DNA from: an uncultured Roseibium sp.
Lineage (GTDB): Bacteria; Pseudomonadota; Alphaproteobacteria; Rhizobiales; Stappiaceae
Length of the DNA stretch: 64,000 bases
Assembly (NCBI RefSeq): GCF_947499295.1
Contig: NZ_CANMNP010000003.1
Span: 1-64,000 of the forward strand
Direction of reading: 5' to 3'
The translations under genes were made by a program, and so were the position numbers. Each line of letters starts with the position of its first letter. The first letter of the stretch is position 1. The notes beneath the pieces were generated by a model. It ran no database searches and had not been told where the DNA came from. It saw only the letters and a program-made list of their open reading frames with translations. Shown here in pieces: positions 1 through 64,000 of the stretch.

Positions 1-1460
1 GACTGAGCCGAACTTGTTGCCTTGTCGACAATTTCCATCGTGCGATTGACCTGCTGGGCAATCTCTTGAATGGACGCACCGAGCTCTTCTGCTGCGGATG
101 CAACCGACTGAACATTTTCTGATGCATTCCCGGAGGAAGTTGCTGCACCATTTGCCTGTCCTGAGGTGAGTTCGGCAATATCTGCCAGGTCACTGGCCGT
201 GTTGTTCAGTTGATCCATGTTGTCTGCTACTGAATCGAGCAACCCTCCGGATTCGTCCCTGAACGAGTTGATCAAACGGTCGATCTTGCGTTGCCGTTCA
301 ACCCGCTTCGCAGTCTCTTCGGCAGATTCCCCTTCCAGCCTCTGGCGTTCAACGGCATTGTCCTTGAAGATCTGAACAGCCTTAGCCATTTCACCAATTT
401 CGTCTTTGAAACCGGTCGCCGGGACCTCGGTATCGATACTGCCATCGGCCAGCTGCTGCATTGCAGCAGTCATGGAGTGGATTGGTTTGACAATGGATTT
501 CGCAATCACAGTCGCAGCAAAGACCGCGATCAACAGGCTCGCCACACCGATCGCAAGTTCCATCCGTTCTGTGGCCTGTATACTCGCAACGGCTTCCGGC
601 CCAAGCTGATCCTGATCGGCTTTCACGCTGAGTTTTACGTCTTCTACCGTTTTGGCAATCTGCGGTCCGATCTTGTCCAGCGTTCCTTGGATGATTTCGT
701 TTCTCGCCGTGATGTGCTCGACGACCAGTCCAAACGCTGAGCGGTACTCTTCAAGGCCAGACTGTGCGGCTTTTGCTGCGGCAACCCGATTGGGGTTCTG
801 TAGCTCTCCAAGCAGTGTGGCGAGCTCCTCAGCCGTTTTCTCAAACTCATTTTGAGTGCGCTCTGCCGATTCAGCATCATTGACGATCAGAAACTTCTGG
901 GCATAGAGCCTTCCAAGCAGAAAGCTCTCCTGAACACGCCCGGCCCAATAAGTTGCCGTCGCATCACCATCTTCAAAAGCGCTCACCGCAACTTTGGTGA
1001 TTTCCTTGCGAATTGCAGGACCTTTGTCGTTCAGGATTGCCACATCTTCGTTGCGCTTGGCTTGCAGGGCGATTACTTTTTCGAAACCGACGCCGTACTC
1101 ACCCAATGCGCCGCCGATCGACAGAATCCCCTTGGCACGCTCTGGATCCTGTATTTCGACTTCAGCTTCCTTGTGGAAAGACTGCGCCTTGGCGAGGCGC
1201 TCTTTGACGAGGTTAATCGCTGCCTCATCGCTTTTGATGACAAAGTCTTTCACGCCAAGTCGCGTCATCAACACGTTTGCCTGCAGGCGTCCTACCAGGT
1301 TGGTATCGCGAGCCAGGCCCCGATATTCCGAAAATGTCGTTTCTGAATTCGATAGACCGAAGTAACCCGTTCCCGCCAGCAGAGCCAGCAGAAGGATTAT
1401 GACGCCAAACCCAGCATAAATTCTTGGTCCAATCCTGACCGTACTCAAAAGTCGTTCCAT
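1..1460 (-). CDS. methyl-accepting chemotaxis protein (3' end outside window)
   Basis: This is a membrane chemoreceptor that would signal to CheA/CheW. About 486 residues are in the window, and the frame runs off position 1 without a stop. A first transmembrane helix lies near residues 15-33 (VIILLLALLAG). It is followed by a long, mostly helical periplasmic region of about 270 residues that resembles a helical bimodular sensor, and a second helix (ASLLIAVFAATVIA) near residue 310. A HAMP domain follows (KSIVKPI, then DEIGEMAKAVQIFKDN), and the methylation/signalling helices begin near the window edge (SAAEELGASIQEIAQQV). The start is ATG at 1460, preceded by an AAGAGGTG ribosome site. The ligand cannot be told from the sequence. 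Confidence 0.93.
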   Translation of the reverse strand, partial: MERLLSTVRIGPRIYAGFGVIILLLALLAGTGYFGLSNSETTFSEYRGLARDTNLVGRLQANVLMTRLGVKDFVIKSDEAAINLVKERLAKAQSFHKEAEVEIQDPERAKGILSIGGALGEYGVGFEKVIALQAKRNEDVAILNDKGPAIRKEITKVAVSAFEDGDATATYWAGRVQESFLLGRLYAQKFLIVNDAESAERTQNEFEKTAEELATLLGELQNPNRVAAAKAAQSGLEEYRSAFGLVVEHITARNEIIQGTLDKIGPQIAKTVEDVKLSVKADQDQLGPEAVASIQATERMELAIGVASLLIAVFAATVIAKSIVKPIHSMTAAMQQLADGSIDTEVPATGFKDEIGEMAKAVQIFKDNAVERQRLEGESAEETAKRVERQRKIDRLINSFRDESGGLLDSVADNMDQLNNTASDLADIAELTSGQANGAATSSGNASENVQSVASAAEELGASIQEIAQQVNRTMEIVDKATSSAQ

Positions 1461-1635
1461 GCCCCACACCTCTTAGCATCACGAACTGCAAATAAAATCT
1501 TGAGGTGATTAAGAGTTTCTGGGCTTAACAAACTGATAAATTTGATGTTTTTGGCTTCAGATGCAACCCAGACGTTATCTGGGCGTACGATTTCTCAAAA
1601 ATCAAATATCAGAGGGTGTAACTGGTTACGTTGAA

Positions 1636-1661
1636 TTGCCTAAGTATTAGCACTTAGGCAA
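1636..1661. repeat. perfect 10-bp inverted repeat
   Basis: The arms TTGCCTAAGT and ACTTAGGCAA are separated by six bases. No T run follows on either strand, so it looks more like a binding site or mRNA hairpin than a terminator. It lies about 180 bp upstream of the MCP start. Confidence 0.5.
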
Positions 1662-1735
1662 AATCGGTTTTGGAAACCCCCGACCGCCAATCTGGCAAAA
1701 CCATCAATTTGACCGGCTCATTTTGCGCGAAATCG

Positions 1736-1752
1736 AATCAATCGGATTGATT
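1736..1752. repeat. 17-bp perfect palindrome
   Basis: AATCAATC and GATTGATT flank a single central base. This is a possible operator in the gap between leuA and the chemoreceptor gene. No regulator can be named from the sequence. Confidence 0.4.
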
Positions 1753-1821
1753 GTTTTGAAGGAAATGGCCTGGATCGAGCAGGCAGGCTTTTGTGCTGGT
1801 TCGAGCTCGAGAGGCTCAAAC

Positions 1822-1856
1822 AACAAACAAAAAGGGCCGCGATCCGTGGCCCTTTC
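1822..1856 (-). terminator. rho-independent terminator of leuA
   Basis: On the minus strand the arms AAAGGGCC and GGCCCTTT enclose a nine-base loop, followed by a T-rich tail (TTTTTGTTTG). It begins about 20 bases after the leuA stop codon. Confidence 0.85.
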
Positions 1857-1876
1857 CGTTCTATTTGTTCTACTGG

Positions 1877-3433
1877 CTAAACAGCAGCAAGAGCGCCGGG
1901 GTTGCCGGTCTGTTGGCGCAGAGCCAGTTTGTTGACGGCCGAAACGTAGGCACGGGCGGATGCTACCAAGGTGTCTGTGTCCGCTCCCTTGCCGGTCGCG
2001 ATGCGACCATCGGCTTCCAGCCGGACCGAAACTTCCGCCTGCGCGTCTGTTCCTTCAGTCACGGCATGCACCTGGTAGAGCGACAATGTCGCCTCATGCG
2101 GCACGATCGCCTTGATCGCGTTGAAGGTCGCATCGACAGGCCCGTCACCGGTCGCTTCCTTGGTGATGTGTTGACCGTTGACATCCATCGTCAGGATTGC
2201 CTTTTGCGGCCCGCCTGTTCCGGCGATGACCGTCAGGGCAATCACTTTCGTGCTTTCGCCCAGGATGTTGATTTCATCCTCGACCAGTGCCTCGATGTCC
2301 TCGTCATAAACATGCTTCTTGCGGTCGGCCAGGTCCTTGAAGCGGCGGAAAGCGTCCTGCAGCGCATTGTCGCCCAGCTCGAAGCCCAATTCGCGCAGCT
2401 TGTCGCGGAAGGCGTGACGGCCCGAATGTTTGCCCATGACCAGGGACGTTGCTTTCACCCCGACATCTTCAGGGCGCATGATTTCGTAAGTTTCGGCATT
2501 CTTCAGCATGCCGTCCTGGTGAATGCCGCTCTCATGCGCAAAGGCGTTCTTCCCGACAATCGCCTTGTTGTATTGCACGGCAAAACCGGATGCTCCGGCG
2601 ACCATCTTGGAGGCTCGAACCAGGAATTTCGGATCAATCTGCGTCGTATAGGGCAGGATGTCACCGCGGGTCCGAACGGCCATCACGATTTCTTCCAGTG
2701 AGGCATTTCCTGCCCGTTCTCCGAGGCCATTGATCGTGCACTCGATCTGGCGAGCACCGCCAGCGACACCGGCCAGCGAGTTGGCGACTGCCAGCCCCAG
2801 GTCGTCATGACAATGGACGGAGAAAATCGCCTTCTCGCTGTTGGGAACACGTTCACGGATCTGCTCGAACATGGCCTTGTATTCCTCCGGGGTAGCATAG
2901 CCAACCGTGTCGGGCAGATTGATCGTGGTAGCGCCGCATTTGATCGCGGCTTCAACGCACCTGCACAAATAGTCGATCGGGGTGCGGGTCGCGTCCATGG
3001 CGGACCATTCCACATCTTCGATCAGGTTGCGGGAGCGGGTCACCGTGTCGGTGATGATCTCCATCACCTCGTCTTCCGTCTTGTTCATCTGGAACTTCAG
3101 ATGAATAGGCGATGTGGAGACAAAGGTATGGATTCGGCCTTTTTCAGCATGTTTGACCGCTTCCCCACAGCGGTCGATATCGGCATGGACCGCTCTGGCG
3201 AGACCTGCAATGACGGAGTTCTTGGAGCGCTTTGCGATCTCGCTGACGGCTTCAAAGTCACCATTTGAGGCAATCGGGAAGCCCGCTTCAATGATGTCGA
3301 CGCCCATGTCGTCGAGGATTTCAGCGATCTGCAGCTTCTCTTCCAGTGTCATCGACGCGCCGGGCGACTGTTCTCCATCGCGCAAGGTGGTGTCGAAGAT
3401 GCGGATTTGATCCTTCTCAGGAGTGGCAGTCAT
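1877..3433 (-). CDS. leuA: 2-isopropylmalate synthase
   Basis: The enzyme condenses acetyl-CoA with 2-oxoisovalerate, the committed step of leucine synthesis, in the cytoplasm. The product has 518 residues, the normal length for the E. coli-type enzyme. The N-terminal TIM barrel carries DTTLRDGEQSPG (from residue 14) and the metal-binding HCHDD near residue 207. The C-terminal LeuA dimerisation/regulatory domain (about 370-510) contains the GTGGPQKA segment expected for leucine feedback control. The start ATG at 3433 is followed by TATPEKDQIRIFDTTLRDG. A leader peptide with Leu codon runs lies 137 bases upstream, which suggests attenuation by leucine supply. The gene stands alone and has its own terminator. 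Confidence 0.97.
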   Translation of the reverse strand: MTATPEKDQIRIFDTTLRDGEQSPGASMTLEEKLQIAEILDDMGVDIIEAGFPIASNGDFEAVSEIAKRSKNSVIAGLARAVHADIDRCGEAVKHAEKGRIHTFVSTSPIHLKFQMNKTEDEVMEIITDTVTRSRNLIEDVEWSAMDATRTPIDYLCRCVEAAIKCGATTINLPDTVGYATPEEYKAMFEQIRERVPNSEKAIFSVHCHDDLGLAVANSLAGVAGGARQIECTINGLGERAGNASLEEIVMAVRTRGDILPYTTQIDPKFLVRASKMVAGASGFAVQYNKAIVGKNAFAHESGIHQDGMLKNAETYEIMRPEDVGVKATSLVMGKHSGRHAFRDKLRELGFELGDNALQDAFRRFKDLADRKKHVYDEDIEALVEDEINILGESTKVIALTVIAGTGGPQKAILTMDVNGQHITKEATGDGPVDATFNAIKAIVPHEATLSLYQVHAVTEGTDAQAEVSVRLEADGRIATGKGADTDTLVASARAYVSAVNKLALRQQTGNPGALAAV

Positions 3434-3525
3434 GTCGTTTCGTCCCAGTCTTGGATCGGGCCGTTCTGCAATTGATGGAACCTGGGCGCGCGATCCGGAT
3501 TTCGTGATGCGTTTTCAAAGTGTCT

Positions 3526-3577
3526 CCCCTAAGTGCCCGTTCCGCTATTTACCTGCGGAGCAGCCGACGCTCAGGGG
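3526..3577 (-). promoter_or_regulatory. possible attenuator hairpin between leader peptide and leuA
   Basis: In the minus-strand transcript, CCCCUGAG (overlapping the leader stop codon) can pair over eight bases with CUUAGGGG about 36 bases downstream. Smaller hairpins such as CUGC-UCC-GCAG can form inside the loop. No U tract follows, so if this is an attenuator it would work through Rho or translation rather than intrinsic termination. The structure was drawn by hand, not computed. Confidence 0.4.
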
Positions 3578-3669
3578 CATCTAAGAAGGAGGAGATCGCC
3601 AAGTAGAAGGAGGCCGCGCGCGGTCCGCGCGTTAACAGAAGAGCCGGAAATGTCGCTTGCCGCGATCAT
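3571..3669 (-). CDS. leucine-rich leader peptide of leuA
   Basis: This is a 32-codon reading frame from ATG at 3669 to TGA at 3571. Its C-terminal half reads GLLLLGDLLLLRCP: two blocks of four consecutive Leu codons (CTC CTT CTA CTT, then CTC CTC CTT CTT). An in-frame TGA lies eight codons upstream of the ATG, so the frame is self-contained. It sits directly upstream of leuA on the same strand. Ribosome stalling on Leu codons when charged tRNA-Leu is scarce is the classical attenuation mechanism for leu operons. That role is inferred here from the codon runs and position. The ribosome site is weak. Confidence 0.75.
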   Translation of the reverse strand: MIAASDISGSSVNARTARGLLLLGDLLLLRCP

Positions 3670-3743
3670 GGATCTGTCTTTGGCCTTTGATCATCTTCAA
3701 ATTGCGTCTATCGAGGTTCGCTTAAAAGCGTGACCTGACAGTT

Positions 3744-3756
3744 AACGAAATTCGTT
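3744..3756. repeat. 13-bp palindrome upstream of the leuA leader
   Basis: AACGAA and TTCGTT flank one base, about 75 bp upstream of the leader start codon. It may be a regulator site in the leuA promoter, but no specific factor can be assigned. Confidence 0.3.
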
Positions 3757-3842
3757 CTTAAGGCAGGTTTTCATCCGATGCAACAGAGTTTTGCCAGGCG
3801 GGAAACAGGAAGCTTTCCTCCGTCCGGCAATTGGACACGCCG

Positions 3843-4082
3843 TCACCTGCCATTTCCGCCCTTGGGTTGTCCGTATTCATCGGCAAAGTCGTGCATGACT
3901 TTTTGGAATTTTGCACCATCGACGACTTCATCGAAGTTTTCCAAAATTATGCTCAGCAAATAGTTGTTGCCGTAGTGCCATTCATCATTCAGTGCGCGTA
4001 GGCGGCGATAAGCCTCCGCCGTCAGGGCCGCATTGAAGCGATTTGGCAATGGGAGGCGCTTAGGCTTTGCTGGCATCTTCAT
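3843..4082 (-). CDS. hypothetical protein of 79 residues overlapping the sigma factor gene
   Basis: I do not recognise this protein. It is basic at the N-terminus (MKMPAKPKRLPLPNRF), followed by helical segments (TAEAYRRLRALNDEWHYG, LLSIILENFDEVV). That is compatible with a small DNA-binding or ribbon-helix-helix-like fold, but this is not established. The start at 4082 is chosen because GTGGAG lies six bases upstream. It overlaps the last 23 bases of the ECF sigma gene on the same strand, so translation is probably coupled. A longer frame without a good ribosome site reaches 4229. Confidence 0.5.
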   Translation of the reverse strand: MKMPAKPKRLPLPNRFNAALTAEAYRRLRALNDEWHYGNNYLLSIILENFDEVVDGAKFQKVMHDFADEYGQPKGGNGR

Positions 4083-4887
4083 TTTCTCCACATCCTGAAA
4101 GGGGTTCCACTGAGCCTTCTCCAGCATCCTCAATTTGCTTCGTCCGACGCCAAAAGATGTCATGGAGGCTCGACATTGTTCCCGGTTCTGCAGCGCGCAC
4201 AACAGCCATTCGATCTGCAAAGTCGTCAATTTCAGGAAAGAGTGTCTTTGCTCCCGTTGCGCCTGCCGCCATTTTAAGTCCCGCGCACTGGTGGCAGATG
4301 CCTTTTTTATTTACGAGGGCGCAGAGCCCTTCGAACTTGTCCTGCATGGCCGTTCGAGCCGCGGACAGGCGATGACGCAATACACTATCGGACACTCCAA
4401 GCACTGTCGATGCTTCGCGAGAAGACAGATCAAGAACGTCTCGCAAGACAAGCGCGGCCTGTTCATCTGCAGGCAAGGACCTGCCGACACAGGTAAAGCA
4501 ATAGGCAACATGCTGCTGAACGTCGTAGGAAAATTCCGGATCGGACAGTGCTGTCATCACTTCGCCTGACAGATCCTGCGAACTGGCACAAAGGTTCGCA
4601 TAGGCAACCTGCGCTTCGGTTCGCCAACGTTTTTGAGTGCGTAAATGGTCAACGGCTGCGCGGGTGGCGATGGATGTCACCCAGGTTGAAAACAGCGATT
4701 TTTCTTCAAAGGTCGTGATGCGTGTCCAGGCCTTCGTTACGGTTTCCTGGAGAATGTCCTCACTGTCTTCCGGATGCCCTATCAGCCGCCGAACAATCCT
4801 GCGCAACTGGGGAAGTTCGGCGCTCAGCAGTTCCGTGAAAGCTTGCCTGTCACCTTTTTTTGCCTTTTTGATCAAGCTGTCACACAT
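4060..4887 (-). CDS. ECF-type RNA polymerase sigma factor with C-terminal extension
   Basis: The product has 275 residues. Region 2 lies in roughly the first 90 (AFTELLSAELPQLRRIVRRL, GHPEDSEDILQETVTKAWTRI, then FSTWVTSIATRAAVDHLR), and region 4 lies near 140-190 (LPADEQAALVLRDVLDLSSREASTVLGVS). After region 4 there are about 85 further residues with a C-x-x-C pair (GICHQCAGLK). Most ECF factors are near 190 residues, so the extension may be a built-in regulatory domain replacing an anti-sigma factor. The start at 4887 has GAAGGGA upstream. The first codons overlap the end of the upstream membrane protein gene, so the two are likely one operon with coupled translation. Confidence 0.85.
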   Translation of the reverse strand: MCDSLIKKAKKGDRQAFTELLSAELPQLRRIVRRLIGHPEDSEDILQETVTKAWTRITTFEEKSLFSTWVTSIATRAAVDHLRTQKRWRTEAQVAYANLCASSQDLSGEVMTALSDPEFSYDVQQHVAYCFTCVGRSLPADEQAALVLRDVLDLSSREASTVLGVSDSVLRHRLSAARTAMQDKFEGLCALVNKKGICHQCAGLKMAAGATGAKTLFPEIDDFADRMAVVRAAEPGTMSSLHDIFWRRTKQIEDAGEGSVEPLSGCGENEDASKA

Positions 4888-5305
4888 GACTCGGATCCCT
4901 TCTACAGGCGACGCCGCCGAATATTGCAGCAAACCCGAACAGTCCCAAGCCAGGCAATGCGTCGGCAATGGAAAGATAGCCCGGCAAGATGAGAAACAAA
5001 ACGAGCCCGAGTTCAACCGCCGCAACCAGCATTGTGTTCAGCGTCAGCCCGACTTGGGAGTTTGACCAGTTGAATTTCAGCGCGACAAAAATGGATGTCA
5101 GCCCGCTGATTGCCAAAAGATAGGCGAAATAGGAAAGGATGCCGCCAGCAGCGGCAGGTAGTGCGGCACCGTCATGACCATAGATCATGTAACCGGCTCC
5201 AGGTCCTGATGTGTGGGTGGTGATCAGAATGTAGGCTGCCCCGACAACATGAAGCAGTCCCCAAAGACAAAAGCCGATCGCACCAAATCTTGCGTATGAC
5301 ATCAT
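4880..5305 (-). CDS. small four-helix membrane protein
   Basis: The product has 141 residues and about four hydrophobic segments: IGFCLWGLLHVVGAAYIL, LSYFAYLLAISGLTSIFVAL, LVAAVELGLVLFLILPGYL and GLGLFGFAAIFGGVA. No catalytic motif is visible. The start at 5305 is preferred because GGAGA precedes it; an upstream ATG at 5326 lacks a ribosome site. Its stop overlaps the start of the ECF sigma gene, so a sensing or membrane-tethering partner role is possible but unproven. Confidence 0.75.
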   Translation of the reverse strand: MMSYARFGAIGFCLWGLLHVVGAAYILITTHTSGPGAGYMIYGHDGAALPAAAGGILSYFAYLLAISGLTSIFVALKFNWSNSQVGLTLNTMLVAAVELGLVLFLILPGYLSIADALPGLGLFGFAAIFGGVACRRDPSHV

Positions 5306-5335
5306 GAAATCTCCAATTGGTTTCATGATGTTTGA

Positions 5336-5362
5336 CGTTGGCAGCTTGAATTTCCGCCAACG
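5336..5362. repeat. inverted repeat upstream of the membrane protein/sigma operon
   Basis: CGTTGGC and GCCAACG are perfect 7-base arms separated by 13 bases. They lie 31-57 bp upstream of the first start codon of the operon, where an operator or promoter element would be expected. Confidence 0.4.
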
Positions 5363-5410
5363 CATTGATTTCATTTAATCCCATGAAGAGGGTGGCTTGC
5401 CGAACTGGTG

Positions 5411-6127
5411 CTAATCCCCTGTTCCATAGGTGTCGCGCCGCTTCACCCAGGCCTGCGCGTAAGGCAGGTCGTCTTCATGCCGGCCCAGATGGGTCAGATC
5501 CAGCAGATTGTAGGCCATGTTCAAGATGTCGAGGCCCCGCCCATAAGTGGAGTAGCTATGGGCGACACGACCATCTTCGAGCTTGATAAAGGAACTCACA
5601 CCCGGCAACTCCTCGGTGCCCACGGGTTGGCCGGAATAGTTGTAGCCGCGTCCTGCCGGATCTTCCTTGCCGGGGAACGTCACTCCGAAATCGTTGTTGA
5701 AGCTGCTCCCCTGGGAAGAGACCCAGTCGAACGTCCAGCCCATACGTGTTCGGTAAGCTTCGAGTTTTTCCAAAGGTGCACTGGAGATTGAAATCAGTGC
5801 CGTGTCCCGGGCTGCCAAATGGACATCGAGCCGCTCGTAATTGTCCGCCCAGAAGGAGCAGCTCGGGCAGCCTTCCTCCCAATTCTCGCCGAACATGAAG
5901 TGATAGACAACGAGCTGTTTTTGCGATCCGAACAGGTCTGACAGGCTTTTTTGACCATCCCTTGTGTCAAAAACGTAGTCTTCATTCACGAGTACAAGCG
6001 GTAAGTCGCGGCGCGCAGCTGAAAGCCGGTCGCGCTCCCTGGTGAAAGCCTTTTCCTTTGCCAGTAGCGCCTTGCGTGCTTCAAGCCATTGGTCTCGATT
6101 GACGATCTGTGGTGATGACATTTTCAT
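5411..6127 (-). CDS. DUF899 thioredoxin-like family protein
   Basis: The 238-residue product has the family hallmarks: VNRDQWLEARKALLAKEKAFTR near the N-terminus, LVVYHFMFGENWEEGCPSCSFWADN with a CPSC pair near residue 88, and GRGLDILNMAYNLLDLTHLGRHE near the end. Members have a thioredoxin-like fold; their substrate is not established. The start codon overlaps the stop of the SRPBCC gene by four bases, and that gene follows an ArsR repressor, so the three form one operon. A thiol- or xenobiotic-related function is inferred from context. Confidence 0.88.
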   Translation of the reverse strand: MKMSSPQIVNRDQWLEARKALLAKEKAFTRERDRLSAARRDLPLVLVNEDYVFDTRDGQKSLSDLFGSQKQLVVYHFMFGENWEEGCPSCSFWADNYERLDVHLAARDTALISISSAPLEKLEAYRTRMGWTFDWVSSQGSSFNNDFGVTFPGKEDPAGRGYNYSGQPVGTEELPGVSSFIKLEDGRVAHSYSTYGRGLDILNMAYNLLDLTHLGRHEDDLPYAQAWVKRRDTYGTGD

Positions 6128-6636
6128 TCTCCCGGTATGTGTTCCATTTCCTTGACGAAATCAGAGAGGCGCTCGAAACATCCGTTCCAGCCGCCACCAA
6201 CGCCGTGTCGCGCGTCTTCGGTCTTGATGGCTTCATGAGAAAGCCTGACCTCAGTGGCCTTGCCTGCAGCCGTGAAAGTTACGGCAACCTTTGATGTGTC
6301 GGTCGTTTCGCGCGTGCCGTCGGCAAATTCCTTCACGTGACGCCAGCTGAATTCGAGCCGGTTGGGAGGGTCGATGACAAGATATTCACCCTCGAAGTGA
6401 ATCTGCTTTTCGTCGGTTTTATCAATCACAAAGCACCATTTGCCGCCGATCTTCAGATCGATCTCGACCTGCTCAAGCGCGCCGGCTTTCGGAATGAACC
6501 AGCAGCTGACATCATTCGGATCGGTAAAGGCTCGAAAAACCCGCTCCGGAGCCGCCCTGAACAAACCCTCCACGATGATCGGATCCCGCCCTGGTTCCGA
6601 CTTCAGAAACTCCTTGGCAGTCTGTTGGACAGTCAT
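6124..6636 (-). CDS. SRPBCC (AHSA1-like) domain protein
   Basis: The 170-residue product is of the activator-of-Hsp90 C-terminal-like START fold. Typical elements are RAAPERVFRAFTDPNDVSCWF (binding-pocket entry), KIGGKWCFVID and LEFSWRHV. These proteins often bind hydrophobic ligands and are commonly paired with ArsR regulators, as here. ATG at 6636 was chosen; an in-frame TTG nine bases upstream would overlap the ArsR stop. Confidence 0.88.
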   Translation of the reverse strand: MTVQQTAKEFLKSEPGRDPIIVEGLFRAAPERVFRAFTDPNDVSCWFIPKAGALEQVEIDLKIGGKWCFVIDKTDEKQIHFEGEYLVIDPPNRLEFSWRHVKEFADGTRETTDTSKVAVTFTAAGKATEVRLSHEAIKTEDARHGVGGGWNGCFERLSDFVKEMEHIPGE

Positions 6637-6641
6637 CTCTT

Positions 6642-6971
6642 TCAATCCTCTTTGGCAAGATGGCGGGCAAGGGCATCGAAGCGGTCAATCCAGAAGGCTT
6701 CGTACTTCTGAAGCCAGTCTACGGCTTCCTTGATCGGGGCTCCGCGGAGCCGGCAATGCCTGGTTCGTCCGCGCTTTTCGACTTCGACCAGCCCGGCATC
6801 GGACAGGACCCGCAAGTGTTTGGAAACCGCCGTCAGCGACATGTTGAACGGCTCGGCAAGGTCGGAAAGTGTCGTTTCACCAGTTGCCAACCGCGAGACA
6901 ATGGCACGCCGTGTGCCATCGCTGAGTGCAGAGAAGGTAGCGTCTAATTGGGGCATCTGAAGCGCAGTCAT
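6642..6971 (-). CDS. ArsR-family transcriptional regulator
   Basis: The 109-residue winged-helix protein contains FSALSDGTRRAIVSRLATGE, the recognition helix region FNMSLTAVSKHLRVLSDAGLV and the wing VEKRGRTRHCRL. The metal-site cysteines of classical ArsR/SmtB are absent, which fits the subgroup paired with SRPBCC genes. It is the first gene of the ArsR-SRPBCC-DUF899 operon. A strong inverted repeat 16 bp upstream is its likely operator. ATG at 6956 is an alternative start. Confidence 0.9.
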   Translation of the reverse strand: MTALQMPQLDATFSALSDGTRRAIVSRLATGETTLSDLAEPFNMSLTAVSKHLRVLSDAGLVEVEKRGRTRHCRLRGAPIKEAVDWLQKYEAFWIDRFDALARHLAKED

Positions 6972-6986
6972 AAAGTGAACCTTTTG

Positions 6987-7018
6987 GTTGACTATCATCT
7001 AATTTCATTATAGTCAAC
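6987..7018. promoter_or_regulatory. inverted-repeat operator between arsR and the GST gene
   Basis: GTTGACTAT and ATAGTCAAC are perfect 9-base arms with a 14-base spacer. They lie in the divergent promoter region of the ArsR operon and the glutathione transferase gene. The site could control both directions. Confidence 0.65.
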
Positions 7019-7110
7019 TGATTGGTTGAGTAAAGGCGCGCTGAATGCCGAATGCTCAACAGGGTCAGCCCGGAGTATGTTGAGAGCGACCCGACAAAGG
7101 AGTGGATGAG

Positions 7111-7761
7111 ATGAAGCTTTATGTAACCGACCTGTCTCCCAACAGCAGGCGCGTGATCGCTGCTGTCGGTCATCTTGGTTTCGATGGAGAGACCGAGATC
7201 CAGAAATACGACCTGATAAAAGGGGAGCACCGCTCAGATGAACTCAAGGCGGTCAATCCCAATCAAAAAGTGCCTGTTCTGGTCGATGGCGATTTCAGTC
7301 TCTGGGAAGCCAACCCGATCATGATCTACCTTGGCGAACGTGCGGGTGACGAGGCGTTTTGTCCAACAGACAGCCGTGGCCGCATTGAGGTGCTGCGCTG
7401 GATGTCCTGGGAAGTTCAACACTTCAATCGTGCTCTCGGAGACATTGTCTGGGAGACAGTCGCCAAGCAAGTGTTTGGCTTTGGTGCGCCCGACACTGCC
7501 AAGATTGAGGCAGGTCAGGAGAATTTCCGCAGGTTTGCTGAGGTCTTGGAAAATCACCTGGTGGATCGAAATTTCGTCCTTGGGGATGATTTGACGATCG
7601 CCGACTTTGCCGTCGGTAGCCATTCCGCCTTGGCAATGCATCCTCAATCCCAGGTGCCTCTAGAGGAATTTACGAGGGTCAACGCTTATCTTGAACGCCT
7701 CGAGGCCGTTCCGGCATGGGCTGCAACCGCTCCCAAGCCCCGCGCGGAAGCAGCGGAATAG
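7111..7761 (+). CDS. glutathione S-transferase family protein
   Basis: The product has 216 residues. The N-terminal thioredoxin-like domain (1-80) carries SPNSRRVIAAVGHLGF, NQKVPVLVDGDFSLWEANPIMIYL with the cis-Pro and the E-A/S glutathione-binding turn. The all-helical C-terminal domain contains the N-capping box region LGDDLTIADFAVGS. It would conjugate or reduce electrophiles in the cytosol. ATG at 7111 has AAAGGAG upstream. It is divergent from the ArsR operon, and the shared operator suggests joint induction. Confidence 0.92.
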   Translation: MKLYVTDLSPNSRRVIAAVGHLGFDGETEIQKYDLIKGEHRSDELKAVNPNQKVPVLVDGDFSLWEANPIMIYLGERAGDEAFCPTDSRGRIEVLRWMSWEVQHFNRALGDIVWETVAKQVFGFGAPDTAKIEAGQENFRRFAEVLENHLVDRNFVLGDDLTIADFAVGSHSALAMHPQSQVPLEEFTRVNAYLERLEAVPAWAATAPKPRAEAAE

Positions 7762-7793
7762 CTCGTTTAAACGAACAGCCATTGCTGCAGTCA

Positions 7794-7818
7794 AGGCCAG
7801 CCTCTAGGCTGGCTTTGT
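7794..7818 (+). terminator. probable terminator after the GST gene
   Basis: GCCAGCC-TCTA-GGCTGGC is followed by TTTGT. It ends directly at the start codon of the next gene, so it also occupies that gene's ribosome-binding region. Confidence 0.6.
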
Positions 7819-7819
7819 C

Positions 7820-8722
7820 ATGAGCCGCTCCTACCTGATCGCACTCTTTCTGGGCGTCGTCGCAGCATTTCTCCTCGGAATGAATTCCGTGTCCGTGCGC
7901 TTTTTGACTTCGGACATGCACGGGTTGCAGATTGCCGTCTTCCGACTTTGGATCGGATGTACAACGATCTTCGCTCTGCTGATGCTGTCAGGGTACCGGT
8001 TCAGGCTGTTTCCCTATGATCGGTATCAGTGCCTGGCGATCGCCGGGTTTGCGCTGAATTACATCACGTTTCACATTGGCCTTGAAAAGACCAGCGCAAC
8101 CAACGCAATGGTGCTTGAAAACACAGCGCCGTTCTTTGTGCTTCTAATTCTTGTCGCGACGAAGGTTGAGCGTGTCAGATGGTCTGACGGCGTTGCCACT
8201 ATGATGGCCCTGGCTGGCGTTTATCTGACAGTCCGGCAGGATCTGGAAGTCGGTGCCAACGGTCTTGAAGGTGATATCTGGGAGATAGGTGCGGGTATCA
8301 GCTGGGCAATGTTTATTGTCGGGAGCGCGGCATCCGTCAAAAAGACCCGGTCCAGCATGGACCGCATGGCGGTTTTGCTGAAAATCTTGCTGCCTTGCGG
8401 TCTGGTTCTGACGCCCTCGCTGTTCCTTTTTCCGCTCCAGGTGACAACAGTAGACATTTCCGTTCTCTTGGCACTCGGTGTCTTCTCGACAGCTCTTTGC
8501 TATTACCTTTGGTACGAGGCCATGTCCGAAGTTTCCACCGTCACGGCATCATTGTTGATCGCCTTATCCGTTGTGTTTGCATTCGTTGCTGCTTTCTTCC
8601 TATTGGGTGAGACCATTACGCTGGACATGTTGATTGGGGCCACCCTGATTGTCGTTGCCGTCGTTCTTCCGGGACTTGTTGATACGTTTACAACCAATGC
8701 GAAAGCTGAGACACCTGATTAA
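7820..8722 (+). CDS. EamA/DMT-family transporter
   Basis: The 300-residue inner membrane protein has ten predicted hydrophobic helices arranged as two EamA repeats, for example LIALFLGVVAAFLLGMNSV at the start and MLIGATLIVVAVVLPGLV at the end. Members export metabolites or amino acids; the substrate cannot be deduced. The ATG at 7820 follows a hairpin rather than a recognisable Shine-Dalgarno sequence. Translation may therefore be weak or structured, although the first helix argues against a much later start. Confidence 0.88.
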   Translation: MSRSYLIALFLGVVAAFLLGMNSVSVRFLTSDMHGLQIAVFRLWIGCTTIFALLMLSGYRFRLFPYDRYQCLAIAGFALNYITFHIGLEKTSATNAMVLENTAPFFVLLILVATKVERVRWSDGVATMMALAGVYLTVRQDLEVGANGLEGDIWEIGAGISWAMFIVGSAASVKKTRSSMDRMAVLLKILLPCGLVLTPSLFLFPLQVTTVDISVLLALGVFSTALCYYLWYEAMSEVSTVTASLLIALSVVFAFVAAFFLLGETITLDMLIGATLIVVAVVLPGLVDTFTTNAKAETPD

Positions 8723-8749
8723 AGGTTTGTGTTACCGGCCAGAGTTGCT

Positions 8750-8770
8750 GCGGCGGAGAAAAACCGCCGC
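8750..8770. repeat. GC-rich hairpin between convergent genes
   Basis: GCGGCGG and CCGCCGC enclose a seven-base A-rich loop between the convergent DMT and SDR genes. There is no T tract on either side, so termination activity is uncertain. Confidence 0.45.
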
Positions 8771-8793
8771 AACGGCCTGGCGCTTTGGCCCCT

Positions 8794-9558
8794 TTACAGG
8801 CTCTGACCGCCGGAGACTTCGATACGCTGTCCGGTCATCCATGCCGTATCACCTGTAAGGATCGCAGCGACAGCGCCTCCGATGTCATCTGGCATTCCTG
8901 CTCGGCCCATGGCCGTCATGCCTGCGATCATATTGTTGAGCTCCGGAACATCCCTTACCGCGCCGCCGCCAAAGTCCGTTTCAATCGCACCTGGAGCGAG
9001 CGTGTTGACGGCAATGCTTCGCGGGCCGAGTTCCTTTGCGAGATATCGCGTCAGTGTTTCGACTGCGCCCTTCATTGTCGCGTAGGCCGCATATCCGGGC
9101 ATTGTAAAGCGTGCAAGACCGGTGGAAATATTGAGGATCCTGCCACCGTCCGGCAGCATTGGCAGAAGCTCTTGGGTCAGAAAGAAGACGCCTTTGACGT
9201 GGACGTTCATGAGGTGGTCAAATTCATCCTCGGTGGTGTCCGCAAAGGATTTGTGGACACCAGTTCCTGCATTGTTGATCAGAATGTCAAACCCGTCACG
9301 CCGCCAGGTTTCCTTCAATGCGGCTCTCAGGTCCGAATGGAAATCCGTGAACGTCGATATGTCGCCTGTGTCCAGTTTAATTGCGACTGCGCGCTGACCG
9401 AGCGTTTCGATCTCTGCAACGGTTTCTTCCGCCGACACCTTGTTGGAATGGTAGGTCAGGACGCTGTCGATGCCATGCCGCGCCAGGTGCAAGGCCATGT
9501 TCCGGCCAAGGCCGCGGCTACCGCCGGTTATGAGGGCTATTTTCTTGCCAATGGTCAT
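8794..9558 (-). CDS. short-chain dehydrogenase/reductase
   Basis: The 254-residue classical SDR has a cofactor motif TGGSRGLGRN near residue 10, NNAG (ILINNAGTG), catalytic Ser in LNISTGLARF and the YxxxK pair in YAAYATMKG. It would be a cytosolic NAD(P)H oxidoreductase. It is divergent from an AraC regulator of the type often encoded beside oxidoreductases, so it is probably that regulator's target. The substrate is unknown. Confidence 0.93.
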   Translation of the reverse strand: MTIGKKIALITGGSRGLGRNMALHLARHGIDSVLTYHSNKVSAEETVAEIETLGQRAVAIKLDTGDISTFTDFHSDLRAALKETWRRDGFDILINNAGTGVHKSFADTTEDEFDHLMNVHVKGVFFLTQELLPMLPDGGRILNISTGLARFTMPGYAAYATMKGAVETLTRYLAKELGPRSIAVNTLAPGAIETDFGGGAVRDVPELNNMIAGMTAMGRAGMPDDIGGAVAAILTGDTAWMTGQRIEVSGGQSL

Positions 9559-9729
9559 TTTTTGTCTCCAAACTGAGTTCACGGGACTTGATGACCCTGA
9601 GATAGCTTCTCATCGGCTGACGCACCTGCCGGTTTCTCCACAATACTTGCCTAATTCTCCTGAAGGTTATGGTAGCGTGATTGCCAGTTCGAAGTTTTGC
9701 GTTTATCCGCAATGAACCAGGAGAGTTTG

Positions 9730-10626
9730 ATGCAGACAGACCAATTGACGCAAAATCTGGTTGATTTCGCTGATGAACGCGGGGCGGACGGTGAGCCATT
9801 CGACATCGGTATTCCCGGTGTTACTTTGGTGCGCCAACGGCATAAGACGCATGTTTATCCCGTCGTCTTCCACCCGATTTTCTGCCTGGTTCTCCAAGGC
9901 GCGAAACAAACATATGTCGGCGGCCGCACCGTCAGCTTTGCCAGTGGTCAATCGTTGATCGTCGGTTTGGATCTGCCGGCCGAATCCAGAGTGATCGAGG
10001 CAAGCTCCCAAAAGCCATATGTTGCATTGGCACTCGATCTGGACATGGTGTTGCTGCGAGAATTGTCCGGCGAAATAAACCTTCTGGAACAGGGAAACGA
10101 GAAAACTGTGGCGGTGACGAGTGGCAAGGCCGATGGTGCCATTGTCGATGCCATGAGGCGGCTGTTCGAACTGACGGAAATGCCGGAGGCAACAGCGGTG
10201 TTGGAACCCTTGATCAAAAGAGAAGTGCACTTTTGGCTGTTGAAGGCTGCGCATTGTGCGATCTTAAGGCAATTGGTCAGACGAGACAGTCGCGCTGCGC
10301 GCATTTCGACGGCTATTGCCAGGATCAAAAGGGAGTTCGCGACGGCCCTTCGTGTCGAGGATCTCGCACAGGATGCGGCCATGAGCGTTTCGGCATTTCA
10401 CGCCGCGTTCAAGGATATCACCGGTACAACACCGCTGCAGTTCCAAAAGATGCTACGCCTCATGGAGGCAAGGCGTTTGCTGCAAAATGAAAAGCTGCCC
10501 GTCTCCAACACCGCGTTTCAGGTCGGGTATGAGAGCCCGACCCAGTTCAGCCGAGAGTATTCCCGGCAATTCGGGCAGACGCCCCGCGCTGACAAAGTCG
10601 GTTCTTCTGGAGTGTCAGTCCGTTAA
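9730..10626 (+). CDS. AraC-family regulator with AraC_N domain
   Basis: The 298-residue product has an N-terminal cupin-like sensing domain (FCLVLQGAKQTYVGGRTVSFASGQSLIV) and a C-terminal double helix-turn-helix (LRVEDLAQDAAMSVSAFHAAF, then VSNTAFQVGYESPTQFSREYSRQFG). It resembles YqhC-type regulators of aldehyde or electrophile reductases. ATG at 9730 has AGGAGAG upstream. It is divergent from the SDR gene across a gap of about 170 bp and overlaps the convergent PhzF gene by four bases at the stop codons. Confidence 0.92.
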   Translation: MQTDQLTQNLVDFADERGADGEPFDIGIPGVTLVRQRHKTHVYPVVFHPIFCLVLQGAKQTYVGGRTVSFASGQSLIVGLDLPAESRVIEASSQKPYVALALDLDMVLLRELSGEINLLEQGNEKTVAVTSGKADGAIVDAMRRLFELTEMPEATAVLEPLIKREVHFWLLKAAHCAILRQLVRRDSRAARISTAIARIKREFATALRVEDLAQDAAMSVSAFHAAFKDITGTTPLQFQKMLRLMEARRLLQNEKLPVSNTAFQVGYESPTQFSREYSRQFGQTPRADKVGSSGVSVR

Positions 10627-11534
10627 AGGAACAACTCGCCGCGGGCGACGAGCGTAGCCTGGCCGCCAATTCGAACTGCGTGCATGTTGCCGCCATCAAT
10701 ATCGATTTCCAGATCGATCAAGGACGGGCGCCCCATTATGAACCCCTGTTCGATCCGGATATGGTGAGTGCCGCTTGGAAGGTCGTCGTAATAATCGACG
10801 ACGCCGGCAAACGCAGCAGCAGCAGATCCGGTGGCAGGATCTTCCGGGATGCCCATGTCAGGTGCAAACAGGCGGGCCTGGAAGGCGCTGTCATGGGACC
10901 GGGTTTCACGGCAATAAACATAGGCATCATTGTGCCCGTCCTTGCCGAAGCCTGCTTTCCACATGGATTGAACAGGTTTGGCACGCGCCAGCGCGTCAAG
11001 GTCCCGCACCGGTACGAAAGTGAAGGGCGGACCTACGCGGAAACGGGAAGGGGAATGATTTTCGAAGCCGATATCCGTTGGCTCCAGGTTGAGCGCGGCG
11101 GCGATCAATTCCACATTGTGGGTGGGGCCAGCCGGTTCCGGCAGGCTTGGAACGTCAAATTCCGCGAAAGCTGCCGCATTTTCACGCAGGATCACCGCAC
11201 AACGAACCGTGCCGATATTCTGTTTCAGAACGACAACCGCGTCCTGTTCGTTGGTTACCTCGCCAAATCGTTCCTTCGCCATCAAAATGGCGGTTCCGAC
11301 GGTTGGGTGGCCAGCAAAGGGCAGTTCAAGCTTGGGCGTAAATATCCGCATGTTGGCGGAGTGTCCGGGATTTTCCGGTGGAAAGACGAATACTGTCTCC
11401 GACAGATTGAATTCGACTGCAATTTTTTGCATCTGCTCGTCACTGAGACCTTCGGAGTCCAGAACAACTGCCAGAGGATTACCGGCAAGGCTTGTGTTGG
11501 TGAAGACATCCAAGATCGCGTAGCGACGGCTCAT
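10623..11534 (-). CDS. PhzF-family isomerase/epimerase-like protein
   Basis: The 303-residue product has the family features: YAILDVFTNTSLAGNPLAVV at the N-terminus with the GNP turn, LSETVFVFPP with the catalytic-type Glu, ELPFAGHPTVGTA, and PATGSAAAAFAGVV in the second half. Members include diaminopimelate-epimerase-fold isomerases with varied substrates; the reaction here is unknown. It is a single gene convergent with the AraC gene. Confidence 0.93.
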   Translation of the reverse strand: MSRRYAILDVFTNTSLAGNPLAVVLDSEGLSDEQMQKIAVEFNLSETVFVFPPENPGHSANMRIFTPKLELPFAGHPTVGTAILMAKERFGEVTNEQDAVVVLKQNIGTVRCAVILRENAAAFAEFDVPSLPEPAGPTHNVELIAAALNLEPTDIGFENHSPSRFRVGPPFTFVPVRDLDALARAKPVQSMWKAGFGKDGHNDAYVYCRETRSHDSAFQARLFAPDMGIPEDPATGSAAAAFAGVVDYYDDLPSGTHHIRIEQGFIMGRPSLIDLEIDIDGGNMHAVRIGGQATLVARGELFL

Positions 11535-11673
11535 ATTGTATTTCTCCCTAGAGACTCACCAGTCATCTGTTCCTGAGGTGAGCGGACTTTTGCATGTCTC
11601 AGCAAGTGCTGCCAGTGATTAGTGCTCATTCTTGGTGAACAAAGGGTTGCCTGGGTCAGGCCGAATAAGGGGT

Positions 11674-12828
11674 TCATTCAGGCAGCAGGTGCTCTGCAAA
11701 AGCACGTGCATAGGACACGACCGCAGGATCGTTCAAATCCGCTCGCTCGCGAATGATCCTGATATCTGCAAGTTCACGTTCTTCGGTGCTGTCCGAAAAG
11801 CGCATGATCGAATGACGCAGTTCTTCCGCAGACTGATCTAGATCGAAGACCCGTGCGATGGAAATGCGAGGTCCATCAAAGGCGATCAGAACCTCTCCAG
11901 CTGCGACGTCCTTTCCATTCAGGCCGGTTTCTTCTTCCAGTTCCCGATAAATTGCCCCCACGACATCCACCTTGCCTTCTGCTGAAAGGTCGGTCGGGTC
12001 GAGATTACCGCCAGGTGGATAGATTGCACCTGCCGTCGCCGTGTGAGCAGCCATCACGCCAAACAGAAGAGCGCCGTCAGCCGATCTCAGGATGGCTGAG
12101 CCAAAGACGTTGTATGCAGAAGGGTCGGGTGCGCCCCAATCGCGCCAGGCAAGAAAAGCGGAATATGAACATTCTGTGCAGCTGCCCTTGAATACACCGT
12201 CTTCAAAGGAATAATCGGTCAGTTTCAATGTGCGGCCGTTCCAAAGCAGGCCAATTCGCTTCTTTGCCTCTTCAAAGTGCTCGACGATAGCGGTTTCATT
12301 TGCTTGTTCGAAGGCCCAATGATCAGGGGACAGACTTAGATCAACCCCTCGGACGGTATGCACCGGAGATTGCAGATACTTTTCCATCATGGGCACAGTG
12401 CGGCCAGCCGACATTTCACTTGGCCGTTTTGCGATGGTCGTAAAGCCTTGCCGCGCATAGAAAGCTTCGGAATGGGTGTCTGCTTCCAGGTAAAGTCTGG
12501 ATAACCCGAGTGTGCGGGCACGGTCGTGTGCCCTGGTCAGCAATAGATCTCCAATTCCCTGGCGCTGGGCTTGCGGGGCAACAAAGAGATAGTCGATCAA
12601 CAACGTGTCTTTGCCGTCCGCTGCAAGACCCGAAAAAGCAACCGCTCTGCCATCCCTTTCGGCGACAGTGACAAACTGACTGCTGATAGTCTCTTCGGTG
12701 ATGAGCCAGTGTTTCCTGAACTCAGCCATTTTGTCATCCGGGTATCCCCAGGACGCTTTAGCGCTGTGCAAAATGTCGGTAAGTACCGAGGCATCGGCTC
12801 CGGTTGCGGGTCTGAGTTTTAAGGGCAT
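11674..12828 (-). CDS. GNAT acetyltransferase-NUDIX hydrolase fusion
   Basis: The product has 384 residues in two domains. Residues 1-150 are a GNAT fold with the acetyl-CoA loop (FVAPQAQRQGIGDLLL) and the strand-turn YLEADTHSEAFYARQGF. Residues 230-384 are NUDIX-like, with PPGGNLDPTD followed by YRELEEETGL. The NUDIX box keeps REUXEEXGU, but the segment between the GG and the R is about seven residues longer than the canonical spacing, and its first acid is Asp. Catalysis may therefore be altered. The GNAT half is clearly related to the separate GNAT encoded at 16037-16528. The fusion suggests one protein that both acetylates and hydrolyses a nucleotide-linked substrate; this is inference. 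Confidence 0.88.
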   Translation of the reverse strand: MPLKLRPATGADASVLTDILHSAKASWGYPDDKMAEFRKHWLITEETISSQFVTVAERDGRAVAFSGLAADGKDTLLIDYLFVAPQAQRQGIGDLLLTRAHDRARTLGLSRLYLEADTHSEAFYARQGFTTIAKRPSEMSAGRTVPMMEKYLQSPVHTVRGVDLSLSPDHWAFEQANETAIVEHFEEAKKRIGLLWNGRTLKLTDYSFEDGVFKGSCTECSYSAFLAWRDWGAPDPSAYNVFGSAILRSADGALLFGVMAAHTATAGAIYPPGGNLDPTDLSAEGKVDVVGAIYRELEEETGLNGKDVAAGEVLIAFDGPRISIARVFDLDQSAEELRHSIMRFSDSTEERELADIRIIRERADLNDPAVVSYARAFAEHLLPE

Positions 12829-12898
12829 GGCTGTCCGGTTGGTTGTCTACCCGACAGCCCTAGCCAGATATTGTGAACGTTACAAGGCAGCCGGATCC

Positions 12899-13801
12899 TT
12901 ATCGGATAAACGTGCCGTTCTGAAGTTCGGCGACCGCCTGAACCAATTCGTCGCGTGTGTTCATCACAATCGGTCCGTGCCAAGCAACCGGCTCCTTGAT
13001 TGGAGCGCCGGAGACCAGAAGGAAACGGATGCCTTCATCGCCTGCTTCAACGCAGATCTCATCGCCGCTGCCGAAAACAACCAACGACCGATTGCCAGTC
13101 TGATCCCGGATCTTGAGTTCTTCGCCTCCAAATTCCTTCTCAGTCAAAATTCCAAAAGGTTCCGACGCACCGTCAAAGGTTCCAGATCCTTCAAAGACAT
13201 AGGCAAAGGTCTGTTTGTAAGTGTCTACCTTGAAACGTTTTTTTTGTCCTGCAGGCACATGAATGTCGAGGTATTGCGGTTCTGCGGCGATGCCGTCAAC
13301 CGGGCCGCGTTTGCCCCAGAACTCGCCGCAGATGATCCGCGCGGATGTGCCGTCGTCGTCAATGACAACCGGTATCTCCTTTGCCGCGACATCCTGATAG
13401 CGAGGTTCGGTCATTTTCAAAGACGAAGGCAAGTTGGCCCAGAGCTGAAAGCCGTGCATGCGGCCTTTGTCGTCGCCCTTGGGCATCTCCTGATGCATGA
13501 TACCCCTGCCGGCAGTCATCCATTGGACGTCACCCGCACCGAGGTCACCGGTGTTGCCGAGACTGTCACCATGTTCGACAGTTCCGGCAAGAACATAGGT
13601 GATGGTCTCAATGCCTCTGTGCGGATGCCAGGGAAACCCTGCCAGATAGTCCTCAGGCCTTTCATTGCGGAAATCGTCCAGCAAAAGAAAAGGATCCAGC
13701 ATTTCCGGATCCTGAAATCCGAAAACCCGCTCAAGCTTGACACCTGCGCCTTCCAGCGTCGACTGCGTTGCACCAATATGCGTGACTGGACGGACTGACA
13801 T
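12899..13801 (-). CDS. pirin family protein
   Basis: The 300-residue bicupin protein has the pirin N-terminal domain with the metal-binding histidines in FPWHPHRGIETITYVLAG and the segment GRGIMHQEMP. A C-terminal cupin is near 180-290 (PVAWHGPIVMNT at the end). Bacterial pirins include quercetinases and metabolic regulators. ATG at 13801 is used because MSVRPVTHIG matches the family start; an upstream ATG at 13864 would add 21 atypical residues. Confidence 0.92.
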   Translation of the reverse strand: MSVRPVTHIGATQSTLEGAGVKLERVFGFQDPEMLDPFLLLDDFRNERPEDYLAGFPWHPHRGIETITYVLAGTVEHGDSLGNTGDLGAGDVQWMTAGRGIMHQEMPKGDDKGRMHGFQLWANLPSSLKMTEPRYQDVAAKEIPVVIDDDGTSARIICGEFWGKRGPVDGIAAEPQYLDIHVPAGQKKRFKVDTYKQTFAYVFEGSGTFDGASEPFGILTEKEFGGEELKIRDQTGNRSLVVFGSGDEICVEAGDEGIRFLLVSGAPIKEPVAWHGPIVMNTRDELVQAVAELQNGTFIR

Positions 13802-14224
13802 GACCAAACTTCCCGAATTGAATTTGTTCAGACCGAAAATAGAGACAATCGACCGAATTCCCATAGCCTGCCAACGAACGCAGTGTTCAAGTCCAGGAAA
13901 CAGTACACTTGCCGGCTGAAGGAAGTGCCGGGTCTTTCAGGCAAGGGTGTGTCTATCGGATTGCCGGAAACAGATTTCGCGTCAGGGTTTTGATCTTTGA
14001 TCCTTCTTTCCATTCGAGATTAAAACATTTGTTCCAGCCGAAGGGATTGACAATGATTGCAGAAATGATGAGCGTACCTCAGAATTGGAGCAGAAGTTTC
14101 GGTGAGTGCACCGCAATAGCCTGTAGCGTATTTCAATCCGGTTGCTCGTTCAGCAAAGGGTGATTGAAAAACCATCGATTCAATCGCTCGCGCTCGGGTG
14201 CTTAGGCCAAATAGTGGAGGGATA
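13802..14224. other. intergenic region between pirin and PPOX genes
   Basis: No secure gene is seen in this 423-base divergent region. A 36-codon frame from ATG at 14053 to TGA at 14163 has GAAGGG upstream, but it shows no recognisable features and is not called. Both promoters must lie here. Confidence 0.5.
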
Positions 14225-14875
14225 ATGCAGAAGTTCTCGCTCAATCCGGACTTTGTCCTGCAGGACGAAACATCTCTGCGTGAGCTGTTTCCCGCCACAC
14301 ACGATCTTGCCGTCCAAAAGTGCCAATCGACGCTCGACAAACATGCGCGAGACTTTATAGGCCGCTCGCCCTTCCTTTGTTTGGGAACGCAGGGACTGGA
14401 CGGCAAAGCCGATGTCAGCCCTCGCGGCGACCCGGCTGGATTTGTGAAGATCCTGGATCAGGAAACACTGGCAATCCCCGATCGGCCAGGAAACAATCGC
14501 CTCGACAGTTTGAGCAATATTCTGGCAAACCCGAGTGTCGGTTTGCTGTTCATGATACCGGGTTTCGACGACACTTTGCGCGTCAATGGCACAGCCGATC
14601 TTGTTGTCGATCCCGAACTGCTCAAGGCCATGAGCATCAACGACCGCGCGCCTAAAGTTGCGATCGTGGTCAAGGTGACATCGGTCTTCATGCATTGTGC
14701 CAAGGCGTTCCGCAGATCGCATTTATGGGATCCGTCCAGGTTTCAGGACAGAAGCGAAATGCCGTCGCTGATCAACATCATAATGGATCAGACAACCGGA
14801 GCACCGGACGATGCTACGGATATGAAGGCCTTGGACGACAAATTGGAAGAAGACTACAAAAGGACGCTCTACTAA
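14225..14875 (+). CDS. pyridoxamine 5'-phosphate oxidase-like FMN flavoprotein
   Basis: The 216-residue split-barrel protein of the MSMEG_1061-like PPOX family has RSPFLCLGTQGLDGKADVSPRGD, the FMN-binding strand-turn, then IPDRPGNNRLDSLSNILANPSVGLLF and the C-terminal VFMHCAKAFRRSHLWDP. These are cytosolic FMN or F420-type oxidoreductases of unknown substrate. ATG at 14225 has GGAGGG six bases upstream. The gene stands alone. Confidence 0.92.
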   Translation: MQKFSLNPDFVLQDETSLRELFPATHDLAVQKCQSTLDKHARDFIGRSPFLCLGTQGLDGKADVSPRGDPAGFVKILDQETLAIPDRPGNNRLDSLSNILANPSVGLLFMIPGFDDTLRVNGTADLVVDPELLKAMSINDRAPKVAIVVKVTSVFMHCAKAFRRSHLWDPSRFQDRSEMPSLINIIMDQTTGAPDDATDMKALDDKLEEDYKRTLY

Positions 14876-15104
14876 CGCCGGAATTGCAATTCAGTGCGGA
14901 GCTTCAGAGCCGTGTGAAACTCGGGTTGCACGCAATGAACACAACCAGTCAACGACAGTATTGAACGTCATGCGTGGATCGTCCGCAGAGGTCGATCATG
15001 GAACTAGATACCTTGCATCTTGCGGAGGCTCTGCCCACATGCGAGGGTGCTTCGTCTTTGGCCATCCGGTCAAAACTGAACTGTTCGATCCGGTTTAGGT
15101 CTTC

Positions 15105-16040
15105 ATGTCACCAATACTCTCCGTCCGAGACCTGGAAAAAACCTATGAGGGTGGTTTCCAGGCACTTAAGTCCGTTTCGCTTGATATCAGCCAGGGCGAG
15201 GTCTTTGCATTGCTCGGGCCCAATGGTGCGGGAAAAACCACGTTGATCAGCACGATTTGCGGTCTCGTTCAGCCAACCGGAGGCAGTATCCATGTAGGCG
15301 GGCACGATGCGATCAAGGAGTACCGGGCTGCCCGACAATTGATCGGTCTGGTTCCACAGGAAATGCCGACCGCGCCATTCGAAATAGTTGGTGACACCGT
15401 TGCAATGAGTCGTGGTCTTTTTGGCCTGAAAAGAGACCCGGCGCTGATCGAGCGTATTTTGAAAGATCTGACGCTTTGGGACAAAAAAGACAATCCGATC
15501 ATGGCGCTCTCCGGCGGCATGAAGCGACGGCTGCTCGTTGCCAAGGCCCTTGCGCATGAGCCCAAGATCCTTTTTCTCGACGAACCAACTGCGGGTGTCG
15601 ATGTGGAGTTACGTCACGACATGTGGCGGATTGTCGGCGAGCTCAAGGAAAAGGGTGTCACGATTATCCTGACCACGCACTACATCGAAGAGGCTGAACA
15701 GATGGCCGAGCGGGTAGGGGTGATCAATAAGGGAGAAATTATCCTGGTCGAGGAAAAAGAGGAGTTGATGCGCAAGCTTGGTCGCAAACTGCTGAAACTC
15801 AGTCTTTCCGAACCCCTTGACGCAATACCTGAAGAACTCAAAGGCTACGAACTCATTCTCGAGGATGACGGGACCAGTCTGACCTACACTTATGACACAC
15901 ACGCAGAACGCACGGGGATCACGTCGTTGTTGACGGATCTGGCGAGCGCCGGCGTAAGGTTTCAAGACTTGCAGACAGACCAGTCGTCACTGGAAGACAT
16001 ATTTGTCGGTCTGGTTAGAGAAAATCGGAACCAAGCATGA
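15105..16040 (+). CDS. ABC-2 type transporter ATP-binding protein
   Basis: The 311-residue ATPase carries Walker [10 protein letters not shown] (about 38-46), signature ALSGGMKRR, Walker B ILFLDEP and the switch His in [16 protein letters not shown]. The C-terminal 80 residues form the extra domain common to drug/lipid exporter ATPases (DUF4162-like). It would power the permease encoded at 16525-17286. The first gene of a three-gene operon, it overlaps the next start by four bases. Confidence 0.96.
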
Positions 16041-16528
16041 TGACGGACTATTCTATCCGACGCGCGAAAGCTGAAGACCGGGACGCCCTGACAGATCTTT
16101 GCCTGCGCTCCAAGCAATCTAACGGTTATGACGATGATTTCATGGCGCAGTGTACCGAAGAACTGACGGTCCGGGACAGCTGGATAACCGGCACAGAGTT
16201 CTGGTTGGCCGAAGACATCACCGGAAAGCTTGCCGGCTGTATTCGTCTGTCTGTTGAAGAAAATGGGGCAAGCGGTGAACTTGAAACGTGTTTCATCGAC
16301 CCGAGCTGGCAGGGAAAAGGTGTTGGGCGAGCGCTTTTTGATAAACTATATGCTCAGGCAAATTCGCTGAAGCTGGAACGCATTGGTCTGGATGCGGACC
16401 CCTTTGCGGAACCATTTTATGCGCGCATGGGCTTTAGAACCGTCGGGCGGACGCCGTCCGGGTCCATTCCTGGACGAACTTTGCCCAGGATGGAACTGGA
16501 GCTGCAGACAAGGCGGATCAGCGCATGA
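16037..16528 (+). CDS. GNAT acetyltransferase inside the ABC exporter operon
   Basis: The 163-residue single-domain GNAT has an acetyl-CoA loop [16 protein letters not shown] and the terminal [20 protein letters not shown]. Both ends overlap neighbouring genes by four bases (ATGA type), so it is translated with the exporter subunits. Its C-terminal [17 protein letters not shown] closely parallels PSEMSAGRTVPMMEKYL in the GNAT-NUDIX fusion at 11674-12828, so the two are paralogues. It may acetylate the exported compound, as self-resistance cassettes do; that is inference. Confidence 0.9.
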
Positions 16529-17286
16529 ATTTTGAAGCCGTCAAGTCTATCTATTTTGCGGAAATGGCGCGGACCAAACGGACGGTCTTTCAAAGCGTCA
16601 TCTCGCCAGTGATCTCCACGGTACTTTATTTCGTGGTCTTCGGAGCTGCTATCGGCTCTCGCATCACGGAGGTTGATGGTGTCAGCTACGGTGCCTTTAT
16701 CGTGCCAGGCCTGATCATGTTGTCGCTCATGACGCAGAGCCTTTCAAACGCTTCCTTTGGCATCTATTTCCCGCGCTTTACCGGAACGATTTTTGAAGTG
16801 CTGTCAGCGCCTGTCTCTTTTCTGGAAATTACCGTCGCCTATGTTGGCGCCGCGGCAACCAAGTCAGTCATTGTCGGGTTGATCATTTTGATCACCGCCA
16901 ACTTCTTTGTGGATCTTCAGATCCAGCACCCGATCTGGATGGTTGCCTTCTTCATTCTGACAGCGGTTACGTTCGCACTTCTCGGTTTCATAATCGGCAT
17001 CTGGGCGGACAATTTCGAGAAGCTGCAGTTCGTACCACTGCTGATCGTGACGCCACTGGCTTTTCTTGGCGGAAGCTTTTATTCCATCAATATGCTGCCG
17101 GAGTTCTGGCAGAAAGTGACACTCATCAATCCGGTGGTCTATCTGATCTCCGGGTTCCGGTGGAGCTTTTACGGGCAGGCGGATGTCAGCCTTTGGCTGT
17201 CTTTGCTGGCAACCATGATTTTTCTAGGCGGCTCATTGGCCGTTGTACATTGGATATTCAAGACCGGTTACCGCCTGAAAGCCTAG
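16525..17286 (+). CDS. ABC-2 type transporter permease
   Basis: The 253-residue integral membrane protein has six hydrophobic segments, including [37 protein letters not shown] and [22 protein letters not shown], which is the ABC-2 signature region. It pairs with the ATPase encoded two genes upstream. The YadH-type length and the single permease gene imply a homodimeric exporter. The substrate is unknown. Confidence 0.95.
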
Positions 17287-17319
17287 GCAAAAGTGCGCCG
17301 GTCATGCGTGAGACAAACA

Positions 17320-18216
17320 ATGCTCTGGTCTTCTTTCGTTAAAAAGACGTCCGTGGTCCTGCTGGCCGGCCTGCTCGCCGGCTGTCAAACCGCTCAAGGG
17401 CCGTCATCGCCGTCACCTGCAGCGAGCAATGCAGCATCGGCTTCTGTCCAGAGCGTCTCCTTACCCGTCGTCAGTTATGCACCGGCCACAGCCGTTGAAC
17501 GTGGTTTTTCTGCGCTGGTGCTGAATGCGACAACGGGTGAACAGCTTTATGATGTCGACGCCGATGCGCCGCGTTATCCCGCTTCGCTGACCAAGATGAT
17601 GACGCTGTATCTGCTGTTCGAAGCAGTCTCCGACGGTCGTTACTCCCTGTCATCTCCGCTTGAAGTTTCGGCAAATGCCGCAGCGCAACCTCCCGCAAAG
17701 ATCGGGCTGAAGGCGGGGTCAACGATAACCGTTCAACAGGCTGCCCGTGCGCTTGCCGTGAAGTCTGCCAATGATGTTGCCGTTGCTGTTGCAGAGAATA
17801 TTGCAGGTAGTGAAGCGGCCTTCGCGCGGCAAATGACCCAGCAGGCACGTGCGCTTGGAATGGGAAAGACGCGTTTCGTCAATGCAACCGGGCTTCCGGA
17901 TCCGGCACAGGTGACGAGCGCCCGCGACATGGCAAAACTCGGGCTCGCTCTCAAGCGACGGTTTCCGCAGTATTCCAGCTATTATCGCCAGAAATCCTTC
18001 ACCTATAACGGCCGGTCGTTCAGAGCGACCAATAATCTGATTGGCAAGGTTCCAGGCGTCGACGGGTTGAAGACCGGATATATCCGAATGTCCGGCTACA
18101 ACCTTGTCGCCACGGCAAGGAGAGCTGGAAAGCAATTGATCGTCGTCGTGATCGGCGGAAAAAGCGAAACAGCACGCGACCAGGAAGTGACCCGGCTGAT
18201 CGAAGCCAATTTCTGA
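17320..18216 (+). CDS. D-alanyl-D-alanine carboxypeptidase (S11 family) lipoprotein
   Basis: The 298-residue product has a lipoprotein signal ending in LAGLLAGC, so it is probably anchored in the envelope. The penicillin-binding motifs are SLTK (YPASLTKMMT), SAN (VKSANDVA) and KTG (DGLKTGYI). It trims pentapeptide stems of peptidoglycan. The PBP5-type C-terminal beta domain and amphipathic anchor are missing, which fits a lipid-anchored short form. ATG at 17320 is preferred for the signal peptide; a GTG at 17293 is in frame upstream. Confidence 0.92.
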   Translation: MLWSSFVKKTSVVLLAGLLAGCQTAQGPSSPSPAASNAASASVQSVSLPVVSYAPATAVERGFSALVLNATTGEQLYDVDADAPRYPASLTKMMTLYLLFEAVSDGRYSLSSPLEVSANAAAQPPAKIGLKAGSTITVQQAARALAVKSANDVAVAVAENIAGSEAAFARQMTQQARALGMGKTRFVNATGLPDPAQVTSARDMAKLGLALKRRFPQYSSYYRQKSFTYNGRSFRATNNLIGKVPGVDGLKTGYIRMSGYNLVATARRAGKQLIVVVIGGKSETARDQEVTRLIEANF

Positions 18217-18327
18217 CGTATCGGCGTCGAAAAATTTGGCAGGTCACAGCGTAAACTTGTCCTTTCGCAGGAGGTGAACTTCCTCTCGTCATTGCAAGAT
18301 CCCTCCGTTTTCAAGAGGGACATGCAC

Positions 18328-18972
18328 ATGACTTTGGCTGAGCGATACGAGAAGGGTGCGGACCGGTGGGCTCTGACCCTTGAACGTCTGGGTTTTCCCG
18401 CTGCCTATCGTTTCCTGTTTTCCAGGCTTGGCCTGACATTGCACGACAAGGACGTTTGTGACGTCGGCACGGGCTGTGGGGATTTTACGGCCGCCTTGTT
18501 CGAAGTATCCGGTCAAGCGAAGTCGCTGACATTGGTCGATCCCTCATTGACCATGTTGCAAAGGGCGCGCAAACGACTGAAATTTGCCGGACGTCAGGTG
18601 CAATCAATGCCGGTTCGGCTGGATGAACTCACCTTGCAGAAGACCCATGACCTGGTCCTCGGTGCCCACGTGCTGGAGCACCTTGATGATCCCGAACATG
18701 GGCTCAGACACTTCTACGATCTGCTGAAACCCGGTGGCCGTCTGGTCCTTTCGGTAAGCAAGCCACACCTTTGTCAAGGGTTTATCTGGTTGCGGTGGCG
18801 ACATCGCTGGTACCACGAAGATGACGTTTGTGATCTGCTCCAGCGCGCGGGTTTTCAATCCATCGAAGTGCATCGTTTTCCCAATGGTGTGCCGGCGCGC
18901 TGCAGTCATGCCTACTCGGCCTTTCGGGGTGTCAATCAGGACCTGTTTTCGAACCAAGCTTTGGAGAGTTGA
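18328..18972 (+). CDS. class I SAM-dependent methyltransferase
   Basis: The 214-residue product has motif I DVGTGCGDFT, an acidic loop LVDPSLTM, motif II-like HDLVLGAHVLEHLDDPEHGL and post-motif LKPGGRLVLSVS. This is the arrangement of small-molecule methyltransferases of the Methyltransf_11 type. The start at 18328 is chosen because GAGGG lies eight bases upstream. It is followed two bases later by a monooxygenase-type gene, so the two probably act on one substrate. Confidence 0.88.
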   Translation: MTLAERYEKGADRWALTLERLGFPAAYRFLFSRLGLTLHDKDVCDVGTGCGDFTAALFEVSGQAKSLTLVDPSLTMLQRARKRLKFAGRQVQSMPVRLDELTLQKTHDLVLGAHVLEHLDDPEHGLRHFYDLLKPGGRLVLSVSKPHLCQGFIWLRWRHRWYHEDDVCDLLQRAGFQSIEVHRFPNGVPARCSHAYSAFRGVNQDLFSNQALES

Positions 18973-18974
18973 TC

Positions 18975-19271
18975 ATGCTGGTAGCACTTGTCGATTTCAC
19001 AGTGGATCCCTCGCAGCGGCAGGAGGCGCTGCATGTGTTGTTGAGTGAAGTTGCCACGGTAACCGCGATGCCGCAGTGCCGGACATTTAGACCCTATTGC
19101 GACCCGGCCAGCGAAAGTCATGTCGGCATCGTGCATGAATGGCAGGACGAGGCCGGATTTGAAGCATATCTCAAGTCCGAGGACTTTGCGAAAATCGGTG
19201 AAGTGCTCCGCCCGTTGATGACCTCGGCTCCGTCCAGCCGCCGCTATAGGGCAACGCCACTGGAATCGTGA
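18975..19271 (+). CDS. antibiotic biosynthesis monooxygenase (ABM) domain protein
   Basis: The 98-residue dimeric alpha-beta barrel protein has the ABM pattern: MLVALVDFTVDPSQRQEALHVL, CRTFRPYCDP and HVGIVHEWQDEAGFEAYLKSEDF. Members are cofactor-poor monooxygenases or quinol-binding proteins. It is packed directly after the methyltransferase gene, with the AraC gene following. Confidence 0.88.
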   Translation: MLVALVDFTVDPSQRQEALHVLLSEVATVTAMPQCRTFRPYCDPASESHVGIVHEWQDEAGFEAYLKSEDFAKIGEVLRPLMTSAPSSRRYRATPLES

Positions 19272-19317
19272 CATCTCCTGGCTTTCGCGCGCGCGACTTC
19301 GCGATAAGGTGGTTTGC

Positions 19318-20079
19318 ATGACAGAGCTTCCAGCCTATTCCGTTGCACAATGTTTTGGCCCGGCGCCGAAACAGCAATTCAAGTTTGACCGGCATTATCT
19401 GCTCTATTCCGTGAGCGGAGGACTGAGACTGGAAGCAGAAGGAACCATATGGTCTCAGCCCCCAGCAAGGGCGGCTCTCATCAGGGCAGACAAGCCGATC
19501 GAGATTTCCTTGCCCGTGAAGATTGAGTGCCGGTCGGTGCTCTTTGCAAAGGCGTTTGTCCCTGCGCCTCCAAATGTTCTGAGTGTGTTTGAAATGACAC
19601 CGCTGGCACGGGAACTGGTTTTGGAATGCGCGCAATGGGGCGAAACGGAATGCAATCTTTCGAGCTATGCGCAGGGGCTCTTTGGCACCCTTGCATCAGT
19701 CATATGGAAGCTTTCCGAAAAGCCGAGCCGCCTTTCCATGCCGGCACCAACGTCGGCAGCGGTCAGGCGTGTTCTGGATCGGACAGAGCAGTCTCTCGCG
19801 AACCCGCCGACTTTCGAGGAACTGGCTGCTCTTGTTGCGATGAGCCCACGTACATTGGCCAGAAAACTGTCTGATGAGCTTGGCCTGACCTGGCGCCAGT
19901 GCCTCCAGAAACTGAGGATTATCGGCGCGGTGGAAGCCTTGTCGCAGACAGACCTGCCTGTGACGGAAATCGCTTTTGCCCAAGGCTACCAAAGTCTGTC
20001 GGCCTTCAACTCCGCCTTTCGGGAGCTGACCGGCAAGACGCCATCAGCATATCGTGCCAGTTTCAACGCAAGCCCATAG
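19318..20079 (+). CDS. AraC-family transcriptional regulator
   Basis: The 253-residue product has a degenerate N-terminal sensing region and a C-terminal helix-turn-helix pair (TFEELAALVAMSPRTLARKLSDELG and VTEIAFAQGYQSLSAFNSAFRELTGKTPSAYR). It lies 46 bases after the ABM gene on the same strand, so it may regulate the methyltransferase-ABM pair. The effector is unknown. Confidence 0.92.
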   Translation: MTELPAYSVAQCFGPAPKQQFKFDRHYLLYSVSGGLRLEAEGTIWSQPPARAALIRADKPIEISLPVKIECRSVLFAKAFVPAPPNVLSVFEMTPLARELVLECAQWGETECNLSSYAQGLFGTLASVIWKLSEKPSRLSMPAPTSAAVRRVLDRTEQSLANPPTFEELAALVAMSPRTLARKLSDELGLTWRQCLQKLRIIGAVEALSQTDLPVTEIAFAQGYQSLSAFNSAFRELTGKTPSAYRASFNASP

Positions 20080-20086
20080 GGGCTCG

Positions 20087-20118
20087 AAAAAAAGCCCCGC
20101 TGAAATCAGCGGGGCTTT
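20087..20118. terminator. bidirectional terminator between AraC gene and ilvC
   Basis: AAAGCCCCGCTGA and TCAGCGGGGCTTT form a 13-bp stem with a two-base loop. An A7 run lies on the left side and a T-rich stretch on the right. It serves the plus-strand AraC gene and the minus-strand ilvC gene, which end on either side. Confidence 0.92.
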
Positions 20119-20144
20119 CTCTTTGGCTGTCGATGGGGACTTGA

Positions 20145-21918
<1,774 letters not shown>

Positions 21919-21966
21919 GGGACTGAACGTGGCCTTCAGAGGCTCTTCCTGATAGAACTTGAATGA

Positions 21967-21985
21967 GAACCGTACGGTACGGTTC
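21967..21985. promoter_or_regulatory. TetR-type operator, perfect 19-bp palindrome
   Basis: GAACCGTAC and GTACGGTTC flank a single base just upstream of the TetR gene. The length and symmetry fit a TetR dimer site. Confidence 0.72.
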
Positions 21986-22172
21986 GGATGAGGTTATGGC
22001 AAAGCCGACTCAATTGGTCAAGAGGGATTTTTGCCCACGGGATATTCAAGTTGGGTGGGAACCAGGCGGAGCGCCGTGTCGGGCGACCCAGAGGCCGGGA
22101 GTTGATCGCCGGCAGGTTCTCAAATCTCAAAGACGATGCTTTCGGCTTGTTCAGACGGCCCGTGTCTGAGGA

Positions 22173-23066
22173 CTATTCACTTGCCACCTGTTTGAGCCAG
22201 GATACGACGAGCTCGGCTGTCGCCTTGTTTCGGCTCCTGTGCGACAGAACCGCGTGATAGGCATCTTTCGGAGTGAGAGGCGGTAATCCAGCCGGTGCCA
22301 GCAGCCCTTTTTCAGAATAGTCCCCTGTAATTGATCGCCAGCCCAGCATGATACCGTGCCCTGAAAGCGCGGCCTGTGCCGCCTGCACATAATTTGTAAA
22401 TCGGAGACCCTTGGCCGAACCAGCAGCCTTTAGGCCGGTTCTGTTCAGGTAGTCTGGCCAGGAGACCCATCGCCGGTCGTCAGTCTCCACATGGATCAGG
22501 AAGGAAGAGGCAAGGCTGCCATCATCGGCTTTGATCCGTTCAAGGTATTCGGGCGCGCAAACTGGTTCGATGCGCTCTTCAAAAAGCAATTCCACTGCGC
22601 CATCACTCCAGGCACCGTCGCCGTAGCGCATGGCAATATCGACCCCCGGGCCGAGACGCGGCACTTCCTGCGAAGTTGATTGAACATTCACGGCAAGGTC
22701 GGGGTGGTCGAGGTAAAAGGCCTCCAATCGTGGCATCAGCCAATAGGTGGCAAAACCGATGGTGCAGGCGAGCGTGACCGCAGCGCTGGACGGGTCCGAC
22801 AGTGCGCGTATGTCCTCAAGAGCGTCATTCAGCCTCTCTCTGTTTTCAACAACGGCATTCAAGAGGATTTCACCAGCTTCGGTAAATCCGGCCGGTCTTG
22901 TGCTTCGATCGAGCAATGATGTGCCGATATGATCTTCCAGTTGCTTCAACGACTGACTGACTGCAGACAGGGATACATTGAGCTCTGTTGCAGCCCGGCT
23001 GGGGCTGCTGGTTCGGTGAACTGTTTCGAAAACGTGCAACAGTCTGAGTGGTGGAAGTCGATCCAT
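22173..23066 (-). CDS. LysR-family regulator (GcvA-like)
   Basis: The 297-residue product has an N-terminal helix-turn-helix (TSSPSRAATELNVSLSAVSQSLKQLEDHIG) and a substrate-binding domain. The DIAMRYGDGAWSD stretch is typical of the GcvA subgroup. It is divergent from the dioxygenase/aldolase operon that starts at 23235, with a gap of about 170 bp, so it is the obvious candidate activator of those genes. Confidence 0.93.
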   Translation of the reverse strand: MDRLPPLRLLHVFETVHRTSSPSRAATELNVSLSAVSQSLKQLEDHIGTSLLDRSTRPAGFTEAGEILLNAVVENRERLNDALEDIRALSDPSSAAVTLACTIGFATYWLMPRLEAFYLDHPDLAVNVQSTSQEVPRLGPGVDIAMRYGDGAWSDGAVELLFEERIEPVCAPEYLERIKADDGSLASSFLIHVETDDRRWVSWPDYLNRTGLKAAGSAKGLRFTNYVQAAQAALSGHGIMLGWRSITGDYSEKGLLAPAGLPPLTPKDAYHAVLSHRSRNKATAELVVSWLKQVASE

Positions 23067-23234
23067 GTGCGTTTTATCTTAAGTTTCTGCTTAAATTAAC
23101 TTGCGTTTTTATCACCTTTTCAAATCAATTCCTCAAGTGCATCTTTCTCAAAGTTCCGGGAGTTTCTGAGATTTTCAGCTACTCCCGTGGCCTGCACGAT
23201 ATGACAAGAATGATTAAGTTAAGGAGCTGTTGGG

Positions 23235-24368
23235 ATGCTCGGGACCGGCGAAACCGGCGTGGTGCTGAAAGAGCGGGGCATGGATGTGCCGCTTGAAACC
23301 GGCGAGACCGCCTACTTCAATTATTTCTGGCTGCGAGACAATTGCCCCAGTTCCTTCGATCAAGAAACTCGGGAGCGGGCCTTTGATATTTTTGCTGAAT
23401 CTGAAGCGCCATGCGCGTCTTCCGCAGCAATATCAGGGGGCGTGCTGAAAATTACCTGGGCTGGAGCAGGTCACGTCACACGGATGCCGCTGTCCTTGCT
23501 GGCAAGCTACGCCAAGGGTGAAAAGCGGGCAGATGTGGCAAAAGTGAGCCGAACCCCCTGGTTCGCTGATCACTATGACCATATGGCCCGCTTCTCTTAC
23601 AGCCAGCTGACGGAAAGTGAGACCGAGATCCGCTGCTGGGCAAAAGCCATGCTCACCGATGGCATCGCGCTTTTGACCGGTTTGCCTGATACGGATGCAG
23701 CTCTTCTCGACACAGCCAGCCTGATCGGTCATGTCCGGCCAAGTTATTTCGGTCAGGTTTTTGAGGTCAAAACCCATATCAAACCCACCAACCTTGCTTT
23801 CACTTCAAAAGCCTTGCCCTTGCACACGGACCTGCCGGACGAAGATTTAGCGCCAGGGATCCAGTTTCTTCACTGCCGTGCCAATACCGTTGAGGGCGGC
23901 AACAGTCTCTTTGTTGATGGGCTGGCGGTAGCGGAGGACTTTCGTCTTGCCCATCCAGAAGACTTTGAGTTGCTGGTTGCGACTGACGTGCCCTATTTCT
24001 GTGAGCACGAACGGTTCGACATGCGCTCTCGTCAGCATGTGATCGAACTCGATGAATATGGAAATGTTTCCGGCGTTACCATCAGCCAGCATCACGCCGA
24101 CATGTTCGATCTGCCGCAGCAGGAACTTGACCGGTTTTACCCGGCTTTCTGCCGTTTCGGGCAGATGATGCGCCGTGAAAAATACCTCATGCAGTTCCGG
24201 TTGAATGCAGGCGAGTGTATCGTTTTCGACAATCACCGGATTGTACACGGCAGGGCGGCCTATTCAGCCAGCAGTGGGGACCGGCATTTGCGTGGGTGTT
24301 ATACTGATCGCGGCGAATTGCGGTCTACCTTTCGGGTGCTTGAAGGTAAGAAGGAACGAACGGAATGA
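23235..24368 (+). CDS. TauD/gamma-butyrobetaine hydroxylase-like 2-oxoglutarate dioxygenase
   Basis: The 377-residue product has an N-terminal GBBH-like domain (YFNYFWLRDNCPSSFDQETRER, key residues WLRDNC) and a C-terminal Fe(II)/2-oxoglutarate barrel. The iron triad is His-x-Asp in LPLHTDLPDED and the distal His in DNHRIVHGRAAY; the Arg in HLRGCYTDRG is the likely 2-oxoglutarate anchor. Only the first of the zinc-binding cysteines of animal butyrobetaine hydroxylase is present. Gamma-butyrobetaine or trimethyllysine hydroxylation is possible but not proven. RBS AAGGAG precedes the ATG. The stop overlaps the next gene by four bases. Confidence 0.88.
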   Translation: MLGTGETGVVLKERGMDVPLETGETAYFNYFWLRDNCPSSFDQETRERAFDIFAESEAPCASSAAISGGVLKITWAGAGHVTRMPLSLLASYAKGEKRADVAKVSRTPWFADHYDHMARFSYSQLTESETEIRCWAKAMLTDGIALLTGLPDTDAALLDTASLIGHVRPSYFGQVFEVKTHIKPTNLAFTSKALPLHTDLPDEDLAPGIQFLHCRANTVEGGNSLFVDGLAVAEDFRLAHPEDFELLVATDVPYFCEHERFDMRSRQHVIELDEYGNVSGVTISQHHADMFDLPQQELDRFYPAFCRFGQMMRREKYLMQFRLNAGECIVFDNHRIVHGRAAYSASSGDRHLRGCYTDRGELRSTFRVLEGKKERTE

Positions 24369-25132
24369 ACGTTGTCACAGATGTCGATTTCGGCTGCGAG
24401 GCGCGCCAAAGCGAATTGGAACTGCGCGAAGACCTCGCGGCGGCTTTCCGCATGGCGGTCAGGTTCGGCTGGCACGAATCTGTTGGCAATCACTTCAGCG
24501 CCGCGGTGTCAGAGGACGGTTCAAAGTTTTTAATGAACCCGAAATGGCGGCATTTTTCCGAGGTGAAGGCAAGCGATCTTCTCCTTCTCGATGCCAATGA
24601 TGACACTGTCATGGAAAGACCCAATCCGCCGGATCCATCTGCCTGGTGCATTCACGGAACCGTTCACCGGATGAACCCGAAAGCCCGGGTGCTGTTTCAC
24701 TGTCATCCGCCGAATGCGACGGCCCTTGCAACGCTTCAGGACCCGGGCATGAAGCCGATCGATCTCAACTCCGCTCGATTTTTCGGCAAAGTGGCCATCG
24801 ATCTTGGCTTTGGCGGTATGGCGGATGAGGCGGAAGAAGGACGCCGGATCGCACAAACACTTGCAGACAAACCTGTACTGATCATGGGCAACCACGGCAT
24901 TTCCATTTCCGCAACGACCGTTCCAGAAGCGTTTGAGAGCCTCTATTTTTTCGAACGCGCTGCCGAGACTCTGTTGAAGGCATATGCAACAGGTCAGCCA
25001 CTAGCTGTCATGTCAGACAATCTGGCAGCCAAGACCGCTGCTGAATGGGAGCCATATGTTGGAATGGGCTACGCTCATTTCGACTACTGGAAACGAGAAT
25101 TGGATCGAACAGAACCTGACTACCGCGACTGA
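24365..25132 (+). CDS. class II aldolase/adducin family protein
   Basis: The 255-residue product has the metal site His pair in FHCHPPNATAL and the third His in MGNHGISI, and an N-terminal GNHFSAAVSEDG anion-binding loop. Family members are Zn-dependent aldolases or epimerases acting on phosphorylated or short hydroxy acids. It is translationally coupled (ATGA) to the dioxygenase gene, which implies that the two enzymes act in one pathway. Confidence 0.9.
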   Translation: MNVVTDVDFGCEARQSELELREDLAAAFRMAVRFGWHESVGNHFSAAVSEDGSKFLMNPKWRHFSEVKASDLLLLDANDDTVMERPNPPDPSAWCIHGTVHRMNPKARVLFHCHPPNATALATLQDPGMKPIDLNSARFFGKVAIDLGFGGMADEAEEGRRIAQTLADKPVLIMGNHGISISATTVPEAFESLYFFERAAETLLKAYATGQPLAVMSDNLAAKTAAEWEPYVGMGYAHFDYWKRELDRTEPDYRD

Positions 25133-25285
25133 TTTCCGAATATTTTCAATCTCTTGGCGTCGAAAGTATTGCCGCATCTCGGTACGGGATATCAAAAAAA
25201 TATCGTGTAGTAGTCCCGTAATACCCACGCAAATCCTTTGCCTGTTAGCCTTTCCCTATCGTCATTTGCTGATGGAGGATGAAGC

Positions 25286-25879
25286 ATGAGCGCGAAGAAG
25301 ATCCTTATGATCACCGGAGATTTTACGGAAGACTATGAAACGATGGTGCCGTTTCAGACGCTGCTCGCAATGGGATATACCGTTGACGCCGTTTGTCCCG
25401 GAAAGAAAGCCGGAGAAACGGTGGCCACGTGTATTCATGATTTCGAAGGCGATCAGACCTACACGGAAAAACGGGGGCACAATTTCACGTTGAACGCAAC
25501 CTTTGCGGACGTGGATGTTGCCGACTATGACGCGCTTTTGATACCGGGTGGCAGAGCTCCGGAGTATCTTCGCCTCGAGGCTGAGGTCATCGACGCCGTG
25601 AAGCATTTCATGGACGCGGCAAAACCGGTTGCTGCCATTTGCCATGGGGCACAGATCCTGACAGCTGCCAAAGTTGTTGAAGGCCGCACGGTATCGGCAT
25701 ACCCCGCATGCCGTCCGGAGGTGGAGCTTGCCGGAGCAATCTATGCCGATATTGCCATTGATGCCGCTGTAACGGATGGCAATCTGATCACGGCACCAGC
25801 CTGGCCGGCCCATCCTGCCTGGATGGCCCAGTTCCACGCGGTGCTAAGCGGTTCTTCTATTGGAACATTGGCTGCCTGA
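25286..25879 (+). CDS. DJ-1/PfpI family protein
   Basis: The 197-residue product has the nucleophile elbow [10 protein letters not shown], with Cys near residue 116, and the preceding acid in [12 protein letters not shown]. The C-terminal segment [16 protein letters not shown] follows the PfpI/YhbO pattern. Proposed activities of the family include glyoxalase-like and deglycase reactions. RBS GGAGG is present. It is separated from the aldolase gene by 153 bases, so co-transcription is uncertain. Confidence 0.9.
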
Positions 25880-26053
25880 TATCGACACAGGCAGACGTCC
25901 CGGACACGTCGACGTGAGACGTGTTTGGGATTTTGCTTGCCAGGAAGTACTCTTGCCTGAAGCTCCCAAGAGGACTTGATTTGGAGTTTGCAAGGAGGCG
26001 TGCGCGTGGTGTCGGCCTTGAAAGCGTGCTTGCAAACTGAGCTGGAGGAAAAC

Positions 26054-26404
26054 ATGTGCAAACTCTTTATTGAAGCAGACCCGGCGCTTTGGGAAAGCAG
26101 CACCAAGTCCCTGCGCATTGACGGCATGGTGACATCAGTTCGCCTTGAAGCTTTCTTCTGGAGCGTTTTGGAGGAAATTGCTGCCAGGGATGACATGAAT
26201 GTGGTTCAGCTCATCACCAAGCTGCATCAGGAAAGCATTGATGCCGGTCATGACCTCGGCAACTTCACGAGTTTTCTGCGTGTCTGCTGTGGCCGCTATC
26301 TTGCCTTGCAGCTGTCCGGAGATGTTCCGACTGACAAACGTCTTCCGATCGCTGCACTGGATGCCGATGGCATTTTGGAAGCGGAAAGCGAAAGAGTTCA
26401 CTGA
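26054..26404 (+). CDS. ribbon-helix-helix domain protein
   Basis: The 116-residue product resembles the RHH_4 group of alphaproteobacteria: SLRIDGMVTSVRLEAFFWSVLEEIAARDDMNVVQLI, key residues TSVRLE-FW and the helix that follows. ATG at 26054 has GGAGG six bases upstream; a longer frame begins at 25976. It is probably a small DNA-binding protein. It ends four bases before the stop of the convergent oxidoreductase gene. Confidence 0.8.
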   Translation: MCKLFIEADPALWESSTKSLRIDGMVTSVRLEAFFWSVLEEIAARDDMNVVQLITKLHQESIDAGHDLGNFTSFLRVCCGRYLALQLSGDVPTDKRLPIAALDADGILEAESERVH

Positions 26405-26407
26405 AGT

Positions 26408-27508
26408 TCAGCCAAGACGGGCTTTTACTTCTTCTGCAATTGCCAACGCGGCTGTCAGGCCGGGTGATTCAACACCGTAGAGCGCAACCAATCCATGAAG
26501 GCCATGCGTGTGTGATCCCTCTATTCTGAAATCTGCAGCCGGTTCCCCAGGACCGGCGATTTTCGGCCTTATGCCGGAATAATCTGGCACCAGCGATCCG
26601 TCCGGAAGGTCAGGCCAATAGGAGCGGATGGCACTATAAAAACGGCCGCCGCGTGCAGGGTCGACAACGTAGTCAAACTCTTCAACCCATTCCACATCAG
26701 GGCCGAAACGCGCTTGATGCTGCAAATCCAGCGTCAGATGAACCCCGAGCCCGCCAGGCTCCGGAACCGGGTAAATCAACGTTGAAAATGGCGCTTTGCC
26801 CTGGAGTTTGAAGTAGTTGCCCTTGGCCAGATAAGCCTTGGGCGGCGTGGCCCCGGGAAACGCTTGCATCAGACCTGGTGCGCCATGCCCGGCGGAAACG
26901 ATCAGTTCCCTGCAGGTGAGTGCATAGGTTGCCTTGTCGCCTGTTTCGATGTGGACGCGGTAGCCGCCAGCGAGCTGGGCCTCGATGCCGGTGATATTGG
27001 TGTTCAACACCACCTGACCGCCATTTGCCTCCAGACCACCCTGCAGCGCCAACATGAAGGCATGGCTGTCTATGATGCCGGTGGATGGTGACCAGAGCGC
27101 CCCGGAGCAGTCGAGCGCCGGTTCCCTTTCATGCAGTTCGTCGCGGCCGACAAAAACAAGATCGGATACACCGTTCTCCGCTGCCTTTTGTTTGATTTTC
27201 AGAAGCTCGTCGAGCTGTGCATCATGCGCGGCGACGATCAATTTGCCGATACGTTCGTGACCAACACCATTTTCCGCGCAAAACTCATAAAGCTGATGTT
27301 TTCCGTCGACACAAAGGCGCGCTTTCAGACTGCCGGCCGGGTAATAGATCCCCGCGTGAATGACTTCGGAATTTCGGGCACTGGTTTCAGATCCGATCAG
27401 GCCATGTCTTTCCAGCACCATGACTTCGCGGCCGGAAAGTGCCAGCGCGCGCGCTGAAGCAAGACCGACCGTGCCTGCGCCGATGACCAGAGTTTCAATA
27501 TCTGTCAT
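26408..27508 (-). CDS. L-2-hydroxyglutarate dehydrogenase-like FAD oxidoreductase
   Basis: The 366-residue DAO-family protein has the dinucleotide motif VIGAGTVGLASARALA, SARNSEVIHAGIYYP (characteristic of L-2-hydroxyglutarate dehydrogenases) and the C-terminal GLVALYGVESPGLTAALAIAEEV with the second FAD contact. It would oxidise L-2-hydroxyglutarate to 2-oxoglutarate and pass electrons to quinone. The nearby 2-oxoglutarate dioxygenase may be coincidental. Confidence 0.9.
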   Translation of the reverse strand: MTDIETLVIGAGTVGLASARALALSGREVMVLERHGLIGSETSARNSEVIHAGIYYPAGSLKARLCVDGKHQLYEFCAENGVGHERIGKLIVAAHDAQLDELLKIKQKAAENGVSDLVFVGRDELHEREPALDCSGALWSPSTGIIDSHAFMLALQGGLEANGGQVVLNTNITGIEAQLAGGYRVHIETGDKATYALTCRELIVSAGHGAPGLMQAFPGATPPKAYLAKGNYFKLQGKAPFSTLIYPVPEPGGLGVHLTLDLQHQARFGPDVEWVEEFDYVVDPARGGRFYSAIRSYWPDLPDGSLVPDYSGIRPKIAGPGEPAADFRIEGSHTHGLHGLVALYGVESPGLTAALAIAEEVKARLG

Positions 27509-27687
27509 GACCGGTCCTGTTTTCCAAAAGGAACCCCGACGAACTGGCGGTTTTCAGTTGCTGATCAACCACTCCGGAAGGGCCTCCCGGGATGCATAGA
27601 AGAAGCACCGCCGGGAGTAACGTCGTTTCAGGAATGCTCCCGTTTATGTGCATTCCAGAGAGCAAAGAGCAGGGGTGTTGCAGGCGA

Positions 27688-29172
27688 TTAGCCCCACCAT
27701 TTCTGCGGTTCGAACGAACCGGCAGCGTCTTCGATGACCTGGCCAACCTGGAACAGTGTGCTTTCGTCAAACGGCTTGCCGATCAATTGCAGACCGAGGG
27801 GCAGTCCGTCCTTGTCGACGCCGGCGGGAACGGAAATGCCCGGCAGCCCGGCCATGTTCACCGTCACCGTGAAAATGTCGTTCAGGTACATTTTCACCGG
27901 ATCTGAGTGCAGGTCCTGATCCGCAACGCCGAATGCAGCAGACGGAGTGGCTGGTGTCAGAATCGCGTCGACACCGTTTGCCCAGGCAAGATCGAAATCG
28001 CGCTTGATCAGGGTGCGGACTTTTTGAGCCTTCAGATAATAGGCATCATAATAACCGGCAGACAGCACATAGGTGCCGATCAGCACGCGACGTTTCACTT
28101 CTTCGCCGAAACCTTCTGCGCGCGTATTTTCGTACATCTCGACAATATCGTTGCCGGGAACCCGCAGCCCGTAGCGGACACCGTCATAGCGGGCAAGGTT
28201 CGAAGAGGCTTCCGCTGGCGCGACGATGTAATAGGCCGGCAAGGCATATTTGGTGTGTGGCATGGTGATGTCGACGATTTCAGCACCGGCATCTTTCAAC
28301 CATGCGATGCCTTTCTGCCAAAGCTCTTCGATTTCATTCGGCATGCCGTCCATGCGGTACTCGGCAGGGATTCCGATCTTGAGACCTTTTACGGATTTGC
28401 CGATGGCGGCTTCATAGTCCGGCACTTCGACGTCGACCGAGGTGGTGTCCTTCGGGTCGACCGATGCCATGGTCTTCAAAAGAATTGCACTGTCGCGCAC
28501 CGTGTGTGCAATCGGACCGGCCTGATCGAGTGATGAGGCAAAGGCGACAACGCCCCAACGCGAGCAGCGGCCGTAGGTTGGTTTTATGCCGACCGTTCCG
28601 GTAAAGGCAGCAGGCTGACGGATGGAACCGCCGGTGTCCGTAGCAGTCGCCCCCATGCAAAGACGTGCTGCGACAGCCGAAGCTGAACCACCCGAGGAGC
28701 CTCCCGGTACAAGATCCTGGTTGGATCCGTTTTTCCGCCACGGGTTGATCACGGGGCCGTAATAGGAGGTTTCGTTGGACGACCCCATGGCAAACTCATC
28801 CATATTGAGCTTGCCAAGCATGACCGCCCCGTCTGCCCAAAGGTTTGACGTGACCGTGGATTCGTAGGCAGGTTTGAAGCTGTCGAGGATGTGGCTGCAG
28901 GCCTGAGTGTGGACACCTTCGGTCGCGAACAAGTCCTTGATGCCGAGCGGGATGCCTTCCAGAGCACCGCCTTCGCCTTTGCTGAGTTTCTCATCGGACG
29001 CCTTGGCCATATCGCGGGCTTTGTCTGCAGTAACGGCAACATAAGCGTTGAGCTGGGCGTTGGCTGCCTCGATGTTGTTCAGGAATGCTTCGGTCAGTTC
29101 CTGCGAGGTATAGTCCTTGTTCTTCAGGCCCTCGCGGGCATCGGCAATCGTGAGTTTGGTCAGATCGGTCAT
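27688..29172 (-). CDS. gatA: aspartyl/glutamyl-tRNA amidotransferase subunit A
   Basis: The 494-residue amidase-signature enzyme of the GatCAB complex releases ammonia from glutamine for misacylated tRNA. The Ser-cisSer-Lys triad lies in [13 protein letters not shown] (Lys) and [16 protein letters not shown] (the two Ser), followed by [15 protein letters not shown]. The length is normal. gatC lies two genes upstream on the same strand, with a GNAT gene between them. gatB is not in the window. Confidence 0.96.
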
Positions 29173-29175
29173 GGA

Positions 29176-29661
29176 TCAGGTCTCTTGGTGGGCCTTTGTC
29201 GGCCGGGAATAGAAAACGGAATAGGGACTTTCGGGATAGTCGAGCACGGGTCCGCATTCGACAAAACCGGCATTTTCGTAAAGCTGCCGGGCAGCATCGT
29301 AGTTGTGTCCAGTCTCAAGAACGAGTTCGGCAAAGCCTTCGTCGACAGCTCGTGCCATGACATGATGAAGGATCAGCCTGGCAAGCCCGAGCCTCCGGTA
29401 GCTGGGGCGGACATAGAAACGCTTGAGTTCACCGATGCCACCTGGATGGCGATGAAGCGCGCCGCAAGCCGCCGCCTTTTCGTCGACGCGAGCCACAAAG
29501 ACGGTCGTTTCAGGACCAGCCATCTCATCAGCGGTCATGTTGTAGTTGGCTTCTTCCGGCGTCAACGATCCCAGCACGGCATTCAATTCGGTGATCATGT
29601 CCCTCATGTCAGATGACAAAGGGCTTTCCACCTCAATTTTGATGGCGTCAGGCGAGCTCAT
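29176..29661 (-). CDS. GNAT acetyltransferase between gatC and gatA
   Basis: The 161-residue product has the acetyl-CoA loop FYVRPSYRRLGLARLIL and the terminal strand ETGHNYDAARQLYENAGFVECGP. It starts 17 bases after the gatC stop and ends three bases before gatA, so it is part of the operon. Its substrate is unknown. Confidence 0.9.
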   Translation of the reverse strand: MSSPDAIKIEVESPLSSDMRDMITELNAVLGSLTPEEANYNMTADEMAGPETTVFVARVDEKAAACGALHRHPGGIGELKRFYVRPSYRRLGLARLILHHVMARAVDEGFAELVLETGHNYDAARQLYENAGFVECGPVLDYPESPYSVFYSRPTKAHQET

Positions 29662-29678
29662 TCCGAATTTGGAGCCTC

Positions 29679-29966
29679 TTATTCGACGACTTTGGGAACC
29701 ATGAAGAAATTGTCTTCAGAGGCCGGGGCGTTTAGCGTGATGTCATTGGCCTTGTTGCCGTCGGTAATGCCATCGACACGCTTCTTCATGGTCTGCTCGA
29801 CCACGGAAGTCAGCGGCTCGACACCGTCGATATTGACTTCGTCGAGCTGCTCGACAAAACCCAGAATGGCGTTCAGTTCGCCGGTCATTCTGGTCGCCTC
29901 ATCTTCGCTCACCTTGATTCTTGCCAGGCGGGCAACTCTTTTTACCGTATCGGTATCAACTGACAT
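29679..29966 (-). CDS. gatC: aspartyl/glutamyl-tRNA amidotransferase subunit C
   Basis: The 95-residue product has the standard GatC pattern: [42 protein letters not shown], and the C-terminal [19 protein letters not shown] at 29966 is the family start. It wraps around GatA and stabilises GatB in the complex. It is the first gene of the gatC-GNAT-gatA operon. Confidence 0.96.
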
Positions 29967-30101
29967 GTTTTCCTCATCGGCTGTCGCCACAAAGTTCCAG
30001 TGTGCTCCTGCACATGAACGTGGCATTCCGGTCCTGTTTGCCGTCCTTCTGCCCTGAAAATCAAGCAGTGACGCTTGTTTCACGAAGACAATCTCACTAT
30101 T

Positions 30102-30121
30102 ACGGTTCCATTTGGTACCGT
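30102..30121. promoter_or_regulatory. TetR-type operator
   Basis: A 20-bp imperfect palindrome has ACGGT/ACCGT outer arms and CCA/TGG inner matches. It is symmetric except for two base pairs near each end and the centre. It lies 20 bp upstream of the TetR start at 30141, in the divergent gap with gatC. Confidence 0.6.
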
Positions 30122-30140
30122 TTTGTTGAGTGAGGATCTT

Positions 30141-30746
30141 ATGCAGGCAGATGTAGGTTCGCCAGCCGGTCGGCCACTCGACAGCAGGGTTTCGTCTGCA
30201 TTGCTCGACGCGGCTCTTCGCGAGATTTCTGAACACGGCCTTGAAAAAACGACGATCGCCGAAATCGCAGCGCGTGCCCACACCAGTAAGCAAGCCATTT
30301 ATCGAAGGTTTCGCGACAAGACGGACCTCGTCACAGCTGCGCTTCTGGAGGCTTTGCGCAAGTCGGTACCGCCTCCACCTCAACGTGTCAGCGTTGCGCA
30401 GGATCTTCAACAATGTCTTCAGCACACTGCCGCAGTGCTAACTCAAACGCCGCTTGGTTCCGCGCTTAGGGCGCTGGTTCCCTGTCACCGGGAGCCACGG
30501 CTTGCGGCCGTACTGGATGAAGCCGAGGCATCGCAAAGACTTGTACTGCGGCAAGTGTTGATTGCAACGCCTTTCGAAGCTGACATGGAGACCAGGATCG
30601 ATCTGTTATTGGGCCTCATCTATTTTCGCCTCTTTTTGCGCGGCACTGACATTCATGATGACGACATTGAACGGGCGATCTATCTTGTACTCGGATTAAT
30701 TGCGCCAAGAGAACCGATGCCACCTGGGGGATTGCCGGGACTTTGA
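30141..30746 (+). CDS. TetR-family regulator
   Basis: The 201-residue product has an N-terminal helix-turn-helix [20 protein letters not shown] with [11 protein letters not shown]. The C-terminal domain resembles TetR_C_11-type ligand domains. It is divergent from gatC and has its own palindromic site just upstream. ATG at 30141 has GTGAGGA upstream; an earlier in-frame start at 30075 would place the operator inside the gene. Confidence 0.9.
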
Positions 30747-30886
30747 GTTTGTCTACTCACATTTTGCTGTCATCTGGCTGGCAGTTCTGTGATCAAGGGT
30801 GATTGGCAATGAGCAGCGTCAAGGGGCATTTTCCGACCAGTGCGGTGCAGGAATGCGCCGCCCTCCCAATCGCCAAGGAGACGTCA

Positions 30887-31381
30887 ATGCCGCTTTACAC
30901 CTCCAAATCCGTTCTTCTGGGTCTGACGGCCCTGTTTTCAGCAGTGTCCTTCACAGCTTCTGCTGACGAGATCACCACGTTCACCAAAGGTGGTGCAGCC
31001 ATCGGCGGTACCGATCCGGTTGCCTATTTCACCGAAGGCAAGCCGGTTGCAGGTTCTGACGAACATACGTTCACCTATGATGACGTGACCTGGAAATTCT
31101 CTTCTGCAGAAAACCGCGACAAGTTCGCTGCGGAACCGGCAAAATATGCACCGCAATATGGTGGGTTCTGTGCATTTGGTGCAGCCATGGGCTTCAAGGT
31201 GCCGGTCGTGCCGGAAGCCTGGTCGATCGTCGACGGTAAGCTCTACCTGAACAACTCCCTGAAAGTTCAGGAGCGTTTCGAACAGGATGTGCCCGGTCAT
31301 ATCAACAATGCGACCTTGAATTGGGAAATCATCAAGGAGAAAAAGCCGGAAGAGCTGAAGGAGCCGATCATCCGCAATTGA
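30887..31381 (+). CDS. periplasmic YHS domain protein
   Basis: The 164-residue product has a signal peptide (SVLLGLTALFSAVSFTASA). The YHS-type core reads GGTDPVAYFTEGKPVAGSDE, followed by FSSAENRDKFAAEPAKYAPQYGGFCAFG. YHS domains are often linked to metal handling; here the only Cys is in the GGFCAFG turn. ATG at 30887 has AAGGAG upstream. It is a single gene with its own terminator. Confidence 0.9.
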   Translation: MPLYTSKSVLLGLTALFSAVSFTASADEITTFTKGGAAIGGTDPVAYFTEGKPVAGSDEHTFTYDDVTWKFSSAENRDKFAAEPAKYAPQYGGFCAFGAAMGFKVPVVPEAWSIVDGKLYLNNSLKVQERFEQDVPGHINNATLNWEIIKEKKPEELKEPIIRN

Positions 31382-31404
31382 TCGTGTTTCCTCCCGCAAC
31401 AAGA

Positions 31405-31430
31405 AAGCCCGCCAGCCGGCGGGCTTTTTT
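31405..31430 (+). terminator. rho-independent terminator after the YHS gene
   Basis: AAGCCCGCC and GGCGGGCTT with a four-base loop are followed by TTTT, 23 bases after the YHS stop codon. Confidence 0.9.
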
Positions 31431-31510
31431 ATTGTTTCCAATTGCCAGACGGTGTGTCGAAGAAACTGCGATAGAAGCATCTTTAATCGGAAGTGGTTCA
31501 GTGCTATTTC

Positions 31511-31527
31511 TTGAGTATGAAACTCAA
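31511..31527. promoter_or_regulatory. palindrome before siderophore-interacting protein gene
   Basis: TTGAGT and ACTCAA arms are separated by five bases, 16 bp upstream of the chosen start codon. It may be an iron-responsive operator, but it does not match a Fur or Irr consensus that I can confirm. Confidence 0.35.
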
Positions 31528-31543
31528 CTTAAAAAGAGCAGTC

Positions 31544-32341
31544 ATGGCACTTCGACCAAAACGCCGTCCAAGGTTTCTGACGGTCAAATCCGCATACTAT
31601 CTGAGCCCCAACCTCATCAGGGTAACCTTTCAGGGACCCGAGCTGTCCGATTTTCCGACAGGGCACGAAGGGGCAAACTGCAAACTGGTCCTGCCGCGTG
31701 AAAATGAAAGCCGCGCGTCATTCGAGAAACACATTGGGGCTGAAAAAGCGGGCAAGAAGCTTCATCCGGTGCGGACTTATACCGTGCGCGCCTTCCGCGG
31801 TGACGAGCAGGAGTTGGACATCGACTTCGTTGCCCATGGCGACGAGGGACCTGCCACCAAATGGGCGCAGCAAGCCAGGGAGGGTTCTTTCCTGGGTTTC
31901 TTTGGACCAAGCCAGCCCAAGATCACATCGTTTTATGCAGACTGGTATCTTATTGCGGCAGACCTTTCGGCAATGCCTGTCGCAGAGGCAACGCTGGAAA
32001 TGCTTCCCGCTGATGCCAGGGGTGTCGCACTTTTTGAAGTTCCCTCAAAAGACGACATCCGGGACGTGAGACTTCCTGCGGGAATCGAAGTTCACTGGCT
32101 GATTCAGGATGACGTTCACAGGCCCTCGACCGCGCAGATTGATTTTGTCAGGACGATGCACTGGCCTGAAGGAACTGTTCAAACTTGCATTGCGGGGGAA
32201 AGCTCTGTCATTCGGACCTTGAGAGATCACCTTCACAATGAACGCGGGCTGCCAAAGTCTGACACCTATATATCCGGCTACTGGAAGATCGGCCTGATTG
32301 AAGAGGAGCATCAGAAAATGAAAAGAGTGGAAGCAGCCTAA
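31544..32341 (+). CDS. siderophore-interacting protein (flavin reductase-like)
   Basis: The 265-residue product of the SIP/ViuB family has an FAD-binding domain with HPVRTYTVRAF (the RxYT motif) and KLVLP, and a C-terminal NAD(P)H domain with YLIAADLSAMPVAEATLEML and the closing SGYWKIGLIEEEH. It would reduce ferric siderophores in the cytosol. ATG at 31544 is chosen; a GTG at 31493 is in frame. Confidence 0.92.
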   Translation: MALRPKRRPRFLTVKSAYYLSPNLIRVTFQGPELSDFPTGHEGANCKLVLPRENESRASFEKHIGAEKAGKKLHPVRTYTVRAFRGDEQELDIDFVAHGDEGPATKWAQQAREGSFLGFFGPSQPKITSFYADWYLIAADLSAMPVAEATLEMLPADARGVALFEVPSKDDIRDVRLPAGIEVHWLIQDDVHRPSTAQIDFVRTMHWPEGTVQTCIAGESSVIRTLRDHLHNERGLPKSDTYISGYWKIGLIEEEHQKMKRVEAA

Positions 32342-32369
32342 CGCATCTACCTGCTGCCTGATATCGGTA

Positions 32370-32993
32370 TCAGCGGCTTGCTGAAGCCAGTGCCGCACCG
32401 AAACCGACAAACAGGCCGCCGGTCACTCTGCGCACCCAACGAATGCGATTGGCCGAGGTCAGAAAGCGTCTCATGTGATTGCCGGCAAAGGCAATGACTG
32501 CGTGGTTGGCGAAGCACAGCAAGGCATATGTAAAGGACAGGATTGTTGTCTCCAACAGACTGAAGCCTTCTGCTTGCATAAATTGCGGAAACAGCGCGGT
32601 GATGACGAGGATGGCCTTCGGATTGGTCACAGACACCAACAATGCTTCAAGGAAGAGTTTTACCGGCTTCTTGCGTTTGGCCGGCACAGTGTCGTGTATC
32701 TGGAAACTTGACTTGTCCCACAAGATCTTCAGGCCGAGATAGATCAGGTAAGCAGCGCCTACGAATTTCAAAACCGTGAAGGCGAAGGCCGATGTGGCCA
32801 TCAGAGCGCCGAACCCCAAGGCAACCGCATAGCCGATGACAACCAGGCCGACGGCGTTTCCCGCTGCGGACGCGAGAGTGGCGTTGCGGCCAAAGCGAAG
32901 CGTGTTGGAAATTGCCAGCATGACACCCGGGCCGGGACTTATGGCAGGTAAGAGAGAAACGGCAACAAACACGAGCCATAAATCAATTGTCAT
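32370..32993 (-). CDS. LysE/RhtB-family exporter
   Basis: The 207-residue inner membrane protein has the family start LLPAISPGPGVMLAISNTLRFG and about six hydrophobic segments, with SVTNPKAILVITALFPQF in the middle. Members export amino acids or homoserine lactones. It is convergent with the siderophore protein gene. Confidence 0.92.
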   Translation of the reverse strand: MTIDLWLVFVAVSLLPAISPGPGVMLAISNTLRFGRNATLASAAGNAVGLVVIGYAVALGFGALMATSAFAFTVLKFVGAAYLIYLGLKILWDKSSFQIHDTVPAKRKKPVKLFLEALLVSVTNPKAILVITALFPQFMQAEGFSLLETTILSFTYALLCFANHAVIAFAGNHMRRFLTSANRIRWVRRVTGGLFVGFGAALASASR

Positions 32994-33047
32994 CAGTCAA
33001 TTTCCTCGAAAGGGCAGGACCGCTATCCGCGGCGGGTGAGGAGAAAA

Positions 33048-33632
33048 TCAGGGTAGGAGGCGGCCGGTCTGAACCGCATCGGCCAGTAGGCTTTGGGCAT
33101 ATTCCCAAAGTCCGGGGAAAGGGGCAAGCCGGGGCTCTTTGGTTTTTCGCAAGACAGCAGCAGAAATGGGTTCGTGGGTGGGGTCATCAAGACCGGACGC
33201 AAACACAAGAACCATTGGATGAAGTGCATCCATGGCATTGGCGAATTTCGCTTCCCGCGTCTCGTTGGCTTCGAATTCGAGCCAAAGATTTCTGAACTCT
33301 TCGGCTTGACTATCAGGCAGCAGGGCAAACAACCTTTCGGACGCGCTCTGCTCCCGGATCTTGACCGCATCCACATTGTCTTCCGTGACCCAATGATCTC
33401 CGGCGTCGATCTCAACGATGTCATGCACCGTCAGCAGTTTGACAACATGGTCCAGGTTGGTGCCTTCGCTGGCGTGCTCCGCAAACGTCAGTGTCTGAAG
33501 TATGACGTGCCAGCAGTGCTCTGCTGTCGTTTCCCGCCGGCTTCCAGAGGAAAGCTGATTTAGACGTACAATTTCCTTGAGTTTGTCTGCCTCCAACAGG
33601 AACGCGACCTGTCGCGCCAGCGTATCGGGCAT
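33048..33632 (-). CDS. HD-domain hydrolase (YfbR-like)
   Basis: The 194-residue product has the metal-binding HD pattern: His in TAEHCWHVILQTL, HD in LLTVHDIVEIDAG, and downstream acids. Related enzymes are 5'-deoxynucleotidases. Its start codon directly adjoins the pdxJ stop, so it is co-transcribed with pdxJ. Confidence 0.9.
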   Translation of the reverse strand: MPDTLARQVAFLLEADKLKEIVRLNQLSSGSRRETTAEHCWHVILQTLTFAEHASEGTNLDHVVKLLTVHDIVEIDAGDHWVTEDNVDAVKIREQSASERLFALLPDSQAEEFRNLWLEFEANETREAKFANAMDALHPMVLVFASGLDDPTHEPISAAVLRKTKEPRLAPFPGLWEYAQSLLADAVQTGRLLP

Positions 33633-34382
33633 TCAAAGTTCTCCCATCGATTTGCGGAACCGGCGAACGCTTTCTGCAAAACCAAAAATGAGGGCATCAG
33701 CCGTGAAGCCATGGCCGATCGACATTTCGCGAATGAAGGGGGTGCGATCGATCAAAGCCGGGATATTTTCAACGGTCAGATCGTGTCCCGCGTTCACACC
33801 AAGCCCGCAGCCTTGTGCTGCCTCCGCCGTGGCAGCAATCTTTTCAAGCTCCTTGAGCGCGCGCACGGGGTCGTCATAGCAAGCGCCATAAGGACCCGTA
33901 TAGATTTCAATCCGCTCTGCACCAAGGCGTGCGGCCTGTTCAGGAGCAGCTGGATCAGGATCGCAGAAGAGTGAAACGGTGACCGCCCATTCTCGTGCAG
34001 CAGCTATTGCTGTCTTGAGAGCTCTGGTGTCGTTTGTAAAATCCCAGCCGTGATCGGAAGTCGATTGGTTCGGATCGTCAGGAACGAACAACACCTGTTC
34101 AGGCCGGGCTTCTTCGACCAGCTGCATGAAATCCGCAGAAGGATATCCTTCCAGGCAAAGCTCCTTGTTCGGGAAACGGTCTTCGATCAGTTCCGCCAGA
34201 TCGAAGACATCTGTTTTCCGGATATGCCGTTCATCCGGCCGGGGATGAACCGTTACGCCTTTTGCCCCGGCTTCCATGGCAATCGCGGCAAGTTCAGTAA
34301 CGCTGGGCCATGGCAGATCCCTGCGATTGCGCAACATTGCGATGGCATTGACGTTGACTGAGAGGCGCGACACTGAAGACAT
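33633..34382 (-). CDS. pdxJ: pyridoxine 5'-phosphate synthase
   Basis: The 249-residue TIM-barrel enzyme joins 1-deoxyxylulose 5-phosphate with 3-amino-2-oxopropyl phosphate. Features are RLSVNVNAIAMLRNRRD at the start, GVTVHPRPDERHI with catalytic His/Arg, VNAGHDLTVENI and REMSIGHGFTADALIFG. ATG at 34382 gives the usual length. The HD hydrolase gene follows without a gap. Confidence 0.95.
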   Translation of the reverse strand: MSSVSRLSVNVNAIAMLRNRRDLPWPSVTELAAIAMEAGAKGVTVHPRPDERHIRKTDVFDLAELIEDRFPNKELCLEGYPSADFMQLVEEARPEQVLFVPDDPNQSTSDHGWDFTNDTRALKTAIAAAREWAVTVSLFCDPDPAAPEQAARLGAERIEIYTGPYGACYDDPVRALKELEKIAATAEAAQGCGLGVNAGHDLTVENIPALIDRTPFIREMSIGHGFTADALIFGFAESVRRFRKSMGEL

Positions 34383-34520
34383 GGTTCGTATTCCGGATAA
34401 CGCGGCTGCGATCTTACTTGAAGAGATTGGGTTATCATCGCAACATTGTTTCAAAAGCTATTGATGTCAAACAGGAAATTGTCTCTAAGGACAATGTTTC
34501 GAGACGCTTCAAACAACTGA

Positions 34521-34997
34521 TTATTTAATAAATACAGACCTCGTGACCGGATCATGCGACCGCAATTTCCGCAGATGCAGGTGGATGGCGAAAAGACATA
34601 TCGCCCAGACCGAAAAGGTCAACGGAAAGCGGAAAGTCCAGAGCGGCATATAGGCACCGATAAGCGTACCAGGCCCGGGAAAGAGGCACGTACCTGCAAG
34701 GCCTCCTGCCAGAGAGGGGGAGAGCACGGCGGCAAGAACAGACAAGTACCATCCGTTTCGCCCCGGCCGCCCATACCAGCCGGAAAACACGAATCCGGCC
34801 CCCAATCCGCCGATGCCACCCAAAACTGCAGCCAGAAACGGGTCGATAAGCATCGTTCCCTGAGGTTCTTCCTGTTTGAGCATCCAGGCAACGCAATAGG
34901 CAACAATGAGGCCGGCGATTGCACACTCTAAAGTGCCTATCCAGCGCCGATTGTCGTTGCGGAACCAGAGCCAGGGTTGGAACGTGTCTTCGGTCAT
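34521..34997 (-). CDS. hypothetical membrane protein
   Basis: The 158-residue product has four hydrophobic segments: CAIAGLIVAYCVAWML, FLAAVLGGIGGLGAGFVFSGW, YLSVLAAVLSPSLAGGLAG and FPLTFSVWAICLFAIHL. The family is not recognised. The start at 34997 has GGGAGCAAG upstream. It lies 132 bases after the dehydrogenase-like gene on the same strand and may end that operon. Confidence 0.7.
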   Translation of the reverse strand: MTEDTFQPWLWFRNDNRRWIGTLECAIAGLIVAYCVAWMLKQEEPQGTMLIDPFLAAVLGGIGGLGAGFVFSGWYGRPGRNGWYLSVLAAVLSPSLAGGLAGTCLFPGPGTLIGAYMPLWTFRFPLTFSVWAICLFAIHLHLRKLRSHDPVTRSVFIK

Positions 34998-35129
34998 TTT
35001 CTTGCTCCCGGTTACAGACTGCAAGTCTGTCTATCGGGTGCTCTTTGAAACCGTTGGGAGAAAATCGGCAGTTTTTCTGCAATTGATCGCGGTTGACGAA
35101 AATGGATGCCAACAATTGACGCTGGAGGG

Positions 35130-36815
35130 TCAGGGTTGTTTTGCATTGGCCGGAGACAGCCAACCTTGATAGTGCACGAGGTCTCCAAACCATGGCAGCG
35201 AGATCTTCACGTCAAACCGGAAGCGTCCGTCCACTTCAAATTCGCTGGCTTCACTGACGGGAAGGAGCCACAAGGGCAGCGGGACGCCAAACACCTTCCC
35301 GCGTGAGACCGGATAGCAAAGCCTTGTTCCAGTGCGCGCCAGATCGATCTCAAATCGCATTGGTCCGAAGCGCTCATAAACATGGCCTTGTCCCAACCGG
35401 TCTCTAGGCGACAACACGGACTTGAAGATCTTTCCACCAAAGTTGCGTTGCCAGACTTCTTTGCCACCACGTCGTTCAATCGTTACTTCAACAGGTGTTC
35501 GTTCGCGTGCAGGGGGAAATCCAATGATGTTGCAAAGAATGTTGCCCAAGAAGGAACGGCCACGAGACACCTTGGCTTCACCAGTCCACCTATGCCGGTC
35601 AAATACGGTATGGAGTGCCTTAACTGACATTGGCAAAGAATTGAACTGATTGCCCAATGCCTCTTGGAACACGGTTGGTTTTGGGTCGGCAGCCTCAAAA
35701 CAGGATACCTGAAGACCTGCTATGGCAGGTTCAATCTCCTTAAGTTCAATTTCGCCCAGGCAGGCACGCGCGCCCGGCGATACCTGACCATTCATCAGGC
35801 GCATACATAGAATTTCTGCAGCAAGTGCGGGCACTTGAGGTCCGTCGCCATCGTTGGCAATTAATGTCCAGCTTTTGCTCATTGGAGCGCCTTGAGGATT
35901 GAGACCGGACAGTTTGACCTCCATGCCGCCGCGATCGGACCCGAATGGTTTCAAAAAGTTCGCAGCAAGCTGGAGAAACCGGGCCATTGGAACCAGGGTA
36001 CGAACGAGCTTCAGGCGAACTCCCCAGGACAGAAGCCAAAGCCCAAGGTGCATGACTGAAAGCTCCAGTCCGGCCCGGAACAGCACAGTCCCGGCTCCAA
36101 AATGCTTTGGAAAGAGTGCAAGGTCGGGCGCGCCAATAAACGAAGACCAGCGCGGCGGAAGACCGTCTTCACCGGCTGAACCGATTTTTCGGCGTGAGAG
36201 ACCTGACCAACCGGGGAGAGTTTCGATCTGTCCTGAACGGGTGACCGCAAGCGGATGGCCTGCTTGTGCCAGGATTGCCTGGATGACGGAAAGTCCTCTT
36301 GGAGCCTTGTTGCCGGGCAGCAGTGTGGTTTCGATGAGATCGATCCGTGAAAACGCAGGTCTCAAAGCTTCAACTGCTGTTGACGACAACGCGGGTACAC
36401 TTGAAACGCCGGAGAGCAGAACAAGATCTCGCTTCTTGGCACTCTCGTCGAGGCAATCTATGCCCCTCGTGAACTCGGCGCCGTCGGAAAGGTCAAGATA
36501 GTGACTGCCTGCTTTGAGAGCGGCTTCGGCAACCCGATAATCGCCTCCTTGATAGGATTGAAATGGACCCGTAGCGTCGACAATCACGAAGGGCGATAGC
36601 TTTGCGAGACTGTTTTGAAAATCGCCTGCCGAGCTGTCCAGATGCACCGGTCTGCCGCCATGGATACGACAAAAATCTTCTGCCTTTTCAAGGCTCCGTC
36701 CTGCGACAATGACATCAAACAGGTTTTTGCGCAGTAGAGCCGCGGCAAGTTTGCCACCGAACACGCCATAGCCGCCGAGGACAACGATCCTTTTTGGAGA
36801 GCCGGTTTCAGTCAA
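35130..36815 (-). CDS. saccharopine dehydrogenase-like protein with DUF4166 domain
   Basis: The 561-residue product has an N-terminal Rossmann half with IVVLGGYGVFGGKLAAALL and the saccharopine-dehydrogenase-type ATGPFQSYQGGDYRVAEAALKAG. From about residue 390 a C-terminal DUF4166-like domain follows, with LPMSVKALHTVFDRHRWTGE and GPMRFEIDLARTGTRL. The substrate is unknown. Its ATG overlaps the end of the DCC protein gene, so they are one operon. Confidence 0.88.
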   Translation of the reverse strand: MTETGSPKRIVVLGGYGVFGGKLAAALLRKNLFDVIVAGRSLEKAEDFCRIHGGRPVHLDSSAGDFQNSLAKLSPFVIVDATGPFQSYQGGDYRVAEAALKAGSHYLDLSDGAEFTRGIDCLDESAKKRDLVLLSGVSSVPALSSTAVEALRPAFSRIDLIETTLLPGNKAPRGLSVIQAILAQAGHPLAVTRSGQIETLPGWSGLSRRKIGSAGEDGLPPRWSSFIGAPDLALFPKHFGAGTVLFRAGLELSVMHLGLWLLSWGVRLKLVRTLVPMARFLQLAANFLKPFGSDRGGMEVKLSGLNPQGAPMSKSWTLIANDGDGPQVPALAAEILCMRLMNGQVSPGARACLGEIELKEIEPAIAGLQVSCFEAADPKPTVFQEALGNQFNSLPMSVKALHTVFDRHRWTGEAKVSRGRSFLGNILCNIIGFPPARERTPVEVTIERRGGKEVWQRNFGGKIFKSVLSPRDRLGQGHVYERFGPMRFEIDLARTGTRLCYPVSRGKVFGVPLPLWLLPVSEASEFEVDGRFRFDVKISLPWFGDLVHYQGWLSPANAKQP

Positions 36816-37245
36816 TCAGCCTGTCTTTCAACTCTTTTGAGGGGAGGGGGCATGAACGGCGACCAAAACGATACCGGTTTTGTGCGATCCGGTCATAGAG
36901 CCAATTCCCAACACTGGTGGGTAGGAAATCAAAAACAGCCAGCAGCTTCCATGGCCATCCTATGCTGCGCATGGCTGCGGCAAATGAAGCCATCTTTGTG
37001 TATGCCGTGCCGCCGACAATGACGATATTTGTCTCCATGAGATCGGCATCAAGGCCATATTTTTCGTAAATTGAGCGGCCGGTTTCAGAATGGGCGTCAA
37101 CAAATCTGAAACCCGCGTTTTTGTCGTGTCTTGCCATAAAACGCGCAAACCCTGAGCAGACCAGGCAAATGCCGTCAAAAACGATCAGATTGCCTTGTGG
37201 CACAAGCCCGTGGGTGGTCTCGTCGGATTGAACGCCGGATATCAT
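36808..37245 (-). CDS. DCC family (DUF393) thiol-disulfide oxidoreductase-like protein
   Basis: The 145-residue product has the DxxCxxC motif in VFDGICLVCSGFARFM and the C-terminal YRFGRRSCPLPSKE. The family is predicted to be thioredoxin-like. ATG at 37245 has AAGGGGC upstream. It overlaps the dehydrogenase-like gene by eight bases. It is divergent from the Zur-box/COG0523 operon. Confidence 0.88.
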   Translation of the reverse strand: MISGVQSDETTHGLVPQGNLIVFDGICLVCSGFARFMARHDKNAGFRFVDAHSETGRSIYEKYGLDADLMETNIVIVGGTAYTKMASFAAAMRSIGWPWKLLAVFDFLPTSVGNWLYDRIAQNRYRFGRRSCPLPSKELKDRLID

Positions 37246-37371
37246 GCTGCCCCTTGAGTACAGATTATGCGCGTCATAGTGCTCCGGTTCCCCGGTGTAT
37301 CCGATCTGGCACAACGCCGCAGCGTTTTTCCTTCTGAAACCTGCTTGCCTCCCACGCCATTTCAGATTATT

Positions 37372-37391
37372 TGTAACGTAATAACATTACA
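37372..37391. promoter_or_regulatory. Zur-type operator
   Basis: A 20-bp palindrome TGTAACGTAATAACATTACA has only two unmatched base pairs besides the AT centre. It sits 18 bp upstream of the COG0523 GTPase start. Its form matches alphaproteobacterial Zur boxes built on GTNATNNNATNAC-like arms, so repression in zinc excess is likely. Confidence 0.75.
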
Positions 37392-37408
37392 TTTTGGTTG
37401 GAGAGGCC

Positions 37409-38623
37409 ATGTCAAATAAACGCTTGCCGGTTACTGTGCTCTCGGGATTTCTCGGAGCTGGAAAAACGACACTGCTCAATCGCGTGCTCAACAATCGCGA
37501 AGGTCTCAAGGTTGCGGTCATCGTCAATGACATGTCCGAAGTGAATATCGATGCGGATCTTGTGCGCGCTGGTGGTTCTGAGCTCAGCCAGACCGAAGAG
37601 ACCCTGGTTGAAATGTCAAATGGGTGTATCTGCTGCACATTGCGCGATGACCTGCTGATTGAAGTCCAGCGTTTGGCATCAGAGGACAAATTTGACTATC
37701 TTCTGATTGAATCAACAGGCATTTCAGAACCCCTTCCGGTGGCGGCAACTTTCGAGTTTCGGGATGAAGCAGGGCAAAGCCTGTCCGATGTCGCCCGACT
37801 TGACACGATGGTTACAGTTGTCGATGCGGTCAATTTGTTGAATGACTTTTCAAGTCACGACTTTCTGCGCGACAGAGGCGAGGTCCTGGGTGAAGAAGAT
37901 GAACGCACACTCGTGCATCTTTTAACCGACCAGATCGAGTTTTCCGACGTTGTCGTTCTCAACAAGGTCAGCGCTGCGCGGCCGGAACAGGTTGATGCAG
38001 CCCGCAAGATCATCCGCAGCCTCAATGCCGATGCACGGATCCTTGAGACCGACTTTAGTGACATTCACCCCTCGGAAGTGCTCGATACCAAATTGTTCGA
38101 CTTTCGGAAGGCACATGAACATCCCTTGTGGGCCAAGGAGCTTTATGGGTTCGCCGAACATATTCCCGAGACGGAGGAATACGGTGTCACATCCTACGTC
38201 TATCGGGCCCGTCGTCCTTTCGATCCCGCGAAAATCCATGCAGTGCTCAATAGCCCGCTTGAAGGTGTCATCCGGGCCAAAGGTCATTTCTGGGTTGCCA
38301 CACGACCGGAATGGGTCGCGGAGTTCTCGCTGGCCGGTGCGCTTTCCAGCGTCAGTCCGATCGGAACCTGGTGGGCATCCGTTCCGCCGAGCCAGTGGCC
38401 CCAGGATCCGCGAGCACAAGCCTACGCCAGGTCCAATTGGGTCGAGCCTTTCGGGGATCGGCGTCAGGAACTGGTTTTTATCGGCTCGGGTATCGACTGG
38501 CCGGAGATCAAATCAAGGCTGGATCAATGCCTTCTTGCCGAAAGTGCCGGTGAAGATCTGAGTGCCTTCCGGCAATTGCCGGATCCTTATCCGCGATGGC
38601 GCTGGGTGGAAGCAGCGGCATGA
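37409..38623 (+). CDS. zigA: COG0523 (CobW-like) GTPase, ZigA type
   Basis: The 404-residue metallochaperone-type GTPase has Walker [17 protein letters not shown], the metal-binding CxCC in [12 protein letters not shown], Walker [12 protein letters not shown] and the base-recognition NKVS in [16 protein letters not shown]-terminal CobW_C domain is near 270-390. With the Zur-type box upstream, it fits the zinc-starvation subgroup that delivers zinc to client enzymes. ATG at 37409 has GGAGAGG upstream. The stop overlaps the DUF1826 start. Confidence 0.92.
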
Positions 38624-39246
38624 GTGTCTCAAAAGCGATTGGTAAAACGCCCTATCGGGTAGCGAGCGATGTCATGATCGGACGTGAGCCGGAGATCCTT
38701 GCTGATATCCATCTGCAGGGAGTGGCCGCGTCGATCTGGGCGAGGCCCTGCGATCCCGCGTTTGTGGACTGGGTCGATGGATTGCCGGTGGAATGCCTTC
38801 CGGAGTTGAGGACGGCAGTGCCGGTGCATCTGGCGGAGGCGGCTGCAATTGCAGCCTGTGAACAGGCAAAAATCCCCTCAAGCTCAGAACGCGACATGTT
38901 GACCGGTGATATTGCGGCACTCGCATTGATGCTGAGCAAAACGCTGAACGTCCGGCAGATGCGGATACGGCTGGACGTGTCAGACGAGATGATGTGCCCG
39001 AAGTTTCATATGGACAATGTTCCGGCGCGGTTGCTTTGCACTTACCGGGGGCCCGGCACCGACTATGTCCCACAGGAAGATCTGTCTGAACCGTTACGCA
39101 TCAGGAGTGTGAAACGCGGTGCGGTCGCCCTGTTTCGTGGCGGCGCATGGTCCGGTGAGGAGCGCACCGGGCTTTTGCACCGATCTCCCGCTGTCGATGA
39201 AAGCGTTGGAGCAAGACTGCTTCTCGTGATCGATCCTGTCGACTGA
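38620..39246 (+). CDS. DUF1826 protein coupled to the COG0523 GTPase
   Basis: The 208-residue product overlaps the GTPase gene by four bases (ATGA), so it is made with it under zinc control. The C-terminal half contains [21 protein letters not shown], key residues Cys-x-x-Phe-His-x-Asp, and later [19 protein letters not shown]. The His-x-Asp, distal His and downstream Arg resemble the iron triad and substrate Arg of Fe(II)/2-oxoglutarate oxygenases. That resemblance is by eye. No function is assigned to the family as far as I know. Confidence 0.85.
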
Positions 39247-39252
39247 GAGCGA

Positions 39253-39272
39253 CCCCGCCAATGGAGGCGGGG
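39253..39272. terminator. hairpin between DUF1826 and serA
   Basis: CCCCGCC and GGCGGGG with a six-base loop lie between the convergent genes. The T tract is weak, so it may act as a partial bidirectional terminator. Confidence 0.55.
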
Positions 39273-39290
39273 CCTCATCTGTTTTGCTTC

Positions 39291-40535
39291 TCAGACCCGG
39301 TTGAGCAACCTTGCCCTGATCGTGTTGGGCAGGCTGCGAATTTCTTCCAGGATTTCGACCGGCTGTTCGACCGGCGTGTCGACGTCCAGCACCACATAAC
39401 CGATGTCCTGATGGGACTGCATGTGCTGGGAAAAGATGTTCAGGTTGTGCCGGGTAAAGAGGTCGTTCAAAGTTCTCATGGCACCGGGTGCATTGTGGTG
39501 CACCTGAATGAAACGTGTCGCGTCCGAGCCTCTTGAGAGCTGCACCTGCGGGAAGGAAACCGCACCGATTGTGGATCCAACATCGGAGTATTCCACCAGA
39601 CGCTTGGAGACTTCTTCCCCGATCCGGTCCTGGGCTTCTTCTGTCGAACCGCCAACATGCGGGGTCATAATGACATTGTTCAGGCCGCGCAGCGGAGAAA
39701 TGAACTCATCCTTGTTGGATTTCGGCTCGACCGGGAAAACGTCAATCGCAGCGCCAGCGAGGTGGCCCGACTTCAGAGCATCGGCAAGAGCGTCAATATC
39801 AATCACCTGACCACGGGCGTTGTTGATCAGGAACGCGCCTTTTTTCATGGCAGCGATCTGTTCGGCCTTGAACATGTTGCGTGTACCGGGCGTATCGGGA
39901 ACGTGCAGGGATACCACGTCTGATTCACCAAGCAGCGCATCCAGGCTATCGGTCGGTATGACGTTGCCATGCTGGAGTTTGTCGACCAGGTCAAAATAAA
40001 TGACCCTGAGACCCATGGCTTCAGCAAGGTTGGACAGCTGTGTGCCGATATTGCCGTAGCCGACGATCCCGAGCGTCTTGCCGCGAATTTCGTGGGATCC
40101 GACCGCGCTTTTCAACCAGCGGCCCTCATGGGCTGCGGTCGATTTCGGGAAGACGCCGCGCATCAGCATGACGATCTCGGCAATCGTCAGCTCGGCGACT
40201 GATCGGGTGTTTGAAAATGGCGCGTTGAAGACCGGTATGCCACGGTTCAATGTGGCAGAAAGATCGACCTGGTTGGTGCCAACCGAAAAACAACCGACGG
40301 CGACAAGGCTCTTGGCTGCCTCGAGAACTTCTTCCGTGACCTGAGTTCGAGAGCGAATACCAAGGATCTGGACACCCTGCAGTTTCTCGATGAGGGCATC
40401 CTGCTCCAAGGCACCCGGCAGGACTTCCACATTGGTGTAGCCGTTCTTTTCTAGAACCGCGCGCGCTGTTGGCGAAATGCCTTCCAGCAGCAGCCAGCGG
40501 ATCTGATTTTTCGGCCGGGAAAGACCATGAATCAT
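39291..40535 (-). CDS. serA: D-3-phosphoglycerate dehydrogenase
   Basis: The 414-residue NAD-dependent enzyme catalyses the first step of serine synthesis. It is of the E. coli type: RWLLLEGISPTARAVLEKNGYTNVE at the N-terminus (key residues LLLEG and GY), the nucleotide motif GIVGYGNIGTQLSNLAEAMG, catalytic Arg in NNARGQVIDIDAL and His in MTPHVGGSTEEA. A C-terminal ACT domain (about 340-414) allows serine feedback. ATG at 40535 is chosen because the next upstream start (40598) adds 21 residues not seen in the family. Confidence 0.95.
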   Translation of the reverse strand: MIHGLSRPKNQIRWLLLEGISPTARAVLEKNGYTNVEVLPGALEQDALIEKLQGVQILGIRSRTQVTEEVLEAAKSLVAVGCFSVGTNQVDLSATLNRGIPVFNAPFSNTRSVAELTIAEIVMLMRGVFPKSTAAHEGRWLKSAVGSHEIRGKTLGIVGYGNIGTQLSNLAEAMGLRVIYFDLVDKLQHGNVIPTDSLDALLGESDVVSLHVPDTPGTRNMFKAEQIAAMKKGAFLINNARGQVIDIDALADALKSGHLAGAAIDVFPVEPKSNKDEFISPLRGLNNVIMTPHVGGSTEEAQDRIGEEVSKRLVEYSDVGSTIGAVSFPQVQLSRGSDATRFIQVHHNAPGAMRTLNDLFTRHNLNIFSQHMQSHQDIGYVVLDVDTPVEQPVEILEEIRSLPNTIRARLLNRV

Positions 40536-40688
40536 GGGCGTTTTGCCTTCTCTTGTCCTGAAGTTGCCATGGGACCGAAGCAGCGTCTTCGATGGCATAA
40601 ATTGCCGGTGTCGTATACGCGCTCGTTTGCGTCGCGTCTAGGTCGGCAAACGTCAATAAGAAGGATGTTCCGGACAAAATTTCCAGCT

Positions 40689-41021
40689 TCAGTTCAGCGG
40701 CGTTTCAAGGTCTGCGCGGAGCCTGGCCAGCAACTCGACAGCGCTTTCTGCATATTCGCCGATCCAGCGGTCATAGATGTCTCTGATCGGCAATACATTG
40801 AGATGATTCCAGCGTTCGCGCCCCTTGCGCTGAACGATAATGAGATCGGCAGCTTCCAGAACGCGCATATGCTGCATCACCGTGCAGCGATCCAGCTCAG
40901 GGAAGGCGGAACAGAGTGTGCCTGTCGTTTGAGGACCACCCTTCAGGAGATCCAGCATCCTGCGTCTGCGCCTATCGGCCAGAGCCTTGAATATTCGGTC
41001 TGAATCATCGCTGCTTGACAT
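40689..41021 (-). CDS. ArsR-family regulator
   Basis: The 110-residue winged-helix protein has RIFKALADRRRRRMLDLLKGGPQ and the recognition segment FPELDRCTVMQHMRVLEAADLI, then the wing VQRKGRERWNHL. It is divergent from two SRPBCC genes. A perfect palindrome overlaps its own start codon, so it represses itself and probably the SRPBCC pair. ATG at 41021 places the operator across the translation start. Confidence 0.92.
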   Translation of the reverse strand: MSSSDDSDRIFKALADRRRRRMLDLLKGGPQTTGTLCSAFPELDRCTVMQHMRVLEAADLIIVQRKGRERWNHLNVLPIRDIYDRWIGEYAESAVELLARLRADLETPLN

Positions 41022-41040
41022 GTTATAAAAATATAACATG
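41019..41040. promoter_or_regulatory. ArsR operator, perfect 9-bp inverted repeat
   Basis: CATGTTATA and TATAACATG with an AAAA centre span the ArsR start codon and lie 37 bp upstream of the first SRPBCC gene. This is a typical ArsR dimer site controlling both directions. Confidence 0.78.
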
Positions 41041-41077
41041 ATAACTCATGTTGCAAGACACACGAAGGCGAGTTGCC

Positions 41078-41494
41078 ATGTCTGTTGTTCAAATCGACCT
41101 TGCAAAAAAGTGCCATGCACCTGCAGAGCGCCTTTGGAACATTCTCGTAAGCCCACATCTCTGGTGGGGTGAGAGCGTTGTTCTGGACCCGGTTTCCGGC
41201 GGCAGGTTTCATGAGCCTTGGAAAGACGCAGCTGGTGAGCACCATACCCACGGGCGGGTTCTTGAGATCCAGGCGCCGAATTTCCTGTTGCTGAAATGGT
41301 GGGATGAAGACTGGTCATTTGAGACTGAAGTCAGCTTTCAGATCTCGGTTTTGAAAGCAGGGAGCCACATCAGGCTTGTTCACAGTGGGTGGCAGGCTGC
41401 GCCTGAAGCAGAGCAACGAGACCTGGTAAACGCGCACAGGCGAGGGTGGAGCTATCACCTTGAAAACCTGGTGACCTTTGCCGGCAAAAACTGA
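41078..41494 (+). CDS. SRPBCC domain protein
   Basis: The 138-residue AHSA1-like protein has CHAPAERLWNILVSPHLWWG, VSGGRFHEPW and FLLLKWWDEDWSFETEVSF. The start at 41078 has CGAAGGCG upstream. It is the first of two SRPBCC genes divergent from arsR. Ligand and function are unknown. Confidence 0.88.
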   Translation: MSVVQIDLAKKCHAPAERLWNILVSPHLWWGESVVLDPVSGGRFHEPWKDAAGEHHTHGRVLEIQAPNFLLLKWWDEDWSFETEVSFQISVLKAGSHIRLVHSGWQAAPEAEQRDLVNAHRRGWSYHLENLVTFAGKN

Positions 41495-41517
41495 AGTGGT
41501 GAAGGGAGAATAAGACC

Positions 41518-41973
41518 ATGTTGTCGTTCAACGTATCCGGCCGGATTTCCAAACCGGTGTCTGACGTTTTTGAGGCCGTCGTCAATCCAGGCCGTTTGTC
41601 AGGCTATTTCACCACTGGCGGCGCTGAGGGGCGCATAGAGCCGGGTGCAACCGTCTTGTGGAGCTTTGCCGAATTTCCCGGTCAATTTCCAGTCAGGGTG
41701 AGTGAAGTCATCAAAGATCGGAAAATTGTTCTTCACTGGGCGTCTGATGAACAGGCTGACGGCGAAGACCAGGGCGAAACCACGGTTAAAATGGAATTTA
41801 GCGAACTTGATGATGGCAGGACACTTATAACCATCAGCGAGGAAGGCTGGGGTGAAACTGCCAAAGGCAGCAAGGCGTCCTACGGGAACTGCGAGGGTTG
41901 GACGCAAATGCTGTGTTGTCTGAAAGCCTTTGTGGAGCACGGCATAAATCTGCGCGATGGCTATTACGCGTAA
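41518..41973 (+). CDS. SRPBCC domain protein
   Basis: The 151-residue protein has GRISKPVSDVFEAVVNPGRLSGYF, WSFAEFPGQFPVRVSEV and GWTQMLCCLKAFVEHGINLR, which is the AHSA1 pattern. It follows the previous SRPBCC gene by 23 bases with GAAGGGAG upstream. The two may form a heterodimer or act on related ligands. Confidence 0.9.
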   Translation: MLSFNVSGRISKPVSDVFEAVVNPGRLSGYFTTGGAEGRIEPGATVLWSFAEFPGQFPVRVSEVIKDRKIVLHWASDEQADGEDQGETTVKMEFSELDDGRTLITISEEGWGETAKGSKASYGNCEGWTQMLCCLKAFVEHGINLRDGYYA

Positions 41974-42000
41974 GAAACCTGCCGTCCGCAAAGGAAACCG

Positions 42001-42825
42001 CTAGCTGGTGGCAGCAGGCGGAGGCAGGGTGGCGAGACGTTTGGCAGTCGCTTCGATGTCAGCATCGTTGTACCCAAGACCGAGGTCTTCACGCATAAAT
42101 CGGGAAAGGTCGCTTGAGGTTAAAATGGTGCGTGACGCCTTGACCCCGTTTGACGTAAAGCCTGCAAGGCCATTTTGAAAGCTGATCCATCCGTCATCGG
42201 TCAACCGGTAGAACTTGATGGAAGACGAAAAGGAAATCTCCGGCCATTTGGCGCAAAGGTAGTTGGCAGCCTGCATGTCAACCTGCTTGGGTGACAACCG
42301 GTCGAACCCATAAAGCGACACCCAGCCTGCGGCGGTCTTTCGCTCAAGAACCTCTTCGTTTTCAGCGGCGTCAAACCGCATGCGGTAAGTCTGGTCCCGG
42401 ACGGGTTGTTCCTCGCTTGTAGAGAGGTTGATCGGTTCAGCCGGTGCCTGGCCGCCAAAGCCGGCATCCAGCAGCCAGTCGGCTCCGTCCATTTCGACGA
42501 TATGCGCCTGATGTGAGCGAACGCCGCCTTCTTCAGCGCCCATTCGGACCCGGGCAAGCACCCTTTGACTGGGGAGGCCGAGGGCTGAAAGGGCCCTGTC
42601 CAGCAAGGCATTCAACTCGAAACAATAGCCGCCTTTGCGGTCCAGCACGAGTTTTTGCCAGAGGGTTTCGTCGTCAAGATCTGGCACCCGTCCCAGGAAA
42701 GGCAAAACGTTTTCGAATGGAATGGAAGCGATCTGGGCCGCTTGAAGCTTCCTCAAGCCTTCAAGAGTGCTCGGGTGCTCGTGAAGACCTATTCGGGCGA
42801 GATAGGTTGAAAGATCAAAAGGCAT
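42001..42825 (-). CDS. arylamine N-acetyltransferase
   Basis: The 274-residue cysteine-protease-like fold has the catalytic triad Cys in DRKGGYCFELNALL, His in VRSHQAHIVEM and Asp in WLLDAGFGGQAPAEPI. It transfers acetyl from acetyl-CoA to aromatic amines or hydrazines. ATG at 42825 has GGAG upstream. It lies downstream of ilvH, beyond a terminator, so it is probably transcribed separately. Confidence 0.94.
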   Translation of the reverse strand: MPFDLSTYLARIGLHEHPSTLEGLRKLQAAQIASIPFENVLPFLGRVPDLDDETLWQKLVLDRKGGYCFELNALLDRALSALGLPSQRVLARVRMGAEEGGVRSHQAHIVEMDGADWLLDAGFGGQAPAEPINLSTSEEQPVRDQTYRMRFDAAENEEVLERKTAAGWVSLYGFDRLSPKQVDMQAANYLCAKWPEISFSSSIKFYRLTDDGWISFQNGLAGFTSNGVKASRTILTSSDLSRFMREDLGLGYNDADIEATAKRLATLPPPAATS

Positions 42826-42832
42826 GAACACT

Positions 42833-42872
42833 CCAAAAAAGAAGCAGGCCAGCTGCATATAGGCAGCCGGCC
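42833..42872 (-). terminator. terminator downstream of ilvH
   Basis: On the minus strand GGCC-G-GCTGC and GCAGC-T-GGCC enclose a six-base loop, followed within six bases by a T-rich run (CTTCTTTTTT). It separates ilvH from the acetyltransferase gene. Confidence 0.75.
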
Positions 42873-42908
42873 TTTCTACTTAAAGCTCTTGGATTTTGGT
42901 GCCAGATG

Positions 42909-43481
42909 TCAGAGCCCCTCAGGACCACGCTGGACGGCAGCGACACCTGTGCGGGAGACTTCAACCAGGCCAAGCGGTTTCATGATGGCGATGAACTGCT
43001 CGATCTTGGACGTGCGTCCCGTGATTTCAAAGACGAAATGATCTGTGGTTGCGTCGATAACCGTTGCCCGGAAGGCGTCGCCGAGGCGCAGCGCTTCAAG
43101 CCGCTTGTCGCCGTCTCCGGCAACTTTTACCAAAGCAAGTTCGCGTTCCAGGGGCTTGTCCTGGTTGGCCCGGCGGGCGCGCACCGTCAGGTCGGTCACC
43201 CGGTGTACAGGTACCAGGCGGTCGAGCTGATGACGGATCTGCTCGATGATCATCGGTGTTCCCGTCGTCACGATTGTGATCCGCGAAAGATGCTTTTCGT
43301 GCTCGGTTTCCGAAACGGTCAAACTGTCAATATTGTAGCCGCGGCCGGAGAAGAGGCCAATCACGCGGGCGAGCACGCCCGGCTCGTTGTCGACGAGAAG
43401 CGATAGCGTGTGGGTTTCGATCTCATTGCTGACTTCCGCTAGGAAATAGGCGGAAGGCGCATCTACATTCTGTGCGTTCAT
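42909..43481 (-). CDS. ilvH: acetolactate synthase small (regulatory) subunit
   Basis: The 190-residue product has an N-terminal ACT domain with HTLSLLVDNEPGVLARVIGLFSGRGYNIDSL (key residues NEPGVL and RGYNI) that binds valine for feedback, and a C-terminal domain with IEQFIAIMKPLGLVEVSRTGV. ATG at 43481 is used; an in-frame TTG lies six bases upstream. It follows the large-subunit gene by 26 bases in the same operon. Confidence 0.96.
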   Translation of the reverse strand: MNAQNVDAPSAYFLAEVSNEIETHTLSLLVDNEPGVLARVIGLFSGRGYNIDSLTVSETEHEKHLSRITIVTTGTPMIIEQIRHQLDRLVPVHRVTDLTVRARRANQDKPLERELALVKVAGDGDKRLEALRLGDAFRATVIDATTDHFVFEITGRTSKIEQFIAIMKPLGLVEVSRTGVAAVQRGPEGL

Positions 43482-43507
43482 GTTCAAAAATCCTTTGCCT
43501 GGCCGCC

Positions 43508-45283
43508 TTAGACGAGAGACTTGCCTTCAGCACTGATTGCGTTGGCAACTGCTTCGTCGTTGGCTTCGTCCGGCAGCAGCATTTCATTGTGGGCCTTGCC
43601 CGAGGGGATCATCGGGAAGCAATTGGCGAGATTGGCGACGCGGCAGTCAAAAAGGACCGGTTTGTCGATGGCGATCATTTCCTCGATGGCACCGTCCAGG
43701 TCAGCCGGTTTTTCCACCCGGAAACCAACGCCGCCATAAGCTTCCGCCAGTTTTACGAAGTCGGGCAGGCTGTCGGTGTAGGAATGGGACAAGCGGTTGC
43801 CGTGCAGCAGCTGCTGCCACTGCCGCACCATGCCCATATACTGGTTGTTCAGGATGAACACCTTGACCGGAAGGCCGTATTGAACAGCGGTCGACATCTC
43901 CTGAATGTTCATCAGGATCGAAGCATCACCGGCAATGTCCACACAAAGCGCATCGCGGTGGGCAACCTGAGCGCCAATGGCGGCAGGCAGGCCGTAGCCC
44001 ATTGTTCCGAGCCCGCCGGACGTGAGCCAGCGGTTTGGCTCTTCGAAACCGTAAAACTGGGCCGCCCACATCTGATGCTGGCCAACTTCAGTGGAGATGA
44101 AGGTCTTGCGGTGCTTGGTCAGTTCATAAAGCCGCTGGATTGCGTGCTGCGGCATGATCACATCTGAATTGGGCTTATAGGCAAGTGAATTGCGGGCCCG
44201 CCATGCATCGATCTGCTCCCACCAGGCTTTCATTGCGCTTTCATCCGCCTTCATGGACGAAGAGCGCCAGATGCGTACCATATCTTCAAGCACATGACCG
44301 ACGTCGCCAATGATCGGCAGATCGACATTGATGGTCTTGTTGATCGAAGACGGGTCGATATCGATATGGATCTTGCGTGAATTCGGCGAGAAGGCATCGG
44401 TGCGCCCGGTGATGCGGTCGTCGAAACGTGCGCCGATGCACACCATCAGATCGCAGTCATGCATCGTCATGTTGGCTTCAAACGTACCATGCATGCCCAG
44501 CATACCGAGCCAGTTGTCTCCGGAAGCCGGATATGCGCCCAAGCCCATCAGTGTCGATGTGATCGGGAAGCCGGTCAGCGAAACCAGTTCACGCAACAGT
44601 TGGCAGGCTTGCGTGCCGGAATTGATCACCCCGCCGCCCGTATAAAGGATCGGTTTCTTCGCAGCAGCCATCAATTCAACTGCATGGCGGATGCTGGCGG
44701 CATCGCCCTTGACCTGAGGTCGGTAGCTCTTGTGGGCGGCTGCGGGGTTTGGCGTCGGCCCCTGATACGTTCCGGTCGCGAATTGTACGTCTTTGGGGAC
44801 ATCGACAACAACCGGACCAGGACGGCCGGAAGTCGCGACGTAAAACGCCTCGTGCAGAACGCGGGCCAGATCTTCGACGTCGCGTACGAGCCAATTGTGC
44901 TTGGTGCAGGGACGGGTGATGCCGACTGTATCGCACTCCTGAAAGGCATCGTTGCCGATGAGGTGGGTCGGCACCTGCCCGGAAATGCAGACGAGCGGAA
45001 TGCTGTCGAGCATCGCATCGGTCAGCGCGGTCACCATGTTGGTCGCACCTGGGCCGGACGTGACCAGCGCAACGCCCGGTTTGCCGGTGGAGCGGGCATA
45101 TCCTTCGGCCGCGTGGCCGGCGCCCTGCTCATGGCGCACAAGAATGTGCTCAAGGCCTTCCTGCTGAACGATCTCGTCATAGATGGGAAGCACTGCACCG
45201 CCCGGGTAGCCGAAGATCGTGTCAACTCCCTGGTCTTTCAGCGCCTGTATGACCATTTCGGCGCCGGTCATTTCCCGTGTCAT
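43508..45283 (-). CDS. ilvI: acetolactate synthase large (catalytic) subunit
   Basis: The 591-residue thiamine-diphosphate enzyme makes acetolactate and acetohydroxybutyrate. Features are the catalytic Glu region LVRHEQGAGHAAEGYARSTG (residue about 50), the FAD-binding middle domain and the ThDP motif GDASILMNIQEMSTAVQYGLP through NNQYMGMVRQW. It is preceded by a leader peptide rich in branched-chain codons and an intrinsic terminator, so attenuation is likely. The symbol could equally be ilvB; family members are named either way. Confidence 0.96.
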   Translation of the reverse strand: MTREMTGAEMVIQALKDQGVDTIFGYPGGAVLPIYDEIVQQEGLEHILVRHEQGAGHAAEGYARSTGKPGVALVTSGPGATNMVTALTDAMLDSIPLVCISGQVPTHLIGNDAFQECDTVGITRPCTKHNWLVRDVEDLARVLHEAFYVATSGRPGPVVVDVPKDVQFATGTYQGPTPNPAAAHKSYRPQVKGDAASIRHAVELMAAAKKPILYTGGGVINSGTQACQLLRELVSLTGFPITSTLMGLGAYPASGDNWLGMLGMHGTFEANMTMHDCDLMVCIGARFDDRITGRTDAFSPNSRKIHIDIDPSSINKTINVDLPIIGDVGHVLEDMVRIWRSSSMKADESAMKAWWEQIDAWRARNSLAYKPNSDVIMPQHAIQRLYELTKHRKTFISTEVGQHQMWAAQFYGFEEPNRWLTSGGLGTMGYGLPAAIGAQVAHRDALCVDIAGDASILMNIQEMSTAVQYGLPVKVFILNNQYMGMVRQWQQLLHGNRLSHSYTDSLPDFVKLAEAYGGVGFRVEKPADLDGAIEEMIAIDKPVLFDCRVANLANCFPMIPSGKAHNEMLLPDEANDEAVANAISAEGKSLV

Positions 45284-45416
45284 TCGTTCTCGTCCTCAAT
45301 TCAAGCACCTGAAATAGTCAGGTTTTGGCTCGTCAGTTCTTGTTGTTTCCTCATCCGCATGCGGCGTCAAAGGTCCGGTTGGTGTCTAGGAAGAAGCGCG
45401 GTCAGGAGGCGGGTAC

Positions 45417-45442
45417 AAAAAAAGGCCCCTTGGGGAGCCTTG
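45417..45442 (-). terminator. attenuator terminator upstream of ilvI
   Basis: On the minus strand AGGC(T)CCCC and GGGGCCT with a two-base loop are followed directly by seven T residues. It lies between the leader peptide stop and ilvI, about 130 bases upstream of the ilvI start, where an ilv attenuator is expected. Confidence 0.85.
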
Positions 45443-45469
45443 GTCGCGCGCCATACTGTCCGTCCGGGA

Positions 45470-45526
45470 TTATCCCGCCGCGGAGGCGCGCTTTCCTACC
45501 ACTACTAGAATGAGCGACATCATCAT
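45470..45526 (-). CDS. ilv leader peptide
   Basis: This is an 18-codon frame MMMSLILVVVGKRASAAG ending in TAA. Residues 5-10 are Leu-Ile-Leu-Val-Val-Val, all branched-chain codons (CTC ATT CTA GTA GTG GTA). The stop is 28 bases before the intrinsic terminator stem. Position, codon content and terminator together match classical ilv attenuation: stalling on these codons when the charged tRNAs are low would let transcription continue into ilvI-ilvH. Any of three consecutive ATGs could be the start. Confidence 0.82.
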   Translation of the reverse strand: MMMSLILVVVGKRASAAG

Positions 45527-45929
45527 GTCGTCCCGGTCCTTTGATGCTTGCGGGCGTTTGAGGCCCGGTTTTGGACAGTGTGGCACCTTTTCGTACCGCC
45601 TTGATCAATCGGCCTCTTTCAGCCTCTGGATCCATGACACAAGCCAGGCTGTCCGCCCGGTCTTGATGCGCTGCACCCTAGTGACGCGGATTTGGCGGGT
45701 CAAGCCCCAATTTCGATTATTGCGCCAAAGATCGCAGATGTTTTTGAATGTTACGGGAGGCGTCCGGTCAGATTGCAATCTTTGCTCAAAGTTTCCTGGA
45801 GCCTGATCCCGTCGTATCTCTGTCGCCCATTCTTCAAAAAAGTGTCTCAACTTCCATTGCTTTGATGCAGCACGCCCTATATACAGCCCATCTCCTTGCG
45901 AGCCGCACTTATGCGGTGAACGCGACGAT
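45527..45929. other. region between the ilv leader and tRNA-Lys
   Basis: I see no gene in these 403 bases on either strand. They hold the candidate ilv promoter (separate entry) and, at the right end, the promoter region of the tRNA. Confidence 0.55.
45675..45703 (-). promoter_or_regulatory. candidate sigma-70 promoter of the ilv leader/operon
   Basis: On the minus strand TTGACC is followed after 17 bases by TAGGGT. The -35 match is good and the -10 is moderate. Transcription would begin about 140 bases before the leader ATG. Confidence 0.4.
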
Positions 45930-46005
<76 letters not shown>

Positions 46006-46257
46006 AATCTTTCTTATTGAAAAGAAAAGACCTTTAATAGCAATTCGTGCACCTGAGACTCAGCTGTAGTCCCGTCTAACTTGGTGCCTCGCATCGCGGC
46101 CAAAAAATTAGAAAGTAGATTTAGTAGGGGAATGGTTTCGGAGGATTAAATAAACTCAGTTTTGAGCTGGTTCGCACTATCCAATATTGCACTTGAATAT
46201 CGATTTTGTTCGTTTGCGGAACGTCTCAATACTTAAATCACACCTAACAACGCTCAC

Positions 46258-46548
46258 TTAAACACCGAAAACCACCATGACTGCAAATCCAAAAAGACTT
46301 AAGTAACCAATCCAAACATACTTTTTGAATACTCGGTTGCTGAATTCTTTTTCGAATTCTTTCGGTGGATTATTTTCTCTAATTAGCCGAACACCGAAAC
46401 CTTTGATACCTCGAGTAACCCACTTATTTTCTTTGGCTTTCCATTTCGCTAGCAATTTATCTTGTGAATAAATTAAGATCAAAATAATAATCATTCCTCC
46501 TATCCATAGTATAAGCCCAATGCTTGCAATGTATTCGTGAATACCCAT
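46258..46548 (-). CDS. small membrane protein, unknown
   Basis: The 96-residue product has two hydrophobic segments, IGLILWIGGMIIILILIYS near the N-terminus and YVWIGYLSLFGFAVMVVFGV at the C-terminus, joined by a highly charged loop. No family is recognised. Codon and base use are AT-rich compared with the rest of the window. It is the only gene of the patch on the minus strand up to 49 kb. Confidence 0.55.
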   Translation of the reverse strand: MGIHEYIASIGLILWIGGMIIILILIYSQDKLLAKWKAKENKWVTRGIKGFGVRLIRENNPPKEFEKEFSNRVFKKYVWIGYLSLFGFAVMVVFGV

Positions 46549-46682
46549 CAAAATACTTATTATTATTGAATCGAAAGAAATTTTATACTACAGAAGAGAG
46601 ATTCTAATGGCAACTAGTCCTATATACATGACTATGAAAAGGATTTTCGCATACTAGACGACAACTGGCAGGTGCTAAATGC

Positions 46683-47030
46683 GTGATTTCGCGATGGAAA
46701 AAACTTGCCGCCGCGTTCGTATTCCCTGTGATGATTGCTTGGGTTTGGATCGAAAATGACGAATTGCCACCTCATAATGATATTGGGCAACCAAGTCTTA
46801 CTTATAGTTGCGACGAAATACATTGCGTTTACAATTTCAATGCATTTTTATGGAAGTGGACTCTGAAGGAGCTTCTGGATGCTCAAAACACTGATTGCGA
46901 TAGTGTTTTTGATGACTCTGTCTATCTTCCAGGCACGAGCAACTGTTGTTTCTCGGGTCGAATTAGACATGAGTGCAGATTCAGATCTATCTCAAATACT
47001 TGGCAAAAAATTCCTGAATTGTTCTGCTGA
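46683..47030 (+). CDS. short membrane-anchored protein, copy 1 of a duplicated module (3' part doubtful)
   Basis: A hydrophobic N-terminus (AAAFVFPVMIAWVWIE) is followed by LPPHNDIGQPSLTYSCDEIHCVYNF. The same pattern occurs in the product at 48060-48242 (LPSNNDMGQPGFTYACDMIWIYQCFF). In that copy the protein stops soon after the Cys-Asp motif. Here the frame runs on for about 50 further residues, overlapping the next gene by 152 bases. The tail is therefore probably not natural, and a frameshift near 46850 is possible. The start is GTG at 46683. Confidence 0.45.
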   Translation: MISRWKKLAAAFVFPVMIAWVWIENDELPPHNDIGQPSLTYSCDEIHCVYNFNAFLWKWTLKELLDAQNTDCDSVFDDSVYLPGTSNCCFSGRIRHECRFRSISNTWQKIPELFC

Positions 47031-47355
47031 TGGTGTTGTGAGAGTTGATTTCAAACAAGACCATCGAGTGCTTTACACAAAACATCCGCGTTTCGATTTG
47101 GGTATTTTTGTTTTCGAGGGAGACCGCTCGGAGCGGCGAGTAAACGAATGGTTCATAAACGGAAAGCAGATTTGCGAAAAGGAAACTGAACTTCGAAATG
47201 AAAATTTACTGCACTGTAAGGCATTTAGCCGAGCGTTTCGGACGGATTACTTTTTTGTTGAGCAATTCGAACGCGGCAAATCAATCAGATTTAGTATGCA
47301 AGAATGCTCAAGTCCCAGTTTTGACTGCAACTGCGTGGGCTACAATCAGTTTTAG
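46879..47355 (+). CDS. secreted protein of unknown function
   Basis: The 158-residue product has a clear signal peptide (LKTLIAIVFLMTLSIFQARA) and several cysteines (NCSADG, KQICEK, LHCKAF, and QECSSPSFDCNC near the end) that could form disulfides in the periplasm. It is preceded by GAAGGAG. It follows copy 1 of the short anchored protein, just as the secreted protein at 48258 follows copy 2. Confidence 0.65.
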   Translation: MLKTLIAIVFLMTLSIFQARATVVSRVELDMSADSDLSQILGKKFLNCSADGVVRVDFKQDHRVLYTKHPRFDLGIFVFEGDRSERRVNEWFINGKQICEKETELRNENLLHCKAFSRAFRTDYFFVEQFERGKSIRFSMQECSSPSFDCNCVGYNQF

Positions 47356-47428
47356 TACTATTGGGCCGAGAAAACATGTTTTAACTGATGCTTTTGGTGT
47401 GGCTCAAAAGGAGCAGTAATCTGAGAGC

Positions 47429-47617
47429 ATGGAATTTATTCTCCCAGCCATTTTCGTCGTTTTGTTTCTCTTGACTGTTTCGGGGTTGACCAAGTTGCTT
47501 CGTGTTGGCTCTTTGAAAAGCCCTATGAAGGAACTGGCTTCGTTTACAGCGTTCGTTGCCGCCATATCGGTGTTGGCTGGCTGTATTTTCGCTGTCTATT
47601 GGCTTTTTGCAACTTGA
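47429..47617 (+). CDS. small membrane protein, unknown
   Basis: The 62-residue product has two hydrophobic helices (ILPAIFVVLFLLTVSGL and FTAFVAAISVLAGCIFAVYWLF) with a short charged linker. GGAGCAG lies upstream of the ATG, though with long spacing. No family is recognised. Confidence 0.5.
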   Translation: MEFILPAIFVVLFLLTVSGLTKLLRVGSLKSPMKELASFTAFVAAISVLAGCIFAVYWLFAT

Positions 47618-47665
47618 ACGCCATTGATTTTGGAATTTAGGTAAAATCAAAGGAGTCTTGGATTG

Positions 47666-48019
47666 ATGCCAAGGTTGATTTGTACAATTGCACCAACAAT
47701 GATCTTATTTGTTTTGGGAACGATTTGGCCAGTCTACGTTCAGGCATGTGCTGACGGCCCGGACTATTATGATGTCACAGATGTTTCGGAAAACGATCAT
47801 CTGAACGTGCGCTCTGGGCCGGGAACCGGTTTTGGGGTTGTTGGTGTTCTGCCACCGAACGCAACAGCTCTGGAGAATCTTGATCAAGTCCCTATTACGT
47901 GTGACGACGCCTCTAATCTCAATCAATTTGAGCGCGGCAATTACTGGACTAAGATCGCCTGGAAGAGCGGCAATGCTCTCATTGTTGGTTGGGTAAAGAC
48001 CAAATTTTTGACCGAGTGA
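47666..48019 (+). CDS. secreted SH3b domain protein
   Basis: The 117-residue product has a signal peptide (APTMILFVLGTIWPVYVQA) and a bacterial SH3 domain with the typical DHLNVRSGPGTGFGVVGVLPPNATAL (key residues LNVRSGPG) and WTKIAWKSGNALIVGWVKTKFL. Such domains bind peptidoglycan or peptides in the envelope. AAGGAG lies upstream of the ATG at 47666. Confidence 0.75.
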   Translation: MPRLICTIAPTMILFVLGTIWPVYVQACADGPDYYDVTDVSENDHLNVRSGPGTGFGVVGVLPPNATALENLDQVPITCDDASNLNQFERGNYWTKIAWKSGNALIVGWVKTKFLTE

Positions 48020-48059
48020 TTTACGCCACTATCGACACCCGCGATGCAGGCGACTGTTT

Positions 48060-48242
48060 GTGTTTCGAAGGGAGGGGACGACGGTTTCAAAGGCAAATAA
48101 AGCAAGTTTACTTGTCCTCTTGTTGCTTCTTCTGTCCTGGGTTTGGATCTCGATAGGTGGCCTGCCTTCTAACAACGATATGGGGCAACCAGGTTTTACC
48201 TACGCGTGTGATATGATTTGGATTTATCAGTGTTTCTTTTAA
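48060..48242 (+). CDS. short membrane-anchored protein, copy 2 of a duplicated module
   Basis: The 60-residue product has a Leu-rich transmembrane segment (LLVLLLLLLSWVWISI) followed by the motif LPSNNDMGQPGFTYACD shared with copy 1 at 46683. GTG at 48060 is the listed start, but no good ribosome site is seen there. The product may be a lipid-bilayer-anchored periplasmic peptide. The function is unknown. Confidence 0.45.
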   Translation: MFRREGTTVSKANKASLLVLLLLLLSWVWISIGGLPSNNDMGQPGFTYACDMIWIYQCFF

Positions 48243-48257
48243 GGAGCGGCTGAGAAA

Positions 48258-48581
48258 ATGTCGAAAAAACTATTGGTCGCAAGCGTCGTCTTTCTTTCTT
48301 GCAACTTTGTTGCACACGCTGCCGACGCCGCTTTCAATACGGGGAAAATCTCCGCAATTTTGGAGAACTGCCCGGCTTGGAAATTGACTGAAGACGCTGC
48401 TAACGGCCCGTGGCCCTACCTGGTTGACGAATACGGTGAAACCGATGAATTTGCTGCTGGACGAGCAGACACCATGAAATACATCCAGAGCAGAGGCAGC
48501 GCAGAGTTAAAGCAAGACTGCGAAGAATGGTTTCAGGCAATGTATGCCAGCGGCATTAGGTACTTCGAAAGAAGACAGTAA
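48258..48581 (+). CDS. secreted protein of unknown function
   Basis: The 107-residue product has a signal peptide (LLVASVVFLSCNFVAHA) and a helical mature part with two cysteines (ENCPAWKL and KQDCEEWFQAM). AAGGAG lies upstream of the ATG at 48258, 15 bases after copy 2 of the anchored protein, so they form one operon. Confidence 0.7.
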   Translation: MSKKLLVASVVFLSCNFVAHAADAAFNTGKISAILENCPAWKLTEDAANGPWPYLVDEYGETDEFAAGRADTMKYIQSRGSAELKQDCEEWFQAMYASGIRYFERRQ

Positions 48582-48640
48582 AGAAGTCGTCAGTCGGTAG
48601 TGATCTGCAAATAAATTGTGACTCATAAGGAGCTGAACCG

Positions 48641-48754
48641 ATGGAGATGTGGCCTGATGAGAACGATGCTTCGAAGGCTTTGCGCATCAAGTTCGTCATG
48701 GCAGTTCTTTGCATTGTTGTGATAGGCGGATTTGTCGTCAAGTGTGCAACGTAA
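48641..48754 (+). CDS. 37-residue single-helix membrane peptide
   Basis: The frame MEMWPDENDASKALRI... continues with a hydrophobic helix (VMAVLCIVVIGGFVV) and ends KCAT. AAGGAGC lies nine bases upstream of the ATG, a good ribosome site. It lies in the same direction and spacing as the preceding secreted genes. Confidence 0.55.
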   Translation: MEMWPDENDASKALRIKFVMAVLCIVVIGGFVVKCAT

Positions 48755-48766
48755 CCATCCGAGGTT

Positions 48767-48943
48767 GTGTTTTTTGGCATTTGTGGCGCGGATGCCGTGG
48801 GCTTCTGCGAAGATGATCTGCCTCGAATTGCGGATGCGGAAGGAATATTAGAGAGGCTGTCGAGAAGCCAAAATCTCGAAAAGGCATTTCCAAAAAGAGG
48901 TGCTGATCATGTCTCGCGCACGGGCGCAAATGGAAACTACTGA
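48767..48943 (+). CDS. possible 58-residue protein or gene remnant
   Basis: An open frame from GTG at 48767 to TGA reads MFFGICGADAVGFCEDDLPR, then LSRSQNLEKAFPKRGADHVS. It looks protein-like in composition but has no ribosome site. It may be the 3' remnant of a larger gene. No family is assigned. Confidence 0.25.
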   Translation: MFFGICGADAVGFCEDDLPRIADAEGILERLSRSQNLEKAFPKRGADHVSRTGANGNY

Positions 48944-49044
48944 GCCTCATAAGGAGCCACCAAACGGCTCAGGGGTGCAGGCGGCCTTGATCGTTTTTTC
49001 CACCTTTGCGGTAAGGCAGATACGATTGAACCTTCATGTTATCG

Positions 49045-49278
49045 TCATTTCTGTTTGGAAAAGAGAGCCAGCATTGCGGCGCAGTCTGCGTCGCTTGGGT
49101 TTTCGGACATCACGGCGGCGCGCGCTGCTTCTTTGCTGACGGCCTGACCTGAGCTTTTTCCCAATTCGATATAGAGCGAGACCAGCTTTTCGCAGGTTGG
49201 TTTGGTGTCTGTTTCGCTGGCTACTGAAACCGCGGCGGACAGTGAAAGGGTGAGTGCTGCAAGGCACAGCATCTTCAT
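49045..49278 (-). CDS. small secreted protein, unknown
   Basis: The 77-residue product has a signal peptide (MLCLAALTLSLSAAVSVAS) and a helical mature part with two Cys (TKPTCEKL and DADCAAML) that may be disulfide-bonded. AAGGAA lies upstream of the ATG. Base use returns to that of the main chromosome here, which suggests that the AT-richer patch ends near 49 kb. Confidence 0.7.
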   Translation of the reverse strand: MKMLCLAALTLSLSAAVSVASETDTKPTCEKLVSLYIELGKSSGQAVSKEAARAAVMSENPSDADCAAMLALFSKQK

Positions 49279-49317
49279 GGTCGTGTTTCCTTGAATGAAA
49301 TGGAAGCTTAAAAGACG

Positions 49318-49779
49318 TCAGTTCGATTTCGGGCCACAGGAAAGATCACCTGTCTGATAGATCTGAACTTCACTCACGGTGTCTGCGGGCAGGCGCACAA
49401 CAAAAGTGCCTCGTTCAGAATCGACCAGCATTTCGCCGGGGCCATCGACCGAACACACTTGCCGCGCGTTGCCGGTGTCTTCTTCGCACCGAATTTTGCC
49501 GTCAGTCGCACGCACCACGATGTCTTTGTATTCCATCAGCATGATCGCCTGTTCCAGGCGTTCATAGTAAAGACCGACGTCGGAAATGATTTCACATTCA
49601 GCCGCTTCGGCAGCAGATGACACTGGCAGAAGCACAAAGGCAAAAGCCCCGAAAATACCGGATAATATGCCGGGCTTGAGGGCTCTGCGGACTGGGGAAA
49701 ACACTTTTGTGTTTAAATGAAGCTCGACTTTTGAGCGGTTCTTGACTTGTGTGATCACAGAAAATCCTTCTCTCTGCAT
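49318..49779 (-). CDS. secreted protein of unknown function
   Basis: The 153-residue product has a hydrophobic N-terminal segment (GILSGIFGAFAFVLLPVSSA) acting as signal or anchor. The mature part has five Cys (ECEI, RCEED, VCSVDG, SCGPK among them) and a hydrophobic strand pattern. It lies 39 bases upstream of the small secreted protein gene on the same strand. ATG at 49779 is preferred over an upstream start that would run into the LuxR promoter. Confidence 0.6.
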   Translation of the reverse strand: MQREGFSVITQVKNRSKVELHLNTKVFSPVRRALKPGILSGIFGAFAFVLLPVSSAAEAAECEIISDVGLYYERLEQAIMLMEYKDIVVRATDGKIRCEEDTGNARQVCSVDGPGEMLVDSERGTFVVRLPADTVSEVQIYQTGDLSCGPKSN

Positions 49780-49873
49780 CGACACTAACGCGGCGTAAAA
49801 AACGCTCAAGCTATGGATTTCATTAGCTGAGCGCCTAAAACATTCTTTTAGTCCGGGAGAAGATCGACACGAA

Positions 49874-50599
49874 ATGAAGAAACTGGAGCAGTTTGCCGAC
49901 CAAGTCTTGTCGGCCGATAGCCCACAGGCAGCTTGGGAAAAAACGATCGGATTTTTTGAAAGTTTCGGTTTCAAGGGGGCTGTTTACGGCCAGCGCAGAC
50001 GAGACATCGTGCCGACTGCCGATGATATCTGGTTTTCCGATCAGTTGACCGAATGGAAGGCTGCTTATTTCAAGCAAAAAGACTATGAGCGCGACCCGCT
50101 CTTCATTTATGCGCCCAACCTGCCCAGTCAGTTCATGACCGGAATTCAATTTCTGCCGGATCATGCGTATCTGACCCAGGAAGACATTGCCGTCATTCGC
50201 CGGGCAGAGGCACATGGCCTGACGTCCGGGATTGCGCTCAGAATGTCGCGAGAGGACGACCCGGTTGTCAAAGGGTGGAACCTTGTCAGCGACTTGTCAC
50301 GGCCGGACATTGAGGCGGTCAACGAACAGTTTGGCACATTGCTTCACATCTGTGCGGCGATTGCGCACCACAAGATCGGACGCCTGGAGAACCTGTCGCA
50401 AGCCAGCCTGAGCAACCGGGAACGTGAATGCCTTCTTTTGCTGGCCAAGGGCTATAGAACTGCGCGGATTGCCGAGCATATGTCGATCCAGGCGGTCACG
50501 GTCGATCTGCATTTGCGCAACGCACGGGCAAAGCTCGGAGCGCGTACGCGCGAGCAAGCGCTCGCGACTGCAATCGTCACGGGGCGCATTCACCTTTAA
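49874..50599 (+). CDS. LuxR-family regulator with autoinducer-binding-type domain
   Basis: The 241-residue product has an N-terminal domain of the acyl-homoserine-lactone type (WFSDQLTEWKAAYFKQKDYERDPLF, key residues W, Y and DP) and a C-terminal GerE helix-turn-helix (LSNRERECLLLLAKGYRTARIAEHM). No luxI-like synthase is in the window, so it is a solo or acts with a distant synthase. It lies directly upstream of the sox region in the opposite direction to soxT; whether it controls sox is unknown. Confidence 0.88.
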   Translation: MKKLEQFADQVLSADSPQAAWEKTIGFFESFGFKGAVYGQRRRDIVPTADDIWFSDQLTEWKAAYFKQKDYERDPLFIYAPNLPSQFMTGIQFLPDHAYLTQEDIAVIRRAEAHGLTSGIALRMSREDDPVVKGWNLVSDLSRPDIEAVNEQFGTLLHICAAIAHHKIGRLENLSQASLSNRERECLLLLAKGYRTARIAEHMSIQAVTVDLHLRNARAKLGARTREQALATAIVTGRIHL

Positions 50600-50633
50600 A
50601 AACCGCGCTGACTGACTGTGTGTCGTTCGCCAG

Positions 50634-51722
50634 TCAGTCGAAACTCGCATGCGCCGGTCCTATTCTTGAGAAAACGGACAGCCGAGCGAACACATGGTCG
50701 GTGACCACAGCGGACATCCAGATGCCGATCAATGTCAGCCATGCCGTGACTGCGAAGATGGATGCCCCCGTGATGCCGGCGCCAACGGCGCAGCCTCCTG
50801 CCAGCATGCCGCCAAATCCCATCAGTGCTGCACCGGTCAGATACCGGGCCATGGAAGGACCGCTTTCAAAACCCTGCAAGAGGAGTTGTCTTGTCAAAAA
50901 GGCCGCCAGAAAAGAGCCGAGGAACACGCCGGGCACAAGGCCGGTGTTGAAGTCTATTCCTTCGAAAGGGGAGGACAGGAAACGCATCAGCATATCGGCT
51001 GAGGGGCCGGTGAAGGTAACGCCATCAACCGGGACTGGGTCGAAAGCCTGCCGGGTCATGGAGGTGGTGAACCAGAGCGCCAGCGGAACCGTGAGGCCGG
51101 CCCCTATGGCCGCTGCCGTTTGCCAAATGGAGCTACGGTTGCGCCAGGCGAATGCGAGCCCGGCCAGGAACCAGAGACCGCCGAAGAGGAATATGGCGCT
51201 GTCCGTCATGCCGAGAAAATAGCTCAGATTGTTGCCACCCGTATCCACGGTTGTCCAAAGACCGGAGAGCCAGTCGCGCATTGGTTTGAGGCTGCCGTAA
51301 AGACTGGCCTGGGCGACAACGGCAAAAACCAGTCCGGACAGCAGGGCGCGCAGGTTTCCCGTCGCAGAAAGCACCAGAAGACGGCTTGCGCATCCGCGGG
51401 CCATGACCATGCCTGCGCCGAACATCATCCCCCCGATCAAAGCACCGGAAAGGCTTTGGGGGGAGGCAAGCTGGCGGGTTTCGCCGGTATCGATTTCACC
51501 GAAACGTGCCAGAACCTGTGTGGCAATCAAGGCGCTTGAAAAGGCCAGGAGCCAGATGGGCAGACGGTCTGCGGGCCGGCGCCGTGAAAACTCCAACGCA
51601 GCGGCGCGCAGGCAGAAGCGGCTTTGCTGGGCAAGCGCTCCAAACAGCACACCGACCAAAAGCCCGCCAAGCAAAAGCACGTTCGGTTCTGAAAGTCTGT
51701 CAAGGATGTGTGTCAGGTCCAT
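50634..51722 (-). CDS. YeeE/YedE-family sulfur transporter (first SoxT-like)
   Basis: The 362-residue inner membrane protein has two sulf_transp repeats. The conserved cysteine turns lie in MARGCASRLLV and LAGGCAVGAGI, matching the thiosulfate-relay cysteines of TsuA-type channels. About nine to ten helices are present. It lies at the edge of the sox cluster and would import thiosulfate or another sulfur species for cytoplasmic use. Confidence 0.88.
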   Translation of the reverse strand: MDLTHILDRLSEPNVLLLGGLLVGVLFGALAQQSRFCLRAAALEFSRRRPADRLPIWLLAFSSALIATQVLARFGEIDTGETRQLASPQSLSGALIGGMMFGAGMVMARGCASRLLVLSATGNLRALLSGLVFAVVAQASLYGSLKPMRDWLSGLWTTVDTGGNNLSYFLGMTDSAIFLFGGLWFLAGLAFAWRNRSSIWQTAAAIGAGLTVPLALWFTTSMTRQAFDPVPVDGVTFTGPSADMLMRFLSSPFEGIDFNTGLVPGVFLGSFLAAFLTRQLLLQGFESGPSMARYLTGAALMGFGGMLAGGCAVGAGITGASIFAVTAWLTLIGIWMSAVVTDHVFARLSVFSRIGPAHASFD

Positions 51723-51903
51723 GATCAGTCCAATGCTGCGGGATCGGTGCTCTCAGTCGTTGAATGTTCCAACAATTTTCAAGATCGGGATCCGGTGTGC
51801 ATTGACCGAACTCAAGAAAGTATAGAAAAATTCGAAATTATGAATATGAATACTGCCATGGGCGCGTTAGCAATTGACAGTTCTTCAAACGGGACGGTTT
51901 TGT

Positions 51904-52959
51904 CTATTCAGCCGGGGCAAAGCCGGTGATGAGTTGTTTGAGGCCGATTGCTGCCCCTGCAAATATTGCAAGGAACGTTACCGGAGCACTGAAAGCCAGC
52001 ACGGAAAATGCGGAAATCCCCTGTCCGACACTGCAGCCGATTGCCAGGATCGCCCCCGGTCCCATGATCGCAGCCCCGGTTATCTGACGGCGCAGTTCGC
52101 GCGGGTCCTCGCAGGCCTCCCACCGGAAGTGTCCTTTGGAAAAGGAGCCTAGAAACGCGCCGATAATGACGCCGATAACCGACCCGACGCTGAAGGACAG
52201 AGTGTTTCCGGATGCGGTCATACCGTAATAGATAGTGTCGCCAATCGGGGCAGCGAATGTGTGTGTTTCAATAGGTTCCGCCTCAAAGCCGGTCATGGCG
52301 ATCCAATACGTCCCGACCCATCCGGAGACGATGGCAAGGCCAACTACAGCTCCCCAGAAGATCTGGTGCGGCGAGTTGCGGAATGCGGAGTTGCTGAGCG
52401 TGAATGCGATGATCAAACCGCCAACGATGATGCCCGTGACGACAGGTGCAACGCCGAAACTGGCTTCAAAAAACTGGCTGATCCCTTGCGGCGTTTGAGC
52501 GCCTGTTTCGACCGGGAAAAGCCAGACACGGAAATGAGCCAACGGGCCGGACATCACGAAGTAGGCGGACAAGCCCATGACAAGCACAATGACAAAAGCT
52601 CTCAGATCCCCGCCGCCAAGGCGCGCGAGTGCTCCATACCCACAGTTTCCGCTGAGCGCCATTCCATAGCCGAACAACAAGCCGCCAATAATGGATCCAA
52701 GCGGGTTCCACACCCTGTCCAGATAGGCAGTACTGGCACTTTCAAGGTGACCGGAAGACATTGCGACATGCGCTCCGATGATCGCAATTCCAATCGCAAA
52801 AGCCCACATGCGCAGGCGGCCGTCATCTGACCCATAGAGAAAATCCTCGATGGCGCCGAGCGTGCAAAACCTTCCTATGCGTGCAGCCAGCCCCAGGGCA
52901 ATTCCACCCAGGAGACCGATGAGCGCAACAGTGTTGGCTTCTCCGAGAACCTCAAGCAA
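51904..52959 (-). CDS. soxT: YeeE/YedE-family sulfur transporter (second SoxT-like)
   Basis: The 351-residue product has the same architecture as its neighbour at 50634, with cysteine turns LSGNCGYGALARLG and LAIGCSVGQGI, but the sequences differ widely, so this is not a recent duplication. It lies between soxR and the first transporter gene on the same strand, the usual place of soxT in sox clusters. It probably imports thiosulfate. Confidence 0.88.
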   Translation of the reverse strand: MLEVLGEANTVALIGLLGGIALGLAARIGRFCTLGAIEDFLYGSDDGRLRMWAFAIGIAIIGAHVAMSSGHLESASTAYLDRVWNPLGSIIGGLLFGYGMALSGNCGYGALARLGGGDLRAFVIVLVMGLSAYFVMSGPLAHFRVWLFPVETGAQTPQGISQFFEASFGVAPVVTGIIVGGLIIAFTLSNSAFRNSPHQIFWGAVVGLAIVSGWVGTYWIAMTGFEAEPIETHTFAAPIGDTIYYGMTASGNTLSFSVGSVIGVIIGAFLGSFSKGHFRWEACEDPRELRRQITGAAIMGPGAILAIGCSVGQGISAFSVLAFSAPVTFLAIFAGAAIGLKQLITGFAPAE

Positions 52960-53000
52960 GTCCGGCTCCTCCCATAACCGGGCGCTGCTAACGCGTACGG

Positions 53001-53384
53001 TTATTCCTCTCGGCAGAACAGGTCATAAACGACTTCCATGATTTGCTTCGGGCGATTGTCTGTCAAGCTGTAGTAGATGGCCTTGCCTTCGCGCCGGGGC
53101 GTAACCAGTCCCTCAAGCCTCAGACGCGTCAGCTGCTGCGAAACAGCGGCCTGTCTTGCAGAAAGCAGATTTTCCAGTTCGGCGACGGATTTTTCTCCCG
53201 ATGCCAGATGGCACAAGATCATCAGGCGGCCTTCGTGGCTGATGGCCTTCAGGAAGTTTGATGCACGCTGGGCGTTCTTCATCATCCTGTCCATGTCTTC
53301 GGCACACATATCGGCGTCGAATACCGGCAAGCGAGAAGCGCTTTTGGTTGAGTTTTCGGGTGTGCCTGGCACGTCAGCAGTCAT
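53001..53384 (-). CDS. soxR: ArsR-family sox repressor with redox cysteines
   Basis: The 127-residue winged-helix protein has LKAISHEGRLMILCHLASGE, LLSARQAAVSQQLTRLRLEGLV and a C-terminal VVYDLFCREE. Cys58 and Cys124 occupy the positions of the two cysteines that form a persulfide or tetrasulfide bridge in BigR and SqrR; Cys27 is extra. It would release DNA when reactive sulfur is present. Matching operators lie upstream of soxV and soxX. It lies directly downstream of soxS. Confidence 0.93.
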   Translation of the reverse strand: MTADVPGTPENSTKSASRLPVFDADMCAEDMDRMMKNAQRASNFLKAISHEGRLMILCHLASGEKSVAELENLLSARQAAVSQQLTRLRLEGLVTPRREGKAIYYSLTDNRPKQIMEVVYDLFCREE

Positions 53385-53390
53385 ATTTGC

Positions 53391-53759
53391 TTAACCTGTC
53401 TGTTCCAGTGGAATATTTGCCTTGCTGAACATCATGCTGAGCAGGCTCCAGAAAAAATCCTCACCGGGGTATCCCTCGATTCGACCGACCTCAACGCCAT
53501 TTTGCACGAGAATGAAGGTTGGTGTGAAGCGGACCTTCTTGTCAAAGGTGACTTCGGGTTTTTCACTATACAAATCATAGCGTTTGAGCGGGGCTGTCTT
53601 GCCTTCTGCCGTCTTGGGGTAGATATGTGCGATCTCTTCATCCCATTTGGCGCACCAATAGCAGCCGTCTTCCTCAGCCATGAGCAAGTATGTTTCCGCC
53701 GCTGCGGAAGCTGGTGCAAACGCGAGCAGCAGAACGAAGAGCGCCTTTAGAAAAGTCAA
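53391..53759 (-). CDS. soxS: periplasmic thioredoxin SoxS
   Basis: The 122-residue product has a signal peptide (TFLKALFVLLLAFAPASAA) and a thioredoxin motif CYWC in EEDGCYWCAKW near residue 36, then the cis-Pro region RFTPTFILVQNG. SoxS reduces or reactivates SoxY in the periplasm. TTG at 53759 with GGGG upstream gives a proper signal peptide; a GTG at 53789 would add ten polar residues. It is divergent from soxV, across a SoxR-type operator. Confidence 0.88.
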   Translation of the reverse strand: MTFLKALFVLLLAFAPASAAAETYLLMAEEDGCYWCAKWDEEIAHIYPKTAEGKTAPLKRYDLYSEKPEVTFDKKVRFTPTFILVQNGVEVGRIEGYPGEDFFWSLLSMMFSKANIPLEQTG

Positions 53760-53797
53760 TATGTGTCCCCAATTGACGAACCCGCACACTTAATCAT

Positions 53798-53813
53798 AAT
53801 CTAATTTATGAAT
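53798..53813. promoter_or_regulatory. SoxR/SqrR-type operator in the soxS-soxV gap
   Basis: AATC-N8-GAAT differs by one base from ATTC-N8-GAAT, the motif I recall for SqrR. It lies between the divergent soxS and soxV starts, inside a very AT-rich promoter region. Confidence 0.62.
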
Positions 53814-53840
53814 ATATCAAGCTGAGAAGCAGTTCATTCC

Positions 53841-54581
53841 ATGTTCGAAATTACCTTTTTTGGCGCTTTGGCGGCAGGTTTTTTGTCATTCCTGTCGCCA
53901 TGCATCCTACCGATTGTACCATTCTATCTCAGCTACCTGGCTGGCGTTGGAATGAATCAGGTGGATGGAGGAGAGGCCGTCACCGGCGCGGTGAAACTCC
54001 GGGCGTTCCTTGCGGCCTGCTGTTTTGCGCTTGGCGTGATCACTGTTTTCATGGGTCTGGGTGCTACGGCTACGACATTCGGCCAGCTTGTGCGCGACTA
54101 TTTCGATGTGTTGCGATGGCTGGCGGCTGCGATCATCATCGCGATGGGCCTGCATTTTCTCGGGGTTATTCGGATCGGCATTCTCTATCGGCAGCTGCGG
54201 GTGGAGACCGGCAACTCGGCAAATGTCGGTCTGGCCGGCGCTTTTGTCGTTGGTTTGGCCTTTGCGTTTGGCTGGACCCCGTGCGTCGGCCCGGTCCTGG
54301 CCGCCATCCTGTTCACAGCAGCCGGTCAAGAGACTGCCGGGCAGGGGGCATCTCTGCTGTTCGTCTATGGCGTCGGCATGACGTTTCCCTTCATTGTTGC
54401 TGCGCTCTTCATCGGACCGTTCATGTCTTGGATGGCAAGGTTTCGCAAATATCTGGGCCTCATTGAAAAACTCATGGGCGGGCTCCTGATCCTTTTCGGC
54501 GTTTTGATCGCCACAAACTCCATCAACGTTATCGCTCAATGGATGCTGGAATACGTTCCCTGGTTCAGTGCCATTGGCTAA
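53841..54581 (+). CDS. soxV: CcdA-type thiol-disulfide transporter SoxV
   Basis: The 246-residue inner membrane protein has six helices. The two redox cysteines lie in FLSPCILPIVPFYLSY (helix 1) and GWTPCVGPVLAAI (helix 4). It passes electrons from cytoplasmic thioredoxin to SoxW and SoxS. It starts the plus-strand sox operon; soxW follows after 16 bases. Confidence 0.94.
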   Translation: MFEITFFGALAAGFLSFLSPCILPIVPFYLSYLAGVGMNQVDGGEAVTGAVKLRAFLAACCFALGVITVFMGLGATATTFGQLVRDYFDVLRWLAAAIIIAMGLHFLGVIRIGILYRQLRVETGNSANVGLAGAFVVGLAFAFGWTPCVGPVLAAILFTAAGQETAGQGASLLFVYGVGMTFPFIVAALFIGPFMSWMARFRKYLGLIEKLMGGLLILFGVLIATNSINVIAQWMLEYVPWFSAIG

Positions 54582-54597
54582 TCGAGGAGAAGTCACG

Positions 54598-55158
54598 ATG
54601 ACACGTTTGTTTGCTGCAATAGTCGCAATCCTCCTGTCCTGTCAGGTGTTTGCTGCCGAAATTGGAGATGACGGCCTGCACAAGGTAGACTGGATGCGCG
54701 ATACATTCAAAGACCTCTCTGAAGACCTTGAAGAAGCCAATGCCGAGGGCAAGCGGCTTATGGTCATCGTGGAGCAGCGCGGCTGTATCTATTGCAAAAA
54801 AATGCATGAGGAAGTCTTCGTGGTACCGGAGATCGAGCAATATATCGAAGACAACTTTTTCGTTGTGCAGATCAATATGTTCGGAGACGTGGAAGTCACC
54901 GATTTCGATGGAACAACACTGCCGGAAAAAGACATGGTCAAGCGTTGGGGTGCTCTGTTTACCCCGAATATCTATTTCTTCCCCAAAGAGGTGCCCGATG
55001 GGGCTACAGCAACACAGGCGGCGGTCGCAAACATGCCGGGTGCATTCGGGCGTTGGACGACGCTGAACATGCTGAGTTGGGTGATCGAGGAAGGCTACAA
55101 TAGTGATGAGCCTTTCCAGAAATACCATGCTCGAAAGTTTGAAAATCAAGGTAAATAG
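54598..55158 (+). CDS. soxW: periplasmic thioredoxin SoxW
   Basis: The 186-residue product has a signal peptide (LFAAIVAILLSCQVFA) and the active site CIYC in EQRGCIYCKKMHEE near residue 61, with the cis-Pro region LFTPNIYFFP. SoxW receives electrons from SoxV. ATG at 54598 has GAGGAG upstream. A 152-base gap with a second SoxR-type operator separates it from soxX. Confidence 0.92.
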   Translation: MTRLFAAIVAILLSCQVFAAEIGDDGLHKVDWMRDTFKDLSEDLEEANAEGKRLMVIVEQRGCIYCKKMHEEVFVVPEIEQYIEDNFFVVQINMFGDVEVTDFDGTTLPEKDMVKRWGALFTPNIYFFPKEVPDGATATQAAVANMPGAFGRWTTLNMLSWVIEEGYNSDEPFQKYHARKFENQGK

Positions 55159-55219
55159 CGATCAATTGCCGGGCGACATTTTGTTCTGCAAATTGCTGCA
55201 CTTGCGAACAGATAGATAA

Positions 55220-55235
55220 ATTCATTTAATTGAAT
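55220..55235. promoter_or_regulatory. SoxR/SqrR-type operator upstream of soxX
   Basis: An exact ATTC-N8-GAAT match sits inside a 20-bp near-palindrome (55218-55237). It is 75 bp upstream of the soxX start, in the only long gap between soxW and soxA, so a second regulated promoter for soxXYZA is likely. Confidence 0.75.
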
Positions 55236-55310
55236 TTGTTATTGCGTAAAAAGGAATATGTGATGTAGTGTCGCACAAACGGTCGATGAGAATCGTCTGA
55301 GGGAGGGCGC

Positions 55311-55784
55311 ATGAAACACGCAACTATCGGCTTCACAGCTATGCTTACCGCATCCTCGGCATTTGCCGAGGCGGTTAAACCAACTGACGTTGTCTTCGTA
55401 GACGGAGCCGTTGAAACCTCGCTTTCCGGAGTGGCTGGAGATCCTGCCTCCGGAGCGGAAATCATGAACAAGGGCGCAGGAAACTGTATCGCCTGCCATC
55501 AGGTTTCGGCGCTTAGCCATCTTGCATTTCACGGTGAAATTGGACCTCCGCTCGACGGGGTCGCGGATCGATGGACCGTCCCTGAACTGCGGGGCATCGT
55601 TGCGAATGCCAAGGTGATGTTCGACGGCAGCCTGATGCCCTCATTTTACAGAACCGAAGGGTTTATTCGCCTGGGAGACGCTTACACAGGCGAAGCCCAT
55701 GGAGACGGCGAAGTGCAGCCATTGCTGACGGCACAACAAGTCGAAGATGTCGTCGCCTTTCTTGTAACGCTCAAGGAACAATGA
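55311..55784 (+). CDS. soxX: cytochrome c subunit SoxX
   Basis: The 157-residue product has a signal peptide and one heme motif GNCIACHQVS near residue 63. The distal Met is probably in DGSLMPSFYR. With SoxA it oxidatively couples thiosulfate to the SoxY cysteine. GGAGG precedes the ATG. Confidence 0.95.
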   Translation: MKHATIGFTAMLTASSAFAEAVKPTDVVFVDGAVETSLSGVAGDPASGAEIMNKGAGNCIACHQVSALSHLAFHGEIGPPLDGVADRWTVPELRGIVANAKVMFDGSLMPSFYRTEGFIRLGDAYTGEAHGDGEVQPLLTAQQVEDVVAFLVTLKEQ

Positions 55785-55806
55785 CTTTCCTGAAATGGAG
55801 ACCAAC

Positions 55807-56229
55807 ATGGAACTGACACGGCGAAAAATTCTGGCGCTCGGCTCCAGCACTTTCGCGCTGGCGAGTTTGACGAGCCTGCCCGTATTTGCCAGCACGACCG
55901 ATGACGAGATCGCGGCGCTGACCGGCGGTGCAGAGCTTGGGGAAGGGGCGATCACGCTGACGGCCCCGGAAATCGCTGAAAACGGAAATACGGTGCCGAT
56001 TGCATTTGATGCGCCGGGCGCTGTGGAGGTCACGCTATTTGCCGATGGCAACCCGGTACCAAACGTTGCAACATTCAAATTCGGTCCCTTGAGTGCCTCG
56101 CGAAGCGCTTCAACCCGTATCCGCCTTGCAACGACGCAGGACGTCGTCGCTATCGCGAAGATGGAAGATGGATCCTTCCAGACGGCAAAAGCGAACGTGA
56201 AAGTGACCATCGGCGGCTGCGGCGGCTGA
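55807..56229 (+). CDS. soxY: sulfur carrier protein SoxY
   Basis: The 140-residue product has a Tat-type signal (LTRRKILALGSSTFAL). The C-terminal swinging arm VTIGGCGG carries the carrier cysteine. It forms a heterodimer with SoxZ, made from the next gene, and is presumably exported with it. ATG at 55807 has TGGAG upstream; an earlier in-frame ATG is at 55795. Confidence 0.96.
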   Translation: MELTRRKILALGSSTFALASLTSLPVFASTTDDEIAALTGGAELGEGAITLTAPEIAENGNTVPIAFDAPGAVEVTLFADGNPVPNVATFKFGPLSASRSASTRIRLATTQDVVAIAKMEDGSFQTAKANVKVTIGGCGG

Positions 56230-56254
56230 TCCTCAGGGTATTAGGAGAATTATC

Positions 56255-56584
56255 ATGGCATCTGGTGTGAAACCCCGGGTAAAAGTCCCGAAAAAGGCTG
56301 CCGCCGGCGAGACGATCACGATCAAAACGCTGATCAGTCACAAGATGGAAAGCGGCCAGCGCAAAGACGATGACGGCAACATCATTCCGCGCTCGATCAT
56401 CAACCGCTTCACGGCCGATTTCAACGGTCAGAACGTGATCGATGTGACGCTTGAACCGGCCATTTCCACGAACCCGTATTTCCAGTTCGAGGCGGTGGTG
56501 CCGGAAACCGGTGAATTCAAGTTCACCTGGTATGACGACGATGGATCTGTCTACGACACGTCAAAGAAGATCACTGTCAACTGA
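56255..56584 (+). CDS. soxZ: sulfur carrier partner SoxZ
   Basis: The 109-residue product has no signal peptide, as usual for SoxZ, which is exported with SoxY. Typical features are KPRVKVPKKAAAGETI, SHKMESGQRKD and FKFTWYDDDGSVYD. AGGAG lies upstream. It is co-transcribed with soxY and soxA. Confidence 0.96.
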   Translation: MASGVKPRVKVPKKAAAGETITIKTLISHKMESGQRKDDDGNIIPRSIINRFTADFNGQNVIDVTLEPAISTNPYFQFEAVVPETGEFKFTWYDDDGSVYDTSKKITVN

Positions 56585-56623
56585 TCTTCCGATCCACCAT
56601 ACGTCTTGGAGAGGGAGGAAGGC

Positions 56624-57475
56624 GTGCATAAAAAGACAATAGCAATTTGCTCGGTGGCCGCATTGGTCATGATGCCGGGGGCGGCGGTATCGGGCCCTGA
56701 TGACGACAGCCTGACAATCAATGACGAGATTTCCATTGTTACGGAGGTTGAAGCACCAGCTCACGCCGAAAATCTTTCAACGATCTATTCCGGCTGGCGC
56801 TTTCGTTCGGACGAGACCCAGGCTTTTCAGATGGACGATTTCGACAATCCCGGCATGATCGGTGTCGAAAACGCAATGGTCGATTGGGAAACCGTTGACG
56901 GAACTGAAGGCAAGTCCTGCGAGAGCTGTCACGGTGCTCCGGAGGATATGGCGGGTGTGCGTGCCGTTTATCCGAAGTGGAATGAAGAAAAGGGCAAAGT
57001 GACCACTCTTGAGATGGAGGTCAACAATTGCCGTGAAACGCGCATGGGCGCTGAGAAATGGAAATATACCGGTGGCGACATGACCGATATGGTCGCACTG
57101 ATTTCTTCCGTCTCGCGCGGGATGCCGGTCAATGTTGCTGTCGACGGACCTGCCAAGTCCACGTGGGAACAGGGCAAGGAACTTTACTATACGCGTACCG
57201 GCCAGTTGGAACTGTCCTGCGCCAACTGTCATGAGGACAGTTATGGGATGATGATCAGGGCAGATCACCTGAGCCAGGGACAGATCAACGGGTTCCCGAC
57301 CTATCGGCTGAAGAACACAAAGCTCAATTCCGTGCACGCACGGTTCAAGGGTTGCGTGCGCGATACGCGTGCGGAGACCTACAAACCCGGTTCGCCCGAG
57401 TTCGTGGCTCTTGAGCTCTATGTTGCCACGCGCGGAAACGGACTGAGTGTCGAAGGACCGTCCGTCCGCAACTAA
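56624..57475 (+). CDS. soxA: diheme cytochrome c SoxA
   Basis: The 283-residue product has a signal peptide (IAICSVAALVMMPGAAVSG) and two heme motifs, KSCESCHGAPED and SCANCHEDSYG. A disulfide-type Cys is in VNNCRETRMG, and the catalytic Cys-persulfide heme ligand is in FKGCVRDTRAE. It joins thiosulfate to SoxY together with SoxX. GTG at 56624 with GGGAGGAAGG upstream is the preferred start. A terminator follows. Confidence 0.95.
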   Translation: MHKKTIAICSVAALVMMPGAAVSGPDDDSLTINDEISIVTEVEAPAHAENLSTIYSGWRFRSDETQAFQMDDFDNPGMIGVENAMVDWETVDGTEGKSCESCHGAPEDMAGVRAVYPKWNEEKGKVTTLEMEVNNCRETRMGAEKWKYTGGDMTDMVALISSVSRGMPVNVAVDGPAKSTWEQGKELYYTRTGQLELSCANCHEDSYGMMIRADHLSQGQINGFPTYRLKNTKLNSVHARFKGCVRDTRAETYKPGSPEFVALELYVATRGNGLSVEGPSVRN

Positions 57476-57485
57476 AGCCTGTTCA

Positions 57486-57514
57486 GGGCCCCAACCAACA
57501 GGCGGGGCCCTTTT
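57486..57514 (+). terminator. terminator after soxA
   Basis: GGGCCCC and GGGGCCC with an 11-base loop are followed by TTTT, ten bases after the soxA stop. It splits the sox genes into soxVWXYZA and soxBCDEF transcripts, or lowers read-through. Confidence 0.8.
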
Positions 57515-57526
57515 CGTAATATAAAT

Positions 57527-57542
57527 ATTCACTTATGCGCAT
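57527..57542. promoter_or_regulatory. weak SoxR/SqrR-type site upstream of soxB
   Basis: ATTC-N8-GCAT, one mismatch from the site before soxX, lies between the soxA terminator and the soxB start. A separate soxB promoter is expected here. Confidence 0.4.
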
Positions 57543-57569
57543 ATGTTTAATGGAGCCAACGAAAACATG

Positions 57570-59264
57570 ATTTCGCGTCGCGATTTTCTTCAAGTCGGAA
57601 TGGCGGCTTCGGCAATTGTCGGAGCGTCCGGTTTCGGCAATTGGGCTCGATTGGCGGCGCAACAATCGTTGACGCAAGACCAGCTTCTTGAATTCGAGAC
57701 TTTCGGAAACGTTTCGCTCATTCACGTCACGGACATCCATGCCCAACTCAAGCCGATCTATTTTCGGGAGCCGTCGGAAAACATCGGTGTGGGCAGCAAC
57801 AAGGGTGCGGTGCCGCATGTAACGGGTGAGCAGTTTCGCAATCTTTATGGGATCCAGGATGGCAGCCCAAGCCACTACGCCTTGAGTTCCGGAGATTTTT
57901 CATCGCTTGCAAAAACCTATGGCCGGGTCGGAGGGCTTGACCGTGTTGCCACCGTCATCAAGGCCATTCGGGCCGAGCGCCCGGACGCCATTCTTCTTGA
58001 TGGCGGGGACACATGGCACGGCTCGTATACATGTTTCAAAACAGCGGGTCAGGACATGGTCAATGTCATGAACGCGCTGAACCCGGACGCGATGACATTC
58101 CATTGGGAGTTCACGCTCGGCAGTGAACGTGTCAACGAAATCGTGGAAAGCCTGCCGTTTGCAGCGCTGGGCCAGAACATCTTCGATGTCGAATGGGACG
58201 AACCGACGGAATTGTTCCCTCCTTACAAGATGTTCGAACGCGGCGGCACCAAGGTTGCTGTTATTGGCCAGGCCTTTCCTTATATGCCAATCGCAAATCC
58301 GGGATGGATGTTCCCCGAATACGCATTCGGCATCCGGGACGAGAACATGCAGGCCATGGTCGACGAGGTCCGCGCAGAAGGTGCGGAATGTGTCGTTGTC
58401 CTCAGCCACAATGGCTTTGATGTCGACAAGAAGATGGCGACGGTCGTTGATGGCATCGACGTCATTTTGTCCGGGCACACGCATGACGCATTGCCGGAAC
58501 CTGTTCTGTCGGGAAAGACCATCATCGTGCCCTCAGGGTCCAACGGCAAATTTGTGAGCCGGGTCGACCTCGATATCCGCAACGGACAGATGCTTGGCTA
58601 TCGCCACAAGCTCATTCCTATCTTCTCCGATGTGATCGAACCCGATGCTGAAGTCTCGGCATTGATTGACGAGCAAAGGGCTCCCTATCTGGCTGAAATG
58701 TCTGAGGTTGTCGGGAAGACCGACAGTCTTCTCTATCGGCGTGGCAACTTCAATGGCACCTGGGACGATCTCATCTGCGACGCGTTGCTTTCCGAACGCG
58801 ATGCAGAAATCGCTCTCAGTCCTGGTGTGCGCTGGGGCCCGTCGCTGATCCCGGGTCAGGACATCACCCGTGAGGACATCTTCAATGTGACTTCCATGTC
58901 CTACGGACAGGCCTATCGCACCGAAATGACCGGAGAGTTTCTGAAGGCCGTTCTGGAAGACGTGGCCGACAACATTTTCAATCCGGACCCCTACTACCAG
59001 CAAGGCGGTGACATGGTGCGCACCGGCGGGCTTGGCTACCGGATCGATATCGGTCAACCGCAGGGCAGCCGCATTTCGAACCTGACCCTGTTGAATTCAG
59101 GGGAAGCGGTCGACCCCACGCGGTCCTATGTGGTCGCCGGTTGGGCAAGTGTGAACGAAGACACCGAAGGACCGCAGATCTGGGACGTGGTCGAAAACCA
59201 CATTCGCAAACTCGGTACAGTCACCGCGAAACCGAACAACAGTGTGGAAGTCATTGGCGCATAG
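57570..59264 (+). CDS. soxB: thiosulfohydrolase SoxB
   Basis: The 564-residue di-manganese enzyme has a Tat signal (ISRRDFLQVGMAASA). Metal-site motifs are LIHVTDIHAQLKP, LDGGDTWHGSY, the loop MTFHWEFTLGSERV and VLSGHTHDALPEP. It hydrolyses sulfate from the SoxY-bound intermediate. ATG at 57570 is used; an upstream ATG at 57543 lies within the operator region. Confidence 0.96.
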   Translation: MSRRDFLQVGMAASAIVGASGFGNWARLAAQQSLTQDQLLEFETFGNVSLIHVTDIHAQLKPIYFREPSENIGVGSNKGAVPHVTGEQFRNLYGIQDGSPSHYALSSGDFSSLAKTYGRVGGLDRVATVIKAIRAERPDAILLDGGDTWHGSYTCFKTAGQDMVNVMNALNPDAMTFHWEFTLGSERVNEIVESLPFAALGQNIFDVEWDEPTELFPPYKMFERGGTKVAVIGQAFPYMPIANPGWMFPEYAFGIRDENMQAMVDEVRAEGAECVVVLSHNGFDVDKKMATVVDGIDVILSGHTHDALPEPVLSGKTIIVPSGSNGKFVSRVDLDIRNGQMLGYRHKLIPIFSDVIEPDAEVSALIDEQRAPYLAEMSEVVGKTDSLLYRRGNFNGTWDDLICDALLSERDAEIALSPGVRWGPSLIPGQDITREDIFNVTSMSYGQAYRTEMTGEFLKAVLEDVADNIFNPDPYYQQGGDMVRTGGLGYRIDIGQPQGSRISNLTLLNSGEAVDPTRSYVVAGWASVNEDTEGPQIWDVVENHIRKLGTVTAKPNNSVEVIGA

Positions 59265-59284
59265 TTGAGGCAGGGAGGCCTTTT

Positions 59285-60556
59285 ATGGGCAGCAAAAAAG
59301 TAACATCCCGCAGAAATTTCCTGAAAGGAAGTGTTGCGATTGCGGGAGCGTCAGTAGCGGGCGCTGCAAGTGCTAATAGTGCAGACCCGTTGATTGCCGA
59401 TGTTCAGGACTGGGCATCGATCACTGGGGTAGGCGTCGACGAAACGCCTTATGGTCTTCCAATCAGCTTTGAAAAAGATGTCGTTCGCAGGAATGTCGAA
59501 TGGCTGACGGCCTCGCCGATTTCGTCGATCAATTTCACGCCGATCCACGCACTCGATGGCACCATAACTCCGCAAGGCTGCGCCTTTGAACGGCATCATT
59601 CCGGGGCCATTGAACTGCGAAAGGAAGACTACAGGTTGATGATCAACGGCCTGGTCGACACGCCGCTGGTCTTCACCTATTCGGACCTGGAACGGTTTCC
59701 CAGGGAGAACCACGTCTATTTTTGTGAATGCGCCGCCAACACCGGTATGGAGTGGGCAGGTGCCCAGCTTAACGGCGCACAGTTCACCCACGGCATGATC
59801 CACAATATGGAGTATACCGGTGTTCCTTTGCGTACGCTTCTGAACGAAGCCGGTCTGGGTGCAGCCGGAGACCTGAAAGACAAGTGGGTCTATGTGGAAG
59901 GTGCCGACGCTTCGTCCAACGGCCGTTCGATCCCGATGGAGAAGGCGCTCGACGATGTCCTTGTTGCCTTCAAGGCCAACGGCGAAGCACTGCGTATGGA
60001 GCACGGATATCCGGTGCGCCTCGTTGTTCCCGGATGGGAAGGCAACATGTGGGTAAAGTGGTTGCGTCGGATCGAAGTCTCCGATGCCGCGGTGGAAAGC
60101 CGAGAGGAAACCTCGAAATACACCGACGTTTACGAAGACGGGACCGCGCGCAAATGGACCTGGGTCATGGATGCGAAATCGGTGATCACGTCCCCCAGTC
60201 CGCAAATGCCGATCGACCACTCGACTGGGCCAATGGTCATTTCCGGCCTGGCGTGGTCAGGCCACGGAAAGATTACCCGCGTTGACGTTTCGAGGGACGG
60301 CGGCATCACCTGGGAAGCCGCACGGCTCGGAAAACAGGGCGATACAAAGGCTTTGACGCGCTTTTATCTGGATACCGAATGGGACGGCAAAGCAATGCTG
60401 CTGCAGTCGCGCGCGATGGACGAGACTGGGTACGTCCAGCCGACCAAACAGCAGCTCCGGGAAATGCGCGGCGAAAACTCCGTCTATCACAACAACTGTA
60501 TCCAAACCTGGTTCGTGGATGAAAATGGGGTCGTCGAGAATGTCGAAGTCTCTTAA
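59285..60556 (+). CDS. soxC: sulfane dehydrogenase molybdopterin subunit SoxC
   Basis: The 423-residue sulfite-oxidase-fold protein has a Tat signal (TSRRNFLKGSVAIAGA). The molybdenum-ligand Cys is in VYFCECAANTGMEW, and LVVPGWEGNMWVKWLRRIEV is the conserved loop. The C-terminal Mo-co dimer domain carries WSGHGKITRVDVSRDGG. With SoxD it oxidises the SoxY-bound sulfane, giving full six-electron recovery. The last 17 bases overlap soxD. Confidence 0.96.
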   Translation: MGSKKVTSRRNFLKGSVAIAGASVAGAASANSADPLIADVQDWASITGVGVDETPYGLPISFEKDVVRRNVEWLTASPISSINFTPIHALDGTITPQGCAFERHHSGAIELRKEDYRLMINGLVDTPLVFTYSDLERFPRENHVYFCECAANTGMEWAGAQLNGAQFTHGMIHNMEYTGVPLRTLLNEAGLGAAGDLKDKWVYVEGADASSNGRSIPMEKALDDVLVAFKANGEALRMEHGYPVRLVVPGWEGNMWVKWLRRIEVSDAAVESREETSKYTDVYEDGTARKWTWVMDAKSVITSPSPQMPIDHSTGPMVISGLAWSGHGKITRVDVSRDGGITWEAARLGKQGDTKALTRFYLDTEWDGKAMLLQSRAMDETGYVQPTKQQLREMRGENSVYHNNCIQTWFVDENGVVENVEVS

Positions 60557-61835
60557 TCAGCTTGTTCTTCCGATTGCCGGCGGCACGGCGCTTGCCATAT
60601 CAGCCGCGCTTTTGGTTGCGAACCTGGATTACGGACAAAACCAGATTGAATCGCTCGAACGGCGTGTCGAGCAGGTGTCCTTGCAGGCCGAGGACGCAAG
60701 CAAACGCGCCTCGGAAGAGGCACAAGTCGTTACCGAGCTCAGAGCAAAGATTGAAGAAATCCAGACCTCTGCAAAGGAGCAGATGGCGAGCGGCGAAAAT
60801 CTGAGGGAATATGCCCCGCGCAACGATGGCAAATTCGGTCTTGGACGCGAGGCCGTTTCAGAAGAAATCGCTGCATGGGATGTTGATGTTCTGCCGGACG
60901 GGCGCGGTCTGCCGGAAGGGCGCGGCGATGCCTATACCGGAGAAGAAGTTTTCGCGGACAAATGCGCATCATGTCATGGCGATTTCGCAGAAGGGGTCGA
61001 CAACTGGCCCGTTCTGGCAGGTGGTTTCGACACCCTGGCAGATAAGGATCCAGTGAAGACAGTCGGGTCCTACTGGCCGTATCTGTCGACGGTTTGGGAC
61101 TATGTTCACCGGTCCATGCCATTTGGCGAAGCGCAGACCCTGACCGCAGACGAGACCTACGCGATTGTCGCCTACATCCTCTATTCCAATGACCTTGTGG
61201 ACGACGATTTCGAACTCAGTCACGAAAACTTTGCAGACTTCGAGATGCATAACAGGGATGGCTTTGTGGTTGATGACAGGCCAGAGCTTGAATACGCAAA
61301 GTGGCGCACCGAGCCTTGCATGGAAAACTGCAAGCCAAGCGTTGAAATAACCATGCGGGCGACGTTCCTGGACGTGACACCGGAAGATGGTGGCGAGTCG
61401 GTCATGAACCATGCCACTGCCCAGGATACACCGACCTTTGTTGCCACTGCGGCTGCGCCCGAAGCAGTGGAAGGGGACGCCGATGGGGGCCCCGCCTCAT
61501 CGCCGGCCATAGATCCGGCCCTTCTTACTTCGGGCGAGAAGGTCTTCAAAAAATGTAAGGCCTGTCATGCTGTCGGTGAAGGGGCGAAAAACAAGTCGGG
61601 CCCTCAGCTGAACGGTCTGATCGGCCGTCAGATGGGTTCCGTGGCGGGTTTCAAGTATTCCAAAGTTTTTGTGGCCGCGCATGGTGAAGGCCGGGTCTGG
61701 GACGAAGCCGCATTGGTAGAATTTCTGGCAAAGCCGAAGTCCTACATGAAAGGCACGAAAATGGCCTTCTCGGGATTGAAGAAGGAAGACGATCTGGCTG
61801 CCATCACCGCTTATCTGAAGTCATTCGGAGAATAG
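60540..61835 (+). CDS. soxD: diheme cytochrome c SoxD
   Basis: The 431-residue product has an N-terminal hydrophobic segment (VLPIAGGTALAISAALLVANL) followed by a coiled-coil-like stretch. It has two heme motifs: DKCASCHGDFAE near residue 140 and KKCKACHAVGEG near residue 340, the latter in a class I cytochrome with TKMAFSGLKK providing the Met. It takes electrons from SoxC. ATG at 60540 is chosen over one at 60525. It overlaps soxC. Confidence 0.94.
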   Translation: MSKSLNQLVLPIAGGTALAISAALLVANLDYGQNQIESLERRVEQVSLQAEDASKRASEEAQVVTELRAKIEEIQTSAKEQMASGENLREYAPRNDGKFGLGREAVSEEIAAWDVDVLPDGRGLPEGRGDAYTGEEVFADKCASCHGDFAEGVDNWPVLAGGFDTLADKDPVKTVGSYWPYLSTVWDYVHRSMPFGEAQTLTADETYAIVAYILYSNDLVDDDFELSHENFADFEMHNRDGFVVDDRPELEYAKWRTEPCMENCKPSVEITMRATFLDVTPEDGGESVMNHATAQDTPTFVATAAAPEAVEGDADGGPASSPAIDPALLTSGEKVFKKCKACHAVGEGAKNKSGPQLNGLIGRQMGSVAGFKYSKVFVAAHGEGRVWDEAALVEFLAKPKSYMKGTKMAFSGLKKEDDLAAITAYLKSFGE

Positions 61836-61841
61836 TGCGCG

Positions 61842-62546
61842 ATGCATCTCGTTCAGCTCCTTTCAGCTATTGCACTTGCCGCCTTCTGCACAACGGCGGT
61901 TGCCGATGAATTCGGTGATCCAGTCGCAGGCGAAGAGGTGTTCAGAAAATGCAAGAGCTGTCATCAGCTGGGCGAGGGCGCAAAACACCGTATTGGTCCG
62001 CATCTGAACGGTCTCTTCGGACGCAGGGCCGCCAGTCATGAGGACTTTCGATATTCCAAGGCCCTGGTGCGTGCCGGAACTGGCGGGCTGGAATGGCATG
62101 CCGATACCCTGGATGCGTTCCTGGAAAGCCCGCGCAGGCTTGCAAGCGGCACACGTATGAGCTTCGCGGGTCTCAAGAAGGCAGAGGACCGGCTGAATCT
62201 GATTGCCTATCTGCGGTCGTTTTCAGACAGCCCGGCCAACATACCGGAGGCGGACCCGACGGCGAGCCCGACGGATCATGACCTTGATCCGGCCATTCTC
62301 GCGCTCAAGGGCGATCCGGAATATGGCGAATATCTCAGCAGCGAATGTACGACCTGCCACCAGGCCGATGGCAGAAATGACGGCATTCCATCCATTGTCC
62401 TGTGGCCGAAAGAAGATTTTGTGCTTGCGATGCATGCCTACAAGAACAAGACGCGGGCACATCCGGTGATGCAGATGATGGCGGGACGGCTGAACGCGGA
62501 GGAGATAGCGGCGCTGGCGGCCTATTTTTCAGCGCTCGAGCAATGA
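61842..62546 (+). CDS. soxE: diheme cytochrome c SoxE
   Basis: The 234-residue product has a signal peptide (LLSAIALAAFCTTAVA) and two heme motifs, RKCKSCHQLGEG and SECTTCHQADGR. It follows soxD by six bases and precedes the flavoprotein soxF. It is likely the electron-accepting cytochrome subunit of the SoxEF flavocytochrome c sulfide dehydrogenase. The first domain resembles the C-terminal domain of SoxD, so they may share origin. Confidence 0.9.
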   Translation: MHLVQLLSAIALAAFCTTAVADEFGDPVAGEEVFRKCKSCHQLGEGAKHRIGPHLNGLFGRRAASHEDFRYSKALVRAGTGGLEWHADTLDAFLESPRRLASGTRMSFAGLKKAEDRLNLIAYLRSFSDSPANIPEADPTASPTDHDLDPAILALKGDPEYGEYLSSECTTCHQADGRNDGIPSIVLWPKEDFVLAMHAYKNKTRAHPVMQMMAGRLNAEEIAALAAYFSALEQ

Positions 62547-62568
62547 CAGTGCATTTAGGGAGGATAAA

Positions 62569-63828
62569 ATGACACTGAACAGACGGCAATTCATAGGCAC
62601 AACGGCGGCAGTGGCTGCGACGCTTTCCGCGCCCATAGTCAAGGCACAGGGCAAACCGCGCGTGGTGGTCGTTGGCGGAGGCGCTGGTGGTGCGACTGCG
62701 GCGCGCTACCTTGCAAAGGACAGCAAGGGCGCAATCGATGTCACCTTGATCGAACCGACTCGGAAATACTATACGTGTTTCTTTTCAAACCTCTATCTGG
62801 GTGGCTTCAAGGAAATTGAAGACATCGGGCACACCTATGGCGGGCTCGCCGCAGGCGGCGTGAACGTTGTGCATGACTGGGCAGTCGGCGTGGACCGGGA
62901 TGCAAAAACCGTGAGCCTGGCGGGCGGCGGAACTGTGCCCTATGACAAGCTTATTCTCAGCCCGGGGATCGACTTCGTGGAAGGCGCCGTTGAAGGTTGG
63001 GGCCTCAGTGCGCAAAACGCGATGCCGCATGCTTACAAGGCTGGCTCGCAGTCTGAGCTTTTGAAAGCGCAACTGATGGCGATGCCGGCAGGCGGCACGT
63101 TTGCAATGGTCGCACCCCCCAATCCATTTCGCTGTCCGCCAGGACCTTATGAGCGTGTCTCGATGGTGGCCCACTTCCTGAAACAGAACAATCCGACCGC
63201 AAAAATCATCGTTGCTGATCCGAAGCCGAAGTTTTCCAAGATGGCGCTTTTCCAGGAAGGCTGGGCCAACCACTATGAAGGAATGGTCGACTGGATCGGT
63301 GAGGAATTTGGTGGCGGAAACGTTTCGGTTGATCCTGACGCGATGACGGTCACGATCGATGGTGAGGAAACGAAGGTTGATGTTTGTAATGTGATCCCGG
63401 CCATGAAGGCTGGCCGCATTGCGGAACTGGCGGGCGTAACGGATGGTAACTGGGCTCCGGTAAACGCTGCGGACATGTCGACAAAAGCGGATGCCGACAT
63501 TTACGTACTCGGAGATGCCTCAAGTCAGGGTGACATGCCAAAATCCGGCTTTTCGGCAAACTCGCAGGCCAAGGTTTGCGCGAACGCCGTGCGCGGGGCA
63601 CTGACCGGTTCCAAAGTCTTCCCGGCGAAGTTCTCCAACACCTGCTGGTCTCTCATTGCTCCGAACGATGGGGTTAAGGTCGGTGCCACTTACGAGGCGA
63701 CACCGGAGAAAATTGCCAAGGTCGACGGGTTTATCTCTCAAACCGGTGAAAGCGCGGATCTGCGCAAGGCGACCTACGAGGAGTCTGAGGGCTGGTACAC
63801 GGGTATCACCACAGACATGCTCGGGTAG
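62569..63828 (+). CDS. soxF: flavocytochrome c sulfide dehydrogenase flavoprotein subunit SoxF
   Basis: The 419-residue product has a Tat signal (LNRRQFIGTTAAVAATL), the FAD motif VVVVGGGAGGATAARYL and the two redox cysteines in PNPFRCPPGPYER and FSNTCWSLIAPND. It oxidises sulfide to sulfur or polysulfide and may reactivate SoxY. GGGAGG is the ribosome site. Confidence 0.94.
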   Translation: MTLNRRQFIGTTAAVAATLSAPIVKAQGKPRVVVVGGGAGGATAARYLAKDSKGAIDVTLIEPTRKYYTCFFSNLYLGGFKEIEDIGHTYGGLAAGGVNVVHDWAVGVDRDAKTVSLAGGGTVPYDKLILSPGIDFVEGAVEGWGLSAQNAMPHAYKAGSQSELLKAQLMAMPAGGTFAMVAPPNPFRCPPGPYERVSMVAHFLKQNNPTAKIIVADPKPKFSKMALFQEGWANHYEGMVDWIGEEFGGGNVSVDPDAMTVTIDGEETKVDVCNVIPAMKAGRIAELAGVTDGNWAPVNAADMSTKADADIYVLGDASSQGDMPKSGFSANSQAKVCANAVRGALTGSKVFPAKFSNTCWSLIAPNDGVKVGATYEATPEKIAKVDGFISQTGESADLRKATYEESEGWYTGITTDMLG

Positions 63829-63839
63829 GCTGATAGCTC

Positions 63840-63879
63840 AGCGTCCCGGACCCAAGTCGAAACGGCTATCCGGGACGCT
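63840..63879. repeat. 11-bp hairpin between soxF and the next gene
   Basis: AGCGTCCCGGA and TCCGGGACGCT with an 18-base loop start 12 bases after the soxF stop. No T run follows, so it probably stabilises the transcript end or acts as a partial terminator. Confidence 0.55.
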
Positions 63880-63884
63880 GCTCC

Positions 63885-63899
63885 GGGCAAAGTTTGCCC
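63885..63899. repeat. 15-bp palindrome
   Basis: GGGCAAA and TTTGCCC flank one base, 22 bp upstream of the last gene. It may be an operator for that gene or part of the preceding hairpin region. Confidence 0.35.
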
Positions 63900-63920
63900 A
63901 ATCCGAAAGAGGATCAAGTA

Positions 63921-64000
63921 ATGAAAACTGTCGTTCTTGCTGCAACGCTCGGCCTTGCGCTCAGCAGCGCTGCCGTGGCCGAAAAGCCTTTCACCTATCC
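63921..64000 (+). CDS. secreted protein, start only (runs off window)
   Basis: The first 26 codons are visible: MKTVVLAATLGLALSSAAVA is a signal peptide, followed by EKPFTY. AGAGGATC lies upstream of the ATG. It follows soxF in the same direction and could be a further sox-associated gene, but its identity cannot be told from this fragment. Confidence 0.7.
   Translation, partial: MKTVVLAATLGLALSSAAVAEKPFTY

Follow-up and report, generated by a model that had tools for sequence, protein, structure and literature searches.

The 64,000-nucleotide stretch analysed here (the window; positions 1 to 64,000 of contig NZ_CANMNP010000003.1 of an uncultured Roseibium sp.) carries on its minus strand leuA, the gene for 2-isopropylmalate synthase, preceded by a short leucine-rich open reading frame whose stop codon lies within a hairpin, H1. 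The features of the locus, in the 5' to 3' order of the minus strand, are as follows.

3571 to 3669, minus strand: leader peptide open reading frame of 32 codons, ATG to TGA, with an in-frame ATG in 45/45 genomes of the genus
3601 to 3612, minus strand: first Leu run, CTC CTT CTA CTT, the looser run, with LLLL in 26/45 genus genomes
3583 to 3594, minus strand: second Leu run, CTC CTC CTT CTT, the last codon of which (3585-3583) is the nearly invariant CUU
3571 to 3573, minus strand: leader stop codon TGA, within the 5' arm of hairpin H1
3526 to 3577, minus strand: hairpin H1, from covariation and the MFE structure, with a model match at 3524-3580 of 55.1 bits
3491 to 3496, minus strand: conserved island GGAUCG in an otherwise variable spacer, complementary to 3458-3453, a candidate pairing
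3453 to 3458, minus strand: conserved island CGAUCC, immediately 5' of the ribosome-binding site of leuA, the other side of the candidate pairing
3440 to 3446, minus strand: probable Shine-Dalgarno region of leuA, GGGACGA, a weak match
1877 to 3433, minus strand: leuA, 2-isopropylmalate synthase, with HMGL-like and LeuA_dimer domains (Pfam)

The leader reading frame (3669-3571) translates as MIAASDISGSSVNARTARGLLLLGDLLLLRCP, followed by the TGA stop, and its C-terminal end is GLLLLGDLLLLRCP. An initial annotation made from the letters alone had proposed a 32-codon Leu-rich frame directly upstream of leuA; the frame was confirmed from its ATG at 3669, both runs of four Leu codons were located, and the frame does lie upstream of leuA on the same strand, but it is separated from the leuA ATG (3433) by 137 nt. 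No match to a sigma-70 promoter was found in 3200-4200, and the leader may be translated leaderless. A search for plasmid copies of 3434-3670 found none. Upstream of the leader region lies a gene for an ECF-type sigma-70 factor (4060-4896, minus strand; Pfam Sigma70_r2 and r4_2), beyond which DUF899, AHSA1, ArsR-type HTH, GST, EamA and SDR proteins are encoded. Elsewhere in the window, a match to Atu_C8, an sRNA family of Rhizobiales, at 45408-45524 on the minus strand (55 bits, gathering score 50) lies near a tRNA at 45930-46002 on the plus strand.

leuA was present in all 45 genomes of the genus, and each of the 45 retained an in-frame ATG leader of 32-34 codons together with a fully paired 8-bp H1 base, in keeping with the earlier judgement that the Leu runs go beyond chance. 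The second run read LLLL in 41 genomes and LLL in 4, and the first run read LLLL in 26, LILL in 11, LLL in 3, LLLI in 3 and LILI in 2. In five loci (L116-L119 and L124) a further ATG lies within the frame, 27 codons before its end. The Leu codons of the leader stretch in the genus were CTT (156), CTC (124), CTA (47) and CTG (8), and the C-terminal residues were RCP in 39 genomes, SCP in 5 and SRP in 1; outside the genus, chiefly the Leu residues and the final Pro of the leader are kept.

When identical elements from the wider search described below were collapsed, 204 unique elements remained, and codon -4 was CUU in 196 of them, while codons -5, -6 and -7 varied among CUC, CUU, CUG and CUA. 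The codon before this CUU was CGA in 21/204 and CGC in 3/204; CGA is probably a slow codon. Two Leu codons are all that is left in several other families, whose leader ends in Leu-Arg-Leu-x-x-Pro-stop, usually with CGA ahead of the CUU (L229, L237, L240, L241, L242, L244, L246, L248, L251, L283, L284 and L291). Within leuA, Leu is encoded by CUG in 56.7%, CUC in 29.1%, CUU in 3.5% and CUA in 0.7% of cases (4150 Leu codons, covering part of leuA from 137 representatives). A run of Leu codons that includes rare ones makes a leucine sensor the most economical reading, and it raises the question of why CUU at -4 is nearly invariant while the neighbouring Leu codons vary. The enteric leu leader is the classic case of rare regulatory codons, and replacement of CUA by CUG in that leader lowered sensitivity, according to the cited part of PMC1183508.

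Hairpin H1 begins 4 nt ahead of the leader stop. Its base is formed by CCCCUGAG (3577-3570, 5' arm) pairing with CUUAGGGG (3533-3526, 3' arm), followed by pairing of 3568-3567 with 3536-3535, a 3-nt bulge CGG at 3566-3564, and an upper stem of about 3563-3555 with 3545-3537. A pairing segment over the leader stop codon had been proposed at the outset, and this was borne out, since 3579-3524 alone folds as one hairpin (-25.8 kcal/mol, z -2.5; 4/200 shuffles as good). The longer stretch 3640-3420 was no more stable than its shuffles (z +0.94; 167/200 as good). In the order-level alignment the CG of the 3-nt bulge is nearly invariant; in other families the interior of the hairpin differs, but the stem still contains the stop codon and Leu codons still precede it. 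The class loci show no conserved core that could bind a ligand or tRNA without translation, as the interior is not conserved beyond the order. Rfam gave no T-box or riboswitch match in the window and no match to any family in 3300-3900 even at E 10, and in 20 related loci only tRNAs were found at the gathering score.

The pairing of H1 was assessed in an alignment of 66 sequences and 19 pairs, the structure being read from the alignment itself; these were 66 of 70 dereplicated elements, with L081 and L082 dropped because their 3' arm was misplaced, L021 because its 3' arm was doubtful, and L089 without need. Across the 19 pairs, 89.2% of cells were paired, compared with 23.4-53.9% when the partner was slid, and the covariation score was 0.315 compared with at most 0.104 when slid, a value reached by 0/500 shuffles. 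In the outer helix (helix 1) 98.8% of cells were paired and 5 of the 10 pairs showed both-side changes, and columns 28/67, 30/65 and 31/64, which were not used in picking the sequences, showed 7, 8 and 6 both-side changes, respectively. Both-side changes occurred at 12 pairs in all (2/500 shuffles reach 12), but at 13 when the partner was slid by -2, and the count by itself does not favour the H1 structure. RNAalifold predicted the outer 11 pairs only, without the upper stem.

The stop codon was complementary to the opposite triplet in 204/204 unique elements, one of which has TGG in place of a stop, a complementarity that is partly a product of how the elements were selected. The stop/opposite triplet pairs were UGA/UCA (136), UGA/UUA (35), UAG/UUA (10), UGA/UUG (9), UGA/UCG (7) and UAA/UUA (3), plus single cases, including the one with TGG. 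Because the elements in this set, in the family comparisons and in the locus count and protein-anchored scan below were picked partly by stop-arm pairing (6 or 7 of 7) and Leu content, their counts are not independent proof. Two loci inspected by eye vary the base further. In L292 the stem base is GCUUAAGCG against CGCUUGAGC, with GCUU in place of CCCC, compensation on the other arm and the stop UAA, indicating that even the CCCC of the stem is replaceable. In L293, also upstream of leuA, the stop is UAG and the base is possibly extended by a CGACU:AGUCG pairing, which would pull Leu codons into the stem.

We then followed the element through the order, class and phylum. It was found in 123/125 loci, comprising 80 LeuA-encoding loci of named genomes and the 45 genus loci; L036 and L083 lacked it (L083 has TGG at the stop site), and the arm is doubtful in L081 and L082. 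Some named records and genomes represent the same organism (for example, L011 and L116), so that the loci are not all independent. L155, which lacks leuA, and L157, on the opposite strand, are absent from later sets, and L196 did not pass the leuA motif. From the 66 elements, with the Leu codons left out, we built a covariance model, R1. In the window's own genome R1 found a single site even at E 10 (150 of 2198 candidates scored), and at E 0.1 it matched 308/396 genomes of the order, with E values above 0.001 in seven of these. One match was found in 290 of the 308 and two in 18. Extra copies of the element were considered and rejected: 14 of 19 extra matches were the same hairpin on the opposite strand, the remaining 5 lay in other places (E 0.008-0.06, four partial), and no second convincing site was found in the 19 genomes examined.

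In the class, R1 matched 37/385 genomes at E 0.01, a lower bound because at most 15 candidates were scored per genome. Among the best 30 of these 37 matches, 29 loci contain leuA, and in 27 of 29 class loci besides the window's own the element lies directly before leuA on the same strand. Although no Leu codons entered the model, R1 still recovered sites preceded by Leu codons. All 32 matches among 397 genomes of the phylum lie in the class, in a search whose strict filters lose weak matches and for which the number of genomes outside the class is not given. A protein-anchored scan was also performed, in which the strict arrangement was a CYY-stop within a 7-bp arm paired throughout, preceded by nine codons of which two or more specify Leu. 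LeuA was detected at E 1e-120 in 65/124 class genomes, 59/124 being without it at that threshold, and 65 of 66 fetched class leuA loci could be placed (L295 could not). The strict arrangement occurred upstream of leuA in 36/65 of these loci, compared with a mean of 0.35 for shuffled copies, which never exceeded 2 in 20 rounds, and 4/65 on the antisense strand; 29/65 lacked it. By eye, at least five of these 29 show related forms, L233, L281, L286, L292 and L293 among them. In three genomes of family f194 of the order (G448, G485 and G515), which gave no element match, a search at E 1e-60 revealed no LeuA of this type, and this family may use another isopropylmalate synthase.

Loci with the element include those of Bradyrhizobium, Roseibium, Devosia and Microvirga. 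The initial annotation had suggested comparing the regions upstream of leuA for conserved Leu codons with variable flanks and a conserved hairpin, and this is the pattern observed, in 45/45 genomes of the genus, 308/396 of the order and families across the class. Judged by sequence comparison, the predicted leader and H1 before leuA are common to many Alphaproteobacteria.

The spacer between H1 and the leuA start ranges from 43 to 138 nt, with a median of 81 (249 loci). No intrinsic terminator matched on the minus strand in 3200-4200, and terminator-like sites occurred in the spacers of 5/137 relatives compared with 4.5 expected, no commoner than chance, so that the earlier statement that there is no intrinsic terminator holds. 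U-rich sequence directly after H1 was present in 7/137 and absent in 130/137. C exceeded G in the spacer in 115/137, compared with 41/137 inside leuA and 74/137 upstream. Rut-like 78-nt stretches made up 110/223 of those in 3700-3400, compared with a fraction of 0.224 over the window, part of this signal being the CU-rich Leu codons themselves. This C-rich, U-poor spacer would permit the action of Rho, C-richness being weak evidence of it.

Alternative folds of the spacer were sought in several ways. General pairing of the H1 3' arm with the spacer was rejected as the competing fold, being weak overall (complementarity z -0.78 for the spacer compared with -0.44 for leuA itself), with candidates that differ by clade. 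Against a column-shuffle control, which is lenient, alifold z scores by clade were -8.9 for xantho (n=9), -5.6 for Brady (n=13) and -4.6 for Devosia (n=6), and 0.1 and 0.3 for Roseibium (n=44) and f187 (n=9), respectively. A second hairpin in Devosiaceae was paired in 161/161 cells (23 sequences); only one of its pairs varies, and the covariation there is possibly one event. In Bradyrhizobium and relatives, downstream GCGCC/GGCGC segments are possible partners. The Roseibium pair GGAUCG:CGAUCC is mostly invariant and hence uninformative on pairing. GAUCGC (3495-3490), which overlaps the GGAUCG island, also matches in complement the GCGAUC (3599-3594) that separates the two Leu runs, a complementarity kept in most members of the genus (25 to 41 of 42 per pair) that could represent a region-1 pairing. 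Such clade-level downstream partners are candidate alternative folds for a switch, and the overall signal is weak.

Taken as a kind, the element is likely to be a cis-acting, ribosome-mediated leucine attenuator of leuA, a category that overlaps with two of the alternatives weighed below, one that reverses the polarity of H1 and one that acts on leuA translation. The leader would be translated, and the ribosome would report the charging of Leu-tRNA. From the ribosome footprint, H1 should stay free while the A site is at -7 or -6, whereas a ribosome that has moved on to -4 or to the stop should cover the base. Ribosomes would be expected to halt at the first Leu codons under starvation, so that the starved state would be the one in which H1 is formed: when leucine is short, the ribosome would stall within the Leu run, its A site having reached no further than -7 or -6, and H1, left free, would form. 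When leucine is plentiful, the ribosome would reach the stop and sit on the 5' arm, H1 would be blocked while the downstream RNA is synthesized, and the freed 3' arm and the spacer would refold otherwise or stay exposed. That the formed H1 corresponds to leuA being on, and the open H1 to its being off, we consider an even call.

The putative OFF step is not an intrinsic terminator. Because no such terminator is present, hiding of the ribosome-binding site is unsupported and the spacer is C-rich and U-poor, we lean towards premature, probably Rho-dependent, termination in the spacer, which we favour over an effect on leuA translation; the former seems plausible at somewhat below even chances, and the latter is rather doubtful. 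The initial annotation had named both outputs, and of these the effect on leuA initiation through hiding of the ribosome-binding site was modelled and found unsupported, whereas Rho is weakly suggested by composition.

The version of a translational effect that we weighed in detail, of the kind proposed for the actinobacterial LEU element, holds that an open H1 lets either its 3' arm or the CU-rich Leu codons pair around the ribosome-binding site of leuA and so block initiation. In L148 and L151 the H1 3' arm is, by eye, complementary to the start of leuA, and conserved segments lie near the Shine-Dalgarno sequence in Roseibium and Devosiaceae. However, when hiding of the Shine-Dalgarno sequence by the H1 3' arm was modelled for 137 sequences, its accessibility was 0.581 with H1 available and 0.561 with the H1 arm blocked, a difference of 0.019 that is no larger than the 0.027 in swapped-spacer controls, and this candidate was rejected. 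Complementarity of the Leu run to the downstream region was likewise slight (z -0.41; 12% of 114 at p 0.05). We regard such translational attenuation as improbable, if still worth naming first among the alternatives.

A second alternative, which we rank marginally lower and also consider unlikely, reverses the polarity, so that H1 represses: with enough leucine the ribosome would finish the leader and leave, H1 would form and expression would be blocked, whereas under starvation a ribosome stalled at the CUU at -4 would keep the H1 base open and leuA on. This would fit the invariance of codon -4 (196/204, and also in the families with Leu-Arg-Leu only), as a ribosome with -4 in its A site would reach, judged from its footprint, about the stop codon, and this CUU lies so near H1 that stalling there should disturb the base; the few elements that are U-rich right after H1 (7/137) also fit. 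Yet starvation should halt the ribosome at the first Leu codon, at -7 or further up, as both runs of the window would allow, leaving H1 free, and the 130/137 elements with no U tract after H1 argue against a repressing H1.

Action in trans by the leader peptide or by a released leader RNA has a precedent in the same class in peTrpL/rnTrpL of Sinorhizobium meliloti, as described in the cited parts of PMC7298713 and PMC10117765, and the C-terminal residues of the leader are well kept in the genus (RCP in 39/45), but conservation beyond the genus is largely confined to Leu and the final Pro, the Pro-stop is accounted for by the stem (CCC UGA) and no tested result points to a target, which makes this explanation very unlikely. 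Slightly less probable still is that H1 serves to bind a metabolite or a protein and that the reading frame is incidental, for despite the nearly invariant CG of the bulge at the order level, the interior differs across families in which the stem stop codon and the Leu codons stay, and a model made without the Leu codons recovers sites preceded by them.

A more specific design of the attenuator, which we consider clearly less likely than not, is one in which the stop codon itself is part of the switch helix, peptide release at this structured stop, in place of a U-tract terminator, would be the decision point, the nearly invariant rare CUU at -4 would set the timing, Rho would provide the output and the arrangement would be class-wide. 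If this design is true, it would represent an ancestral leucine control of Alphaproteobacteria that is invisible to terminator-based searches.

The enteric leu attenuator (leuL, RF00512) senses Leu-tRNA. It likewise places a leader reading frame ahead of leucine genes, with Leu codons in a row, some of them rare (in part after PMC1183508). Unlike RF00512, the element described here has no covariance-model match, no U-tract terminator, a stop codon inside the hairpin and a different group of bacteria as hosts; the absence of both an Rfam match and a terminator supports the initial view that the mechanism would differ from the enteric one. The tna system, named in the cited part of PMC1262725, is an example of Rho-type attenuation. 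It offers a likeness in that the position of a ribosome on a leader reading frame could gate Rho without a U-tract terminator; unlike tna, the signal here would be starvation stalling at Leu codons, and the role of Rho is putative. The actinobacterial LEU element is similar in that a leader reading frame carrying a Leu run immediately precedes leuA and a terminator is not evident. According to the cited part of PMC1262725, its Leu run pairs with the leuA Shine-Dalgarno sequence and a pseudoknot has also been proposed, whereas in the element described here the stop codon sits in a simple hairpin that does not include the Leu run; within the features tested, the two differ in structure.

Within the Alphaproteobacteria, an ilvB leader peptide is named in the cited part of PMC1273637, with reference to Vitreschak 2004, and Caulobacter ilvL is described as transcription attenuation in that of PMC4117421; these leaders share the class and concern branched-chain amino acids but precede other genes, and in these passages no link to H1 was seen. 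In the same class, uORFC-8-2 before cysS of Rhodobacterales combines an upstream reading frame carrying regulatory codons with a conserved RNA, but its codons are for cysteine and its gene is another (cited part of PMC8632094). The leaders named for Alphaproteobacteria in the cited parts of PMC10117765, PMC4117421, PMC1273637 and PMC8632094 are trp, trpS, ilv, cysS and possible Thr and Lys leaders. We found no description of an alphaproteobacterial leuA leader in the portions of the open-licence literature consulted, where Vitreschak 2004 figures by citation only, and an earlier mention of the leader there or in other surveys is possible; the novelty of the leader peptide alone is thus less sure than that of the stop-codon hairpin and its class-wide spread. 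An attenuator of this type, lacking a U-tract terminator, can be found through the joint conservation of a leader and a stop-codon hairpin, whereas surveys resting on premature terminators or Rfam would miss it. Compared with these known systems, the element is best read as a new layout of the ribosome-mediated leucine attenuator, with the stop codon placed in the switch hairpin, and it provides a testable candidate for control of the committed step of leucine synthesis in many Alphaproteobacteria.
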